Source: Leptolyngbya sp. BC1307
GTDB taxonomy: Bacteria > Cyanobacteriota > Cyanobacteriia > Phormidesmidales > Phormidesmidaceae
Direction: 5' to 3'
Length of the DNA: 53,840 nucleotides
NCBI RefSeq assembly: GCF_002286735.1
Contig: NZ_NRTA01000030.1
Location: forward strand, 1 to 53,840
In this document: positions 1 through 53,840 of the stretch, one piece after another
Numbering within the stretch: the first letter of the stretch is position 1
Layout: each line of letters starts with the position of its first letter
The notes under the pieces: generated by a model
The model's input: only the letters and a program-made list of their open reading frames with translations
Told to the model about the DNA's origin: nothing
Database searches by the model: none
Translations under genes and position numbers: made by a program

Positions 1-402
1 CGAGGCTTTGATGCCATCTTTGCACAGACCTTCGAGGACAATGCGCCCTTAAACGCGGTGCTCAAGCAGTTTACCAACCACAAGGCAGAACTCCTGCGCG
101 TCCTGGAGATGCCAGCGCTGCCTTTGCATACCAATGCCGCTGAATCTGATATTCGCGAGATGGTCACTCGTCGTAAGATTAGTGGCACCACTCGCCATGA
201 CTTGGGCAGGCAGGCGCGTGACACCTTTGTCGGCCTCAAAAAAACCTGTCGCAAGCTGGGCTTTTCGTTCTGGCAATATTTGACCTCCAGGCTCAAACAC
301 GATGACACTGTTCCCTTGTTGCCTGATGTCATTAGACAAAGAGCGGCTCAGGCAACGGCTCAGGCCCTGCCTGCTGAGTCGGCTTGTTTTGTTGCAAGCT
401 AA
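1..402 (+). mobile_element. IS66-family transposase, C-terminal part (5' end outside window)
   Basis: The reading frame is open from the first base (frame 1) and stops with TAA at 400-402, so only about 133 C-terminal residues are visible. They carry the hallmark end of IS66/TnpC transposases: an N-A-A-E-S-D-I-R stretch that includes the last catalytic Glu of the DDE triad, then RRKISG, ARDTF, LKKTCRKLG and SFWQYL. The protein would cut and join the element's ends. The stop codon lies next to a 7-bp inverted repeat (394-400 with 407-413). I could not identify the terminal inverted repeat or a target duplication, so the element's right border is not fixed. No accessory tnpA or tnpB genes are visible. 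Whether the transposase is intact depends on sequence to the left of the window. Confidence 0.85.
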
Positions 403-486
403 AACAAGCTTGCCTTCTACCAGCGGTTATTGAGCTATTGCGATTCGTGTACGTATTAGTCTAAAGAGTATCTAACTGGTACAGCT

Positions 487-2280
487 ATGGCTTTTGTAAA
501 AGATATAAGAATCGCAGATAATGCAACTCCGGCTGCAGCTACATCTCATATTGTTGCCAAACGCCTTGGCAAATCATTTAGAGAGAGATTCCAAGCCTTC
601 ATACACAAACGCGAATGTAAGTCCAGTCAGGTTGATTATGAGATCAAAATGGCTAGTAGAGCTATAGCTGCATTTTCAATATATAACTTGGCTGTAGTAG
701 ATGATGCTACGGCTGGACAAAGTGTATGTGATAGTTCTGAAGATGGTGGCATTGATGCTTTATGCGTCAATCACAGTGAAAAAAGAGTTGTAGTAGTTCA
801 GTCAAAATTCAACCAAAAAGGTAGTAGTACCTGGACAAAAGACGATTTTCTTGCATTCAAGGATGCATGCGAAAAACTTCAGCGAGAAGAATATTCTCGA
901 TTTGATCAAATTTTGCGACAAATGGCTAGTGATATAGAAATCGGCCTTGAATCTCAAAATTATAAATTTTTATTTGTAATGGCGCACACAGGGAAGCGTG
1001 GTGCTGCCGAGGCAATTCTAGGTGATATGCAAAGGTGGCAAGATGAACTAAATTCAGCAGCTCTTGCCCCCGAAAATACCCCGCAGGATGATCTTCCGTT
1101 TCAAGTACATCTTGTCTCTGCCGAAGATTTGACAGAGTGGCTACAAACTGGAACACACGTAAATATCGATCTTGATGACGTTGAAATAGAAAACTATGGG
1201 GAAAAAACCGAGCCACACCTAGCATTCTATGGACAAATCAGCGGCGACCAAATATCAGAGTGGTGGGAAGCTCATGGAACTCGTCTATTTGCGAAAAACA
1301 TAAGAAACCTACTGGGCAGTACAGACGTTAACGAGTCAATTAGAAATACTGCCACCAATAATCCAGAGATGTTCTGGTATTACAACAACGGAATTACGTT
1401 GTTAGTTTCAGACATATCGCCGCATCGCCGCAATGCCAATAGAGACACCACAAAAGGGACGTTTAAATTTTCGAATGTGAGTGTCATCAATGGTGCTCAA
1501 ACCGTCAGCACCATTGGCCATATATTTAAAAACATTTCTGAAGAGAACAATACTCTCGCTCAGATAAAAATTCCCGCAAGGTTCATCAAGGTCGCTGACA
1601 TTGAAAATGCAGAAGTTGCTACGGCTATCACTAAAGCAAATAATCATCAAAATAGAGTTCTAGGAAGAGACTTCGCCTCACAACATACTGAGCAGTTAAG
1701 AATTTCAAAAGAACTTGCTGTTGAGAATTATCAATACCAACTGCTAAGAACAGCTGGTCAAAGCATTCATATTGATGCAAATACTATCGATTTAGACGAG
1801 GCACTTGATGGGTTAGCATGCTTGACCATGTCGGCATCTGTTATTGCCGCATTGAAAGATAAAAGAGGACGATTCTTCGAGAACTTAGATGGCTCTTTCT
1901 ATAAAAGTGTTTTTAACCCTACAACTTCAGGCATCAAGGTGATCAATTCTGTTATTCACACTCGTATGATTGAGCGACTTGTAAATGCTAAGATGAGCGC
2001 AACAGACAAAAATACGCATAGAAAACGCCGCCTTATTATTACTCATGCTAATAGAGTAATGACAGCTCTTCTTTTGAATAGAGTGAGTAACATAGCAACT
2101 GCTACAGAGTTAATTTTGCCGAATGAAGAGCTTCTATCAGAGAAACTCGATCTAATTGTTAACGAAGTTGAGCAATATATTGAAACAAACTATACAAATG
2201 CTTATCCGGCAAGATTCTTTGTAAATGTTGCAAAGGTCGACGAGATACTCAATGCATTGAACGATAAGCTGCAGAGCTAA
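487..2280 (+). CDS. AIPR-family protein (abortive infection / phage resistance type)
   Basis: This 597-residue protein matches the AIPR family, whose members are linked to abortive phage infection. The AIPR signature is clear: LFAKNIRNLLG at about 267-277, FWYYNNGIT at about 296-304 and INGAQTVS at about 334-341. Upstream, DGGIDAL (86-92) followed by VVVVQSKF (101-108) looks like a PD-(D/E)xK nuclease core with acidic D90 and Q-S-K at 105-107, so a nuclease role is plausible but inferred. The gene is visibly richer in A+T than the housekeeping genes and lacks HIP1 octamers. It sits 84 bp after an IS66 transposase and directly abuts a truncated gene, which suggests horizontal acquisition. No strong Shine-Dalgarno precedes the ATG. 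No partner gene is adjacent. The family call is firm; the defence role is inferred from the family. Confidence 0.85.
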   Translation: MAFVKDIRIADNATPAAATSHIVAKRLGKSFRERFQAFIHKRECKSSQVDYEIKMASRAIAAFSIYNLAVVDDATAGQSVCDSSEDGGIDALCVNHSEKRVVVVQSKFNQKGSSTWTKDDFLAFKDACEKLQREEYSRFDQILRQMASDIEIGLESQNYKFLFVMAHTGKRGAAEAILGDMQRWQDELNSAALAPENTPQDDLPFQVHLVSAEDLTEWLQTGTHVNIDLDDVEIENYGEKTEPHLAFYGQISGDQISEWWEAHGTRLFAKNIRNLLGSTDVNESIRNTATNNPEMFWYYNNGITLLVSDISPHRRNANRDTTKGTFKFSNVSVINGAQTVSTIGHIFKNISEENNTLAQIKIPARFIKVADIENAEVATAITKANNHQNRVLGRDFASQHTEQLRISKELAVENYQYQLLRTAGQSIHIDANTIDLDEALDGLACLTMSASVIAALKDKRGRFFENLDGSFYKSVFNPTTSGIKVINSVIHTRMIERLVNAKMSATDKNTHRKRRLIITHANRVMTALLLNRVSNIATATELILPNEELLSEKLDLIVNEVEQYIETNYTNAYPARFFVNVAKVDEILNALNDKLQS

Positions 2281-2282
2281 CA

Positions 2283-2347
2283 AGATCAAGCACATAGCTC
2301 ACCTCGGCCACATAGCCCTCATGCTGAATATGTTTAACAGTTGCCAT
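2283..2347 (-). pseudogene. 5' stump of a small conserved protein gene, cut off at the AIPR 3' end
   Basis: Reading leftward from an ATG at 2347 gives MATVKHIQHEGYVAEV and a few more residues before the frame enters the AIPR stop region. A purine-rich GGGGAG precedes the ATG. From memory, this resembles the start of a short protein family in cyanobacteria and proteobacteria beginning M-x-x-V-K-x-I-x-H-x-G-Y-V-A-E-V and normally continuing about 50 more residues. Here it ends where the AIPR gene ends, which suggests the foreign block replaced its 3' part. I cannot name the family and the homology is recalled, not computed. Confidence 0.4.
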
Positions 2348-2432
2348 TCTTGGTGCTCTCCCCAGGCTCTAAATCACAATCTTTTAAAAATTTGCGTATC
2401 TGTTTGATATAAGGCGTCTTCAGCCCTCACAT

Positions 2433-2531
2433 ATGCCATATGAGAACACACCAGCAATTTTAGCTCTCAGCACCGTTAAAATTGAGGAGCTATTACAGGT
2501 TGAATTAGACCTATGGTTATGCAGCGCGTAG
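2433..2531 (+). CDS. Possible 32-codon ORF overlapping the downstream RHH gene
   Basis: ATG at 2433 opens a short frame containing PYENTPAILALS and ending with TAG at 2529-2531, overlapping the next gene's start (2513) by 19 bases in another frame. The same peptide is encoded again near 3750-3785 in a decayed copy, so this is either a real upstream ORF that could couple translation or a relic of a longer gene. I do not recognise the peptide. Codon use is too short to judge. Confidence 0.3.
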   Translation: MPYENTPAILALSTVKIEELLQVELDLWLCSA

Positions 2532-2938
2532 AAATTGAGCTACCCGAATCTGTGTATCGGCAACTCGCCCGGATTGCCGAGGAAACGGCGCAGCCAATTG
2601 CGACGCTTGCCGCTCAAAGCGTGATTAGCAACCTTCCGCCCTCTGTGGAAGATACCCTGCCCGAACTGAGAGCAGAGCTGCTTAAGTTGCAAACGCTAGC
2701 AACCGAAGACCTGCTAAGGGTGGCTCAATCTGAAGTAGGCCCAGCCGACCATGTGCGACAAGTAGAACTGTTAGAAAAACATGAAGACGGTCAATTGACG
2801 GAGCCAGAGCGCCAGGAACTATCAACGCTCAGACAATCGGCTGATCGGCTGATGCTACGTAAGGCATATGCTTGGTCAATCCTACGATGGCGAGGCCAAA
2901 GCTTGCCTTCGCTGCAAGAGTTGCCAATTCCGCAATGA
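2513..2938 (+). CDS. Ribbon-helix-helix-like, antitoxin-type hypothetical protein
   Basis: This is a 141-residue soluble protein. Residues 5-40 (VEIELPESVYRQLARIAEE and following) look like a ribbon-helix-helix DNA-binding fold: a short beta strand, then two helices. The rest is charged and helical, ending with a conserved-looking segment around LMLRKAYAWSILRWRG. Proteins of this shape recur in cyanobacteria and are often annotated as antitoxin components. I recall HNH endonucleases as frequent neighbours, but none is present here, so the gene looks orphaned. An alternative start is the ATG three codons on (MQRVEIE). It ends 15 bases from the convergent BrnTA-type module. Function is inferred from the fold only. 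Confidence 0.6.
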   Translation: MVMQRVEIELPESVYRQLARIAEETAQPIATLAAQSVISNLPPSVEDTLPELRAELLKLQTLATEDLLRVAQSEVGPADHVRQVELLEKHEDGQLTEPERQELSTLRQSADRLMLRKAYAWSILRWRGQSLPSLQELPIPQ

Positions 2939-2953
2939 GCATTCCTAGCAACT

Positions 2954-3238
2954 TTATCCTTTCACGACTTCGTTGAGAGCCGCTTGAATCACGTCATCAC
3001 CGACACCGCGACGTTTCAAACTGTCAATCAAGGACGAGAGGGTGTCGTTCTCCAGGCGTTCCATATCGGTACGTAGCCCTTGACCGATATATGTCCGCGC
3101 AAGCGGCTGATAGCCAGAAAACCCCAAGATAGGGGCTATACGCTTTAAGTCTTCAATCACATCCTCAGGCATCCGAATCGTGACTGTAGTCATCGGGCGA
3201 TCGCGCTTAAGTCGCTTTTTGAGAGCATCAGGCTTCAT
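2954..3238 (-). CDS. CopG/RHH-type antitoxin of the BrnT toxin
   Basis: This 94-residue protein starts at ATG 3238. Residues 16-45 contain MTTVTIRMPEDVIEDLKRIA, a ribbon-helix-helix strand-helix, followed by FSGYQPLARTYIGQGLR, typical of BrnA-like/CopG antitoxins. It would bind and neutralise the toxin and repress the shared promoter. It lies directly downstream of the toxin and overlaps it by 11 bases (3228-3238), the usual coupled toxin-antitoxin layout. An alternative start is the ATG at 3193, which would remove the basic leader. The longer open frame upstream lies inside the toxin gene and is not used here. Confidence 0.8.
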   Translation of the reverse strand: MKPDALKKRLKRDRPMTTVTIRMPEDVIEDLKRIAPILGFSGYQPLARTYIGQGLRTDMERLENDTLSSLIDSLKRRGVGDDVIQAALNEVVKG

Positions 3239-3524
3239 AGTATTCACGCTCCTTTCGGGTAGCTTCGCGGGCAGAGACAATACGGATGTAGTCATCTTCG
3301 CGTTCAACAAACACAACAAACAAGAGGTTCCACCTTTTGTCTAGAGCAACGACAGCATCCCTGGCTTCATCGTTGCGACTGGCATCAATGACGACCAATA
3401 GCGGATCGAAGAAGGCTTCTGCGGCTTGAGGAAAGGTGATGCCGTCATGTTTGAGCGGATTGGCTCTTGCCTTCTCCTCATTCCAAACGAAAGCAATGCC
3501 GTTGAGTGGAAAGTACACATCCAT
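3228..3524 (-). CDS. brnT: BrnT-family toxin (ribonuclease of a type II toxin-antitoxin system)
   Basis: This is a protein of about 98 residues with the BrnT pattern: FVWNEEKARANPLKHDGITF (the W-x-E/D-x-K-x-x-x-N-x-x-K-H-x-I-x-F core), then EAFFDPLL, RW, and a C-terminal DDYIRIVSAREATRKEREYY. BrnT toxins are RelE-fold ribonucleases that stop translation. I chose the ATG at 3524 because the upstream in-frame ATG at 3533 overlaps the promoter -10 box; the transcript would then begin almost at the start codon. Toxin precedes antitoxin, as in brnTA. All conserved family positions that I can recall are present, so the toxin appears intact. Confidence 0.85.
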   Translation of the reverse strand: MDVYFPLNGIAFVWNEEKARANPLKHDGITFPQAAEAFFDPLLVVIDASRNDEARDAVVALDKRWNLLFVVFVEREDDYIRIVSAREATRKEREYYEA

Positions 3525-3531
3525 AAGGTGC

Positions 3532-3567
3532 ATTATAGGTAAACGTATTTATATTGTAAATACGTTT
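3532..3567 (-). promoter_or_regulatory. brnTA promoter with overlapping operator palindrome
   Basis: On the minus strand a TTTACA -35 box (3555-3560) and a TATAAT -10 box (3532-3537) are separated by 17 bp. A perfect 10-bp inverted repeat, AAACGTATTT (3541-3550) and AAATACGTTT (3558-3567), covers the -35 box and the spacer, where a ribbon-helix-helix antitoxin would bind to shut off its own operon. The predicted start of transcription, about seven bases past the -10, falls at about 3525, next to the toxin ATG, implying a nearly leaderless mRNA. Confidence 0.7.
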
Positions 3568-3981
3568 GTATCGCAGTTCATCAAGCTGTCAAACTTACTG
3601 ATGCCCCTCATCAACGAGTCAAAGCAATACCTGTGAACTAGCGAAAAACGGGGTTTTCGAGACGATTAACAGCCTAGGTCTTTAGCCGGCTTTTATTCAG
3701 CTTTGGCACAGCCATATTTCAACCTCCTCTTGAACTGATCAACCTCACAGTGCCCTATGAGAACACGCCAGCCATTTTGGTTCTTAGCGTTGCGCTCTAC
3801 ATTCCTTAACACCGTGAAACAAGCCGGAAGGACACGCTAGGATAAAAAATACTGCTTAGCGTCAGCCTATTCAGGCAGCGACTCAGATACAGACCATTTG
3901 CTAGACAAAACTTGTCACAGCGTGAGCAGACTTAGCCCTGCCAGCGACTAACCCCCTTTTTTTAACCGCAAGGAGCGCGTT
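3568..3981. other. Intergenic region between brnTA promoter and hemL
   Basis: About 410 bp. It holds the decayed PYENTPAI copy at 3741-3809. I see no other intact gene. The part nearest hemL carries an AAGGAG ribosome-binding site at about 3970-3975 after a T-run. No convincing -10/-35 pair for hemL was found by eye. Confidence 0.5.
3741..3809 (+). pseudogene. Decayed copy of the PYENTPAI-encoding repeat
   Basis: GTG at 3750 is followed by codons for P-Y-E-N-T-P-A-I-L-V-L-S, then the frame breaks with TAA at 3807. The nucleotide sequence matches 2426-2476 closely (CCTCACA, TATGAGAACAC, CCAGC, ATTTT); a later CACCGT(T/G)AAA is shared after extra bases. It looks like a degraded paralogue of the ORF at 2433. 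Confidence 0.45.
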
Positions 3982-5283
3982 TTGGTTACCACCACGACCC
4001 TAAAAACGACCAAATCTAACGAAATCTTTTCCGCCGCCCAGTCGCTGATGCCCGGTGGCGTCAGTTCACCCGTGCGGGCGTTTCGCTCAGTAGGCGGTCA
4101 GCCCATCGTCTTCGACCACGTCAAAGGCGCTTACGTTTGGGATGTTGACGACAACAAATATATTGACTACGTCGGCACCTGGGGGCCAGCCATCTGCGGC
4201 CATGCCCACCCAGAAGTAATCGCCGCGCTCAAAGCCGCAATCGATAAAGGCACCAGCTTTGGCGCGCCCTGCTATTTAGAAAACGTGCTAGCCGAAGCCG
4301 TGATCGACGCCGTGCCCAGCGTTGAAATGGTGCGCTTCGTCAACTCCGGCACAGAAGCTTGCATGGCCGTTCTCCGCCTGATGCGGGCCTTCACCGGTCG
4401 CAATAAACTTGTCAAATTTGAAGGCTGCTACCACGGCCACGCCGACATGTTTTTGGTCAAAGCCGGTTCTGGTGTAGCCACACTGGGCCTGCCCGACTCC
4501 CCCGGCGTCCCCAAAGCCGCCACTGCCGACACGCTAAATGCGCCCTACAACAACTTAGAAGCAGTCAAAAAGCTCTTTGCCGAAAATCCCGGAGAAATTG
4601 CTGGCGTTATTCTAGAGCCCGTAGTTGGCAACTCTGGCTTTATCACGCCCGATGCCGGTTTCTTAGAGGGCCTAAGAGAAATCACCCGCGAAAACGACGC
4701 GCTGCTGGTATTTGATGAAGTGATGACCGGCTTCCGCATTGCCTACGGCGGTGCCCAGCAGAAGTTTGGCGTCACCCCTGACCTGACCACGATGGGCAAA
4801 GTAATTGGCGGCGGCTTGCCCGTTGGAGCCTACGGCGGTCGGCGAGAAATCATGGAGATGATTGCCCCAGCAGGCCCGGTCTATCAGGCTGGAACGCTCT
4901 CTGGCAATCCGCTGGCGATGACAGCGGGCATCAAAACGCTGGAGATTTTGCGTCGTCCTGGCGCTTATGAGCAGCTAGAGCAGATTACCCACAAGCTCAG
5001 CCAGGGACTTTTGACGGCAGCGCGTGAAGCGGGTCACGAAGTCACAGGCGGCAACATCAGCGCCATGTTTGGCATGTTCTTTACCAGCGAGCCCGTTCAC
5101 AACTACGACGAGGCGAAGAAGTCTGATCTCGAAAAGTTCAGCCGCTTCCACCGAGGTATGTTAGAAAACGGCGTATACCTGGCCCCCTCTCAGTTTGAAG
5201 CCGGATTTACTTCCCTGGCTCACACCGATGAGGACATCGAGAATACGCTGGCCGCCGCTCGTCGCGTACTATCTGAGATTTAG
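3982..5283 (+). CDS. hemL: Glutamate-1-semialdehyde 2,1-aminomutase
   Basis: HemL converts glutamate-1-semialdehyde to 5-aminolevulinate, the committed precursor of chlorophyll, haem and bilins, using pyridoxal phosphate in the cytosol. The 433-residue length matches the family. Visible landmarks are [14 protein letters not shown] (21-34), the NSGTEA phosphate-binding loop (121-126), CYHGHAD (149-155), the DEVMTGFR aspartate region (245-252) and the PLP lysine in TMGKVIGGG at K273. The start appears to be TTG at 3982, preceded at six bases by AAGGAG; no ATG is available near the conserved N-terminus. The gene stands alone, with a GC-rich hairpin 15 bp after its stop. Confidence 0.97.
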
Positions 5284-5297
5284 AATGTAATAAGGTG

Positions 5298-5315
5298 GGG
5301 GCAGATGGCTGCCCC
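5298..5315. terminator. GC-rich hairpin after hemL
   Basis: GGGGCAG (5298-5304), a four-base loop and CTGCCCC (5309-5315) form a strong stem just past the hemL stop. No T-run follows, so it may be a dispersed intergenic palindrome acting as an mRNA 3' barrier and not a classical terminator. GGGGCAG-type palindromes are common between cyanobacterial genes. Confidence 0.45.
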
Positions 5316-5373
5316 TACAGAGGACTAAAGGGTTTTGTGAGGCAGCAGGCGACCAGTGGACATGCCAGCGAAT

Positions 5374-6135
5374 ATGTATGATGACGAGCTAGCAGTATTA
5401 GATGCTGAGGTCGGTCGGGAGAGCCCGTTTGATCCGTTGGATGCGATCGCCCCCCTCGGCGAAGACGAAGCACCCAAGCCTAATGCCGACAACATGCTGC
5501 TGCTGCTCCACCACCCCGACCAGCAGCAGCGGATGCTCGGTGCCCGCGCCTTTTGCGAAATTGAAGACCCGCGCTCTATTCCCTTTTTGATCGGCATGTT
5601 AGCCGACCCTTGCCCGCTAGTCAGGGTGAGCACAGCCTACGCGCTAGGCCGTAACACTAGCCCAATGGCCATTGACCCACTGATTGCTCAGTTTCACCGC
5701 GACTGGAATGGCTATGCCCGCAAAGGCATTGTCTGGGCGCTGGGCAATACTCGCGACGCCCGTGCCGTTAGCACCCTGTGTAACGCCTTAAAAACTGACA
5801 TTTCCGCCGTCCGCCTGTGGGCCGCTAGCGCCCTGGGACAAACACCCAAAATCGACTACGCATCCATGATCAAAGCCGTGCCACCGCTGATTGGCGGTCT
5901 GCGCCGAGACGACGTGTCGGCGGTGCGCAGCAACTGCGCCTGGGCGATTGGGCAAATTTGTACTGAGCTGCCTTCAAACGTTGTCTATGCCACTGCGGTT
6001 GACGCGCTGATTGAAGCTTTCGCCGAAGATGAAGAGCTGGGCGTCAAAGAAGATGCTCGCGCGGCTATTTTGAGCATTGGCGATTCGCGCGGTTTGCAGG
6101 TGATTGAGGAAATTGAGCAGGATGGTTACTTTTAG
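5374..6135 (+). CDS. HEAT-repeat (PBS-lyase-type) protein
   Basis: This protein has about 253 residues from ATG 5374 (MYDDELAVLD). After an acidic N-terminal tail it is built of helical HEAT repeats: motifs such as DPRSIPFLIGMLADPCPLVR, STAYALGRN, IVWALGNTRDARAV, LWAASALGQ and CAWAIGQ recur about every 30 residues. The fold is shared with phycobilisome lyases (CpcE) and NblB-like proteins, but the size and motif order fit a widely conserved cyanobacterial HEAT protein of unknown role, so I do not call it a lyase. Earlier in-frame starts exist (GTG 5356, ATG 5362) but have no clear ribosome-binding site. It is 90 bp after hemL and may be co-transcribed. Confidence 0.8.
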   Translation: MYDDELAVLDAEVGRESPFDPLDAIAPLGEDEAPKPNADNMLLLLHHPDQQQRMLGARAFCEIEDPRSIPFLIGMLADPCPLVRVSTAYALGRNTSPMAIDPLIAQFHRDWNGYARKGIVWALGNTRDARAVSTLCNALKTDISAVRLWAASALGQTPKIDYASMIKAVPPLIGGLRRDDVSAVRSNCAWAIGQICTELPSNVVYATAVDALIEAFAEDEELGVKEDARAAILSIGDSRGLQVIEEIEQDGYF

Positions 6136-6162
6136 GCTGTGAGCCCAAACCGTAGCAGCCGG

Positions 6163-6738
6163 TCAGGTTATTTGCAGTACCTGACCGGCTGTCAGGTCAA
6201 GCTGCGGGAAAGTAGCCGACTCGATCCGCTGCTGCCCTGTGAAAACAGCCTCCTCATATAGCCCGTCTACCAGCACCAGGATGATTATATGAGCCTGCTT
6301 CGGATCGACTACCCAGTATTCAAGAATGCCTCGCGCTGCGTACTCTGATCGCTTGTAGCGATAATCGCGATCTTGATTTTTCTTGCCTGGAGAAACAATC
6401 TCTACGACTATCTGGGGGGAAGGCATATCAGCGCGGACGAGACCACGCGACGCGCCTTTCATAGCCTCATCAAGCTCTTCAGTTAGCAGCATGATGTCGG
6501 GAATGCGAACCGTAGCCCCAGAACCGCTGGTTTCGATTTCGGTGGCCCACCGGAGCAAAGATCGAGGCACAAACTCACCGAAAGCAAACAGTAAGAAAAC
6601 GGCGATCGCCTGATTCAAATGACTTTCCGACGGCATCCTAATAATCTCTCCGTTTTCTAGCTCATAACGATGAGAATCCGAGCCGTCATCGTAGGTGAGA
6701 TATTCTGCCAGCGTCCATCTTTTAGTAGCAACTGTCAT
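6163..6738 (-). CDS. Uma2 family (DUF820) nuclease-fold protein
   Basis: This 191-residue protein has the Uma2/DUF820 architecture, which is greatly expanded in cyanobacteria. It begins RWTLAEYLTYDD, then RYELENGEI, and has the PD-(D/E)xK core: IPDIML (D81), VVEIVSP (E113), YKRSEYAARGILEYWVVDP (K129). All predicted catalytic residues are present. Biochemical function is unknown; the fold suggests DNA cleavage. It is convergent with the HEAT protein and divergent from the symporter. Confidence 0.9.
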   Translation of the reverse strand: MTVATKRWTLAEYLTYDDGSDSHRYELENGEIIRMPSESHLNQAIAVFLLFAFGEFVPRSLLRWATEIETSGSGATVRIPDIMLLTEELDEAMKGASRGLVRADMPSPQIVVEIVSPGKKNQDRDYRYKRSEYAARGILEYWVVDPKQAHIIILVLVDGLYEEAVFTGQQRIESATFPQLDLTAGQVLQIT

Positions 6739-6918
6739 GACGGCTATCCGTGATGCCCATTTGGGAAAAGGTATGTCTAGCCACTATAGCTTTGACTGCC
6801 CGGATCAATACAATGACGACTTTGCACATTTGTCTGCGTTGAAGAGCCGTGACAGAAATTTCTGTCTGGTGCGGTGGCGTGGCATGATCACAGCGACCTC
6901 TTTACGCAAGCTGCGCCT

Positions 6919-8715
6919 ATGCAACCGATTGACTGGATAATTGTCATTGGCTATCTCATTCTGACGATGGTGCTGGGGGTGTATCTCTCTCGCAAAGCCT
7001 CGGGTAGCCTGGTGGACTTTTTCGTGTCGGGGCGATCGCTTCCCTGGTGGCTAGCGGGCACCAGCATGGCCGCGACTACGTTTTCGATTGATACGCCGCT
7101 CTACATTGCTGGGGTTGTGGGCAATCGCGGCATTGCAGGCAACTGGGAATGGTGGAGCTTTGGCATGGCCCATGTGGTGATGATCTACGTCTTTGCGCGG
7201 ATGTGGCGGCGCTCTGAAATCGTCACCGATGCGGAGCTAACGGAGATGCGCTATGGCGGCAACACGGCGGCGGTGCTGCGAGGGGTCAAGGCTTTCTTAT
7301 TTGCGGTACCCATTAACTGTATTGGCATTGGCTACGCGATGCTGGCGATGACTAAAGTGGTCGACGCGCTACAGCTATGGCAGAGTTTGGGCGTTGATCC
7401 GGGCGAAAATACCAATCTCAAGCTGTGGAGCGTGATCGGCATTAGCGTACTGGTGCTGTTCTACGCAGGGTTTTCTGGCCTGTGGGGCGTGGTGGCGACT
7501 GACTTTTTTCAGTTTTTTCTAGCGCTGTTTGGGGCGGTGGTGGTGGCGATCGCTGCAGTCAATTCACCGGAGATTGGAGGGATGCGATCGCTCGTCGATC
7601 AGTTCACAGCCGCAACCAATCCAGACATGCTCAGCTTTTTTCCGGTCAGCTTTAACGGCGGCATTCAGTGGAGCGCTCTGGCCGGGATTCCCTCCAGCAC
7701 CTTCTTAGCCTACGTGCTGCTGCAGTGGTGGTCGTTTCGACGCAGCGACGGCGGCGGTGAATTTGTCCAGCGGCTGGCTGCTTCTAAAACAGAGGCCGAA
7801 GCTGAGAAAGCCGCCTGGTTTTTCAATATTTTGCACTACGTGGTTCGCACCTGGCCGTGGATTATCGTCGCTCTAGCAGCGGTCGTCCTGTACCCAGATT
7901 TAGCCGATCGGGAGCTGGGCTATCCCATTCTTATGCTCGACTATTTGCCGCCGATTATGCTGGGGCTGGTGGTGGCTTCACTGATTGCCGCATTCATGAG
8001 CACGGTGTCTACCTTGATTAACTGGGGCGCGTCGTATCTGACCAATGACCTCTACGGTCGGTTCATCAGCCCGGCAGCGACTCAGGCAGAGCTGGTGTTT
8101 GCCGGACGGGTGGCTTCGATTTTGGTGACGGTGTTGGGGGCGATGGCCGCTTTTATCGCAACCGATGTCGCCACCGTCTTCCGGCTGGTGATCGCCATTG
8201 GCACGGGTCCAGGGTTGGTGCTGATATTGCGCTGGTTCTGGTGGCGCATCAACGCGGCGGCTGAACTAGCGGCGATGGTGGGTGGCTTTATTGTGGGCCT
8301 GCTCACTAGCATTGTCCCGATTATCACTATCGAAGATTTTGGCCTGCGGCTGCTGGTCACCTCGGCGATTACCACCGTCTTTTGGGTCGCGGCCATGCTC
8401 CTGACCCCGCCCGAAAGCCCCGAAACGCTCGACCGCTTCTATACCAAGGTGCGGCCTGCTGGCCCTGGCTGGCAGCAGCAAAGGCAGCGAACGGGTCTAC
8501 CGCCTCAGCAAAATCTAGGGCTCGACATTCAGCGGGTGCTAGCGGCGCTGCTGCTGCTTTTTGGCCTGATGTTCACCGTCGGTGGCTTTTTGCTCTTTCA
8601 GTCGCTCACAGGCTGGATATCGCTGATATCGGCGGTCATCGGCGGCTATTGGCTGCGGCAGCTCAACAAACGACCGGCCTTTCCGATGGGGCGACCTGGC
8701 ACAGAAGATGGCTAG
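6919..8715 (+). CDS. Sodium:solute symporter (SSS) family protein
   Basis: This is a very hydrophobic protein of about 598 residues with roughly 13 membrane segments. It begins QPIDWIIVIGYLILTMVLGV, followed by SGRSLPWWLAGTSMAATTF, the signature of the SSS (SLC5-like) family, and DTPLYIAG and ELTEMRYGG. It would sit in the plasma membrane and couple sodium entry to uptake of an unidentified small solute. I prefer ATG 6919; the GTG at 6874 would add 15 polar residues unlike family members. No binding-protein or metabolic neighbour points to the substrate. The tail after the last TM is short and basic. Confidence 0.88.
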   Translation: MQPIDWIIVIGYLILTMVLGVYLSRKASGSLVDFFVSGRSLPWWLAGTSMAATTFSIDTPLYIAGVVGNRGIAGNWEWWSFGMAHVVMIYVFARMWRRSEIVTDAELTEMRYGGNTAAVLRGVKAFLFAVPINCIGIGYAMLAMTKVVDALQLWQSLGVDPGENTNLKLWSVIGISVLVLFYAGFSGLWGVVATDFFQFFLALFGAVVVAIAAVNSPEIGGMRSLVDQFTAATNPDMLSFFPVSFNGGIQWSALAGIPSSTFLAYVLLQWWSFRRSDGGGEFVQRLAASKTEAEAEKAAWFFNILHYVVRTWPWIIVALAAVVLYPDLADRELGYPILMLDYLPPIMLGLVVASLIAAFMSTVSTLINWGASYLTNDLYGRFISPAATQAELVFAGRVASILVTVLGAMAAFIATDVATVFRLVIAIGTGPGLVLILRWFWWRINAAAELAAMVGGFIVGLLTSIVPIITIEDFGLRLLVTSAITTVFWVAAMLLTPPESPETLDRFYTKVRPAGPGWQQQRQRTGLPPQQNLGLDIQRVLAALLLLFGLMFTVGGFLLFQSLTGWISLISAVIGGYWLRQLNKRPAFPMGRPGTEDG

Positions 8716-8781
8716 TCAACAGGTCGGAACTGGGCCTGTAGAATAGAGCTAACACCAATTTATACAACTTCGTTGACAGCT

Positions 8782-8961
8782 ATGGGTTTCCTTCGTCAGT
8801 ACATCGCTCCTCTATTCATCTTTCTGATTTTTGCAGTGGCTTTACTCGCTGTCAGCGCCCGCATTTTCTTGCCTAGCGATATGATGGCCCCGGCTCCCAT
8901 TGAGCAACCCGTCTCTGTTTTGCCAGCCAATTCACCCGCCGCCGCTTCTCTACTCTCCTAG
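8782..8961 (+). CDS. Small single-pass membrane protein
   Basis: This 59-residue protein has one N-terminal hydrophobic segment (about 8-28, containing FIFLIFAVALLAVSAR) followed by FLPSDMMAPAPIEQP and a Pro/Ala/Ser tail. I recall similar short proteins of unknown function in other cyanobacteria. ATG 8782 is chosen; a TTG at 8773 would add MTA. Its stop shares one base with the next gene's GTG (TAGTG at 8959-8963), indicating translational coupling. Confidence 0.6.
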   Translation: MGFLRQYIAPLFIFLIFAVALLAVSARIFLPSDMMAPAPIEQPVSVLPANSPAAASLLS

Positions 8962-9461
8962 TGACCGACTGTCCTATCCCCGCCAACTATCGATTAGAGG
9001 CGGGTTCTTCACTAGATAGAGCCCGCCTCGTTAAGTTTATGCAGCGGGCCTACCGCGAACTAGGCGCAACTGATGCCAGCGCTCACCTGGCTGATACGGT
9101 AGAGCGCCATTTTTCGGCCAGCGCTCAGCTGTGGTGGCTGGTTGAGGCGCGGACAGCTGCCTTGCCTGCTGGTCTGCCAGGGACAAATCGACCTGAGCCC
9201 TCAGGCTGCTTATGGCTAGGAGAGGCTATCGACCAGCGCAGCGGACTCAAACAGGCCTACGTATTTTTGCTGTATGTAAATCCTGACCATCGCCAGCAAG
9301 GGCTCGGCACCGCCCTGATGCATCATGCTCATCAGTGGGCCGCTCAGCAGGGTTACCGTCAAATTGGTCTGCAAGTATTTGAAGATAATGCGTCTGCTCT
9401 AAAGCTGTACCGCAAGCTAGGCTACCGCTCTCAAGCCAGATGGATGTCTTTAGATATCTAA
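8961..9461 (+). CDS. GNAT family N-acetyltransferase (RimI-like)
   Basis: This 166-residue protein has the GNAT acetyl-CoA fold. The C-terminal half carries VNPDHRQQGLGTALMHHA (motif A with the Q-x-x-G-L/G-x-A pyrophosphate loop), then QIGLQVFEDNASALKLYRKLGY (motif B). It transfers an acetyl group to an amine; RimI-like members acetylate protein N-termini, but the substrate here cannot be read. The GTG start overlaps the preceding stop by one base, so the two genes form a coupled pair. The N-terminus is more variable than in ribosomal RimI. Confidence 0.85.
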   Translation: MTDCPIPANYRLEAGSSLDRARLVKFMQRAYRELGATDASAHLADTVERHFSASAQLWWLVEARTAALPAGLPGTNRPEPSGCLWLGEAIDQRSGLKQAYVFLLYVNPDHRQQGLGTALMHHAHQWAAQQGYRQIGLQVFEDNASALKLYRKLGYRSQARWMSLDI

Positions 9462-9491
9462 CTGAATTCATTGCCAAAAGTGTAGAGCGCT

Positions 9492-9983
9492 CTAGCGATA
9501 GTTGTCAAATTGCAAAGCCATGGGCCAGTCTTCGGCTTTGATCAGGGCGATCGCCTCTTGCAAATCGTCTTTATCTTTAGCCGAGATGCGCACCGAGTCG
9601 CCCTGAATAGACGCCTGTACTTTCTTCAGGTTGTCTTTAATCAGCTTAGAAATTTTCTTAGCGTCTTCCTTTTCAATGCCTTTTTTTAGCTTGATCTCCT
9701 GCCGCACCCGGCTACCGCTAGCCGCATCTATATCGCCGAAGTCAAAAATTTTCATCGACAGGTTGCGCTTTGCGGCCTTGGTTTGCATGACCACATGCAC
9801 CGCTCTCAGGGTCATGTCGCTGTCGGTTTCTACGTCGATGCTGTCTTCTTTGAGATCGAGCGTGGTCTTAGTATCTTTGAGGTCGTAGCGGCTTTTGACT
9901 TCGCGGCGGGTTTGGTCCAGGGCATTGACCAGTTCCTGGCGGTCGAAATCGCTGACAACATCAAAAGAATAAGTAGAAGCCAT
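9492..9983 (-). CDS. yajQ: YajQ family (DUF520) nucleotide-binding protein
   Basis: This 163-residue protein starts [18 protein letters not shown], the standard beginning of YajQ proteins, with two ferredoxin-like domains. The motif [11 protein letters not shown] and the tail [15 protein letters not shown] are characteristic. In other bacteria YajQ binds cyclic di-GMP or nucleic acids; no cyanobacterial role is established from this sequence. I use ATG 9983, since the upstream in-frame start would add a nonconserved leader. It is 30 bp from the convergent GNAT gene and follows the MAPEG gene in divergent orientation... both lie on the minus strand with a 30-bp gap, so co-transcription is possible. 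Confidence 0.92.
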
Positions 9984-10013
9984 AGGGGGGCGGGTGATCG
10001 CGAACGTCAACTA

Positions 10014-10454
10014 TTATACAAAAGCTGCCTGAATGCTGTTGAAATATAAAGAAAAAATGCTGCCCATGCTGATGGCCCAGGAGAGTGATCGCAAAATCGG
10101 CACATCAAAAATATAGAACGCAGCGTAGGCAATCCGGGCCGCTATGTAGATTAAGACAGTGCCCGCCACCTGCTCTGCGGGCAACCCTACCGTAAACGCC
10201 ATCAGCGCGGCAGGCGCATAGAGAATAAACGACTCAAAAGAATTTTGGTGCGCCCAGGTCGCTCGCTTGGCATAGTCGGGCAGCTTATCGAGCATGGCCC
10301 GGGGCGCACCCATATCGTAGCCAGACTGCACCCGACCTACCCCCACTAGCAAAAAGGGCAAATAGATCAGGAGGGCGGCGATCGCAATACTACAAAGCAG
10401 CAAATTCGCCGGAGAAACAAACGGCAGAGAATACAAGATATCCACAAAATTCAC
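10014..10454 (-). CDS. MAPEG family membrane protein
   Basis: This 146-residue integral membrane protein has four hydrophobic helices and the MAPEG signature KRATWAHQNSFESFILYAPA (about 67-86), which includes the conserved R/N/E residues that bind glutathione in eukaryotic members. Bacterial MAPEG proteins of this size are poorly characterised. It lies 30 bp upstream of yajQ on the same strand and may be co-transcribed with it. The N-terminal helix is not a cleaved signal. Confidence 0.85.
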   Translation of the reverse strand: MNFVDILYSLPFVSPANLLLCSIAIAALLIYLPFLLVGVGRVQSGYDMGAPRAMLDKLPDYAKRATWAHQNSFESFILYAPAALMAFTVGLPAEQVAGTVLIYIAARIAYAAFYIFDVPILRSLSWAISMGSIFSLYFNSIQAAFV

Positions 10455-10484
10455 AAAGGTTAGAACTGCTTGCCTGCATTGAGT

Positions 10485-11000
10485 CTAGTCAAAATAGAAG
10501 AGCGTCACAATCTTGCGCTGATCTTCTGCATCGTGACAGGTTTTGAGCAGCGTCGCACTGTCATGAAAAGCAAAGCAAATCAGCTGCTGGCAGCGAGAAA
10601 TGATTTCCCGGTTGCACATAGCACTAGCATCGGCCAGCGGCAGCGTGTCATTCGCCTCATTTTCGACCAGATTGGTCACTAGCTCTAGCTGATCACGCGA
10701 CTCACGCGGCTGCTTTCTTAAGCTCTGAGGCAAAATTACCGTCAATAGGTTGGGGTCGGCTCTCATCGCTCCCCGAATTGCCGCTGAGTTAGTGCCCGTT
10801 GCGCCAGAGGTGATCAGCCGATTGCCGCCCAGCACGAGGGCATAGCTCATCAGCTCAATGAGGTTTTGATGGGTGATCGGGACATGACGCGACCCCAAGA
10901 TGGCAATGCGCTTTGAGCCAGACTGCTGAATCGTCGCCAGCTCTTGCAAAAAGTCATCTACCTTAACGGAATCAAGCGGATTTTCGACTGACTGACTCAA
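10485..11000 (-). CDS. DprA-like / LOG-type Rossmann-fold protein
   Basis: This 171-residue protein has a single Rossmann-like domain: RIAILGSRHVPITHQNL at about 30-46, then GGNRLITSGATGTNSAAIRGA (split across 58-78), the nucleotide-binding pattern shared with DprA/SMF. Cyanobacterial relatives are often annotated as DNA recombination-mediator protein A. It lacks the SAM and winged-helix domains of full DprA, so a direct role in transformation is uncertain. It stands between the MAPEG gene and the BioD-like gene on the same strand. Confidence 0.65.
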   Translation of the reverse strand: MSQSVENPLDSVKVDDFLQELATIQQSGSKRIAILGSRHVPITHQNLIELMSYALVLGGNRLITSGATGTNSAAIRGAMRADPNLLTVILPQSLRKQPRESRDQLELVTNLVENEANDTLPLADASAMCNREIISRCQQLICFAFHDSATLLKTCHDAEDQRKIVTLFYFD

Positions 11001-11162
11001 TGGCTATCTCAGGGTAAAGGGCACACAAAAATAAACTATGCAATTCTACCAAACCCTTGAAAATTCTCATAAAGCCCTGTGGATTCAGTTCCCGATTCAA
11101 GGCGTTTAGTCTGACGATTAGTTTTGTCTGGGTTGTGTAGGCAACTGTCACACAGACAGCCA

Positions 11163-12272
11163 TCAGGCAGTAACCGCCGGGCTCAGGCCCAAAGCATCCA
11201 TCAGCCGCTGCGTGTCAAAGTGCTGCTCCATCAGGTAGCCAATGCACTCTACTTTAATCGGCTCATGCAGCCGTACCTGATCAAAAGCTTGGTCGATAAT
11301 TTCGACAGTGGTTAGCGTATCTAAGTCTACCGAGAGAATCGGCACTTCCAGATCGCGCGCCCGGTCTAGTACGTCTTTGCGGGGAGACAGGCGACCGGTG
11401 AGGACTAAGCACTGAGTGGAGCTTTCGAGCGCGGCCATTTGGATATCGAAGCGATCGCCCCCCGTCACCACCACCATATTATGCGCCTGGTTAAAATAGC
11501 GCAGCGCCGAATTTGCATTCATAGCCCCAATCGAAATCTCTTCGACCATCATCTGATCGATCCGGCCAGGGCTATTAAGAATCTCAGCTTGCAGATGATG
11601 CACCAGCGCCTCTACACTCACACTGCGCATAATCGCCGTTCTCGGCAAAATGCCAAACACCCGAATATCGTGTCGTTCCAGGCATGCTTTTACCGGATTT
11701 AGCGCCGTTTCCATCAGCGCTGCAGGCACGTCGTTAATCACCACACCCAAAAGCTGATCCCCTAGCTTTTGCTTGGCTGCCAGCAGCTGATCGACAATCA
11801 GAGCCGATTGATAGCGCGCCACCAGCACCACCGACGCCTGGCTCATTTCAGCCATATCCAGCAGCGACAGGCCAAACAAAGTCCCTTCTGCTAAGTTGCC
11901 CGGCCCTTCGATTAGCAGAATGTCTTCGCCCTGGCTTGCCAAAACGCTTTCCACCTCCTGACGGTAGACCAGCTTTTCTTTAGAGAGCTGCTGCTGAATA
12001 GTCGCTTCATCCAGCGAAAATAGGGTGGGCCGCACTCGCTCAGCGCTCAATCCTAACGTGTGGCTAATAAAGCGGACATCTTCATCGAGCTGGTCAACCC
12101 CCTCGCTCGGGCAAGTGCCAATTGGCTTAGCATAGGCAATATCTAGCCCTTGAGCACGCATCTGCAGGGCCAGTCCCAATACGGTCGCTGACTTACCGCT
12201 GTATGCCTCAATTGACCCAATAAGCAAATGCTTAGCTGAGCGATCTGATATCCGGCTCGATGATTGGGGCAC
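11163..12272 (-). CDS. Phosphotransacetylase-like protein (BioD-like + DRTGG domains)
   Basis: This 369-residue protein has two parts. The N-terminal 1-200 is a P-loop BioD/CobQ-like domain: LLIGSIEAYSGKSATVLGLA with a G-x-x-x-x-G-K-S loop, YAKPIGT, and EGPGNLAEG. The C-terminal 210-330 is a DRTGG domain with GGDRFDIQ and VLTGRLSPR. The same arrangement forms the N-terminus of cyanobacterial and enterobacterial Pta, but the catalytic phosphotransacetylase domain is absent, so this is probably a regulatory or ligase-like relative. It is a stand-alone gene with an intergenic gap of about 160 bp to the DprA-like gene. Confidence 0.8.
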   Translation of the reverse strand: MPQSSSRISDRSAKHLLIGSIEAYSGKSATVLGLALQMRAQGLDIAYAKPIGTCPSEGVDQLDEDVRFISHTLGLSAERVRPTLFSLDEATIQQQLSKEKLVYRQEVESVLASQGEDILLIEGPGNLAEGTLFGLSLLDMAEMSQASVVLVARYQSALIVDQLLAAKQKLGDQLLGVVINDVPAALMETALNPVKACLERHDIRVFGILPRTAIMRSVSVEALVHHLQAEILNSPGRIDQMMVEEISIGAMNANSALRYFNQAHNMVVVTGGDRFDIQMAALESSTQCLVLTGRLSPRKDVLDRARDLEVPILSVDLDTLTTVEIIDQAFDQVRLHEPIKVECIGYLMEQHFDTQRLMDALGLSPAVTA

Positions 12273-12474
12273 GCCTAACTCCTTAAACGATAGCTTTGGC
12301 CATACAGATGAGAGATCACTTGCATAAGCGTGACGCTCAGATGGCGGGTACGAATGACTTCAGAGAATAACCCAGCAAACAGCGCAGCGGTGATCCAAGC
12401 AGCGCGAAAACGCCATACATCCAAACATGGCAGACATAGCGCATCAGGCGATTCAGATACGCCTTTGCTATGCC

Positions 12475-12516
12475 GCGATATCTTTGACGCGATATCTTTG
12501 ACGCGATATCTTTGAA
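12475..12516. repeat. Three tandem copies of a 14-bp unit
   Basis: The unit GCGATATCTTTGAC occurs at 12475-12488, 12489-12502 and 12503-12516; the last copy ends GAA in place of GAC. The unit contains the palindrome GATATC. It may be a slippage product; no function is evident. Confidence 0.9.
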
Positions 12517-12544
12517 TATAGGGTAGCTGGTAGTTAAACCCAGA

Positions 12545-12688
12545 TCATTCAATCATTCTGCCATGTTCACTACGGAGATGGGCGAGAAAATTAAAAGAGC
12601 CAACCAACCTGCGCTCATCGGGGTTAGCTAGCTCTCGAAGTGGGTCTTCATAATATTTGAGGTCATTTTGCCCTAATTCTATCGGGGC
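12545..12688 (-). pseudogene. Possible gene relic (47 codons, no standard start)
   Basis: The minus-strand frame between a TGA at 12689-12691 and a TGA at 12545-12547 encodes APIELGQNDLKYYEDPL and continues through LANPDERRLVGSFNFLAHL to RMIE. The composition looks like a real soluble protein, but there is no ATG, GTG or TTG at the beginning. I do not recognise it. It lies just downstream of ebsA on the same strand. Confidence 0.25.
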
Positions 12689-12746
12689 TCAGGCGGTGGC
12701 TCAGGACTGGTCAGTGGCTTCAGTGACGATAAATACCTGTGGCTAT

Positions 12747-13121
12747 CTATGCGTCCATGCGCAGCAGCTTGCGGTAGAAGCTTTTATCAAAGTCAGGAAC
12801 TTTTTCCTGGTTCATCAGGACGACGATACTGATTAAGAAGTCGACAAACTCGAAGGTTGCCAGGGTAATTTCGTAGGTAAGGTCAGCGTCACCGTCGAAC
12901 TGCATGCGGCAGCGGGTAAGGTCAGCAGGCAGCATAGATACATTCCAGGTAGCTAAGAAAGGGATGCTGTCGGTGCCCTCAATTTCGCGCTCGCCCTCGA
13001 TGTTACCTTGTTTGTAAAGGCCGATAGCGTAGGGCAAAGCGTTGCGTCTTTTGCCCTGATAGTACGGTAGATAAACGCTAGCTTCTGGCTTGGTAGCAGG
13101 CTGAATAGATTGAAGAGACAT
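12747..13121 (-). CDS. ebsA: EbsA-family protein (type IV pilus-associated)
   Basis: This protein of about 124 residues begins MSLQSIQPATKPEASVYLPY, followed by PYYQGKRRNALPYAIGLYKQ, GEREIEGTDSIPFLATWNVS and LPADLTRCRMQFDGDADLTYE, which I recognise as the cyanobacterial EbsA family. In Synechococcus elongatus EbsA is part of the type IV pilus assembly complex and is needed for biofilm self-suppression and DNA competence. The protein is cytosolic with no signal peptide. ATG 13121 gives the conserved start; an upstream ATG at 13175 would add 18 nonconserved residues. It is divergent from the glucolipid synthase gene. Recognition is from memory of the family pattern. Confidence 0.8.
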   Translation of the reverse strand: MSLQSIQPATKPEASVYLPYYQGKRRNALPYAIGLYKQGNIEGEREIEGTDSIPFLATWNVSMLPADLTRCRMQFDGDADLTYEITLATFEFVDFLISIVVLMNQEKVPDFDKSFYRKLLRMDA

Positions 13122-13491
13122 AGCTGCTGTGAACTTCCCTGATGGGTGCATGTGCAAATATATAGCATTGGTCACTTGGCTTCATGCCGCATTACTGGCT
13201 GTAAGCCATATACAGCAATAGGCAAAGTGCTCCACAAAGCGCGAATGCATCCGCGCTTTGCTGTAAATCTTGCCTCAGAATTCCCGCCTGTTCTAAGAAT
13301 TGACCATCAGCGTTGCCTTTAACCTTGAGAAGGGCAGTCTGTAGTCCGGCGCTGAGGTAGCGATTCTGACGCTGAAATCGCTAGAAGATTGGGCGGATTT
13401 AGACGGTTGATTAACGGCAGGTCAGCACAGACGGCGAAGGGGGTATGGTTAAATTAAGATTATTTGTTAAGGGATCTAAACAAAACTAAGT
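13122..13491. other. Divergent intergenic region between ebsA and the GT2 gene
   Basis: About 370 bp. It holds a perfect 9-bp inverted repeat at 13235-13260 with an 8-bp loop. The last 50 bp before the GT2 start are A+T rich and have no Shine-Dalgarno. No gene seen. Confidence 0.5.
13235..13260. repeat. Perfect 9-bp inverted repeat (hairpin)
   Basis: CAAAGCGCG (13235-13243) and CGCGCTTTG (13252-13260) flank an 8-bp loop. The 3' arm continues CTGTA, which could alternatively pair with TACAG at about 13211. There is no adjacent T-run. It could be a regulatory hairpin in the ebsA 5' region or an operator. Confidence 0.7.
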
Positions 13492-14883
13492 ATGTCAGAT
13501 TTCGCCGAGCCCGATGTCTCTGAATTGGACCTGGAGTCTGATTTGGCCTTCGAGGTTGAACTGTTTAAGGGATATGCCGGACGACGGCTGAAGGCCGCGA
13601 TCGCGCTGGTGACTCTCTGGGTGATTACCGCTTTGCTGCATAGCGTAGCCTGGGGTCACGGACTGGGGCTGCTTTTTGCCGGTCTGCTGAGCATTCAAGC
13701 GCTGCGAGTGATGTTCGCTAAGCCGTTAGCCGTACCGCAGCAACTGCCCTCTAGCCAAACCGATGACTCAGTTCAGCTAACGGCTCAAGAGCTGTCTGAG
13801 TGGCCCTATGTCTCTCTGCTGGTGGCCGCTAAAAATGAGGAGCGCGTCATCGGCAAACTGATCGAGTCTCTGCTGCACATTGACTATCCGGCGGCTCGCT
13901 ACGACCTGTGGATTATCGATGACTACAGCACTGACCAAACGCCTCAGATACTCGACGATCTCGCCCGGCGCTATCCGCGGTTGCAGGTGGTGCATCGAGG
14001 CCCGGAGGCAGTGGGCGGCAAATCTGGCGCGCTTAACCTGGTGTGGCCTAAAACTCAGGCTGATATCCTGGCCGTATTTGATGCGGATGCTCATGTGCCG
14101 GGTGATCTGTTGCGTCATGTGGTGCCTTTGTTTGACCCAGCGCTGGGCTATGCGAAGGTTGGGGCGGTGCAGGTACGTAAGGCGATCGCCAATGTCAGAA
14201 CCAATTTTTGGACGCGCGGCCAAAAGGCAGAGATGGCCCTCGATAGCTACATGCAGGAGCGGCGGATTGCAGTCGGCGGCATCGGTGAGCTGCGCGGTAA
14301 TGGTCAGTTTGTGCGGCGGAGCGCTCTAGCCCAGTGCGGCGGTTGGAATGAAGAGACGATTACCGACGACCTGGATTTGACCATTCAGCTCCATCTGCAG
14401 CAGTGGGATATTGGGCTATTGTTCACGCCAGCGGTGGAAGAAGAAGGCGTGACCAGTGCCCTATCGCTCTGGCATCAGCGCAACCGCTGGGCAGAAGGCG
14501 GCTTTCAGCGCTACTTAGACTACTGGCGGCAGCTTGCTCAAAATCGCCTGGGCTGGAGAAAATCAATTGATATGGCCAGTTTTTGGGTGATTCAGTACAT
14601 GATGCCGGCGGTGGCGCTGCCCGATGTGGCGATCGCCCTGGCTCGTCATCGTCTACCGATATTTGGCCCCGTCACGGCTCTCACCGTAGCGATGTCTGGC
14701 ATCGGCATGTTTACGACCCTACGCCGGGCTGAACAAACCTCTATCTTTAGCGCGGCTATTCAAACTGTGCGGGGGACGCTGTACATGCTGCACTGGGTGC
14801 TGGTGATTGCCACGATGGCTATGCGGATCTCAGTGCGCCCCAAGCGATTGAAATGGGTGAAGACCATACACGGCGACAGCTAA
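13492..14883 (+). CDS. mgdA: Membrane GT2 glycosyltransferase, Sll1377-like monoglucosyldiacylglycerol synthase
   Basis: This 463-residue protein has a pair of N-terminal membrane helices (about 34-75), a GT2 catalytic domain and C-terminal membrane helices (about 365-450). Catalytic landmarks are LLVAAKNEERVIG (109-121), FDADAHVP with DADA at 197-200, RGNGQFV, TDDLD at 291-295 and QRNRW at 329-333 (Q-x-x-R-W). The segments HRGPEAVGGKSGALN and WAEGGFQRYLDYWR closely match my recollection of Synechocystis Sll1377, which makes monoglucosyldiacylglycerol, the first step of cyanobacterial galactolipid synthesis. The enzyme would work at the membrane with UDP-glucose. Its stop interlocks with the convergent TspO-like stop (CTAA at 14880-14883). 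A cellulose-synthase-like GT2 is the alternative, but the lipid synthase fits better. Confidence 0.82.
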   Translation: MSDFAEPDVSELDLESDLAFEVELFKGYAGRRLKAAIALVTLWVITALLHSVAWGHGLGLLFAGLLSIQALRVMFAKPLAVPQQLPSSQTDDSVQLTAQELSEWPYVSLLVAAKNEERVIGKLIESLLHIDYPAARYDLWIIDDYSTDQTPQILDDLARRYPRLQVVHRGPEAVGGKSGALNLVWPKTQADILAVFDADAHVPGDLLRHVVPLFDPALGYAKVGAVQVRKAIANVRTNFWTRGQKAEMALDSYMQERRIAVGGIGELRGNGQFVRRSALAQCGGWNEETITDDLDLTIQLHLQQWDIGLLFTPAVEEEGVTSALSLWHQRNRWAEGGFQRYLDYWRQLAQNRLGWRKSIDMASFWVIQYMMPAVALPDVAIALARHRLPIFGPVTALTVAMSGIGMFTTLRRAEQTSIFSAAIQTVRGTLYMLHWVLVIATMAMRISVRPKRLKWVKTIHGDS

Positions 14884-15665
14884 GTCGGTTCTGAGGTGCG
14901 TCGCCCTGCCGTCATAATTCGCACGATCACAACGCTCAGGCCGACGGACAAGGCGACCCCGAGACCGGCCAGCAGCAGATTGCCGGACTGACGCACGGCG
15001 ATCGCGCTCAAGGCCCAAACGGTCACAGCAGGGTAGAACGCATCTCCATACTTCAAGGCTACTATCGCCGCCAGTCCGGCGCTGACTGCCATCATTACCG
15101 CCGTCAGCCCGACTGAGCCTGCAAATACGGTTGACCAGACAGCGGGTAGGCTAATGATCAGCGCCGATGAGATATTGACGACGGCTGCCACGGTAATCCA
15201 GCCGAAGTAGACGCTGATAGGCGCTCTCAGCAGCCAGCGCACGGCGCGATTAGGCCGCACTGAGCGGGTTTGCACATAGGCCGCTATCAGACAGGCCAGA
15301 ATGCCCAGCATCAGCACCACCGATAGCCAAAAGCGAGCGGTCAAAAAGGCATACACCCACAGAATTTGCAGCAGACAAGCGCCGATCACCGCCCAGGAAA
15401 CTTGAGAAATCGCCGGTTGCTGTCGCTGAGCGGGCAAAGCCTGATAGAGGCTGAAGGCAATCAGCCCGACGTAGATTAGCCCCCAAATTGCAAAGGCGTA
15501 GCCAGCGGGCGTAATCAGCACATCGGCAAAAGTCGTGTTTGAGACTTCACCAATGTTTTTTCCAGCGGGCGGATAAAAGTTTGAGAGGGCGTTGATGGCG
15601 ATCGCCAGGAGCACTGCCGCCACAGTCAGCCACTGCCGCCCCCTTGATCCAATTATTTTTTGCAT
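14880..15665 (-). CDS. TspO/MBR-like tryptophan-rich membrane protein
   Basis: This protein of about 261 residues is made of some eight hydrophobic segments. FAIWGLIYVGLIAFSLYQALP and ILWVYAF resemble the core of TspO/tryptophan-rich sensory proteins, but the protein is longer than the usual 160-residue TspO, fitting the extended family often annotated tryptophan-rich sensory protein. It would sit in the plasma membrane; ligand unknown. I chose ATG 15665 because GGGAG lies six bases upstream; ATGs at 15671 and 15698 are alternatives. Confidence 0.65.
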   Translation of the reverse strand: MQKIIGSRGRQWLTVAAVLLAIAINALSNFYPPAGKNIGEVSNTTFADVLITPAGYAFAIWGLIYVGLIAFSLYQALPAQRQQPAISQVSWAVIGACLLQILWVYAFLTARFWLSVVLMLGILACLIAAYVQTRSVRPNRAVRWLLRAPISVYFGWITVAAVVNISSALIISLPAVWSTVFAGSVGLTAVMMAVSAGLAAIVALKYGDAFYPAVTVWALSAIAVRQSGNLLLAGLGVALSVGLSVVIVRIMTAGRRTSEPT

Positions 15666-15710
15666 TGACATCTCCCGATACAGCCTGACGAATCTCAAAC
15701 GAGCAAAACC

Positions 15711-15950
15711 CTAAAGCTGATCCATGATTTTCTCCAGACGGCAGCTCTCAGATTGAGCCGCGCTCAGCAAGTCATCCCAATCATTAGGCGGATTGCCGCG
15801 CTCAATCATCTTTTTGAAAAGTCGATAGGCGTCTGTTTTGCTATCGTACGCCCACTTGGTCTCAGGATCATTCACCCAGCCAAAGACAATGACCTTGCTC
15901 TCCAGGTGATATCGAAAAAATAGACGATACTGCTGACTACTCGTCCTCGC
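15711..15950 (-). pseudogene. YhaV-type toxin, C-terminal half only
   Basis: Reading leftward from the antitoxin stop, an open frame without a start codon encodes QQYRLFFRYHLESKVIVFGW, then VNDPETKWAYDSKTDAYRLF and KKMIERGNPPNDWDDLL, ending TAG at 15711. This is the C-terminal half of YhaV ribonuclease toxins, which are normally about 150 residues. The first 80 or so residues are missing, and the remaining part begins at the antitoxin's stop, so a deletion seems to have disarmed the toxin. The frame of the relic overlaps the 3' end of the antitoxin gene. Confidence 0.75.
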
Positions 15951-16266
15951 CTGGAAGTGGCGCGTTGAGTTCTCCAGTCTCGATGTTAGCTAGTAAAGAC
16001 TTCAATCGATCTACCCATTCAGCGCTGATAGGCTTCAGGTTTTGAGGGTTTTGTTCAATGTCTTTAGCCAGGAAAGCTAAAAACTTTTCCAGGACGGGGT
16101 CTTCTTCTTCAGCGCGCGCTATGTAGACTTTGCCATCTGCGCCGATGTGGTAGGCAATTTTGTCTTGCTTGCTGAGCCCGAGCGCCTTACGAACGGAGCT
16201 AGGGACAGTCGTTTGATATCGGTCGGTCAGTGTTGATTCGGCGACAGCGAATAGGGTCTCAGTCAT
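15937..16266 (-). CDS. PrlF-family (SpoVT/AbrB-type) antitoxin
   Basis: This 109-residue protein begins with an AbrB-like swapped-hairpin domain: STLTDRYQTTVPSSVRKALG (11-30) and DKIAYHIGADGKVYIARA. The C-terminal part DPVLEKFLAFLAKDIEQNP is typical of PrlF (SohA) antitoxins that pair with YhaV toxins. It would bind its promoter and the toxin. The toxin gene immediately downstream is reduced to its C-terminal half, so this antitoxin is now an orphan, possibly kept as a regulator or as protection against related toxins. Confidence 0.82.
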   Translation of the reverse strand: MTETLFAVAESTLTDRYQTTVPSSVRKALGLSKQDKIAYHIGADGKVYIARAEEEDPVLEKFLAFLAKDIEQNPQNLKPISAEWVDRLKSLLANIETGELNAPLPGEDE

Positions 16267-16561
16267 GGTGGCACTGCGGTTATAGGCTTTACTACTTAGT
16301 CAATAGTAATGCATTTGCATTGCCGAAGCTAAGGTTTCGAGTAAGTATTCCTTTGAAAGAGGGGCTTCACCATCACGCCGCATCACAACCTCAGCAGCAG
16401 GCGTCGAGCCTCAACTTCAAGCAGTGCTGCCGAGTTCTTAAAAAGCATTAAGCGATGCAAAATTATTTTTAGCCAGTTAGTTTTTTAGCAAGAAATGTTC
16501 ACGGGAGAGGCAGGTTACTTTCGCTAAGGTGAAAGTAGCTATTAAACCTTGGGAAATCGTA
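16267..16561. other. Intergenic region between prlF-like and DUF4149-like genes
   Basis: About 295 bp, A+T richer than its surroundings, and divergent, so it must carry promoters for both flanking genes. No distinct gene or clear -10/-35 pair seen. Confidence 0.4.
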
Positions 16562-17095
16562 ATGATGACCACTTCTAAACTCTCTTTGAGACAGTTTAAT
16601 TGGGATGCTTTAGTCCTTTTGATTGTGACTTTTTGGCTGAGCAGCAGCGCCCTTTTAGACTTTTTGCTAATGCCGGTGATGTACGAATCTGGCATGATGA
16701 AAGGCCCCGAGTTTGCCACTGCCGGGTACAGCATTTTTGGGATCTTTAACCGGGTAGAGCTGCTCTGCGCCGCTGCGATTTTGGCGGGTTTGCTGGCACT
16801 GCGTCAGCGTCGCGGGCAGTTTGATGTGGTTGCTAGCGGTTCTCAGAGCCGATGGGCTTTGATGATCAGCGGCGCGTTGCTGGCGATCGCTTTCATCTAC
16901 ACCTATGTTCTTACGCCTCATATGGGCGCACTCGGTCTCGACTTGAGCGGCTCTTTCGGCGGCCAAGCTCAGCCCATGCCTCGGGCAATGAGCTACCTAC
17001 ATGCTTTTTACTGGGGGCTAGAAGCCGTCAAACTGATTGCGGCTGGCTGGCTGGTGAAGCTTTGCTACCGCGACGTAGCAGCTACGTTCGAGTAA
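16562..17095 (+). CDS. DUF4149-like multi-pass membrane protein
   Basis: This protein of about 177 residues has four membrane segments (around ALVLLIVTFWLSSSALLDF, VELLCAAAILAGLLAL, WALMISGALLAIAFIYTYVL, AFYWGLEAVKLIAAGWLV). The pattern, with YSIFGIFNRVE after the first helix and a Y-x-x-x-L-T-P-H segment, fits the DUF4149 family of unknown function. Start chosen at ATG 16562 (MMTTSKL); a GTG at 16529 would add a nonconserved leader. No functional context is visible. Confidence 0.6.
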   Translation: MMTTSKLSLRQFNWDALVLLIVTFWLSSSALLDFLLMPVMYESGMMKGPEFATAGYSIFGIFNRVELLCAAAILAGLLALRQRRGQFDVVASGSQSRWALMISGALLAIAFIYTYVLTPHMGALGLDLSGSFGGQAQPMPRAMSYLHAFYWGLEAVKLIAAGWLVKLCYRDVAATFE

Positions 17096-17137
17096 CCTAC
17101 GGTGCGAATCCGACGCTAGATATTTTCAACCTGATCG

Positions 17138-17428
17138 CTAGTCTTCGCTGGGCGTTTCACTCTCAGGCCACAGTAGTCGGACTGCCAGTAGACCAAAGCC
17201 AATCGCCGCTACGCCTTTAACGATTTTGTCTGGCAGCAGCAAGGCGGTGCTTTCTCCCAGCAACACACCGATCAAGGTGGCGAGCAGCAGGGCACTAGCG
17301 GTGCCAAAGAAGACGGCTTTCGGCGAAGACGACGATCCGCCAAGGGCGATCACCGCTAGCTGACTCTTATCGCCCAGCTCTGAAATGAAGACCGCTGTAA
17401 AGCTGATTAGCAGAAGCTGAAAATCCAT
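17138..17428 (-). CDS. Half-size GDT1/TMEM165 (UPF0016) transporter subunit A
   Basis: This 96-residue protein has three membrane helices and the family motif E-L-G-D-K-S at 17-22. The UPF0016/GDT1 family exports Mn2+ or Ca2+; in cyanobacteria the two-domain member Mnx removes Mn2+ from the cytosol and protects photosynthetic cells. Each full transporter carries two E-x-G-D-K-(T/S) motifs; this gene supplies one, and the neighbour at 17474 the other. The two would form a heterodimer. It lies 45 bp downstream of its partner on the same strand. Confidence 0.88.
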   Translation of the reverse strand: MDFQLLLISFTAVFISELGDKSQLAVIALGGSSSSPKAVFFGTASALLLATLIGVLLGESTALLLPDKIVKGVAAIGFGLLAVRLLWPESETPSED

Positions 17429-17473
17429 ACTCTCTCAATGCATAGGAACGTAATCTTCAGATGTAGGACATAC

Positions 17474-17854
17474 TCACTGCCCGACAATATCGCCGATTAG
17501 CCCAATCGTAATCAGCAGCAGCAAAATTCCAGCACAAGTGTCCAGCGTATCTGAAGACACGCGCTTAGCTAGCCACCGCCCGAGCAGCACACCTACCAAG
17601 CTTGTAGCAATCAGCGCTAGACCTGCCCCTACAAATACCGTCAGCGGCGACTGCGATCCTGCACTCATCAATAGAATAGTGACCTGGGTCTTGTCGCCTA
17701 GCTCCGCCAAAAAAATGGTGACGAATGTGGATAGAAACACGCTCCAAAACACGCTAGGCGGCTGAATCGCCGATTCAGTTAGCTCATCAGGTTCATCAGC
17801 AGCTAACGGGTCTTCAGAAGTTCTGGAGGAAGCTGAGTCGGAAGAAGAGACCAT
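17474..17854 (-). CDS. Half-size GDT1/TMEM165 (UPF0016) transporter subunit B
   Basis: This 126-residue protein has an acidic Ser-rich N-terminal extension (about 1-32), then three membrane helices with the motif E-L-G-D-K-T at 51-56. It is the second half of a split cation/proton exchanger of the GDT1 family with the gene at 17138. The order B then A on the minus strand implies one transcript. Its Mn2+ specificity is inferred from cyanobacterial and plastid relatives. Confidence 0.88.
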   Translation of the reverse strand: MVSSSDSASSRTSEDPLAADEPDELTESAIQPPSVFWSVFLSTFVTIFLAELGDKTQVTILLMSAGSQSPLTVFVGAGLALIATSLVGVLLGRWLAKRVSSDTLDTCAGILLLLITIGLIGDIVGQ

Positions 17855-17937
17855 ACGAGCAATTTCATATTTGTTTCATTATCTGCAAAGCTGTCCGCGA
17901 TCGCAATCTCAATGAGCAAGTTAGCCGCCTATGCGGA

Positions 17938-18321
17938 TCAATCTTCAGCCGTTAGCTCAATCACCCTACTGTCTACGCCTACCGCCTGATAAAACCGGGT
18001 CATCTCCTCGCTGTGGCTACCGTAAATGCCGGTGATCTGCTGCTCGCAGCATTCTATGGCAAAGTCATTTAGCTCTGCAGGGGCTACATCATAGAGGTGC
18101 TCAAAGGTCTTGGGCTCCACCCGGCAAAAGTTGGGCCGCTGGTCGTAAATGCGGCATTCGCGCTGCGCCACATCGTAGTGAATGCACCAGCCGTCTTTGC
18201 CAACCATGCTCATATAGAGCGCTAGCTCAGCAGGGGTGAGATAGTCGTCGAGGTCGGGGCGGTCTGCTGGGTCAAGCTGGCAGCAGGCACCGCAATTTTT
18301 AACACACTGCCAGGTAGCCAT
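17938..18321 (-). CDS. YkgJ-type cysteine-cluster protein
   Basis: This 127-residue protein has the CxxxCxxCC motif of the YkgJ/UPF0153 family at the N-terminus (CVKNCGACC, 6-14) and further cysteines at C-I-H-Y (about 47), C-R-I-Y-D-Q-R-P-x-x-C (about 56-66) and ECCEQQ. This family is thought to bind zinc or an Fe-S cluster; its role is unknown. It lies 83 bp upstream of the GDT1 pair on the same strand and could head that operon. Confidence 0.85.
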   Translation of the reverse strand: MATWQCVKNCGACCQLDPADRPDLDDYLTPAELALYMSMVGKDGWCIHYDVAQRECRIYDQRPNFCRVEPKTFEHLYDVAPAELNDFAIECCEQQITGIYGSHSEEMTRFYQAVGVDSRVIELTAED

Positions 18322-18492
18322 AAGGTCTCAATAGATAACATTGCATAGAAAGGAAGCTTGCTATAAGGTATCGTACCCCGCTCCGCGATGCGCTTTCTCA
18401 GCGCAGCAACGAGGGCTAAAACGCATGAGAAAGGGGGCTCCTAGAACTTAGAATTTTGTAAACAAAGTTTAATTTCACCTGCCCTCAGCAGG

Positions 18493-18498
18493 TACAAT
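18493..18498 (+). promoter_or_regulatory. Putative -10 box of psb30
   Basis: TACAAT lies 54 bp upstream of the psb30 ATG in an otherwise gene-free region. No good -35 hexamer is seen at the right spacing (TTTAAT at 18468-18473 is 19 bp away). Tentative. Confidence 0.3.
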
Positions 18499-18551
18499 GC
18501 TTGCAGTGAAATTGTCTCAATCTGGTTCGGCTAGAACTGTTCGGAGGATAA

Positions 18552-18671
18552 ATGGCCTTTCTAAGTAATATTGATTTTGTCTTGATTGCCCAGCTCACCA
18601 TGCTGGCTATGGTGGTTATTTCTGGCCCGGCGGTTGTATTTTTGCTGGCCCTGCGTGGCGGCGACCTCTAA
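18552..18671 (+). CDS. psb30: Photosystem II protein Psb30 (Ycf12)
   Basis: A 39-codon gene preceded by GGAGG (18543-18547). The peptide begins MAFLSNIDFVLIAQL and continues through a single membrane helix, LAMVVISGPAVVFLLA, to the tail LRGGDL. This is the Psb30/Ycf12 pattern: one transmembrane helix with a S/A-G-P-x-V-x-x-L-L-A centre and a short basic tail. Psb30 is a peripheral small subunit at the edge of photosystem II near cytochrome b559 and helps stabilise the complex. The gene is monocistronic, followed at 18753 by a strong terminator. Confidence 0.9.
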   Translation: MAFLSNIDFVLIAQLTMLAMVVISGPAVVFLLALRGGDL

Positions 18672-18752
18672 AGGCTTACTAAATAAGCTTTTTGCAGAGA
18701 GCTTCACAACTTACAAACCGGGTTGGAACCGCTGCTAGAGACAATTATGGTT

Positions 18753-18788
18753 GCTCCCCTATCACAGTTGTGAGGTGGGGGAGCTTTT
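18753..18788 (+). terminator. Rho-independent terminator downstream of psb30
   Basis: GCTCCCC (18753-18759) pairs with GGGGAGC (18778-18784); an inner TCAC/GTGA extends the stem. It is followed by TTTT at 18785-18788. It fits the end of the psb30 transcript about 80 bp past its stop. Confidence 0.85.
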
Positions 18789-18841
18789 CAGTGCTGGCGG
18801 TAAGATATTCCAGGAGGTGAGTAGCAAAGGCGGCACAGTGG

Positions 18842-19540
18842 CTAAGCTTTAGCACGCTGCTGAAGAATGGACTGGGCGATCGCCAGATCTACAGGCGTCG
18901 TCACCTTCAAGTTCGTCTCCTCCCCTTCAACGATGCTGACGGGCACCCCGCATTTTTCTAGTAGAGCGGCATCGTCAGTCACCTGCCAGTTTTGCTGCTG
19001 CCCTCGACGGTGACATCGCTTCAGCCACTCTACCTCAAATCCCTGAGGAGTCTGCGCTGCCCAGAGCTGAGCGCGGTCGGGAGTATGGGTGATAATTTTC
19101 TGAGCGTTGACCTGCTTGATCGTATCTTTGACCGGAACTGCCGCGATGAGTCCGGCGACTTGACGAACCGCTACCGCACAGCGATTAAACAGATCGGGAG
19201 TGGCCAGACAGCGCGCGCCATCGTGAATCAGAATGTGAGTAGCCGCTGCTGGGAGTGCCTGCAGTCCGTTATATACCGAGGCTTGCCGGGTATCGCCACC
19301 GGGAATAAATTCCACGGGCGTGGGCCGCTGGTGCTGACTGAGCACCTGATCAACAATTTGCTCAAAGTCAGACCGGTCTACCGGCTGGCAAATGATGCCA
19401 ATCCAGTCGATGCTACTGGCGGCAATGGCAGCGTCTAATGTCCAGGCGAGGATAGGGCGGTCTATGAGCGGCAGCAGCAGCTTGTTGCGATCGCTGCCCA
19501 TGCGACGACCTACACCAGCCGCCGGAAGAAGTAAATGCAT
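18842..19540 (-). CDS. ispD: 2-C-methyl-D-erythritol 4-phosphate cytidylyltransferase
   Basis: IspD joins CTP to MEP to give CDP-ME, the third step of the MEP isoprenoid pathway that feeds carotenoids, phytol and quinones. The 232-residue protein starts MHLLLPAAGVGRRMGSDRNK, the CTP-binding loop, and has ILIHDGARCLATPDLFNR, VPVKDTIK, RAQLWAAQTPQGFEV and TDDAALLEK, all family hallmarks. ATG 19540 is preferred over 19552. It is monocistronic, convergent with psb30. The pathway's kinase, ispE, lies 7 kb away in this window. Confidence 0.96.
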   Translation of the reverse strand: MHLLLPAAGVGRRMGSDRNKLLLPLIDRPILAWTLDAAIAASSIDWIGIICQPVDRSDFEQIVDQVLSQHQRPTPVEFIPGGDTRQASVYNGLQALPAAATHILIHDGARCLATPDLFNRCAVAVRQVAGLIAAVPVKDTIKQVNAQKIITHTPDRAQLWAAQTPQGFEVEWLKRCHRRGQQQNWQVTDDAALLEKCGVPVSIVEGEETNLKVTTPVDLAIAQSILQQRAKA

Positions 19541-19708
19541 ATCCAAATCCACCCGAGAAATTGGTCAGGCCCAGATCATATGTACACCCTAACTGGTAGT
19601 TAAAAACACCGTTTTACAGCAATTTGGTTTTATTTCTGGCGGTAATCGTGTTTCATCCCCGGTGTCCCTTAGAATGGTGAGCGGATCAAAGTATTGAATT
19701 TTAACCGC

Positions 19709-20671
19709 ATGCGTATACTGGCCCTAGTCCCCGGCAGCATCAGTCATCAGCTTTTGTTTTTTCCGGCCTTAGACGATATTAAAAGGGCCTATCCAAACGC
19801 CGAAATTGCCGTTGTAGTTGAACCTAAGTCAGCTCCTGCCTACCGAGTTTCGAAGATTGTCGATACCGTTATTCCGTTTCCGTTTGCCGGTGCAAAAAGT
19901 CCCTCTGACTGGGCTAATTTATTGGGCACTATTCGCGATCGCGAATACGAAGTAGCGATCACAACCGATACACGCTGGAGCACGGGTCTGCTGCTGTGGC
20001 TGAGCGGCGTGCCCACTCGCATCACCTACAGCAGCACTGGCACGCCCTGGTTTTTTACGGCGACTGTCCCTGAGAAGGCTGAGTACCGGGCCGAGCGCTA
20101 TCACGATTTGCTGAGCGCCATTAAAATCAACGGGGCCACTCCCGAACCGGCGATCAACGTGCCCGAAGGCGATATTGCCTGGGCCAATGCGCTACGCGAT
20201 CGCCTCAAGCTAAAAGATGGCTACGTGCTCATGTATCCGGGGCCAGAAGCCGGCGACAGCAGCCAATCTGCCGACTATCCGGTGGCTAGCTGGCAAAAGC
20301 TGATTCAAGACTTTCGCGATAAACAGCCGCAGCTACCCGTTGTTTTGCTGCAGACTAACCACAGCACAGAGCAGGCCAACGCGCTAAAAAATCTCGACTC
20401 TCAGCTGATTGTGGCGATGGCAGAAAATCTTGGCCAGACAGCAGCGATCATTGCTGGGGCCGATCTGGTGCTGACGCCCAATAGCTATATCATGCAGCTA
20501 TCGGTCGCCCTGAAAGTATTTACACTGGCGCTCTTTGGCGCACACAAGCCCCAAGAAATGCTGCCGCCTGTTGAAGGTGAGGAAGCTCGGTTTTTAGGCA
20601 TTGCCTCTGACACCAGCCGGGTAGCTGATATCCAACCAGAGGCAGTTTTACAAAAAGTCTGGGGTGGCTAG
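19709..20671 (+). CDS. Glycosyltransferase family 9 (heptosyltransferase-like)
   Basis: This 320-residue protein has the two-Rossmann GT-B fold of GT9. The N-terminal MRILALVPGSISHQLLFFPA matches the family's start (G-x-x-x-x-x-x-x-P-A-L), and near the C-terminus are ADLVLTPNSYIMQLSVALKV and LFGAHKP, where GT9 proteins bind the nucleotide sugar. Canonical heptosyltransferases add ADP-heptose to LPS; cyanobacterial members probably modify other surface polysaccharides, and the usual D-x-x-x-x-H-x-x-x-A residues are altered here (S/Y at the H position). ATG 19709 is chosen over TTG 19694. No neighbouring sugar genes. Confidence 0.75.
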   Translation: MRILALVPGSISHQLLFFPALDDIKRAYPNAEIAVVVEPKSAPAYRVSKIVDTVIPFPFAGAKSPSDWANLLGTIRDREYEVAITTDTRWSTGLLLWLSGVPTRITYSSTGTPWFFTATVPEKAEYRAERYHDLLSAIKINGATPEPAINVPEGDIAWANALRDRLKLKDGYVLMYPGPEAGDSSQSADYPVASWQKLIQDFRDKQPQLPVVLLQTNHSTEQANALKNLDSQLIVAMAENLGQTAAIIAGADLVLTPNSYIMQLSVALKVFTLALFGAHKPQEMLPPVEGEEARFLGIASDTSRVADIQPEAVLQKVWGG

Positions 20672-20857
20672 GCTGACCCTGATAGGTCTAGCGAGATCAC
20701 TGATCGTAGCTTTGCTGAAGCGCTCTTGGGGCGATCGCCATAAAGGGCCATCACAAAAGGCCACCACAAAGGGCATTGGCTGAGCAAAGTAGGGGCATCT
20801 GCTGTTCGTCTATCTTCTCATCACCAATCCTGTTGACACTTCATCTCTTTTAGAACT

Positions 20858-21421
20858 ATGGATCGTATTCAGACGCAAGCCTCCAAGATTTGGGATCTTT
20901 TGTTCGCTAACGAAACCGCTGCGACCTATCAAAAGGCGCTCAATCTCACGGGTACTTTTCTCACAGAATTAGCACAGCTAGTTTGGCTGATAGTTTGCTC
21001 GGTGTTTGTCTTTGGCGCTTGGGTTGGCGACGCTTCAATGAAGGCAGGTCAGAGCATTCGCGAATGGGTAGACCGGCAGAGTAGCGGTGCGGTTAAGCCA
21101 GCCAGCCAGAAGTCAGTCACGGCAGCGGGCAAAAGCCTGCTGGGTACAGGGCGCGATGGTGCGGCTTACTTGCTGGCTCAGGCCCGCGAACAGCTTGGCT
21201 TAGAATCAGCTCCCCCGGCTAGTCAGACGAAGACAGCATCCGTCAGCATACCGCCACAGCCTGCGCCGCCTGAACCCACTCAGTCGCCTGTCGCAGCGGT
21301 GCCTGAACAGCCCAGAGGATATGGCTCTGCAGAACCGCCTAGCAGCCTAGCCGAAGAGGATCTCGTTGACGAGGCTGACGAAGCAGCAGATGACGATTGG
21401 CCGCCTAAAGACGACATCTAG
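20858..21421 (+). CDS. Hypothetical membrane-anchored protein with Pro/acidic tail
   Basis: This is a 187-residue protein that I do not recognise. It has an amphipathic N-terminus, one membrane segment (about 35-55, ELAQLVWLIVCSVFVFGAW), a basic middle and a low-complexity C-terminal tail (about 118-187) rich in Pro, Gln and Ser, ending in a run of Asp/Glu. It may be a membrane-tethered scaffold. It is convergent with the CPBP protease; coding is supported by length and codon pattern. Confidence 0.55.
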   Translation: MDRIQTQASKIWDLLFANETAATYQKALNLTGTFLTELAQLVWLIVCSVFVFGAWVGDASMKAGQSIREWVDRQSSGAVKPASQKSVTAAGKSLLGTGRDGAAYLLAQAREQLGLESAPPASQTKTASVSIPPQPAPPEPTQSPVAAVPEQPRGYGSAEPPSSLAEEDLVDEADEAADDDWPPKDDI

Positions 21422-21456
21422 GCGATCATCGCTACCCGGTTCTATCTATTAGCGGC

Positions 21457-23061
21457 TCAATTGCTGCCGCTGCCTAAGACAAAGAGCCCTAGCATGGTGA
21501 CACTGTTCCAGGCGCTGTGAAGCAAAATAGAGGACATCAGATTGCGCGATCGCACATACGCAAACCCCAAAATTGCCCCCAGTACGGTGAGCGGCAGCAC
21601 TTCTGAAAAGCTCAGGTGAGCCACCGAAAAGATCAGGCTGCTCAGGCCGATGGCTCCCCAGACGGGCAGATAACGGGTCAGCGAAGGCAGCAAAAAGCCA
21701 CGAAACAGGATTTCTTCAAAGACCGGGGCCGCGATCGCCGCTGTAAATAAAAACATCCCCAGTGCCAGCGGATCGCGCTCTTCTAGCACTAGCTGCAAGA
21801 TTGGATTATTACCCCCCTGCCCCTGCCAGATCTGTTGATTGAGCAAAGAAACCACCACCATCAAAGGCAAGGCCACAAAGTAGCTGCCCAGCCCCCACAG
21901 CGGCCATTTGCCCGATAGCTTGAGCCGAAACCAGTCTTTAGGCAACGGCAAATAGCTCTTAATCGACCAGTACAGGACGCCCAGCGTACTGGCTGCCATC
22001 AATCCATAAAACACTAGCGAATAGAAGGCTTTGCCCCGGCTAGTCAGACCGATCACCAGGCTGTCTGAAGTCCAATCAGGGCTCCAATGTGCTAGAGACC
22101 CTGCGATCGCCAGTCCAGCATCTGCCCCTCCATCTGGCAGTAAGAAAGACTGTCCGGCGGCTAAGCCAACCTGGAGCCCCAGCGGCAAGACAATTTGCCC
22201 CACAAACAAAAAGCCGCCGACAATCACCTGCCAAATTACTTCCCAATCCCAGGGCACCTGCCACTGACCTTCGGGAATGGCCAAAATAGCCGTCTCTTTA
22301 CCTTTGAGCAGCCGCTGCCCGATCAGCGCTATCAGCCCGGCTGTGCCCAGCAATCCGCCGAGAGAAGGCAGTATCCCTACCAGACTCAGCTTGATCAAGG
22401 TGCGTTCAGCGATGACGCTTTCTGACGCTTCGAGCTGTGTTAGCTGTTCGCTCTGATCATTGACGCTGTAAAGGCGTTTGAGTGCGCTATAGCGAAACCA
22501 GCCGCTGAGCCGTGCCTGGATAACGGCTGCTGTCTCTGGCTGGGTAACCGGAGGAGTTTGCCAGAGGTTGGCCAATGTATCGGCGGCGATCGCCTCATCA
22601 CTGGCGCTGTCAGCTAACTGTCGCCAGGTTTGGATTGCCTTGGTCACCTGGTCTCGCTGGGCTTGCACCATGCCTAGCCGCAAATCGATCTGATTGATCT
22701 GCTGCTGCTGCGCTAGGGCCGTGGCAGATAGCTGTAAATTGCTGCCATCACTGGCCTCCGAAGTCTCTTCAATCTGCTGTAGCCGGGCCAGTCCGGTAGC
22801 CGATGCTTCACGCACTTCCAGATATTGCTCAGTAGCGGTTTCTAGAGCGTCTTTACCAAAGACAGCGCTGCGAAACTGCTGCACTTCGGCTTCAGGTAGG
22901 CCGCTGCCCCGCCACTCACTGGCCTGCACCAGCAAATCGGTTTGATAGAGCTGTAGCTGGCTGCCCACCTGCGGTTCGCTCAGGCTGCTAATGAGCGATG
23001 CGCCCATCTCCAATGCCACGATAAACGTCAAAAAAGAGAGGACTATACGCTTGAAGGTCAT
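21457..23061 (-). CDS. CPBP-family intramembrane glutamic protease, long form
   Basis: This protein of about 534 residues has an N-terminal membrane helix, a long periplasmic or cytosolic helical region (about 30-220, rich in Gln, Glu and Ala, likely coiled coil), then eight membrane helices. The C-terminal CPBP (Abi) domain holds FEEILFRGFLL (catalytic E-E-x-x-x-R), FSVAHLSFSE (F-x-x-x-H) and LLHSAWNS (H-x-x-x-N/B). All three motifs are present, so it may be an active protease like Rce1/SROAP relatives. CPBP proteins in plants and cyanobacteria are linked to stress and bacteriocin immunity. ATG 23061 is preferred over 23136, whose extra 25 residues are nonconserved in appearance. Confidence 0.82.
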   Translation of the reverse strand: MTFKRIVLSFLTFIVALEMGASLISSLSEPQVGSQLQLYQTDLLVQASEWRGSGLPEAEVQQFRSAVFGKDALETATEQYLEVREASATGLARLQQIEETSEASDGSNLQLSATALAQQQQINQIDLRLGMVQAQRDQVTKAIQTWRQLADSASDEAIAADTLANLWQTPPVTQPETAAVIQARLSGWFRYSALKRLYSVNDQSEQLTQLEASESVIAERTLIKLSLVGILPSLGGLLGTAGLIALIGQRLLKGKETAILAIPEGQWQVPWDWEVIWQVIVGGFLFVGQIVLPLGLQVGLAAGQSFLLPDGGADAGLAIAGSLAHWSPDWTSDSLVIGLTSRGKAFYSLVFYGLMAASTLGVLYWSIKSYLPLPKDWFRLKLSGKWPLWGLGSYFVALPLMVVVSLLNQQIWQGQGGNNPILQLVLEERDPLALGMFLFTAAIAAPVFEEILFRGFLLPSLTRYLPVWGAIGLSSLIFSVAHLSFSEVLPLTVLGAILGFAYVRSRNLMSSILLHSAWNSVTMLGLFVLGSGSN

Positions 23062-23306
23062 GCTAGGTGAAAATCTCTTAAACAAAAACGGTGGCCAGAT
23101 GGCCAAGATATCGGTATTCACGCCGCCAGCCGTCATAGCGGCACCGGCACAGCCTGTATTATCGCACTTTGCTCAAGGCGGCTGAGCGTTTTGCGACTGA
23201 GAATTTCCTAAACCCGGCAGTTTTCTACTTTTGAGCGCACTTTCTAGCCACCACCAGCCGCTAAAATTAGGCCACTTCTCTTAACAATTGCCATCCCGCC
23301 CTCACC

Positions 23307-23993
23307 ATGAACAGCCCCACTGCCGCCAACTCCGATCAAAGCGTACTCGACCAAACCGCTACTCAGCTCGATGAAGAAGCGACTCAGCAAGGGCTGAGTG
23401 AGACGCAGTACAAGCGCAAAATGCAGCGCCGTAAGGAGGTGCAGACGCAGCGATTGGAAAGCCGCAGCGTCGAAAAAGGGCTGATCATTGTGAATACTGG
23501 CAACGGTAAGGGCAAGACAACGGCAGCGCTGGGCATTGTGCTGCGATCGCTCGGTCACGGCTTCAAAGTTGCCATTGTGCAATTCATTAAAGGCGGCTGG
23601 GAACCGGCAGAAAAGGCCGCGCTCAGCCACTGGCCCGATCAGCTACAGTTTCATGCAATGGGCGAAGGCTTTACCTGGGAGACGCAGGATCGCGATCGCG
23701 ACATCCAAACTGCTCAAGCCGCTTGGGAAAAAGCCCTCACCTACATTCGCGATGCCAACTACCGTACCGTTCTGCTCGACGAAGTCAATATCGCGCTGAA
23801 GCTGGGCTATCTCTCAGTTGAGCAAGTGCTAGCAGGCTTAGATGAAAAGCCCGAGATGAGTCACGTCATTCTCACTGGGCGGGGTGCGCCTCAAGCGCTG
23901 ATAGACCGGGCCGACTTAGTGACTGAAATGACCCTAATCAAGCATCCCTTCAAAGAGCAGGGTATCAAGGCGCAAGCTGGCGTAGAGTTTTAG
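23307..23993 (+). CDS. cobO: Cob(I)yrinic acid a,c-diamide adenosyltransferase
   Basis: CobO/BtuR transfers the adenosyl group of ATP to cobalt in corrinoids, a step in coenzyme-B12 synthesis or salvage. The 228-residue protein has a charged N-terminal arm (1-55) then IVNTGNGKGKTTAALG with the P-loop at 64-72, VAIVQFIKGGW, VLLDEVNIALKLGYL and HVILTGRGAPQALIDRADLV, all diagnostic. The N-terminal arm is typical of cyanobacterial members. The stop codon is inside a 15-bp direct duplication, so the mature 3' end may be polymorphic. Cytosolic; no other cob genes nearby. Confidence 0.93.
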   Translation: MNSPTAANSDQSVLDQTATQLDEEATQQGLSETQYKRKMQRRKEVQTQRLESRSVEKGLIIVNTGNGKGKTTAALGIVLRSLGHGFKVAIVQFIKGGWEPAEKAALSHWPDQLQFHAMGEGFTWETQDRDRDIQTAQAAWEKALTYIRDANYRTVLLDEVNIALKLGYLSVEQVLAGLDEKPEMSHVILTGRGAPQALIDRADLVTEMTLIKHPFKEQGIKAQAGVEF

Positions 23994-24017
23994 GCTTGAA
24001 GAAGTTTTAGGCTTGAA
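23986..24017 (+). repeat. 15-bp direct duplication across the cobO stop
   Basis: AGTTTTAGGCTTGAA occurs at 23986-24000 and again at 24003-24017 (17-bp period). The first copy contains the cobO TAG at 23991-23993. A slippage-type tandem duplication. Confidence 0.85.
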
Positions 24018-24142
24018 AACTATGCCCTGCATTTCAAAACTGTCATAGCGCACAAAAAACGAGATCGAACATACGGGATGATTGTCAGCGGCAGTCTGCT
24101 GGGTACGCTCGCGGCTGCTTTCAACTGCTGGCACTGTTCTTC

Positions 24143-25045
24143 ATGCTAGAAATCACCCGCCTCTCAAAACGGTTTGGCCAGCGGCAGGCGCTGAGCGAGC
24201 TATCGCTAGCCCTACAGCCGGGTGAAATCTACGGTTTGCTCGGCCCCAACGGCGCAGGAAAAACGACTGCACTCAATTTGCTATGCGGCCTGCTAAAGCC
24301 CGACAGTGGCGAAATTTTGGTTCAAGGAAAACCGGTCTCTCAGGCAACTAAGCTATTAGTAGGCGTCATGCCTCAGCAAAATTTGCTCTATCAGAGCCTT
24401 ACCTGTGAAGAGAACCTGTCATTTTTAGCCCGCATTTATGGACTCGGCAAAAAAGATATTTCCCAGCAGGTGCGGAACTGTCTGGCAGCGGTCAATCTGG
24501 CAGACCGGGCCGGTAGCGTCGTCGGTGATCTCAGCGGCGGGATGCAACGGCGGCTGAGCCTGGCAGCGGCGATTATTCACCGGCCCAAGCTGGTCGTGCT
24601 TGATGAACCTTCGACCGGGCTCGATATTGAAGCTCGCTATGAAGTTTGGGAGCTAATTCGCTCGCTCAAGCAGCAGGGGGTAACCGTACTGCTGACGACT
24701 CATCTGCTCGATGAAGTAGAGCGGCTGTGCGATCGCATCGGCATTATCAAACAGGGCCAACTTCTTGCAGAAGGCACTCTAGAAACCTTACGCCAGCGCA
24801 TTCCCGTAGAGGAAGTCGTCGTGATTCAAACCGAGGACGAACCAGCAGCGATCGCCCGCGCCCAGTCTCACGGCTTTACCCCTCGTCGCTACGGCAGAGA
24901 TCTGGCCTTCTGGGTACCTGAGCTGCTAGAGCTGCCCGAACTGCTCAACCGCTTTTCTGGCCTGACGATGGAATCTATTTCGCGCCATCCGATTGGCCTG
25001 GAGCATATTTATCTAGAAGTCACTCAAAACCAATCAGACAGGTAG
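24143..25045 (+). CDS. ABC transporter ATP-binding protein (DrrA-like)
   Basis: This 300-residue protein has a full ABC ATPase domain: Walker A GPNGAGKTT (34-42), Q-loop QQN (78-80), signature LSGGMQRRL (130-138), Walker B VVLDEPSTGLD (151-161) and H-loop LLTTHLLDE. A C-terminal regulatory region of about 80 residues is of the type found in drug/antibiotic exporters (DrrA/ABC-2 class). No permease gene is adjacent, so the membrane partner lies elsewhere. A 23-codon ORF (24078-24149) ends 7 bases into this gene and might couple translation. It is followed 43 bp later by the LapA-like gene. Confidence 0.92.
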   Translation: MLEITRLSKRFGQRQALSELSLALQPGEIYGLLGPNGAGKTTALNLLCGLLKPDSGEILVQGKPVSQATKLLVGVMPQQNLLYQSLTCEENLSFLARIYGLGKKDISQQVRNCLAAVNLADRAGSVVGDLSGGMQRRLSLAAAIIHRPKLVVLDEPSTGLDIEARYEVWELIRSLKQQGVTVLLTTHLLDEVERLCDRIGIIKQGQLLAEGTLETLRQRIPVEEVVVIQTEDEPAAIARAQSHGFTPRRYGRDLAFWVPELLELPELLNRFSGLTMESISRHPIGLEHIYLEVTQNQSDR

Positions 25046-25088
25046 CGCTTATGCTAATGATGTAGTTCAGTTGTGAGCGTCCTAAGGC

Positions 25089-25313
25089 ATGGTGAAGCTT
25101 GTAGTGGTGATTATTCCGGCGGTGCTGGTAGTGGCGATCGCCATCCTCTCAGTGCAAAACGCTACTCTCATTCCGCTCACCTTTTTGAACGCAACGACCA
25201 TTGCCTTACCGGTCGGCATCTGGCTCGCCTTTGGCTTAGGCGCTGGCATGATCGGCACGGCCCTGCTGCTCAGCTTGTTTGGGTTCGGAAAAGCTAAGAG
25301 CAGCCGTCTGTAG
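25089..25313 (+). CDS. LapA/DUF1049-domain small membrane protein
   Basis: This 74-residue protein has two membrane helices (VVVIIPAVLVVAIAILSV and VGIWLAFGLGAGMIGTALLL) joined by QNATLIPLTFLNATTIALPV. It matches the LapA/YciS (DUF1049) pattern: helix, VQN, short strand, G-x-x-x-G-rich helix. In E. coli LapA helps regulate LPS assembly; the cyanobacterial role is unknown. It ends 15 bp from the convergent DUF1818 gene. Confidence 0.75.
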   Translation: MVKLVVVIIPAVLVVAIAILSVQNATLIPLTFLNATTIALPVGIWLAFGLGAGMIGTALLLSLFGFGKAKSSRL

Positions 25314-25327
25314 GCATTACAGATATT

Positions 25328-25702
25328 TTATAGATTCGGATCAAACGGTATTTGGGCGATCGCCGCTAAAAGCTGCGGCACTATCGCGGATGGCCATTCG
25401 CCTTCGCCCCGTCGTCCGCTCAGCAAAATGAACCGCAGGCCGTAAGCCGCCGGAAAGCCCTCCGTCTCTAGCCAGATGGTCTCGGTTTCTTGCTCACAGG
25501 CCAAACGCTCCTCGGCCATGAGCTGGTCAGCCATCGCGGTCATGGTATCGCCTAGCTGCTGGGCCAAACGGCAGAAGTCTTTAAACTCAGCGGCGGTCAG
25601 CTCTATTGCCCAGCGATCGCCCGCGACCAACCCGCAAAATTCGTCAGCGATTGGGTTCCAGCCTAGCCGCCAGCCTTCTCCTGAGCGCAGATAGCGGCTC
25701 AT
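25328..25702 (-). CDS. DUF1818 family protein
   Basis: This 124-residue cytosolic protein starts with SRYLRSGEGWRLGWNP, then FCGLVAGDRWAIELTAAEF, the pattern of the DUF1818 family of cyanobacteria and plants. Function unknown. Its start overlaps the upstream stop by 4 bases (ATGA at 25699-25702), so it is translated in step with the secreted protein. It is the last gene of the rsmA-ispE-rpoZ cluster. Confidence 0.85.
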   Translation of the reverse strand: MSRYLRSGEGWRLGWNPIADEFCGLVAGDRWAIELTAAEFKDFCRLAQQLGDTMTAMADQLMAEERLACEQETETIWLETEGFPAAYGLRFILLSGRRGEGEWPSAIVPQLLAAIAQIPFDPNL

Positions 25703-26211
25703 GAATTAGCGATAGTAAAGACTTCGTAGAGGGCGTTTACCAGGCGGTCGCGCTGTTCGCGGCTGAGGGCTTGGATGACAGTGCGATCGCCCACCAGCGG
25801 ATTTTCACGCAGCCCATAGTCAGGGTAGAGATCGGCAGAAATTCGTTCAAACGCGCCCAGGTAATCGGCCAGGGTCAGCTTCCAATCGAGGCGAAAGTTA
25901 GTTGGTCGCTCTTTTATATAAATGTGATAGCGAATAATTCTAGATACCAGCGTATTTTCAGTTGCGCTCTCGCCGGTGTCGCTACTGATGTACTGATTTT
26001 CCAGCGGCAAGTCGGGCAGTTGCTCGTAGACCTGCGCGGCAGTCATCGCCGGGTTAACGCGGCGCAGTGGGGCAGGCTGGGCCTGAGCAGGCAAGTTGCC
26101 CATCAGACCTGAACCTTGCAAGCCCGGGTTGAACGCTCCGAGCAGCATCAGCGCAGCAGCCATGGCCAAAGCCACACTGATAAAACGAAATCGCTTCAAG
26201 GGTGGCGGCAT
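25699..26211 (-). CDS. Secreted/lumenal hypothetical protein
   Basis: This 170-residue protein has a typical signal peptide: basic PPPLKRFRF, hydrophobic SVALAMAAALMLLGAFNPG, and a likely signal-peptidase site near PAQAQPA (about 40-46). The mature part has QVYEQLPDLPLENQYISSDT, DYLGAFERISADLYPDYGLREN and a helical tail. I recall cyanobacterial proteins of this type with no known function; probably periplasmic or thylakoid lumen. It lies 51 bp after rpoZ and overlaps the DUF1818 gene by 4 bases. Confidence 0.7.
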   Translation of the reverse strand: MPPPLKRFRFISVALAMAAALMLLGAFNPGLQGSGLMGNLPAQAQPAPLRRVNPAMTAAQVYEQLPDLPLENQYISSDTGESATENTLVSRIIRYHIYIKERPTNFRLDWKLTLADYLGAFERISADLYPDYGLRENPLVGDRTVIQALSREQRDRLVNALYEVFTIANS

Positions 26212-26262
26212 GACTCACTCTAAAATCAATGAAGGCTGATGGCTTCCGGATCAAAGAAGGCG

Positions 26263-26487
26263 CTATTCGCCGATAATCTCAGGCTGAGTCAGCTCGTCAG
26301 ACATTTCTATAATGGCGCGCAGCACTGGCTTCATCTTCGACTCATCCAGGCTATCAAATTCTTCAAAGCGGCGACGCTGAGCGCGGTTGGCTACCTGCAC
26401 CGTGATCCGATAGCGGTTAGAGGCGGCGCTGATCAGGTCTTCAGTGCGACGCATGACTTGCTGGGTGTCAAAGGAAAGGCGCTTCAT
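26263..26487 (-). CDS. rpoZ: RNA polymerase omega subunit
   Basis: This 74-residue protein begins [20 protein letters not shown] and contains [20 protein letters not shown] (the omega core A-x-x-R-x-R-x-x-x), followed by an acidic tail typical of cyanobacterial omega. Omega helps assemble the polymerase by folding around beta'. ATG 26487 is preferred; the TTG at 26499 would add MTNP. It sits 50 bp after ispE in the same minus-strand cluster, while the large subunits are at 40.7-50.1 kb. Confidence 0.92.
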
Positions 26488-26537
26488 AGGGTTTGTCAAT
26501 AAGACGAATATTTAGTGTAGCAAACCTGGGAACCCGT

Positions 26538-27482
26538 TTAGCTTTCCTGACGAATGCCCTGCGATGTGAACTGAACAAGGTGAAGCTGCAGATCGGGGTC
26601 GCTGATTTGCTGGCGCACGGACTGTAATACCGATTGAGCCTGGTCGGGCGTTTCGGTCAGGGTAAAGACTGTGGGGCCAGAGCCGGACATCAGAGTACCC
26701 AGCCCGCCCTGCGCAGCCATCGTTTCCTTGAGCTGGCGAACTTTGGCATGAGCAGGTAAAACGACCTTTTCTAAATCATTACGCAGATGGCGGCCAATCG
26801 CTGTAGCGTCGTGAGTGCCAAGCGCACCGACCATTTTGCCGGAGTGTACTCGCGCCTGTCGTTCTTCTAAGCTGGCTGTGTCCTTTAAAGGTAGATAGGT
26901 GTGCTCAAACTGCTGCCGATAGGTTTTGTAAGCCCAGGGCGTAGAGACCGCAAGGCTGGTGTATTTGGCTAGCACTGCGCTGAGCTTGGGCGTGTTGTGC
27001 AGCGAATCTATTTCCTCACCGCGGCCGGTGGCGATCGCACATCCCCCCGCCAAACAAAACGGCACGTCCGATCCCAACTCTGCACCCAGCTCTTGCAGCT
27101 CTATTCGGGTTAGCCCTAGCTGCCACAGCACGTTTAACCCAAACAGAGTCGCTGCTGCATTGGATGAACCGCCAGCGAGCCCTGCGCCCACCGGAATTTT
27201 TTTGTCGATGGTGATTTCCACGCCGCCATAGCGATTGGTGCGGTGGGGAAAGCGTTTTTGCAGCAGCATGACCGCTTTATAGGCCAGATTGGTATGGTCA
27301 GTGGGCACCAGCGGATGGTCACAAAGCAGCCGGGTATTGGGCGTATTCAGCGGGTTTAGCGTGATCCGGTCGGCGAGGTCAACGCTTTGCATTATCATCA
27401 CCAGTTCGTGAAAGCCGTCAGCCCGATTGCCGATAATTTCGAGATAGAGGTTGATTTTGGCGTGAGCCAGAAGAGTCATCAT
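26538..27482 (-). CDS. ispE: 4-diphosphocytidyl-2-C-methyl-D-erythritol kinase
   Basis: IspE phosphorylates CDP-ME, the fourth step of the MEP pathway. The 314-residue GHMP kinase begins MMTLLAHAKINLYLEI, has the substrate loop DRITL, the ATP-binding motif KIPVGAGLAGGSSNAAATLF (P-x-G-x-G-L-G/A-G-G-S-S), VPFCLAGG, and the C-terminal GTLMSGSGPTVF. All motifs are intact. Its start shares ATGA with the rsmA stop (27479-27482), so the two are translationally coupled. Start could be either of the first two Met codons. Confidence 0.96.
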   Translation of the reverse strand: MMTLLAHAKINLYLEIIGNRADGFHELVMIMQSVDLADRITLNPLNTPNTRLLCDHPLVPTDHTNLAYKAVMLLQKRFPHRTNRYGGVEITIDKKIPVGAGLAGGSSNAAATLFGLNVLWQLGLTRIELQELGAELGSDVPFCLAGGCAIATGRGEEIDSLHNTPKLSAVLAKYTSLAVSTPWAYKTYRQQFEHTYLPLKDTASLEERQARVHSGKMVGALGTHDATAIGRHLRNDLEKVVLPAHAKVRQLKETMAAQGGLGTLMSGSGPTVFTLTETPDQAQSVLQSVRQQISDPDLQLHLVQFTSQGIRQES

Positions 27483-28330
27483 AGAAGTACAGAGCTATTG
27501 GCAGGCGCTATCGTATCTACCGCGTCACTGAGGGCTACCCACTCGGCTACGCCCAGCCCTTCTGCCCGCACCTGGGGATTGATCGATAGGCGATTAAGCA
27601 CAGCAGTTAGGGTTTCGCGATCAACGACGCTTTGCAGGTTATTGCGCAGCATTTTGCGCTTTTGAGAAAAGCCCAGTTTGACGAGCTGACTAAGCCGGGC
27701 GGGATTTTTGGCAGGCGTACCAAAAGGCCGAGGCCGCAGCCGAATTACTGCAGACTCCACCTTCGGCGGCGGCTTAAAGGCGCTGGCTGGCACCGGGCAG
27801 ATTTCCTCACAGTCGGCCAAATACTGAGCGCGAATGGTCAGGGCACCGTTGGCGCGGGTACCCGGTTCGGCGCAGAGGCGATCGCTAATTTCCTTTTGCA
27901 CCAGCAGCACAATATCGCTAAACGGGCGAAGATTGGGCTGGCGAATCGTGCCCAGCAGCTTTTCTAAAATTGGCGCGGTGATGTAGTAAGGGATATTAGC
28001 CACCACTTTATTGGGCCGCTCCAGCTCAAAGTCAATCAGCGCTTGGTCAAAATCGAGCTTTAAAAAGTCAGCCTCAACCAACCGAAACTGACCGGTCGCC
28101 ATGGCTGGAATAAACAGATCGCGCAGTTGCAGGCACAGATCACGGTCAATCTCGACGGCTAGCACCTGAGCTGCCGTAGCGAGCAGCCGCTGGGTGAGCA
28201 CGCCCTGACCCGGGCCAATTTCTAAAACGCGATCGCCTTCCTTCAGCTGGGCCGCTGCCACAATCTGGTTAAGTATCGGGTCGCTGCGCAGCCAATGCTG
28301 GCCAAATCTTTTACGTGCTCTTGGGGCCAC
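27479..28330 (-). CDS. rsmA: 16S rRNA dimethyladenosine transferase
   Basis: RsmA/KsgA dimethylates A1518 and A1519 at the 3' end of 16S rRNA late in 30S assembly. The 283-residue protein starts with RARKRFGQHWLRSDPILNQI, has the SAM-binding VLEIGPGQGVLTQRLL, VEIDRDLC, VEADFL, and the catalytic VVANIPYYITAPIL (N-x-P-Y), plus the C-terminal RNA-binding FSQKRKMLRNN. It heads the rsmA-ispE-rpoZ cluster; the rsmA-ispE linkage is common in bacteria. Cytosolic. Confidence 0.97.
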   Translation of the reverse strand: MAPRARKRFGQHWLRSDPILNQIVAAAQLKEGDRVLEIGPGQGVLTQRLLATAAQVLAVEIDRDLCLQLRDLFIPAMATGQFRLVEADFLKLDFDQALIDFELERPNKVVANIPYYITAPILEKLLGTIRQPNLRPFSDIVLLVQKEISDRLCAEPGTRANGALTIRAQYLADCEEICPVPASAFKPPPKVESAVIRLRPRPFGTPAKNPARLSQLVKLGFSQKRKMLRNNLQSVVDRETLTAVLNRLSINPQVRAEGLGVAEWVALSDAVDTIAPANSSVLL

Positions 28331-28376
28331 AGGCTAGGTCATCCTTAAATTTGTGAAGCAGCATGAACAGTAGAAC

Positions 28377-28424
28377 ATTGCACAGATAAATTGCACAGAT
28401 AAAACGTCATCTAAAACGTCATCA
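28377..28424. repeat. Two adjacent tandem duplications
   Basis: ATTGCACAGATAA is repeated exactly at 28377-28389 and 28390-28402, followed at once by AAAACGTCATCT (28401-28412) and AAAACGTCATCA (28413-28424). They lie in the promoter region between the divergent rsmA and DUF3082 genes, so copy-number change could affect expression. Confidence 0.9.
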
Positions 28425-28527
28425 TAGGAGCACGGCACCTTATTTTAGAAGGCAGGCCGAGGCGCGTAAACTCACTGCCGCACCTCGTATTAAGTATTTA
28501 CCTTTTGTCGCCCCTTGCTTTAGCCCT

Positions 28528-28893
28528 ATGGAAAAACCCACTCTCCCCGATCTAGCTGCTGACAGCGAAGCCAAACCCAAAGCCCGCCTGACCGCTACGC
28601 CCCTGCGCTGCTTTACCGGAGCCCTCACCGCTGGCACCTTTTCTCTACTGGCCTATCGGCTGACGCTCTCAGTTGCGACTACTTTTGCCAACAAGCCCGT
28701 CACCTCTGACAACCCGGCAGTCGTCAATATCTCCGCCGCCGTTCGCACATTGGTCACCGGCATCGTCGCCTTAGGCGCAGGCGTTTTTGGCATCGCCGCT
28801 CTGGGCCTTGCCGCCCTAGGCATTCAGCTATTGTTCAAGTCAGTCCGTTCCGCCGCTACCGAAACAGACACCGCAAAGAACCCAGAGCCGTAG
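28528..28893 (+). CDS. DUF3082-family membrane protein
   Basis: This 121-residue protein has a polar N-terminus (1-25) and two to three membrane helices (about 30-48, 70-102). RCFTGALTAGTFSLLAYRLT and the GIVALGAGVFGIAALGL helix fit DUF3082, a family of cyanobacteria and algae. I recall the family near ispE elsewhere; here it is divergent from rsmA-ispE. Function unknown; probably in the plasma or thylakoid membrane. Confidence 0.8.
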   Translation: MEKPTLPDLAADSEAKPKARLTATPLRCFTGALTAGTFSLLAYRLTLSVATTFANKPVTSDNPAVVNISAAVRTLVTGIVALGAGVFGIAALGLAALGIQLLFKSVRSAATETDTAKNPEP

Positions 28894-28930
28894 CCCTTTT
28901 TCCCCTTTTTCCCTTTCCCCCCTTTCCCTC
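28894..28930 (+). repeat. 37-nt uninterrupted homopyrimidine tract
   Basis: Immediately after the DUF3082 stop, 37 bases contain only C and T in alternating blocks. It may be a slippage-prone tract or act as an untranslated 3' element; no function shown. Confidence 0.85.
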
Positions 28931-29038
28931 ATCCCCCTTATCCCTGCTCCTAAATAAGGTATTCTGGCGAGAATAAGCGATCCATCACCACTATCAGGTC
29001 AATCAACAGCAACATAGGACAGGAGCAACCAGCATCCA

Positions 29039-30403
29039 ATGGCACAGATTTTCATCTCGGCGGGTCATGGCGGCATCGAAAACGGCGTTCGCGATCCGGG
29101 CGCGCAGATAGCAGGCACGACCGAAGCCCAGGAGATGATTGCCCTGAGAGATCTAATTGTGCCAGAACTGCGATCGCGCGGCTATGACGTATTTTCGGTA
29201 CCTGACGACCTTAGCCTGGCTCAGGGCATCGGCTGGATTAACGCCCGCGCCCAGCCCACTGCAGTCGCCCTAGAAATCCACGCCGAGAAATTTAGCAACA
29301 CGGCCACTCGCGGCGCTACGGTCTACTACATCTATAACAACGAGCAGCGCCGTATCCAGGCCGAACGAGTGCTGCTCGCCCTGCTCAAAGAAGTCCCAGA
29401 ACTGCCCAGCCGAGGCGTACGCCCCGATACTGCCGCCGGCACAGGCAGACTGGCCTTTCTCCGACAGACGGTACCGCCCTCACTCCTGGCCGAAATTGCC
29501 TATCTCACCAACCCTCAAGACTTCGCCCTGCTGACTCAGAGACGGCGCAACTTTGCCATAGGGTTAGCCAACGGTCTAGCCGCTTGGAGCCGAGGTATTA
29601 TCGGCAGCAGCCCGATTCCACCGGGCGAGACTGTGCCAGTCGAGTACCCCACTATCAACATCGAAATCAACGGTGGCGTCTATGGGGAAAAAGGTATCAT
29701 CATCACCGGCAATGCCTATATCCCGATTGACTTAGCTGATCGGCTCGGCGTTGATTTAACTCAGAGCACCGAGACTCGTCGGGTGCGCTATCGCGGCGCG
29801 GTCTATGTCAAAGCCATTGATCTCAGGCCCTTTAGCGTGGGCATTGGCTGGGATGCTGCGACCCGCACGCTGCAGCTTCGCTCAGCTTCCGCCCTCAAGA
29901 TTTGCCCAGGCAGCATTGACCTGATTATGAGTCGCGGCAGCGCTACAGAACTGAACCTGATTACTTTCCTGCGGTCAGAAAACGCCAAAGCCCTCGATCT
30001 CTTTCCTGATCTAGCTGAGATCTATCGGCAAGAAGCCACGATTGAAGGCGTAGACTATGACATTGCCTTTTGCCAGATGTGCGTAGAGACCGACTTTTTG
30101 CGCTTCCCTGGTCTGGTGCAGCCGACTCAAAATAACTTCGCAGGTCTGGCAGATGGCTCTGGCAACCTGGCGACCTTTAGCAGTGCCCGCCTTGGCGTTC
30201 GCGCTCAAATTCAGCATCTCAAAGCCTATGCCAGTACGGAGCCTTTGGCCCGTGAGAAAGTTGATCCTCGCTTCGATTTTGTCAAACGCGGGGTCGCACC
30301 TTTGGTCGGGCAGCTTAGCAATCTGTGGGCGGCAGACCCGCTCTATGGCAAAAAGATACTGGCCCGTCTAGAAGATCTCTACAGAGCGTCCGGACTGCTG
30401 TGA
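29039..30403 (+). CDS. N-acetylmuramoyl-L-alanine amidase with C-terminal glucosaminidase-like domain
   Basis: This 454-residue protein has an Amidase_3 domain at 1-185 with the zinc ligands H10 (SAGHGG), E29 and H81 (EIHAEKF) and the catalytic E152 (LLAEIAYLTN). A middle domain (about 205-285) resembles a beta-rich stalk. The C-terminal 300-454 contains YDIAFCQMCVETDFLRFPGL, NNFAGLADG and AQIQHLKAYAS, the pattern of a glucosaminidase/Mannosyl-glycoprotein domain, with a conserved Glu in CVETDF. It would cut both the peptide link and the glycan of peptidoglycan. There is no signal peptide or membrane segment, which is odd for such an enzyme. It precedes the SpoIID-like gene by 400 bp. Confidence 0.82.
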   Translation: MAQIFISAGHGGIENGVRDPGAQIAGTTEAQEMIALRDLIVPELRSRGYDVFSVPDDLSLAQGIGWINARAQPTAVALEIHAEKFSNTATRGATVYYIYNNEQRRIQAERVLLALLKEVPELPSRGVRPDTAAGTGRLAFLRQTVPPSLLAEIAYLTNPQDFALLTQRRRNFAIGLANGLAAWSRGIIGSSPIPPGETVPVEYPTINIEINGGVYGEKGIIITGNAYIPIDLADRLGVDLTQSTETRRVRYRGAVYVKAIDLRPFSVGIGWDAATRTLQLRSASALKICPGSIDLIMSRGSATELNLITFLRSENAKALDLFPDLAEIYRQEATIEGVDYDIAFCQMCVETDFLRFPGLVQPTQNNFAGLADGSGNLATFSSARLGVRAQIQHLKAYASTEPLAREKVDPRFDFVKRGVAPLVGQLSNLWAADPLYGKKILARLEDLYRASGLL

Positions 30404-30407
30404 TGAC

Positions 30408-30503
30408 ATGACGAATGAGGTACCGGTCACTGTAGCGGCGGTCAGACTGCCGTTTGGCTACAAAATTATCGCTATGACAGCTGGCAGCGGTGTCTATACG
30501 TGA
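30408..30503 (+). CDS. Possible 31-codon ORF after the amidase gene
   Basis: ATG 30408 begins 4 bases after the amidase stop and the frame runs to TGA 30501, encoding a peptide with VRLPFGYKIIAMTAGSG. No homologue is recognised and no ribosome-binding site is obvious. It may be a chance ORF. Confidence 0.15.
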   Translation: MTNEVPVTVAAVRLPFGYKIIAMTAGSGVYT

Positions 30504-30800
30504 GTGCATCTAGCGGGTGACCAGTTGGGGGATCAGATCACGGGCAGCGATCGCCAGTGCGAGTAATATGGGCAAGTTTGCTAAAGATCAGCTGCGCTCA
30601 ATACTGAAGCTAATGAAGAGGCCCGGCCCTCAGGAATAGAACCAACCGACAAACTGCCACTCCGCTTATTTAGAAATGTTCAGATTTTAGAGACTGTAGG
30701 GGAACGCTGGAAGACAGCTTCAAGTCAACTTGATTGATCCCATTGGCCCGCCTCAATTCGCTGCCGTTTCATATAAATTAGCTAAATTAGCTTTGCCACC
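30504..30800. other. Noncoding region upstream of the SpoIID-like gene
   Basis: The whole gap between the amidase and SpoIID genes is 397 bp. Apart from the short ORF at 30408, I see no gene or clear RNA. The end close to 30770-30800 is A+T rich with the repeated TTAGCTAAATTAGC, a likely promoter zone. Confidence 0.4.
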
Positions 30801-32024
30801 ATGACTACGCAGACCACCCCCTTCGCTAAAAATTGGCTGCTTTGCCTGACCGCTACTCGTCCTACAGGCGCTGCTTGCGAAGGACGCCCGCCCGCCAAAT
30901 CGGCGCTGCGCTGGAGTCTTCGCTGGTGGGGCGGTCTGCTGCTGTGGCTGGTGTTGGTGCTACCCGCTCAGGCGGCGGTAGAATTGCGAGTAGCGATCGC
31001 CCAGGGCACCCAAACTATCAATATCGGCAGCTCCACCACAGGCGTCATTCGCAATGGCAGTGGTCAAGATCTCTATCAATTGCCCGAGCTGCAAGGCATT
31101 ACCTTAAAGGCCGATGCCAATGAGGTAGACCTCACCAATGGTGGCGCGCCTCTAGCAGAATCTAATGCCTTTTGGCTGGAGCCCTCAGAAAACGGCTTTG
31201 TCTGGATTGGAGACAAGTGGTATCGCGGCCGGGTGATGGTGACCGTTGAAGGCGGCAAGCTGGTAGCGGTGAACTACGTCGATTTAGAAGATTATCTATA
31301 TAGCGTAGTCGGTAGCGAAATGCCGACTAGCTGGCCCCAGGCAGCGCTGCAGTCTCAGGCAGTGGCCGCTCGCTCTTACGCGCTGTATAAGCGATCGCGC
31401 ACGCGCAACCCCCTGTACGATCTCGATGCCACCACCGCATCTCAGGTCTATAAAGGTATCGCCCAAGAGGCTCCGAGTACGGTTACCGCCGTCGATACCA
31501 CTGCGAATCAGGTGGTTACCTACAACGGCCAGGTGATCGAAGCTATTTTCCACTCTTCTTCGGGCGGCCATACCGAAAACGCCAGCGAAGTCTGGAGCAG
31601 TGATGTGCCCTATCTACGCGGCGTCGCAGACTACGACCAAAGCGCCCCCGTCTACCAATGGCAAGAGACGTTTAGCCTGGCTGACTTTAGCAGCAGACTT
31701 GGCAATGTCGGCACCGTTCGCACTATTGGCACCCCTCATCTCACCAGTCAGGGACGAGTGGCGACTATCAGCATCACCGGCGATCGCGGCACCCAAACCC
31801 TAAAAGGGCAGGATATTCGCTCAGCGCTGCGTCTGCGAAGCACCCGCTTTACCATCAGCCTCGACCAAAGTGCCGGACGGGTCACCGTGTCTGGTTTTGG
31901 CTTTGGCCACGGTGTAGGGATGAGTCAGTGGGGCGCGCGCAGCCTGGCCGAGCAGGGTTGGAGCTTTGACCAGATCTTGCAGCACTACTATCAGAGTACG
32001 GCGATCGCCCAGCTAGAAGGGTAG
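30801..32024 (+). CDS. SpoIID/LytB-domain cell-wall protein
   Basis: This 407-residue protein has a basic N-terminal region and one hydrophobic stretch (about 44-58, GGLLLWLVLVLPAQA) that acts as a signal peptide with a late core. The SpoIID domain follows: NYVDLEDYLYSVVGSEMP, AALQSQAVAARSYALYK, STSGGHTEN-like SSSGGHTENASEVW and GFGFGHGVGMSQWGA near the C-terminus. SpoIID is a lytic transglycosylase that cleaves glycan strands lacking stem peptides, in concert with amidases; here an amidase gene is next door. The protein is probably periplasmic. The 43 residues before the hydrophobic core are unusually long, so a later start is possible. Confidence 0.88.
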   Translation: MTTQTTPFAKNWLLCLTATRPTGAACEGRPPAKSALRWSLRWWGGLLLWLVLVLPAQAAVELRVAIAQGTQTINIGSSTTGVIRNGSGQDLYQLPELQGITLKADANEVDLTNGGAPLAESNAFWLEPSENGFVWIGDKWYRGRVMVTVEGGKLVAVNYVDLEDYLYSVVGSEMPTSWPQAALQSQAVAARSYALYKRSRTRNPLYDLDATTASQVYKGIAQEAPSTVTAVDTTANQVVTYNGQVIEAIFHSSSGGHTENASEVWSSDVPYLRGVADYDQSAPVYQWQETFSLADFSSRLGNVGTVRTIGTPHLTSQGRVATISITGDRGTQTLKGQDIRSALRLRSTRFTISLDQSAGRVTVSGFGFGHGVGMSQWGARSLAEQGWSFDQILQHYYQSTAIAQLEG

Positions 32025-32034
32025 CTTAGTAATA

Positions 32035-32064
32035 AGCGCGACCCGCCTTTTGGCAAGTCGCGCT
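32035..32064. terminator. Perfect 8-bp hairpin between convergent genes
   Basis: AGCGCGAC (32035-32042) pairs exactly with GTCGCGCT (32057-32064) with a 14-base loop, 10 bp after the SpoIID-gene stop and 25 bp past the stop of the convergent gene. It is followed by A7 on the plus strand, not by T, so it is not a textbook terminator for either strand, but it probably marks both 3' ends. Confidence 0.5.
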
Positions 32065-32088
32065 AAAAAAACGAATTTCAATACCTTT

Positions 32089-33411
32089 CTAGAGGCCTTC
32101 AAGCCGCCGCCGCCATTCAGCATCTATTTGGTCGGCGCGATCGCTCTCTTGCTCGATCAAATCTGTCTCTGTGCTGTACACAGAATCTTCTTCTCGCAGC
32201 ACTTTTTGCTCAGCAAACTGATGGGCAAAAGCCAGCTTTTCTTGAAAGGCAGGGCCAAGACGGTTGAGCGTTTCGGCCCGCTCTGCCCGCTGCTGGTTGC
32301 GCTGCTCGATTTTGGCATTTTGACGCTGCACCCAGTAGTAGCGCACGAGCGGCACAGTTAAAAACGCCACCCCGTAAGCTAGCAGCAGCCAAAAGATAGA
32401 CTGGGCAAAGGCTGCCGCTACCGGCAAGGCCACACCCTGCGCTGCAAAGTTTTGCAGCATATTCCGCAGCACCAGAGCCCCGACGATGTTCAGCGAGCCC
32501 AGCCCGATGGAAATCATCACCTGATTGGCAGACGCCTCTGTAAACTTGCGTTTCACTTCCTTCAGGTAGGCGCTCACCGTCGCTTTTCCTCGCTGCACAG
32601 CCGAGACTTGAAGCTCCGGAAAGTAGTACACCATCTCGCCATTAGGGCTAACTTCTGGCTGACCGTTAAAACGGCTCAGCACCAGCAGCATATAGTCTTC
32701 GTATTCCTTATCCCAGCCTTCGCCCAAATCATCCAGGTAGGGCGCGACTTGCTCAGCGGCGATCGCTCCGCCATTGTTGCTGATGACGTTACCAATCGTG
32801 CGCCAGCGACGCTCTTCCAAATCGATATTGGGGTTGCCATCGCCAAAGAGAAAGGAAAAAATAGCCTCAAAAAAGTTCAGCTTTTCGCCCGGTCGGCGGG
32901 CTGGGGCCGTTCTGGCACCGTAGGCGGCTTGTCTGCGCCTGCCATATCTGGGGCTAAATAGCCAGAAGATATCACTCGGGAAGAAAAAGAAGCCGCCGCC
33001 AAAACCGCCGAAGCCGCCGCGTCGATTATCGCGATCGCCCCCGCCCTGGCTACTCGCTGCGATCATCAGCGCAAAAATAGCAATAAAAATAATTGCAATC
33101 GATACCAGCAGCATCACGCCAAAAGACAGGCGAATGATGTAAAATACCACCTGCCAAATCTTAGAGAGCGTTTCCCGAAAGCGCAGTTGCCAATACTTAT
33201 TGCGCAGCATGCCTTGAAAATCACGCGGAAATTCATAGGCAATTTCCCCCGTATCTGACACCTGCATGTGCCCTTGCGTCTCTGAGGCTAGCGCCAATAG
33301 CCCCTGCTGGGCGATCGCTACATTCAAACCTGCCCGAGCGGCTACGTCGCCTACCGTCACCCGATAGTCGAGCGCTTCCACCGCCTGCATCACATCTTTG
33401 TTTAGTTCCAC
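32089..33411 (-). CDS. Conserved membrane protein with Gly/Phe-rich loop
   Basis: This 440-residue protein has no function that I recognise. The N-terminal 1-70 looks like a small helical domain of winged-helix type (YRVTVGDVAARAGLNVAIAQ), repeated in feel around 210-270 (NNGGAIAAEQVAPYLDDLG). One membrane helix lies at about 88-115, followed by a striking loop rich in Gly, Phe and Arg (around 120-165), then a second helix pair near 315-360, and a charged coiled-coil tail (about 375-440). I recall proteins like this in cyanobacteria and plants. Membrane location is clear; the job is not. Confidence 0.65.
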   Translation of the reverse strand: MELNKDVMQAVEALDYRVTVGDVAARAGLNVAIAQQGLLALASETQGHMQVSDTGEIAYEFPRDFQGMLRNKYWQLRFRETLSKIWQVVFYIIRLSFGVMLLVSIAIIFIAIFALMIAASSQGGGDRDNRRGGFGGFGGGFFFFPSDIFWLFSPRYGRRRQAAYGARTAPARRPGEKLNFFEAIFSFLFGDGNPNIDLEERRWRTIGNVISNNGGAIAAEQVAPYLDDLGEGWDKEYEDYMLLVLSRFNGQPEVSPNGEMVYYFPELQVSAVQRGKATVSAYLKEVKRKFTEASANQVMISIGLGSLNIVGALVLRNMLQNFAAQGVALPVAAAFAQSIFWLLLAYGVAFLTVPLVRYYWVQRQNAKIEQRNQQRAERAETLNRLGPAFQEKLAFAHQFAEQKVLREEDSVYSTETDLIEQESDRADQIDAEWRRRLEGL

Positions 33412-33718
33412 AGCCTTTGCCTCGCATGTCTGCCGGTCATCTCACTTAGACACTTGCAGACTTTAGTATTCAATCGCTTTTTCTCCAGTATACGAGGCAG
33501 ATTATCAGCTTGCAGGCCGGGTTGAGGTTCGGCTTTCTGCTAGCGACAGAACTCGAAGACACAGACGAGCATGGGCAGGCAATGGCCCGAAAACAACCTG
33601 AAAACAGCAAAAACGCCGACCGCTCCAAACCGGAACTGTCGGCGTTCAATCATCTAGCTGACGGGCATGACCCTACTTTAAGGTTCACTACCGCCAGTAC
33701 ACTAACGCCAGTAAAGCA
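33412..33718. other. Intergenic region with terminator
   Basis: About 307 bp between two minus-strand genes. It contains the terminator hairpin of curT at 33604-33646. No gene seen; the right side ends at the curT stop. Confidence 0.5.
33604..33646 (-). terminator. Rho-independent terminator of the curT gene
   Basis: On the minus strand AACGCCGAC (from 33646) pairs with GTCGGCGTT (to 33612), followed by a T-rich stretch TTTGCTGTTTT. Located about 75 bp downstream of the curT stop. Confidence 0.85.
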
Positions 33719-34162
33719 CTAGATCTGAGAAGTGCGGCCCAAAACTTGATCCTTCAGAGCTTCCATTTCGGTCGCTAGCTCACGGCGGTTAGAAGCCTTA
33801 AGCAAATAGCGATAGATGAACCAGCCACTGTAGATCAGGCCGATCAGCTCAAACAAGGGTGCCAAAACCGGCACATCGTTGATGGCGTCTAGAATTGCCA
33901 GGGTCAGCTTAACGGCAATGAATGCGCCAAAAATCAGGCCCAAAGCTGTGAGCGGGCGCTTGTATTCTTGGAAAAATTCGCCAAAATACTTAGGCAGTTC
34001 GCCCAGCTTATCAACGACTTGTCCAGTCATCCGCTTTACGGTCTCAACGGTTTCAGCTGTCGGGGTGTCTCCGGTCAGCGGCTCAGTCCCAGGAGAATTA
34101 AAGTCGGCTGCCGTATTACTTTCAGCATAAACAGCGTCATCGGTTTCAAGATTAGTAGCCAT
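33719..34162 (-). CDS. curT: CurT/CAAD-domain thylakoid curvature protein
   Basis: This 147-residue protein has an acidic N-terminal region (1-45), an amphipathic helix (VKRMTGQVVDKLGELPKYFG), two membrane helices (about 72-90 and 97-118) and a C-terminal amphipathic helix (NRRELATEMEALKDQVLG). This is the CAAD/CURT1 fold. Cyanobacterial CurT bends thylakoid margins and helps form biogenesis centres. The same domain is found appended to some aminoacyl-tRNA synthetases, but here it stands alone. Thylakoid location is inferred from the family. A terminator follows. Confidence 0.88.
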   Translation of the reverse strand: MATNLETDDAVYAESNTAADFNSPGTEPLTGDTPTAETVETVKRMTGQVVDKLGELPKYFGEFFQEYKRPLTALGLIFGAFIAVKLTLAILDAINDVPVLAPLFELIGLIYSGWFIYRYLLKASNRRELATEMEALKDQVLGRTSQI

Positions 34163-34693
34163 AGGGGTTTATAGGGATTAACGACAGGGGTGTTTCTCTG
34201 CCCTTAAGCTCCAGCATTTTCATAGCAATGACTCACGTATCAATCGCCGCTTCATAATTTACGCTGGCGATTTTTGACCATTGCCCAGGCTAGCGACATA
34301 AGAGGCAGAGTATAAATTAAGGCATCATGATAGCGCCTTCACCATAGGGTAGCTAGCGCATATAGATAGAGCGTTGACAATCGTCAATCTACACCCTGAG
34401 AGGTGATTTATCTATAGCAAAGCTCTAAAATAGCTCAAAGCCTTAGAGATACCTATCCCGTGAAAAGGGCTAATAATAACTACCTGGCTGCATTGTACTA
34501 TTATTTGTACTATATAGCGTTTCATCACAAATTTGTTACAGTCGCCGCACCAGAGTGAACCGCTAACCTACCTTTGAGCTGAATTATTGGGAAAAATTGT
34601 GACGCTTGGGAGCGATCGCCTAGCCACGCTCGTCTCACTCCTTAGAATAGAAGCAGCAAATAGAAGCAGCCGCATGCTTCAAGGAGTAACCCC
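34163..34693. other. Divergent intergenic region between curT and hflX
   Basis: About 530 bp, A+T rich. It contains the palindrome TTGACAATCGTCAA at 34374-34387 and repeated TGTACTAT motifs at about 34494-34515, plausible promoter/operator elements. I find no gene. The hflX ribosome-binding site AAGGAG is at 34681-34686. Confidence 0.45.
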
Positions 34694-36388
34694 ATAGAGA
34701 AAATTTACGGTGATCTAAAAGGGCTAAAAACCAGCCAGGTCAAAGCGCTTCAAAGAATCTACCATCAGCGTTTGCCGATTGACCGCGTCACGACCCCAGA
34801 GTTTGCGCAGCGTCTGGCGGCTGTGAGTACAGACATCAATCAGGCGGTGTGTGCTTATGTAGATCGGCGCGGCCATGTCATCCGGGTGGGTGTTGGCAGC
34901 CCGCACCAAACGCAGATTCCGGTGCTAGAGCTGCCGCGCTACGGGGCGGAGCGACTGTGCGGCATTCGCTGCATTGCCACTCAGCTAAAAATTGAGCCGC
35001 CGAGCCACAGTGTGCTCACGGCGATGGCGGTGCAAAGGCTGGATGCGATCGCCCTACTCACCCTCACGGGCACCGGCTTCACACGCAAAGGCGGCGGTGC
35101 CACTGGCTACATCCGAGAGGGCTATTTGGCTCATCTGGTTCCCCATCCTGAGGTGCAGTGGGCCGTCTCGGAGCCACTCAGCTTAGATGAACTCGATCAG
35201 CAAGACTTTTTAGACCTGGCCGAAGGACTAGAAGAAGAGTTTCGCCGGGTATTTGTCGCTCAGCAGGTAGACACTGACCATGAGCGCGTGGTAATCGCCG
35301 GGCTGATGACGGATCAGATGGATGAGGCCACGTTTAAAAACGGGTTACAAGAAGTGGCGCGGCTGGTGGAGACGGCGGGCGGTGACGTTTTGCAAACGCT
35401 GACTCAGAAGCGATCGCGCCCCCACCCACAAACCGTTCTCGGCGCAGGCAAAGTCAGCGATATTGCCTTGGCCGTCCAAACCCTCGGAGCCAATCTGATC
35501 GTGTTTAACCGCGATCTTTCTCCCGCTCAAATCCGCAATTTAGAAAAGCGGATAGGCGTGCGGGTGGTAGATCGCACTGAGCTAATTTTGGATATCTTTG
35601 CTCAGCGGGCTAAGTCTGGGGCCGGTAAGCTTCAGGTAGAGCTGGCCCAGCTAGCGTATCAACTGCCTCGGCTGACCGGACGCGGACAAGCCATGTCCCG
35701 GCTAGGGGGCGGTATCGGCACCCGAGGCCCTGGTGAAACTAAGCTGGAAACCGAGCGCCGCGCCATTCAAAAGCGCCTCAGCCGTCTTCAGCAGGAAGTT
35801 GATCAGCTGCAGGCCCACCGGGCACGACTTCGCCAGCGGCGGCAGCATCACTCAGTGCCCTCTGTGGCAATTATCGGCTACACCAACGCCGGTAAATCTA
35901 CCTTGCTCAACCGCCTGACTGACGCAAAAGTCTACGCAGCTGACCAGCTTTTTGCCACGCTCGACCCAACTACCCGCCGCATTACCATTGCCGATGAACA
36001 GGCCGATCACTCAGATGGGCCGCGATCGCTCGTCCTTACCGACACTGTGGGCTTCATTCAAGACCTGCCGCCTGCCCTAATGGATGCCTTTCGCGCCACG
36101 CTAGAAGAAGTGACCGAAGCCGACGCGCTGATTCACGTAGTCGATGCGGCCCATCCCGCCTGGCAGGCGCATATCCGCTCAGTGATGGGGCTGCTGGCGC
36201 AAATGCCGGTCGCCCCTGGGCCAATTTTACTGGTCTTTAACAAGCTCGATCAGGCGAGTACAGACGCTTTAGAACTGGCGAAAGACGAATACCCGCAGGC
36301 GGTCTTTATCTCAGCCGTGAATAATCTAGGTTTGGATACGCTCAGGCAAAAAGTGCTTCAGCTTGTAGATTACGCGGTCGCTAGCTGA
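34694..36388 (+). CDS. hflX: GTPase HflX (apparent AUA start)
   Basis: HflX is a ribosome-associated GTPase that splits stalled 70S ribosomes. The protein shows the HflX N-terminal domain (TQKRSRPHPQTVLGAGKVSD, FNRDLSPAQIRNLEKRIGVR, DRTELILDIFAQRA, GRGQAMSRLGGGIGTRGPGE), a coiled coil, and the G domain: GYTNAGKST (G1), T-R-R (G2), LTDTVGFIQDLP (G3), NKLDQ (G4). The conserved cyanobacterial beginning, I/M-E-K-I-Y-G-D-L-K-G-L-K, starts at 34694 with ATA, eight bases after AAGGAG, and no ATG, GTG or TTG lies between the in-frame stop at 34661 and 34772. A TTG at 34772 would cut off 26 conserved residues. I therefore place the start at ATA 34694 (564 residues). Confidence 0.9.
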   Translation: MEKIYGDLKGLKTSQVKALQRIYHQRLPIDRVTTPEFAQRLAAVSTDINQAVCAYVDRRGHVIRVGVGSPHQTQIPVLELPRYGAERLCGIRCIATQLKIEPPSHSVLTAMAVQRLDAIALLTLTGTGFTRKGGGATGYIREGYLAHLVPHPEVQWAVSEPLSLDELDQQDFLDLAEGLEEEFRRVFVAQQVDTDHERVVIAGLMTDQMDEATFKNGLQEVARLVETAGGDVLQTLTQKRSRPHPQTVLGAGKVSDIALAVQTLGANLIVFNRDLSPAQIRNLEKRIGVRVVDRTELILDIFAQRAKSGAGKLQVELAQLAYQLPRLTGRGQAMSRLGGGIGTRGPGETKLETERRAIQKRLSRLQQEVDQLQAHRARLRQRRQHHSVPSVAIIGYTNAGKSTLLNRLTDAKVYAADQLFATLDPTTRRITIADEQADHSDGPRSLVLTDTVGFIQDLPPALMDAFRATLEEVTEADALIHVVDAAHPAWQAHIRSVMGLLAQMPVAPGPILLVFNKLDQASTDALELAKDEYPQAVFISAVNNLGLDTLRQKVLQLVDYAVAS

Positions 36389-36999
36389 TCGGCTGTAAGC
36401 ATACCCATCAAAATTTCCATGACATCCTGCAGATCTTCTGGGATAGGGTAAAGCGAGGTGTCCTGCGTAATTCTTTGCTGCTCCACATCCAGATAACCGA
36501 AGATCCAGGCGTTACCGATGGTAACTGCCCCATACAGCATTTTTTGGGTCGTTTCTACGCGCGAAAGTGCAATCAGCTCAACTGCTAACTGAGTAAATCC
36601 CCGGGTAAGGTCGTCATTTTTGGCCTCTACTACCAGTAAGCTACGTTCTCCTCTAATCAGGTAGTCCAGTTTTCCTTTTAATTGCTCATCGACCGTGAGT
36701 AAGTATTCGATTCGCAGCTGACTGCCGGATAATAGAGCCACTTTAGTGAGTACTGGGGCAACCAGTATTTCTCTGCGGGCGGTTTCGCTAGAGAGGAGCA
36801 CGATTTGCAAATTGCTTTCCAAATCTGCCTTGAGTGGATTCACAATGCTCGAAGGCACTGCCGATCTGGGCAAAGACAGCTTCTGCGCACTAAAGCCCAC
36901 GCCAAACTCTGCCAGAATCTCATCTATTTCATAGGGCATCTCAAAATATGAGCGAAAGGTGTAAGACTTACCTTCTCCTAAAAGATTCAAGCGAGACAT
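36370..36999 (-). CDS. PD-(D/E)xK nuclease-fold hypothetical protein
   Basis: This 209-residue protein contains a restriction-endonuclease-like core: LDYLIRG (D112), LLVVEAKNDD (E125, K127) and GFTQLAVEL (Q137), the D-ExK-Q pattern. It is otherwise unfamiliar; similar cyanobacterial proteins are annotated only as hypothetical or restriction-like. It ends inside the 3' end of hflX (19-bp tail overlap, convergent). A role in DNA cleavage is inferred from the fold. No methylase or partner is near. Confidence 0.65.
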   Translation of the reverse strand: MSRLNLLGEGKSYTFRSYFEMPYEIDEILAEFGVGFSAQKLSLPRSAVPSSIVNPLKADLESNLQIVLLSSETARREILVAPVLTKVALLSGSQLRIEYLLTVDEQLKGKLDYLIRGERSLLVVEAKNDDLTRGFTQLAVELIALSRVETTQKMLYGAVTIGNAWIFGYLDVEQQRITQDTSLYPIPEDLQDVMEILMGMLTADQLATA

Positions 37000-37041
37000 A
37001 ACACGTTCCCTACCGCCGTGAATTCTTTAGTCTATGCGCTA

Positions 37042-37548
37042 TTACTCAGGGACGCTATAGCCGCCTGAGGTGGCGGGCTCTTCGTCTCTGACGGCGGGCT
37101 GCTCAAAGCCGGAGAGCCGGGCGAGTTTGCCTAGCGTCTGTGTGCCTAAGTAGCGATCGCCCCCAATCACCCAGGTCGGATAAGCCTCTATCCCTTCAGC
37201 TTGACACAGCTCAGGCTGGGCATCGAAGCCTTCGGGATCGCATTCTACATAAGGAACATGGTTTGCCGCTCCGCCAAAGCTGTCTTTTTGCACCATGCAG
37301 TGAGGACACCAGTAAGCGCCATACATTTTTGCGCCCGTTGCACTCAGATGGTCAGCTAACCGCACTTCATACGAGTTAGGCAAGGTGCTACAGCTAGAGA
37401 GCAGGGCTAAGGCCGCCCATCCCATTCGAGAGACTCGCAGATAGCTAGATAGCCCACTTGAGCAACCAACGGACGGATTTTTCACAGTCAACGCTTTTTT
37501 TGGCAAATTATCTCCACCAATAGCATAAGCGCCGCTGCGATTGAGCAA
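37042..37548 (-). CDS. Thioredoxin-like lipoprotein (VKOR/LTO1-type Trx domain)
   Basis: This protein has up to 168 residues; the exact start is unclear (ATG 37548, GTG 37485 or ATG 37425). A hydrophobic MGWAALALLSSC gives a lipobox ending in Cys, so it is likely a lipoprotein. The mature part has the redox motif YGAYWCPHC (C-P-H-C), then VECDPEGFDAQPELCQ with further Cys residues, and AYPTWVIGGDRYLGTQTL, which is the thioredoxin domain usually fused to VKOR in cyanobacteria (LTO1 type). Here the VKOR part is absent. It may help form disulfides outside the cytosol. Confidence 0.75.
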   Translation of the reverse strand: MLNRSGAYAIGGDNLPKKALTVKNPSVGCSSGLSSYLRVSRMGWAALALLSSCSTLPNSYEVRLADHLSATGAKMYGAYWCPHCMVQKDSFGGAANHVPYVECDPEGFDAQPELCQAEGIEAYPTWVIGGDRYLGTQTLGKLARLSGFEQPAVRDEEPATSGGYSVPE

Positions 37549-37769
37549 CCAAAAACCTTTGCGGTATGTGAGCTAACAGCTTGCGACCTCAAACTTAGCC
37601 ATACTAGTTTAAGCACCGAATACCGATCAGCCGTCATCCGTACAGACCCGCCCCGTACATCCACACCCCACAGACCTTAAGGAAGCTGGCAAAATAGGGG
37701 GCAAAACCTTTGCTCAAAATGGGTGTCTGCGCAGCACAGCACCTTAGATTTTCGTAAGCGAGAGATCTG

Positions 37770-38978
37770 ATGAATTTTCTTCAAAGCCTGCCGCCTTTTG
37801 GCCTCTTTATGCGATGGTTTGCGTCTGCAGCGATCGCCCTTCTACTCACCAACGGCTTGTGGATGCTGCCGGCAAGAGCCCAGTCAGCGGTACCCGTACA
37901 GACCACGGCTCCGTCTACGGTGACCAGCGCGCTTTCAGCGGAGAGCTTTGTCGCGGCAGCAGTTCGCACCGTCGGCAGCGCTGTCGTTCGGATTGATACA
38001 GAGCGCACCGTGACGCGCAACGTACCCGATATGTTTTACGAAGATCCTTTCTTTCGCGGGCGCTTTGGCGGCGGGCCGAACCTGTTTCAAAACATCCCCC
38101 AAGAAGAGCGGCTGCGCGGGCAGGGCTCCGGGTTCATCATCAGCGGCGGCGGCGATATTTTGACTAACGCTCATGTGGTCGATGGCACTGATCGGGTCAC
38201 GGTCACGCTCAAAGACGGTCGCTCTTTTGAAGGCGTGGTCGAAGGTATTGATGACATTACCGACCTGGCCGTTATTCATATTGACGCGGGCAGTGAGGCG
38301 CTGCCAATCTCTAGGCTGGGTGATTCTGACCGGGTAGAAGTGGGTGACTGGGCGATCGCCGTCGGCAATCCACTCGGGCTCGATAATACAGTGACCCTGG
38401 GCATTGTCAGCACGCTAAAGCGCTCTAGCGCGGCAGTTGGCATTCCTGGTAAGCGCATTGACTTTATCCAGACCGACGCGGCGATTAACCCGGGTAACTC
38501 AGGGGGGCCGCTGCTGAACGCTCAGGGCGAGGTGATTGGGATCAACACGGCTATTCGCGCCGATGCGAATGGGATCGGCTTTGCCATTCCTATCAACAAG
38601 GCCAAAGCGGTTCAGGCTCGTTTGGCCAGAGGCGAACGGATTGCCCATCCTTACTTGGGCGTGCAGATTGCTACCCTCACCCCCGATATGGCCCGGCTGA
38701 ATAATGAGGACCCTAACAGCGCGATCAAACTGCCCGAGACCGATGGGGTGCTGGTGGTGCGAGTGTTGCCCAATACGCCCGCAGCCAAGGCCGGACTGCG
38801 TCGGGGTGATGTGATTGTCGCAGTCGCGGGTAAGCCGGTCAGACGGGCCGATCAGATGCAGACCCGGGTCGATCAGGTAAAGGTGGGCGAGGCGCTAGAA
38901 GTGACTTTGCAAAGGGGCGATCGCACTCAGCAGTTCTCAGTTGAAACCGCCGATCTCTCTACCCAAGAAAACGCCTGA
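37770..38978 (+). CDS. HtrA/Deg-family serine protease (HhoA/HhoB/HtrA type)
   Basis: This 402-residue protein has an N-terminal signal peptide (membrane core about 17-30; ARAQ cleavage near 36-38), a trypsin-like protease domain with catalytic H135 (LTNAHVV), D165 (DITDLAV) and S244 (GNSGGPLL), and a C-terminal PDZ domain (about 290-390, PYLGVQI, VLPNTPAAKAGLRRGDVI). It is a periplasmic/lumenal quality-control protease that degrades damaged proteins in stress. The three cyanobacterial paralogues cannot be told apart from this alone. The spacing to the EamA gene is only 14 bp, convergent. Confidence 0.94.
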   Translation: MNFLQSLPPFGLFMRWFASAAIALLLTNGLWMLPARAQSAVPVQTTAPSTVTSALSAESFVAAAVRTVGSAVVRIDTERTVTRNVPDMFYEDPFFRGRFGGGPNLFQNIPQEERLRGQGSGFIISGGGDILTNAHVVDGTDRVTVTLKDGRSFEGVVEGIDDITDLAVIHIDAGSEALPISRLGDSDRVEVGDWAIAVGNPLGLDNTVTLGIVSTLKRSSAAVGIPGKRIDFIQTDAAINPGNSGGPLLNAQGEVIGINTAIRADANGIGFAIPINKAKAVQARLARGERIAHPYLGVQIATLTPDMARLNNEDPNSAIKLPETDGVLVVRVLPNTPAAKAGLRRGDVIVAVAGKPVRRADQMQTRVDQVKVGEALEVTLQRGDRTQQFSVETADLSTQENA

Positions 38979-38992
38979 GCCGCTAGGGTCAC

Positions 38993-39883
38993 CTATTTGG
39001 CTTTCGGGCGCTGAGGGTTGGCAATGCTACCCATTCTCACCTGGCTCACTACTGTGGCTATCAGGATGCAGACCGCCCCAATTGCGCCATTGAGATTCAA
39101 ACCTTCGCCCAGAAGTAAGATCGAAAAGACTGTAGCGAAAACAGGCTCCAAGGTGTAAAGCAAAGCCGCTTCATGGGCAGGCACCCACCGTTGACCTAGG
39201 GCTTGCCCCCAGAGCGGGCCAATGGTGACGACAAGCCCTAGATACAGCAGGGCCGGAACGTGATTGCCAATCTCGATTCCTCGATGAAGGACTTCTGGCA
39301 ATGCCCAGATTCCACCGAGCACAACGACAACCCAAACTTGCATAGCGGCTAGTGATAGAGGTGCATGACGAGGCGCAATTGCCTCCAGCAGGACGATATA
39401 GGCCGCAATACCAACGGCTGACGCCATTGTCAATCCATCGCCCGAGCTTAATCCGCCCCCATCCCATGACATCACACTCATGCCCAGTACTGCTAAGCCC
39501 GCAGCCAAGAGGATTCGTCTCGATAACGGTCGGCCCATCAGGGCACCTAAAAACGGCACCCCGATAACGCTGAGACCGACGATGAACGCGGATCGGCTAG
39601 CAGAAATCGTTTCCAAGCCAGTCAGCGCACACATCGTTTCTAGAAATAAGATAGACCCCAACAGGGCACCATCCCGCAGGAGTGAGCGGCTCGCGTTTCG
39701 CAGCCAGGGCAAGAGAGCGATCGCCGCAATGCTGTATCGAACGGCGATCAGCACAGCCGGGTGAACGCTGCTGAGCGTGTCTTTCAGTACGGGGAACGAG
39801 GTCCCCCAGATGACAGTCACGAGCAGGAGCAAAAGTGTCCCTTTTTGGTGGGTCGTTACAGAAATAGCCGTCATCGCAGTCAA
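38993..39883 (-). CDS. EamA/DMT-family transporter
   Basis: This 296-residue protein has ten predicted membrane helices, organised as two EamA repeats. It starts near KGTLLLLLVTVIWGTSFPVL, the EamA signature, with a second repeat at about 150-290 ending YTLEPVFATVFSILLLGEGL. DMT permeases export amino acids or metabolites; the substrate is not readable. It is divergently paired with a broken LysR-family regulator at 40057, the classic LysR-exporter layout. Confidence 0.88.
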   Translation of the reverse strand: MTAMTAISVTTHQKGTLLLLLVTVIWGTSFPVLKDTLSSVHPAVLIAVRYSIAAIALLPWLRNASRSLLRDGALLGSILFLETMCALTGLETISASRSAFIVGLSVIGVPFLGALMGRPLSRRILLAAGLAVLGMSVMSWDGGGLSSGDGLTMASAVGIAAYIVLLEAIAPRHAPLSLAAMQVWVVVVLGGIWALPEVLHRGIEIGNHVPALLYLGLVVTIGPLWGQALGQRWVPAHEAALLYTLEPVFATVFSILLLGEGLNLNGAIGAVCILIATVVSQVRMGSIANPQRPKAK

Positions 39884-40056
39884 CCGTTACGTCATGATGG
39901 CTCACTGTACGGGACGAGGCGCTGATTGACAAAGCAGTGAGCCGAACGTTTCTATCGGTCAATTCGATAGAAAGATCGCCTCCTTTGCCTACCAAGTTTG
40001 CGACAATCCAAACAGTCTGACCAGGCCCGCTCAAAAGCGTGATCGAGGGTGAACCT

Positions 40057-40562
40057 ATGGGGCTGAGTTTCCCGAACTATCCAAAGCTATCGCATCTGCA
40101 CGCACTAATTGCGATCGCCGATTCTGGCAGTTTTAGTGAAGCGGCCCTGCGGCTTCAGCTCTCTCAATCTTCTGTGAGCTATGCGGATTGCCTCCCTCGA
40201 AAAGGAGATCTGTGTGATGGGCTGGTCTATGAGCATTGCGCCCAGCATGGCATCACACTACCGCCCAAATACCATGTGCACTCTGATGCCACCATTGTCA
40301 GCATGGTGGCAATGGGATTGGGTGCAACGATCATCCCCGGCTAGCCATAGAGCCTACGCCAGAGGGCGTTCATGTCTATGCCTTACCCGTGCCCTTGGTT
40401 CGCAATATTCGCGTAGCGATTCTAAAAGAGTCGCTGCTGACACCCGCAGGATTCACATTCTTAGATTTGCTCAGAGAAATGTGTCTCCTCCATCGTCAGT
40501 TGAGCCTGGACTGTGAGGGCAGACACGCTGATGCTCAGTGCCATTGTGGACATCATCAATAG
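40057..40562 (+). pseudogene. LysR-family regulator, internally deleted and frameshifted
   Basis: From ATG 40057 the frame encodes the start of a LysR HTH (YPKLSHLHALIAIADSGSFS, then EAALRLQLSQSSVSYA), then jumps directly to what looks like the C-terminal effector domain (HVHSDATIVSMVAMGLGATI), so about 200 residues are missing. Near 40340 a one-base shift moves the rest into another frame (LAIEPTPEGVHVYALPVPLV, then LLTPAGFTFLDLLREMC), ending about 40562. It is therefore a pseudogene of the regulator that once controlled the divergent EamA exporter. Confidence 0.8.
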
Positions 40563-40597
40563 ACCAAAAGCATTCACCGGCCTAAACCACAACTCAA

Positions 40598-40628
40598 AAG
40601 CCCTGCCGTTTTTACAACAGCAGGGCTT
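40598..40628 (-). terminator. Hairpin terminating the rpoC2 transcript
   Basis: On the minus strand AAGCCCTGC pairs with GCAGGGCTT (40598-40606 with 40620-40628) around a 13-base loop; the sequence after it is TTGAGTT. It lies about 46 bp past the rpoC2 stop. It could also serve the plus-strand LysR remnant (CTTTGT follows). Confidence 0.7.
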
Positions 40629-40674
40629 CTTTGTAGACGAGCTACGGATCAACTATTGAACAAGCGATCGCTTG

Positions 40675-43600
40675 CTACAGCGTCTCGCTTTTATCATCAA
40701 TCAGACCATCGCTTCCAACCAGCGGAGAAGACCCATTATTGTCACTCTCTGCCGCTTTTTGCTCATTGCCGCCGACCATGCCGTCGCCCGCAATCAGGTC
40801 TAGACCGCCTTCGCGGTCATAAGCTCGGGCCGTGCGGTCGTCTAGCACCATGTCCTGAAGCGCTAAGTCATTATCTAGAAATGTACCGTCAAAGGACGTG
40901 TCTATTTCCGGCGAAGAAGGCTCTTCGTAGGCATTAAAGCCAGTACCCGCCGGAATCAGGCGACCGATAATCACGTTTTCCTTGAGGCCCCTTAGCCAGT
41001 CAGACTTACCCTGAATTGCCGCCTCAGTGAGCACCCGAGTGGTCTCCTGGAAGCTAGCCGCTGAGATAAAGCTGTCGGTATTGAGCGAAGCTTTAGTGAT
41101 CCCCAAGAGCACAGGCGTGTAGTCAGCTGGAGCCATGCCGGTAATCGACATCGCTTCATTCACCTGCTCTAGCTGGCGAATCTCGATCAGCTCACCTGGC
41201 AGCATGGTCGTATCGCCGCCGTCTTCCAATCGGGCCTTAGAGGTCATCTGCCGCACAATGACTTCAATGTGCTTGTCAGAAATATCGATCCCCTGGGATT
41301 GGTAAACCGACTGCACCTCGTTCACCAAGAACGTCTGGACTCTTTCTAGACTGAGCATAGAGGCTTCGTGAGTGCCTTTGTGCTCGCGGTAGTACTTGAA
41401 GAATACCTCCAGAATCTGGTGAGGATTAGAAGGGCCATCGGTCAGAGGCTCACCGATATCCACCTTCTGACCATCGCCGACGACCAGGTTCTGCCCTGGC
41501 GTTACTGGGTAGTCAGTCACGACCCCGTCGCTTTCAATCACCTTAATTTCAACCGTTTCATCGTCAGCGTACACAACCTGAGCAGTGCCTGGCCGCTCCG
41601 CTAAGATGCACGCTTCTTTCGGCTTGCGGGCCTCTAGCAGCTCCTCAATTCGCGGCAGACCCTGAATGATGTCGCCCGTTTTAGCTCGCTCAAAGACCAG
41701 CAGCACCAGGCCATCACCCCGCTGTACCAGGTCGCTATTTTCGATATGCAGAACCGCGCCGGTTGAGACCCGGTAAGGACGGGCGATGCGCATGACGATC
41801 TGGCGATCACCCACATCCACCACCTGACCCGACTCTGAGGCCCGCACACCCTCAGCGATCTCAGTATTATCCACCAGCAGGTCGCCTTCAGAGACCTTAG
41901 GCGAGTTGCCTTGAGTATCAATGATCACGCGATCCGCGTCACGCACCACCAGCACCCGGCGGACGGCCTCCAAACCTTCTCGCACACCGCGAACTTGTCC
42001 CGCCTCTTTACACTGAATCTCTGTACGCGCAATCACCGCGCCCGGCTCAATTTCATCGCCGTCGTTTACCAACAGACGAGTGCGAGTACTGCCCTGAGTC
42101 TGATCAGCTTCAATATCGCGGCGGACGACCAGCGTTTCTAAGATCACCAGCTGCAGGCGCTTAGCGGCGTCTTCGTCATCGCTATCCGCTTTTAGCTCAA
42201 TGTCGGCTGTGAGCTGCGAGCCGCCCTCCTCGATCTCAAGCACCAGCTGAGTGCGCAAGATCTCCAAGCCCTCTACTGACTTCACCCGCTCGCCGTCTTT
42301 ATAGAGCAAGCGCTGAATGGCTCTTAAGCGAATGGTCTTGTCATCGCTGTCGCTGACTGAGTCCTGACTGGGCACTTTCGCCGTATCGGGCACCTCAAAT
42401 TCCTGCACTGGCCGCAGCAGCAAAGCCGCGCCTTCTGGCGTTTCGACATACTCTACATAGCGCAGCGCAGCGGCGACTACACCTGGCATCACTTCTTCGC
42501 CAGCATTGACGATACTGCCGTTTTTGCTGTCGGCGTCGTCAGGACTATCGACCATGTGAATATCGCCAGGGCGAATCACAATCTCACGCAAGATGTCGTT
42601 TTTCTGAGTGACTTCGACAACGCCGCTGGTCTGACAGAAGATGTCTTTGACGACCTCTGTGCCCGCCTCGACAAGCTGGCCGTCTTCTACCATCAGCAGG
42701 GAGATGTCTTTATTCACCTCGTGGGCCTCTTCAGGGATCCACAGCAGAGTGCCGCCTTTCGTGATTTCGTAGCCGGTTTTGGCCTTACCGCGCTTGGAAA
42801 CTTCGACACCAGCAAACTTAATAATGCCGCCGGTTTGCGTGCGGAAGGTATCGTCTACTAGTTCAGCCACGACCTGACCGCTGGTGACCTTAGTGCCGGG
42901 TGTCGCATTGAGCGAAAAGCGCTGGCCACTGGCAGTGTTAAGGAAGTAGTGCTCACGCCCTTGGCCACTTTCAACGATCACTTCTGACTTGTCTAGCAGC
43001 ACAGAAGCAGTGATGATTTCTACTTCGCGGCCACCTTTACCGTCGGTAGAGTTACTGGTTAGCCGGACAATACCGCCGCGCTCAGTGATCAGCTTGGTTT
43101 CTGCAAGTACACCTTCTGCTTCTACAAGGTCGCCATTTTTAACAATCGGTTCCGCCCCTGGCGGCAAGTTATACACCTCACCCGAGAGCACCCACAGCAG
43201 TCCGCCCCGCTGAGCCAAGCGTGTCATGTTGCCCTGCCGGTCGGTTTTTTCTTCCTGCACCAGCCCTTCAAAGATCACCTCGCCCGAGAGATCAGAAGTC
43301 ACGTCCTTACTGGCTTTCTCAGTGACTTTACGTACCCGGCTGGTGCTAGGCATCTCGGCAATCATGTCGCCTTTTTTCAGCTCATCGCCTGCCTTGGCAA
43401 ATAAAATCGCGCCCTGCGGCAGAGAAACCGCATATTCCTTGCCATTAGACTCGATGGAAATCTGGTTGTTCGCTTCCATCACCAGCGCATCTTCGCCGTG
43501 GCGAGTGCGGAATGGTCGGCTGCGAATATTGTCTGGGATGCGAATAGTTCCAGTACGCTTAGCCCGCACCTGAGGCGCTAGCTCACCGGTAAAGGTACCG

Positions 43601-44640
43601 CCCGTGTGGAAGGTGCGCATTGTTAGCTGAGTGCCCGGTTCGCCAATGGACTGAGCAGCAATGATGCCCACCGCTTCACCCAAGTCGACCATGTGAGAGT
43701 GCGCCAAACTCCAGCCATAGCAGTGCTGGCATACAGAGCGGGCGGCTTCACAAGTCAGCGCCGAGCGCGCCTTGACTTCTTTGACTTTAGCGGCCCCAAT
43801 AGCTTTGGTCAGATCGTCGGTAATCGCCTGATTGCGAGCGACGATTACTTCGCCTGTCTTGGGATGCAGCACATCTTCTGCCGGTACTCGGCCCAGCAAA
43901 CGGTCCTTCAGCGGAATTAGCGTCCGCTCACCGTCAGTCATCGGTCGCACTGGAATATACCGCTCCGTGCCACAGTCGATCTCGCGGACAATCACATCCT
44001 GCGAGACATCAACCAGGCGACGAGTGAGGTAGCCAGAGTCAGCGGTTCGCAGGGCCGTATCTACCAGTCCCTTACGCGCGCCATAGGAGGAAATAATGTA
44101 CTCAGTGACCGTTAGCCCTTCTCGGAAGTTAGTTTTAATCGGAAGGTCAATGATCTCCCCTTGCGGGTTTGCCATCAGACCCCGCATGCCTACTAGCTGG
44201 CGCACCTGAGAGATATTCCCCCGCGCCCCTGAGTTAGACATCATGTAGACCGAGTTCAGAGGGTTGTGGTCACGAAAGTTTTCCACCACTTTATCTTTGA
44301 GGTGTTCGCTGGTTTCGTTCCAGGTGTCGATCACCTTTTGAAACCGCTCAACTTCGGTGATTTCCCCTCGGGTGTAGCGCTCTTCAGTATCGCGAATTTC
44401 TTCTTCGGCTGTCTCTAGCATCGCCTTTTTACTGGGCGGTACCTGCAGGTCATCCACACTGATAGAAACGCCCGCTCGGGTCGCGTACTTGAAGCCTAAG
44501 CTTTTGATTTCATCGGCCATCTGAGCGGTGCGGGCCGTACCGTAATGCTCAAAAGACCATGAGACCAAATTTTTGAGCTGCTTTTTGTCAATAACCCGGT
44601 TTCTAAAGACAACTGGTTTAGCTGCGCCTTTCTCTGTCAT
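40675..44640 (-). CDS. rpoC2: RNA polymerase beta' subunit, C-terminal part (RpoC2)
   Basis: The cyanobacterial beta' chain is split; RpoC2 carries the C-terminal half, with the trigger loop, the large SI3 insertion, and the bridge helix end. The 1321-residue length fits cyanobacteria. Landmarks: [20 protein letters not shown] (about 155-175), [18 protein letters not shown] (zinc-binding cysteines), [20 protein letters not shown] (trigger-loop region), the SI3 run of barrel-sandwich repeats (about 400-1000), and [20 protein letters not shown] near the end. Start ATG 44640. It is the last gene of the rpsT-tatD-rpoB-rpoC1-rpoC2 run, followed by a hairpin. Confidence 0.98.
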
Positions 44641-44755
44641 GCTCTGTTTTGCCCCTTATAACGCTTTGCTGCTGTGCTGATGCGTGGAATTTCTGAATTC
44701 GATGTCCTGGGAGTAGGGAGCGCTGTGGGAGAAGGTCACAGCGCCACTGCTTGGC

Positions 44756-46630
44756 CTATTCAGCCAATGCACCCAACACCACGTGGTTGTAGATAATGCG
44801 ACCGGGAGTGGTTTCTACGTACTGAGAAATCACGTTGCCTGATTCGTCTTCTCGCACCCGGCGAAACTTGTAGACTTTAGTAGTCGCGCCGCTGTCATCG
44901 GTGGTGACTTCTATCGGTTCGCTGTCGTCTTCGTCGGTCTCTACCTGGCCTTGAAAGCGCAGCCAAACCTTGGCATGAATGGCGACGTTGCCTTGTTCGT
45001 AAGCGGCGATCGCATCCTCCATGTTGGCAAAGTAGCGACCTGCCCCCTCCTGCTTGTGCGGATTATCTGCCGTCAGGTAATAGCAGCCCAGCACCATGTC
45101 CTGACTTGGGGTGATAATCGGTCGCCCAGTTGCTGGCGAAAGCACATTGTTAGATGCCAGCATCAGCAGCCGCGCCTCCGCCTGCGCCTCCAGAGAAAGC
45201 GGTACATGCACCGCCATCTGGTCACCGTCAAAGTCGGCGTTAAACGCCGGACAGACCAGCGGGTGCAGCTGAATGGCCCGGCCCTCTACCATAATTGGTT
45301 CAAACGCCTGAATGCCCAGTCGGTGCAGGGTCGGGGCCCGGTTGAGCATCACCGGATGGTTTTCGATTACCTCTTCAAGCACTTCCCAAACGCTGGGATC
45401 ATTGCGCTGAATCAGTTTTTTAGCTGCCTTGATATTGTTGACTAGCCCCTGCCGAATCAACCGATGAATCACAAACGGCTGAAACAGCTCGATCGCCATC
45501 TCTCTAGGCAGGCCGCACTGATGAATCTTCAGATTAGGGCCAACCACAATGACTGAACGGCCAGAGTAGTCCACCCGCTTACCCAGTAGGTTCTGGCGGA
45601 AGCGGCCCTGCTTACCCTCAATAATGTCAGAAAGAGACTTCAGCGGTCGGTTATTCGCACCTACAACCGTGCGTCCCCGGCGACCATTGTCAATCAGCGC
45701 GTCTACGGCCTCTTGCAGCATCCGCTTTTCGTTACGGACAATAATCTCAGGAGCCAAAATCTCCTGCAACCTAGCCAGACGATTATTCCGGTTGATCACC
45801 CGGCGATACAGATCGTTCAGGTCAGAGGTGGCAAATCGCCCGCCGTCTAGCTGCACCATGGGCCGCAGATCTGGCGGAATCACTGGAATCACATCCAGCA
45901 CCATCCAGTCGGGCTTAGATCCGGTGGCAACAAAGTTGTCAATCACGCGCAGCCGCTTGATCAGCTTGGCCCGCTTTTGCCCCTTAGAAGTCGAAATGGT
46001 ATCTCGCAGTTGCTCAGCCGTCTCTTCTAGCTGCAGATCTTCTAGCAGTCGCTTCAGCGCTTCAGCGCCGATGCCAACTTCGATACCCGCCAGCTGCGAG
46101 TCTTCGTCATACAGCTGATCTTCAATCTCCATCCACTGATCTTCACTCAGCAGCTGTTTGTAAGAGAGGTTATCGGCATTGCCCGCATCCAACACCACAT
46201 AGGCGTTGAAGTAGACAATCTGCTCTACATCTCGCAGCGGCATATCCAGCAAGATGGCGATATAGCTAGGGATGCCTTTGAGATACCAAACGTGGGCGAC
46301 CGGTGCGGCTAGCTTGATATAGCCCATGCGATGACGGCGCACCCGAGACTCGGTCACCTCTACGCCGCAGCGCTCGCAAACAATGCCCCGGTGGCGCACT
46401 CGCTTGTATTTACCACAGTGACACTCCCAGTCTTTGGCTGGGCCAAAAATTCGCTCACAAAACAGCCCATCCATCTCTGGCTTGAGCGTTCTGTAGTTAA
46501 TGGTTTCTGGCTTGGTCACTTCACCGACCACGGTGCCATTGGGCAGGGTCCGCTCCCCCCACTGACGGATTCGCTCCGGCGAGGCCAGGCCGATCTTGAC
46601 GTAGTCAAACCGCTGTTCTACTTTCGGCAT
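44756..46630 (-). CDS. rpoC1: RNA polymerase beta' subunit, N-terminal part (RpoC1)
   Basis: This 624-residue protein carries the N-terminal half of beta'. It starts [20 protein letters not shown], has the zinc-finger cysteines [20 protein letters not shown], the clamp and lid regions, and the catalytic NADFDGDQ (464-471; three Asp residues hold the catalytic Mg2+). It ends [13 protein letters not shown], where RpoC2 takes over. It is 146 bp downstream of rpoB and 115 bp before rpoC2. The split is a defining trait of cyanobacteria (and plastids). Confidence 0.98.
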
Positions 46631-46776
46631 CCTTTCATTCCCTTACAACTTGACTGAATCTCAATATCTTTGTGGCGGGGCAGGGCTGAGGTAGGATGGG
46701 CGATCGCGCTCCAATCACCCCAATCACCCACTCTCTTTGACGCCTTCCCCGACTTCAGCTAGTCCTCGGTCACAAC

Positions 46777-50133
<3,357 letters not shown>

Positions 50134-50769
50134 GCGTTTCCTCAAAGTTGCGCCGAGCAGGGCAAACGTTTAGACAGCAGGGGGGTGCTAGAGAGGCATA
50201 AGCCTATAGCTAGGAGCGCGCAGGGCTCCATGGACGAAAAGAAATTTTAGAGCAATAAATAGAGCGTCCGAATTTTCAGCGGCGTATCGCTAGGCAGTAC
50301 TTATTCGCGGCGATGCTCGCCTCGATAGGCTACGTCGTCTTAGCGTCGACCATAGCTTTTGGGCAACACAGGCAGACAGCGGCCTGGCAGCTCGCCTCAG
50401 AGCTGAAAGCGAAAAGTTTAAAGATGTAAAAAGTTCTAAATTCACTCGCGATTGAGAGGGAAAATTAGGAAAATTCAAGAGCAGACGCAGTAGAGGATAG
50501 ACGAGTAGAAGGGAATTAATCTGCCCGGAAGAGCGGCTGTTCGCAAGACTACAACCCCCTGTTATAGAGGTGGTATGGTCTGCTCAGGCAGGGCAGCCAA
50601 GTCGAAATCTGGATTGGGCAATAGTAAAGATATTTTTGTGGTGTATATATCATAGGCTAAATTTGGATCTTAAAAATATCAGATTGTCAAGATGCTTGAG
50701 TGCCTGCATCTATATTTATGACTCTGAACGATGACAAGAGCTTACCGGCATGACCTTCGAGTGATGGCT
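50134..50769. other. 636-bp noncoding stretch between tatD and rpoB
   Basis: No gene was found. On the minus strand it would be the 5' leader of rpoB and its promoter. It contains several A+T-rich patches (for example around 50640-50690) but no clear sigma-70 pair that I can defend. A long leader may regulate polymerase synthesis. Confidence 0.45.
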
Positions 50770-51588
50770 CTATATCTCCGCACCGTTAGCCTCCGATGAA
50801 ACTAGCTCGCCTGGCAACCGAAACAGCCTCTGGGCATTACAAGTCGTTTGCCAGGCGAGCGTCTCTAAAGAGACTTCTCTCAGCTCTGCTACGTACTCTG
50901 CAACATAGCGAACAAAGGCTGGCTGATTGCGCTTCTCCTTGCGCTTTGGGACTGGCGACAGAAAGGGGCAGTCGGTCTCCACCAGGATGCGATCGCTTGG
51001 TACCATCCGCGCTGAGGCTTTGACTTGAGTCGCGTTTTTGAAGGTGACAATGCCGCTAAAGCTGATGAAAAACCCCAGGTCTAAAAACTGCTGGGTTTCT
51101 GCTGGGCTACCTGTCCAGCAGTGCATCACGCCGGAGATGTGACCTCGATTTTGGCTAAACGACCTGAGCAATTCGGCTGTCTCGGCTGCGGCCTCTCGGC
51201 AGTGAATAATCACCGGCAGATCTAAGGCGTGTGCAACCTCTAGCTGAGCTACAAAAGCCTTCATTTGCAGCGCTTTGTCATCTGCCTTAAAAAAATCCAG
51301 GCCCATTTCACCAATAGCCACCACTTTGCGTTCTGAGGCAGCTATATGAGCAATTTGCGCCGCTGTAGTCTCTGTCCACTTATCCATATCCAGTGGGTGT
51401 AGCCCCACTGCCATAGAGACTTCCGGATAGCGCTGAGCGATCGCCTGAATTTTTGGAAACTCTGCAGGTTCAACGCAAGAATGCACCAGGTGAGCCACGC
51501 CCGCTTCTCGCCAAGCCCGAGCAACCTCATCCCTATCGATATCAAAAGAATCGAAATTGATGTGGACGTGAGTATCAATTAGGCGCAT
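50770..51588 (-). CDS. tatD: TatD-family metal-dependent hydrolase
   Basis: This 272-residue protein is a TIM-barrel hydrolase with the TatD metal sites: [14 protein letters not shown] (H-x-H), [10 protein letters not shown] (E/G-E-x-G-L-D), [22 protein letters not shown] and [13 protein letters not shown]. The enzyme is a 3'-5' exonuclease/DNase. It lies between rpsT and rpoB, as usual in cyanobacteria, 88 bp after rpsT on the same strand. Confidence 0.95.
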
Positions 51589-51676
51589 CGACCTGCAAGC
51601 AATAGATAAAGATTAAGTAGTTCAGCAAGCCAGCTATGCCGAATTAATTCGGCAAGTAGCCCTTCCAGCGCATTGG

Positions 51677-52388
<712 letters not shown>

Positions 52389-53702
52389 ATGCTGCGAATT
52401 ACCAATCAGCTGAGTGATGCTAGAGTAGAGCTACGGCGTATTTGCGATCGCACCCATGACATTCAGGTCGCCGAAAAAGAAGCCACCGTCCGCCAAATTG
52501 TTGAGGCGGTCAGGGAGAAAGGCGACGAAGCGCTACTGTACTACACCGAAAAATTTGACCATCAGCGGTTCACCCCCGAAACTCTGAAGATAGACGGCGC
52601 TCAGCTCGATGCAGCCTACCAGCAAATTTCTCAAGATCTGCTGAAAGCGATCCAAAAAGCCTGCAAAAATATCGAGCGATTCCATCGTCAGCGCCTGCCT
52701 AAAAGCTGGGTCACCTTCGAAGAGAACGGCGTCATTTTGGGAAAACGCTATACGCCCGTCGCCAGAGCCGGTATCTATGTACCGGGTGGACGGGCTAGCT
52801 ACCCGAGTACGGTGATGATGAATGCTATCCCGGCTCGCGTGGCGGGAGTGTCTCGCATCGTCATGGTGACCCCCAATAGTAGCGAAAATGGTACCGGCAG
52901 CAGCCTCAGCCCGGCAGTTTTGGTGGCGGCTCAAGAAGCCGGTATTGAAGAAATTTATCAGGTCGGAGGGGCTCAGGCGATCGCTGCTCTTGCCTACGGC
53001 ACCGCCACCATTCCCAATGTCGATGTGATCACTGGACCAGGGAATGTCTACGTCACTTTGGCCAAAAAGCAGGTGTATGGCACCGTCGGCATCGATTCTT
53101 TAGCGGGCCCTTCAGAAGTACTCATTATTGCCGATCATACGGCCAACCCGGTGCATGTAGCAGCTGACTTGCTGGCTCAAGCTGAACACGACCCGATGGC
53201 CGCTGCAATTTTGATCACCACTGACGCAGCACTTGCTCAAGCGGTTGCCCAAGAAGTCAGCCGTCAGCTCGACCAGCATCCGCGTCAGACTTCGACTGAA
53301 AAAGCGATCGCCCACTACGGGCTGGCCATTGTCGTTGATGACCTAGCGACCGCTGCTCAGCTTTCAGATATCTTTGCACCTGAGCACTTAGAGCTAGAAG
53401 TCGCCGATCCCTGGGAGCTGCTGCCCAGCATTCATCAGGCCGGTGCTATCTTCTTAGGACACGACACCCCAGAAGCCGTCGGCGACTACATCGCTGGGCC
53501 TAACCACACGCTGCCGACTTCTGGTGCTGCTCGCTACGCCTCACCGCTCAGCACAGAGACCTTTATGAAGCACACCAGCCTGGTACAGTACACCCGGCCA
53601 GCTTTGAAAGCGATCGCCACTGATATCGATGTCCTCACCCAAGCAGAAGGGCTTCCCTCACATGGCGACTCGGTCAGATTCCGGGTAGAAGATCAAAGCT
53701 GA
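52389..53702 (+). CDS. hisD: Histidinol dehydrogenase
   Basis: HisD performs the last two oxidations of histidine synthesis (histidinol to histidine), NAD- and Zn-dependent. The 437-residue protein shows VARAGIYVPGGRASYPSTVM (NAD-binding N-terminal), VITGPGNVYVTLAKKQVYG, IDSLAGPSEVLIIAD, LLAQAEHDPMAAAIL (Zn/catalytic residues), FAPEHLELEV, AIFLGHDTPEAVGDYIAGPN and HTLPTSGAARYASPL. All catalytic segments are present. It is a lone gene here (no other his genes visible) and reads away from rpsT. The last 138 bp of the window hold no gene. Confidence 0.97.
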   Translation: MLRITNQLSDARVELRRICDRTHDIQVAEKEATVRQIVEAVREKGDEALLYYTEKFDHQRFTPETLKIDGAQLDAAYQQISQDLLKAIQKACKNIERFHRQRLPKSWVTFEENGVILGKRYTPVARAGIYVPGGRASYPSTVMMNAIPARVAGVSRIVMVTPNSSENGTGSSLSPAVLVAAQEAGIEEIYQVGGAQAIAALAYGTATIPNVDVITGPGNVYVTLAKKQVYGTVGIDSLAGPSEVLIIADHTANPVHVAADLLAQAEHDPMAAAILITTDAALAQAVAQEVSRQLDQHPRQTSTEKAIAHYGLAIVVDDLATAAQLSDIFAPEHLELEVADPWELLPSIHQAGAIFLGHDTPEAVGDYIAGPNHTLPTSGAARYASPLSTETFMKHTSLVQYTRPALKAIATDIDVLTQAEGLPSHGDSVRFRVEDQS

Positions 53703-53840
53703 AGCTTATTGTACCGGCTGTGCCTGAGCAAGCTAGATAAATTAGACCTCTTGCAGAAATGATTATGTGATAGACTAACGCGCCTCGCTGAGACTACCAA
53801 GCGGCTATCGTGCGTTCATGATTGTAGAGGGCCGCAATCA

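Follow-up and report, generated by a model that had tools for sequence, protein, structure and literature searches.

A probable non-canonical start codon for hflX in Leptolyngbya and at the equivalent position in other cyanobacteria

In the window, the whole stretch of 53,840 nucleotides analysed here, translation of hflX (34694..36388, plus strand; 564 codons and a stop) probably begins at an ATA codon (34694..34696). Comparison of sequences, on which both the start position and its conservation rest, supports a start at the equivalent codon in relatives. It likewise supports, as a property conserved in cyanobacteria, abnormal pairing of initiator tRNA with the third base of the start codon. 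AUC is the main form of the codon at the cyanobacterial hflX start and AUA the next, with few AUU, GUC and GUU.

The hflX locus in the window

The product is HflX according to NCBIfam TIGR03156 (466.9 bits versus a cut-off of 216.75), with the Pfam domains GTP-bdg_N, GTP-bdg_M, and MMR_HSR1 at residues 217-517. For each of the 19 sequences listed, the match to solved structures starts no earlier than residue 172. The solved structures leave the N-terminal part uncovered, indicating that the HflX of the window is a long form, carrying about 200 additional N-terminal residues encoded within 34694..36388 (plus). One full-length hflX copy was found in the genome; its neighbours in the window are an ORF at 33719-34162 (minus), divergent from it, and one at 36370-36999 (minus), convergent with it.

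The ATA is preceded at a spacing of 7 nt by the Shine-Dalgarno sequence AAGGAG (34681..34686, plus) and is directly followed by the conserved peptide E-K-I-Y-G-D-L-K-G-L-K. Two features of genes with IF3-discriminated starts are present: a Shine-Dalgarno sequence, here AAGGAG at 7 nt, and a third base other than G (the AUU/AUC/AUA class), here conserved in relatives. From the in-frame stop TAG (34661..34663, plus), the hflX frame has no ATG, GTG, or TTG up to TTG (34772..34774, plus), the first canonical in-frame codon and unlikely to be the true start; initiation there would lose the conserved codons at 34697..34771 (plus). The first-pass annotation had described this arrangement of AAGGAG, ATA, stop, and TTG, and sequence and ORF reading agree with it. 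Its further claim that a start at TTG 34772 would delete conserved residues holds in the codon-wise conservation over 161 loci described below.

The leader itself is short if a candidate promoter element, the -10-like hexamer TAGAAT (34643..34648, plus), is functional. The consensus scan that detected it gave 2 sites in the region versus a chance expectation of 1.3, which makes the hexamer a weak candidate; TAAAAT is found at a comparable place in three loci of the same genus (L007, L008, and L011). The folding of the window's hflX leader is not unusual (z -0.61), and this leader has no Rfam match up to E 1. A seven-codon out-of-frame ATG ORF (34674..34697, plus), the TAG stop of which overlaps the ATA as ATAG, was considered as a leader ORF and rejected: it is without a common equivalent in the genus loci and is probably due to chance.

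Some 30 loci, mostly of other families, contain a hairpin, RCCAG-loop-CTGGY, that ends about 10-12 nt before the hflX start (for example, 1972-1988 of L048; also L049, L053-L058, L063, L070, L071, L203, L204, L238, and L239). The 5' side of the hairpin often includes a G-rich, Shine-Dalgarno-like run, and the hairpin may put the Shine-Dalgarno sequence at a working distance from the start. A hairpin score of at least 13 is reached in 28 of 161 loci versus 7.5 in mononucleotide shuffles, and the outer pair (n = 31) is G-T in 16, A-T in 11, G-C in 3, and another pair in 1. RNAalifold on a MAFFT alignment of 33 loci picked for the hairpin motif returned no structure, and four hairpin loci gave no Rfam matches.

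Start codons of hflX across the phylum

The main hflX was read in 159 genomes, 119 of 143 in a first set and 40 more from a 292-genome set, with 11 second hflX copies excluded from the count. The genomes of both sets outside the 159 had an absent, cut, or distant N-terminus, had been read already, or were not sampled. In 124 of the 159, the start codon is non-canonical (ATC, ATA, ATT, or GTC) and the 12 nt upstream contain no canonical codon in frame; L116 and L215 among the 124 are scored one codon upstream, at ATT. Another 13 have a non-canonical codon with a canonical one nearby, and 22 lack the feature. The 124 genomes are spread over 38 of the 48 families; of these 38, f48 and f50 are not part of the cyanobacterial class. 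The proposal of the first-pass annotation that AUA acts as an initiator is thus backed by a non-G start at the exact codon across most cyanobacterial families read.

The starts were read in three sets. A set of 30 loci has ATC in 19, ATA in 8, GTC in 2, and GTT in 1, with no canonical codon at that position. In a named set of 34 loci, three of which (L035, L036, and L037) are contigs also present in the 30-locus set, 33 cover the N-terminus; 31 of these have ATC or ATA and 2 have ATG. The two ATG loci are from Nodosilinea (56% identity), and their N-terminus matches second copies of genomes with an ATC hflX. A third set comprised 140 regions, chosen because their match extended to, or almost to, the N-terminus. 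Second copies (n = 11) have ATG in 7 and ATC in 3, and one has ATG four codons upstream; ATG at this exact codon is seen in second copies only; no main hflX read from a cyanobacterium has it.

The 22 exceptions are concentrated in a few families. TTG or GTG stands two codons upstream in f2 (5 genomes) and f16 (6), and ATG stands 36-60 nt upstream in f5 (5), one codon upstream in f21 (1), and two codons upstream in two of the four f35 genomes; one f34 genome (L213) is unreadable, with a stop within the stretch, and two non-cyanobacterial genomes have ATG. The other two f35 genomes have the same ATG with ATC kept as codon 3 and are counted among the 13. In 12 cyanobacterial genomes, the non-canonical codon has a canonical one at most 12 nt upstream, at which translation could start; this counts against the non-canonical start. 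Two loci with ATG two codons upstream and ATC as codon 3, L220 and L223, resemble reversions to a canonical start. In addition, two hflX matches (G189:C1:765134-766804 and G306:C1:1479975-1481645) have one in-frame stop each.

Outside the cyanobacterial class, the five long hflX genes read from other classes of the phylum have ATT (L227), ATC (L230), ATG (L228 and L231), or ATT with canonical codons upstream (L229). Two long hflX relatives were found in plasmid sequences, both from Fusobacterium; the one read starts with ATG, so long HflX does not always have the feature.

To locate the start by coding constraint, we compared 161 unique non-canonical loci, including 24 loci of the named set and 3 second copies, over 11,347 locus pairs with 60-90% identity downstream. 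For codons upstream, 0.64-0.76 of pairs differ at every one of the three positions; the codon directly before the start is partly conserved (0.33-0.49). From the ATA/ATC codon on, no more than 0.27 of pairs differ at the second position and 0.29-0.75 at the third. Coding constraint begins at the ATA/ATC codon and is absent before it. Within the stretch available, the frame of 109 of the 161 loci runs back to the next upstream stop without passing a canonical codon. Counting against a start at this codon, GGAG, GAGG, or AGGA at -18 to -4 is present in only 84 of the 161.

The codon itself is also distinctive. ATC, ATA, and ATT occur in a ratio of 126:30:2 at the start versus 64:4:59 at Ile codon 4 (chi-square p 1.7e-20), and the base at -1 is T in 124 of 161 loci (77%; C in 31) versus 28% in 61 ATG genes with a Shine-Dalgarno sequence from one same-genus genome (p 2.5e-11), both p-values being overstated since the sequences are related. 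A U before the start codon can pair with A37 of the initiator tRNA, aiding weak starts. On a FastTree phylogeny of 189 rows, which is rough, being built from about 65 N-terminal residues with 13 second copies and L213 left out, the non-G start codons interchange at least 17 times, with 7 changes between them and other states. ATA is a single transition away from ATG, yet the third base stays non-G.

A comparison of window ORFs with 800 kb of a same-genus genome (G002) yielded 52 pairs. The hflX alignment begins 30 codons before the first canonical start of the window, the ATA lying 26 codons before it. An excess of at least 13 codons is also seen for eight further ORFs of the window, each 90-100% inside a longer opposite-strand ORF. 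The excess is not visible from the G002 side, because an in-frame GTG stands 18 nt before the ATA of its hflX.

These data bear on three explanations that dispense with a non-canonical start. A sequencing or assembly error, by which a true ATG was read as ATA, would take a single-base difference in a draft genome of 222 contigs, but its probability is negligible: the comparison of close relatives proposed in the first-pass annotation, with ATA in all 7 genus members (L001 and L006-L011), removes this alternative, and non-G codons occur in 38 of 48 families, some of them in single-contig genomes. An ordinary Ile or Val codon read by another initiator tRNA would account for the fact that every non-canonical variant counted encodes Ile or Val, but is scarcely credible, as the codon choice differs strongly from that at the remaining Ile codons of hflX and almost never falls on ATT; we know of no Ile/Val initiator tRNA of such a kind. 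Translation could instead start at a canonical codon elsewhere, either downstream at TTG 34772, the first canonical one, or upstream out of frame with subsequent frameshifting, for which the overlapping ATG ORF at 34674-34697 would be available in the window and an other-frame ORF with a canonical start reaches the codon in 114 of 161 loci. However, the stretch ahead of TTG 34772 shows constraint at the protein level, in 94 of 124 loci the next canonical codon downstream comes only after codon 20 and has no fixed place, in-frame stops are located 6-15 nt upstream in many loci, and 47 of 161 loci have no overlapping upstream canonical-start ORF in either other frame. We therefore regard a canonical start elsewhere as very unlikely, and, as a general explanation, a downstream TTG start or frameshifting is rejected on the constraint and on the loci that lack an upstream ORF.

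Proposed role of the start codon and the infC genes

AUG, GUG, and UUG are canonical since IF3 discriminates against AUU, AUC, and AUA but not against them (review, PMC4611024). In vitro, IF3, EF-G, and RRF lower the products of third-base mismatches, AUU/CAU being among those for IF3; the fMet experiment of the same study omitted AUC/CAU and AUA/CAU (PMC10158994). HflX is an alternative ribosome recycling factor (PMC9067457) that splits vacant and hibernating ribosomes (PMC6060826), and ribosome-splitting activity is known for HflX homologues (PMC9067457, PMC6060826). The combination of the IF3, EF-G, and RRF biochemistry, the low yield of such starts in S. aureus, the role of HflX, and the proposed or shown control of hflX genes by leaders suggests a codon that would report initiation and recycling capacity.

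In such a mechanism, fMet initiation would occur at AUA 34694, positioned by AAGGAG. AUA and AUC starts would be weak, with IF3 selecting against them and EF-G with RRF also selecting against third-base mismatches, and basal HflX would be low. When free IF3 or the recycling capacity of EF-G and RRF goes down relative to 30S, initiation at AUA/AUC would go up, and more HflX, as an alternative ribosome splitter, would restore free subunits. Initiation at the codon, its low yield, and the factor-sensitive feedback are what we infer; on the basis of PMC4611024 and PMC10158994, hflX expression would be responsive to the IF3 level. The sensitivity to initiation factors put forward in the first-pass annotation fits these sources and the ATC or ATT starts of a second infC gene. 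Our preferred reading, that hflX starts at AUA and is kept factor-sensitive, with HflX rising as initiation or recycling capacity falls, strikes us as evenly balanced between right and wrong.

The infC genes have two kinds of starts. In the main infC, the conserved N-terminus is preceded in frame by one or more canonical codons in 30 of 30 (the best 30 matches, from 58 genomes); because a canonical start is available to this gene, IF3 need not be autoregulated where hflX stays AUC. A second, diverged infC (L069, at 87250-87699 of G000 contig C8, minus, and L240-L259) scores above the TIGR00168 cut-off, at about 140-161 bits. As judged by eye, it starts with ATC or ATT in 21 of 21 read, the genome of the window included, after AGAGG, GGAGG, or AGGAG as the Shine-Dalgarno sequence; between the upstream stop and the conserved motif, 18 of the 21 have no canonical codon and 3 have TTG. 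Of the 21 genomes, 19 had their hflX read, and its start is non-canonical in every one of these, in one case with GTG near. In the genus of the window, the second infC is the only infC found (7 of 7 genomes). In non-cyanobacterial classes of the phylum, infC has ATT after a strong Shine-Dalgarno sequence in 5 of 5 loci parsed by motif, out of 11 (L303, L308, L310, L312, and L313; one with ATG further down). Taken with the ATT and ATC starts of long hflX in these classes, this indicates that the feature may be old in the phylum.

More tentatively, hflX and the second, AUC-class infC could form a cyanobacterial subunit-homeostasis circuit written in start codons, in which a fall in IF3, EF-G, or RRF would directly raise synthesis of the factors that free and guard 30S. 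In the genus of the window, whose genomes yielded only the ATC-started infC, the circuit would close via IF3 itself. We consider this wider circuit a real possibility, though less likely than not.

The main competitor of a factor-sensing codon accepts the AUA/AUC start as real but makes it a constant brake, which would keep HflX scarce, on the premise that excess splitting is harmful, and would sense no factor. It accounts for the conservation nearly as well, and conservation of a weak codon alone cannot tell a brake from a sensor; moreover, non-canonical starts of S. aureus yield about 10% of an AUG reporter in poor medium (PMC13009471). On the other hand, UUG or a weak Shine-Dalgarno sequence would serve as a brake, whereas the third base has stayed non-G through at least 17 codon changes, and infC has the same codon class in genomes with such an hflX. 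A constant brake is accordingly a substantial possibility, if somewhat short of an even chance. If the non-canonical start is real, hflX would be a broad case of such a start beside infC, extending across most sampled families of the main class of the phylum, and annotation limited to ATG, GTG, and TTG would inevitably give a truncated or wrongly started HflX for many cyanobacteria.

Comparison with known systems

In the open-licence literature searched, as far as its available text goes, we found no report of a non-canonical hflX start; the term HflX is absent from the available text of PMC13339759. Among 61,358 ancestral AUG starts reconstructed in groups of close prokaryotes, one changed to AUU (PMC5622118). 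The hflX of E. coli K-12 also has a weak start, TTG, but TTG counts as canonical with respect to IF3 (PMC4611024) and the protein is a short form.

Control of hflX by ribosome state has precedents. Leaders that respond to stalled ribosomes have been proposed or shown for hflX of Bacillales (uORFC-6-1 motif, PMC8632094) and for hflXr (PMC6310831), and, as suggested here, output is tied to ribosome state through the leader. The Bacillales and hflXr systems use a leader ORF, ribosome stalling, and attenuation, whereas in cyanobacteria the start codon of hflX itself would be used; no conserved leader ORF was seen at cyanobacterial hflX.

Initiation at ATA has been documented in one cyanobacterium. 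Proteogenomics of Nostoc sp. PCC 7120 revised 8 genes to ATA or ATT starts, with peptides showing initiation at ATA (PMC8557916), the codon with which several Nostocales hflX loci start. The main text of that study does not name hflX, the gene names being in Table S6, and hflX may be among the 8.

In S. aureus, AUA ccpN, AUU cvfC1, and AUA infC are likewise conserved non-canonical starts, and we count their strong Shine-Dalgarno sequences and low initiation yield as a likeness to hflX (PMC13009471). The AUA/AUU starts of ccpN, citZ, and cvfC1 give about a tenth of the AUG output in poor medium, and that of ccpN up to 30% in rich medium (PMC13009471). These starts were demonstrated by ribosome profiling and reporters and the genes are unrelated, whereas the cyanobacterial hflX start is derived from comparison.

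A further parallel is the autoregulation of E. coli infC by IF3 through AUU, where the third base is also non-G and the gene also acts on subunit availability (PMC1780047, PMC13009471). It differs in the gene and in the codon, AUU rather than AUC/AUA, and control of hflX by IF3 would be an extension of it. The AUU starts of pcnB and lepA, known from E. coli for one and from Borrelia burgdorferi and Bacillus licheniformis for the other, are weak non-G starts of single genes as well, lepA also encoding a translation GTPase (PMC1780047). Unlike pcnB and lepA, hflX has its non-G start in most of the cyanobacterial families read.
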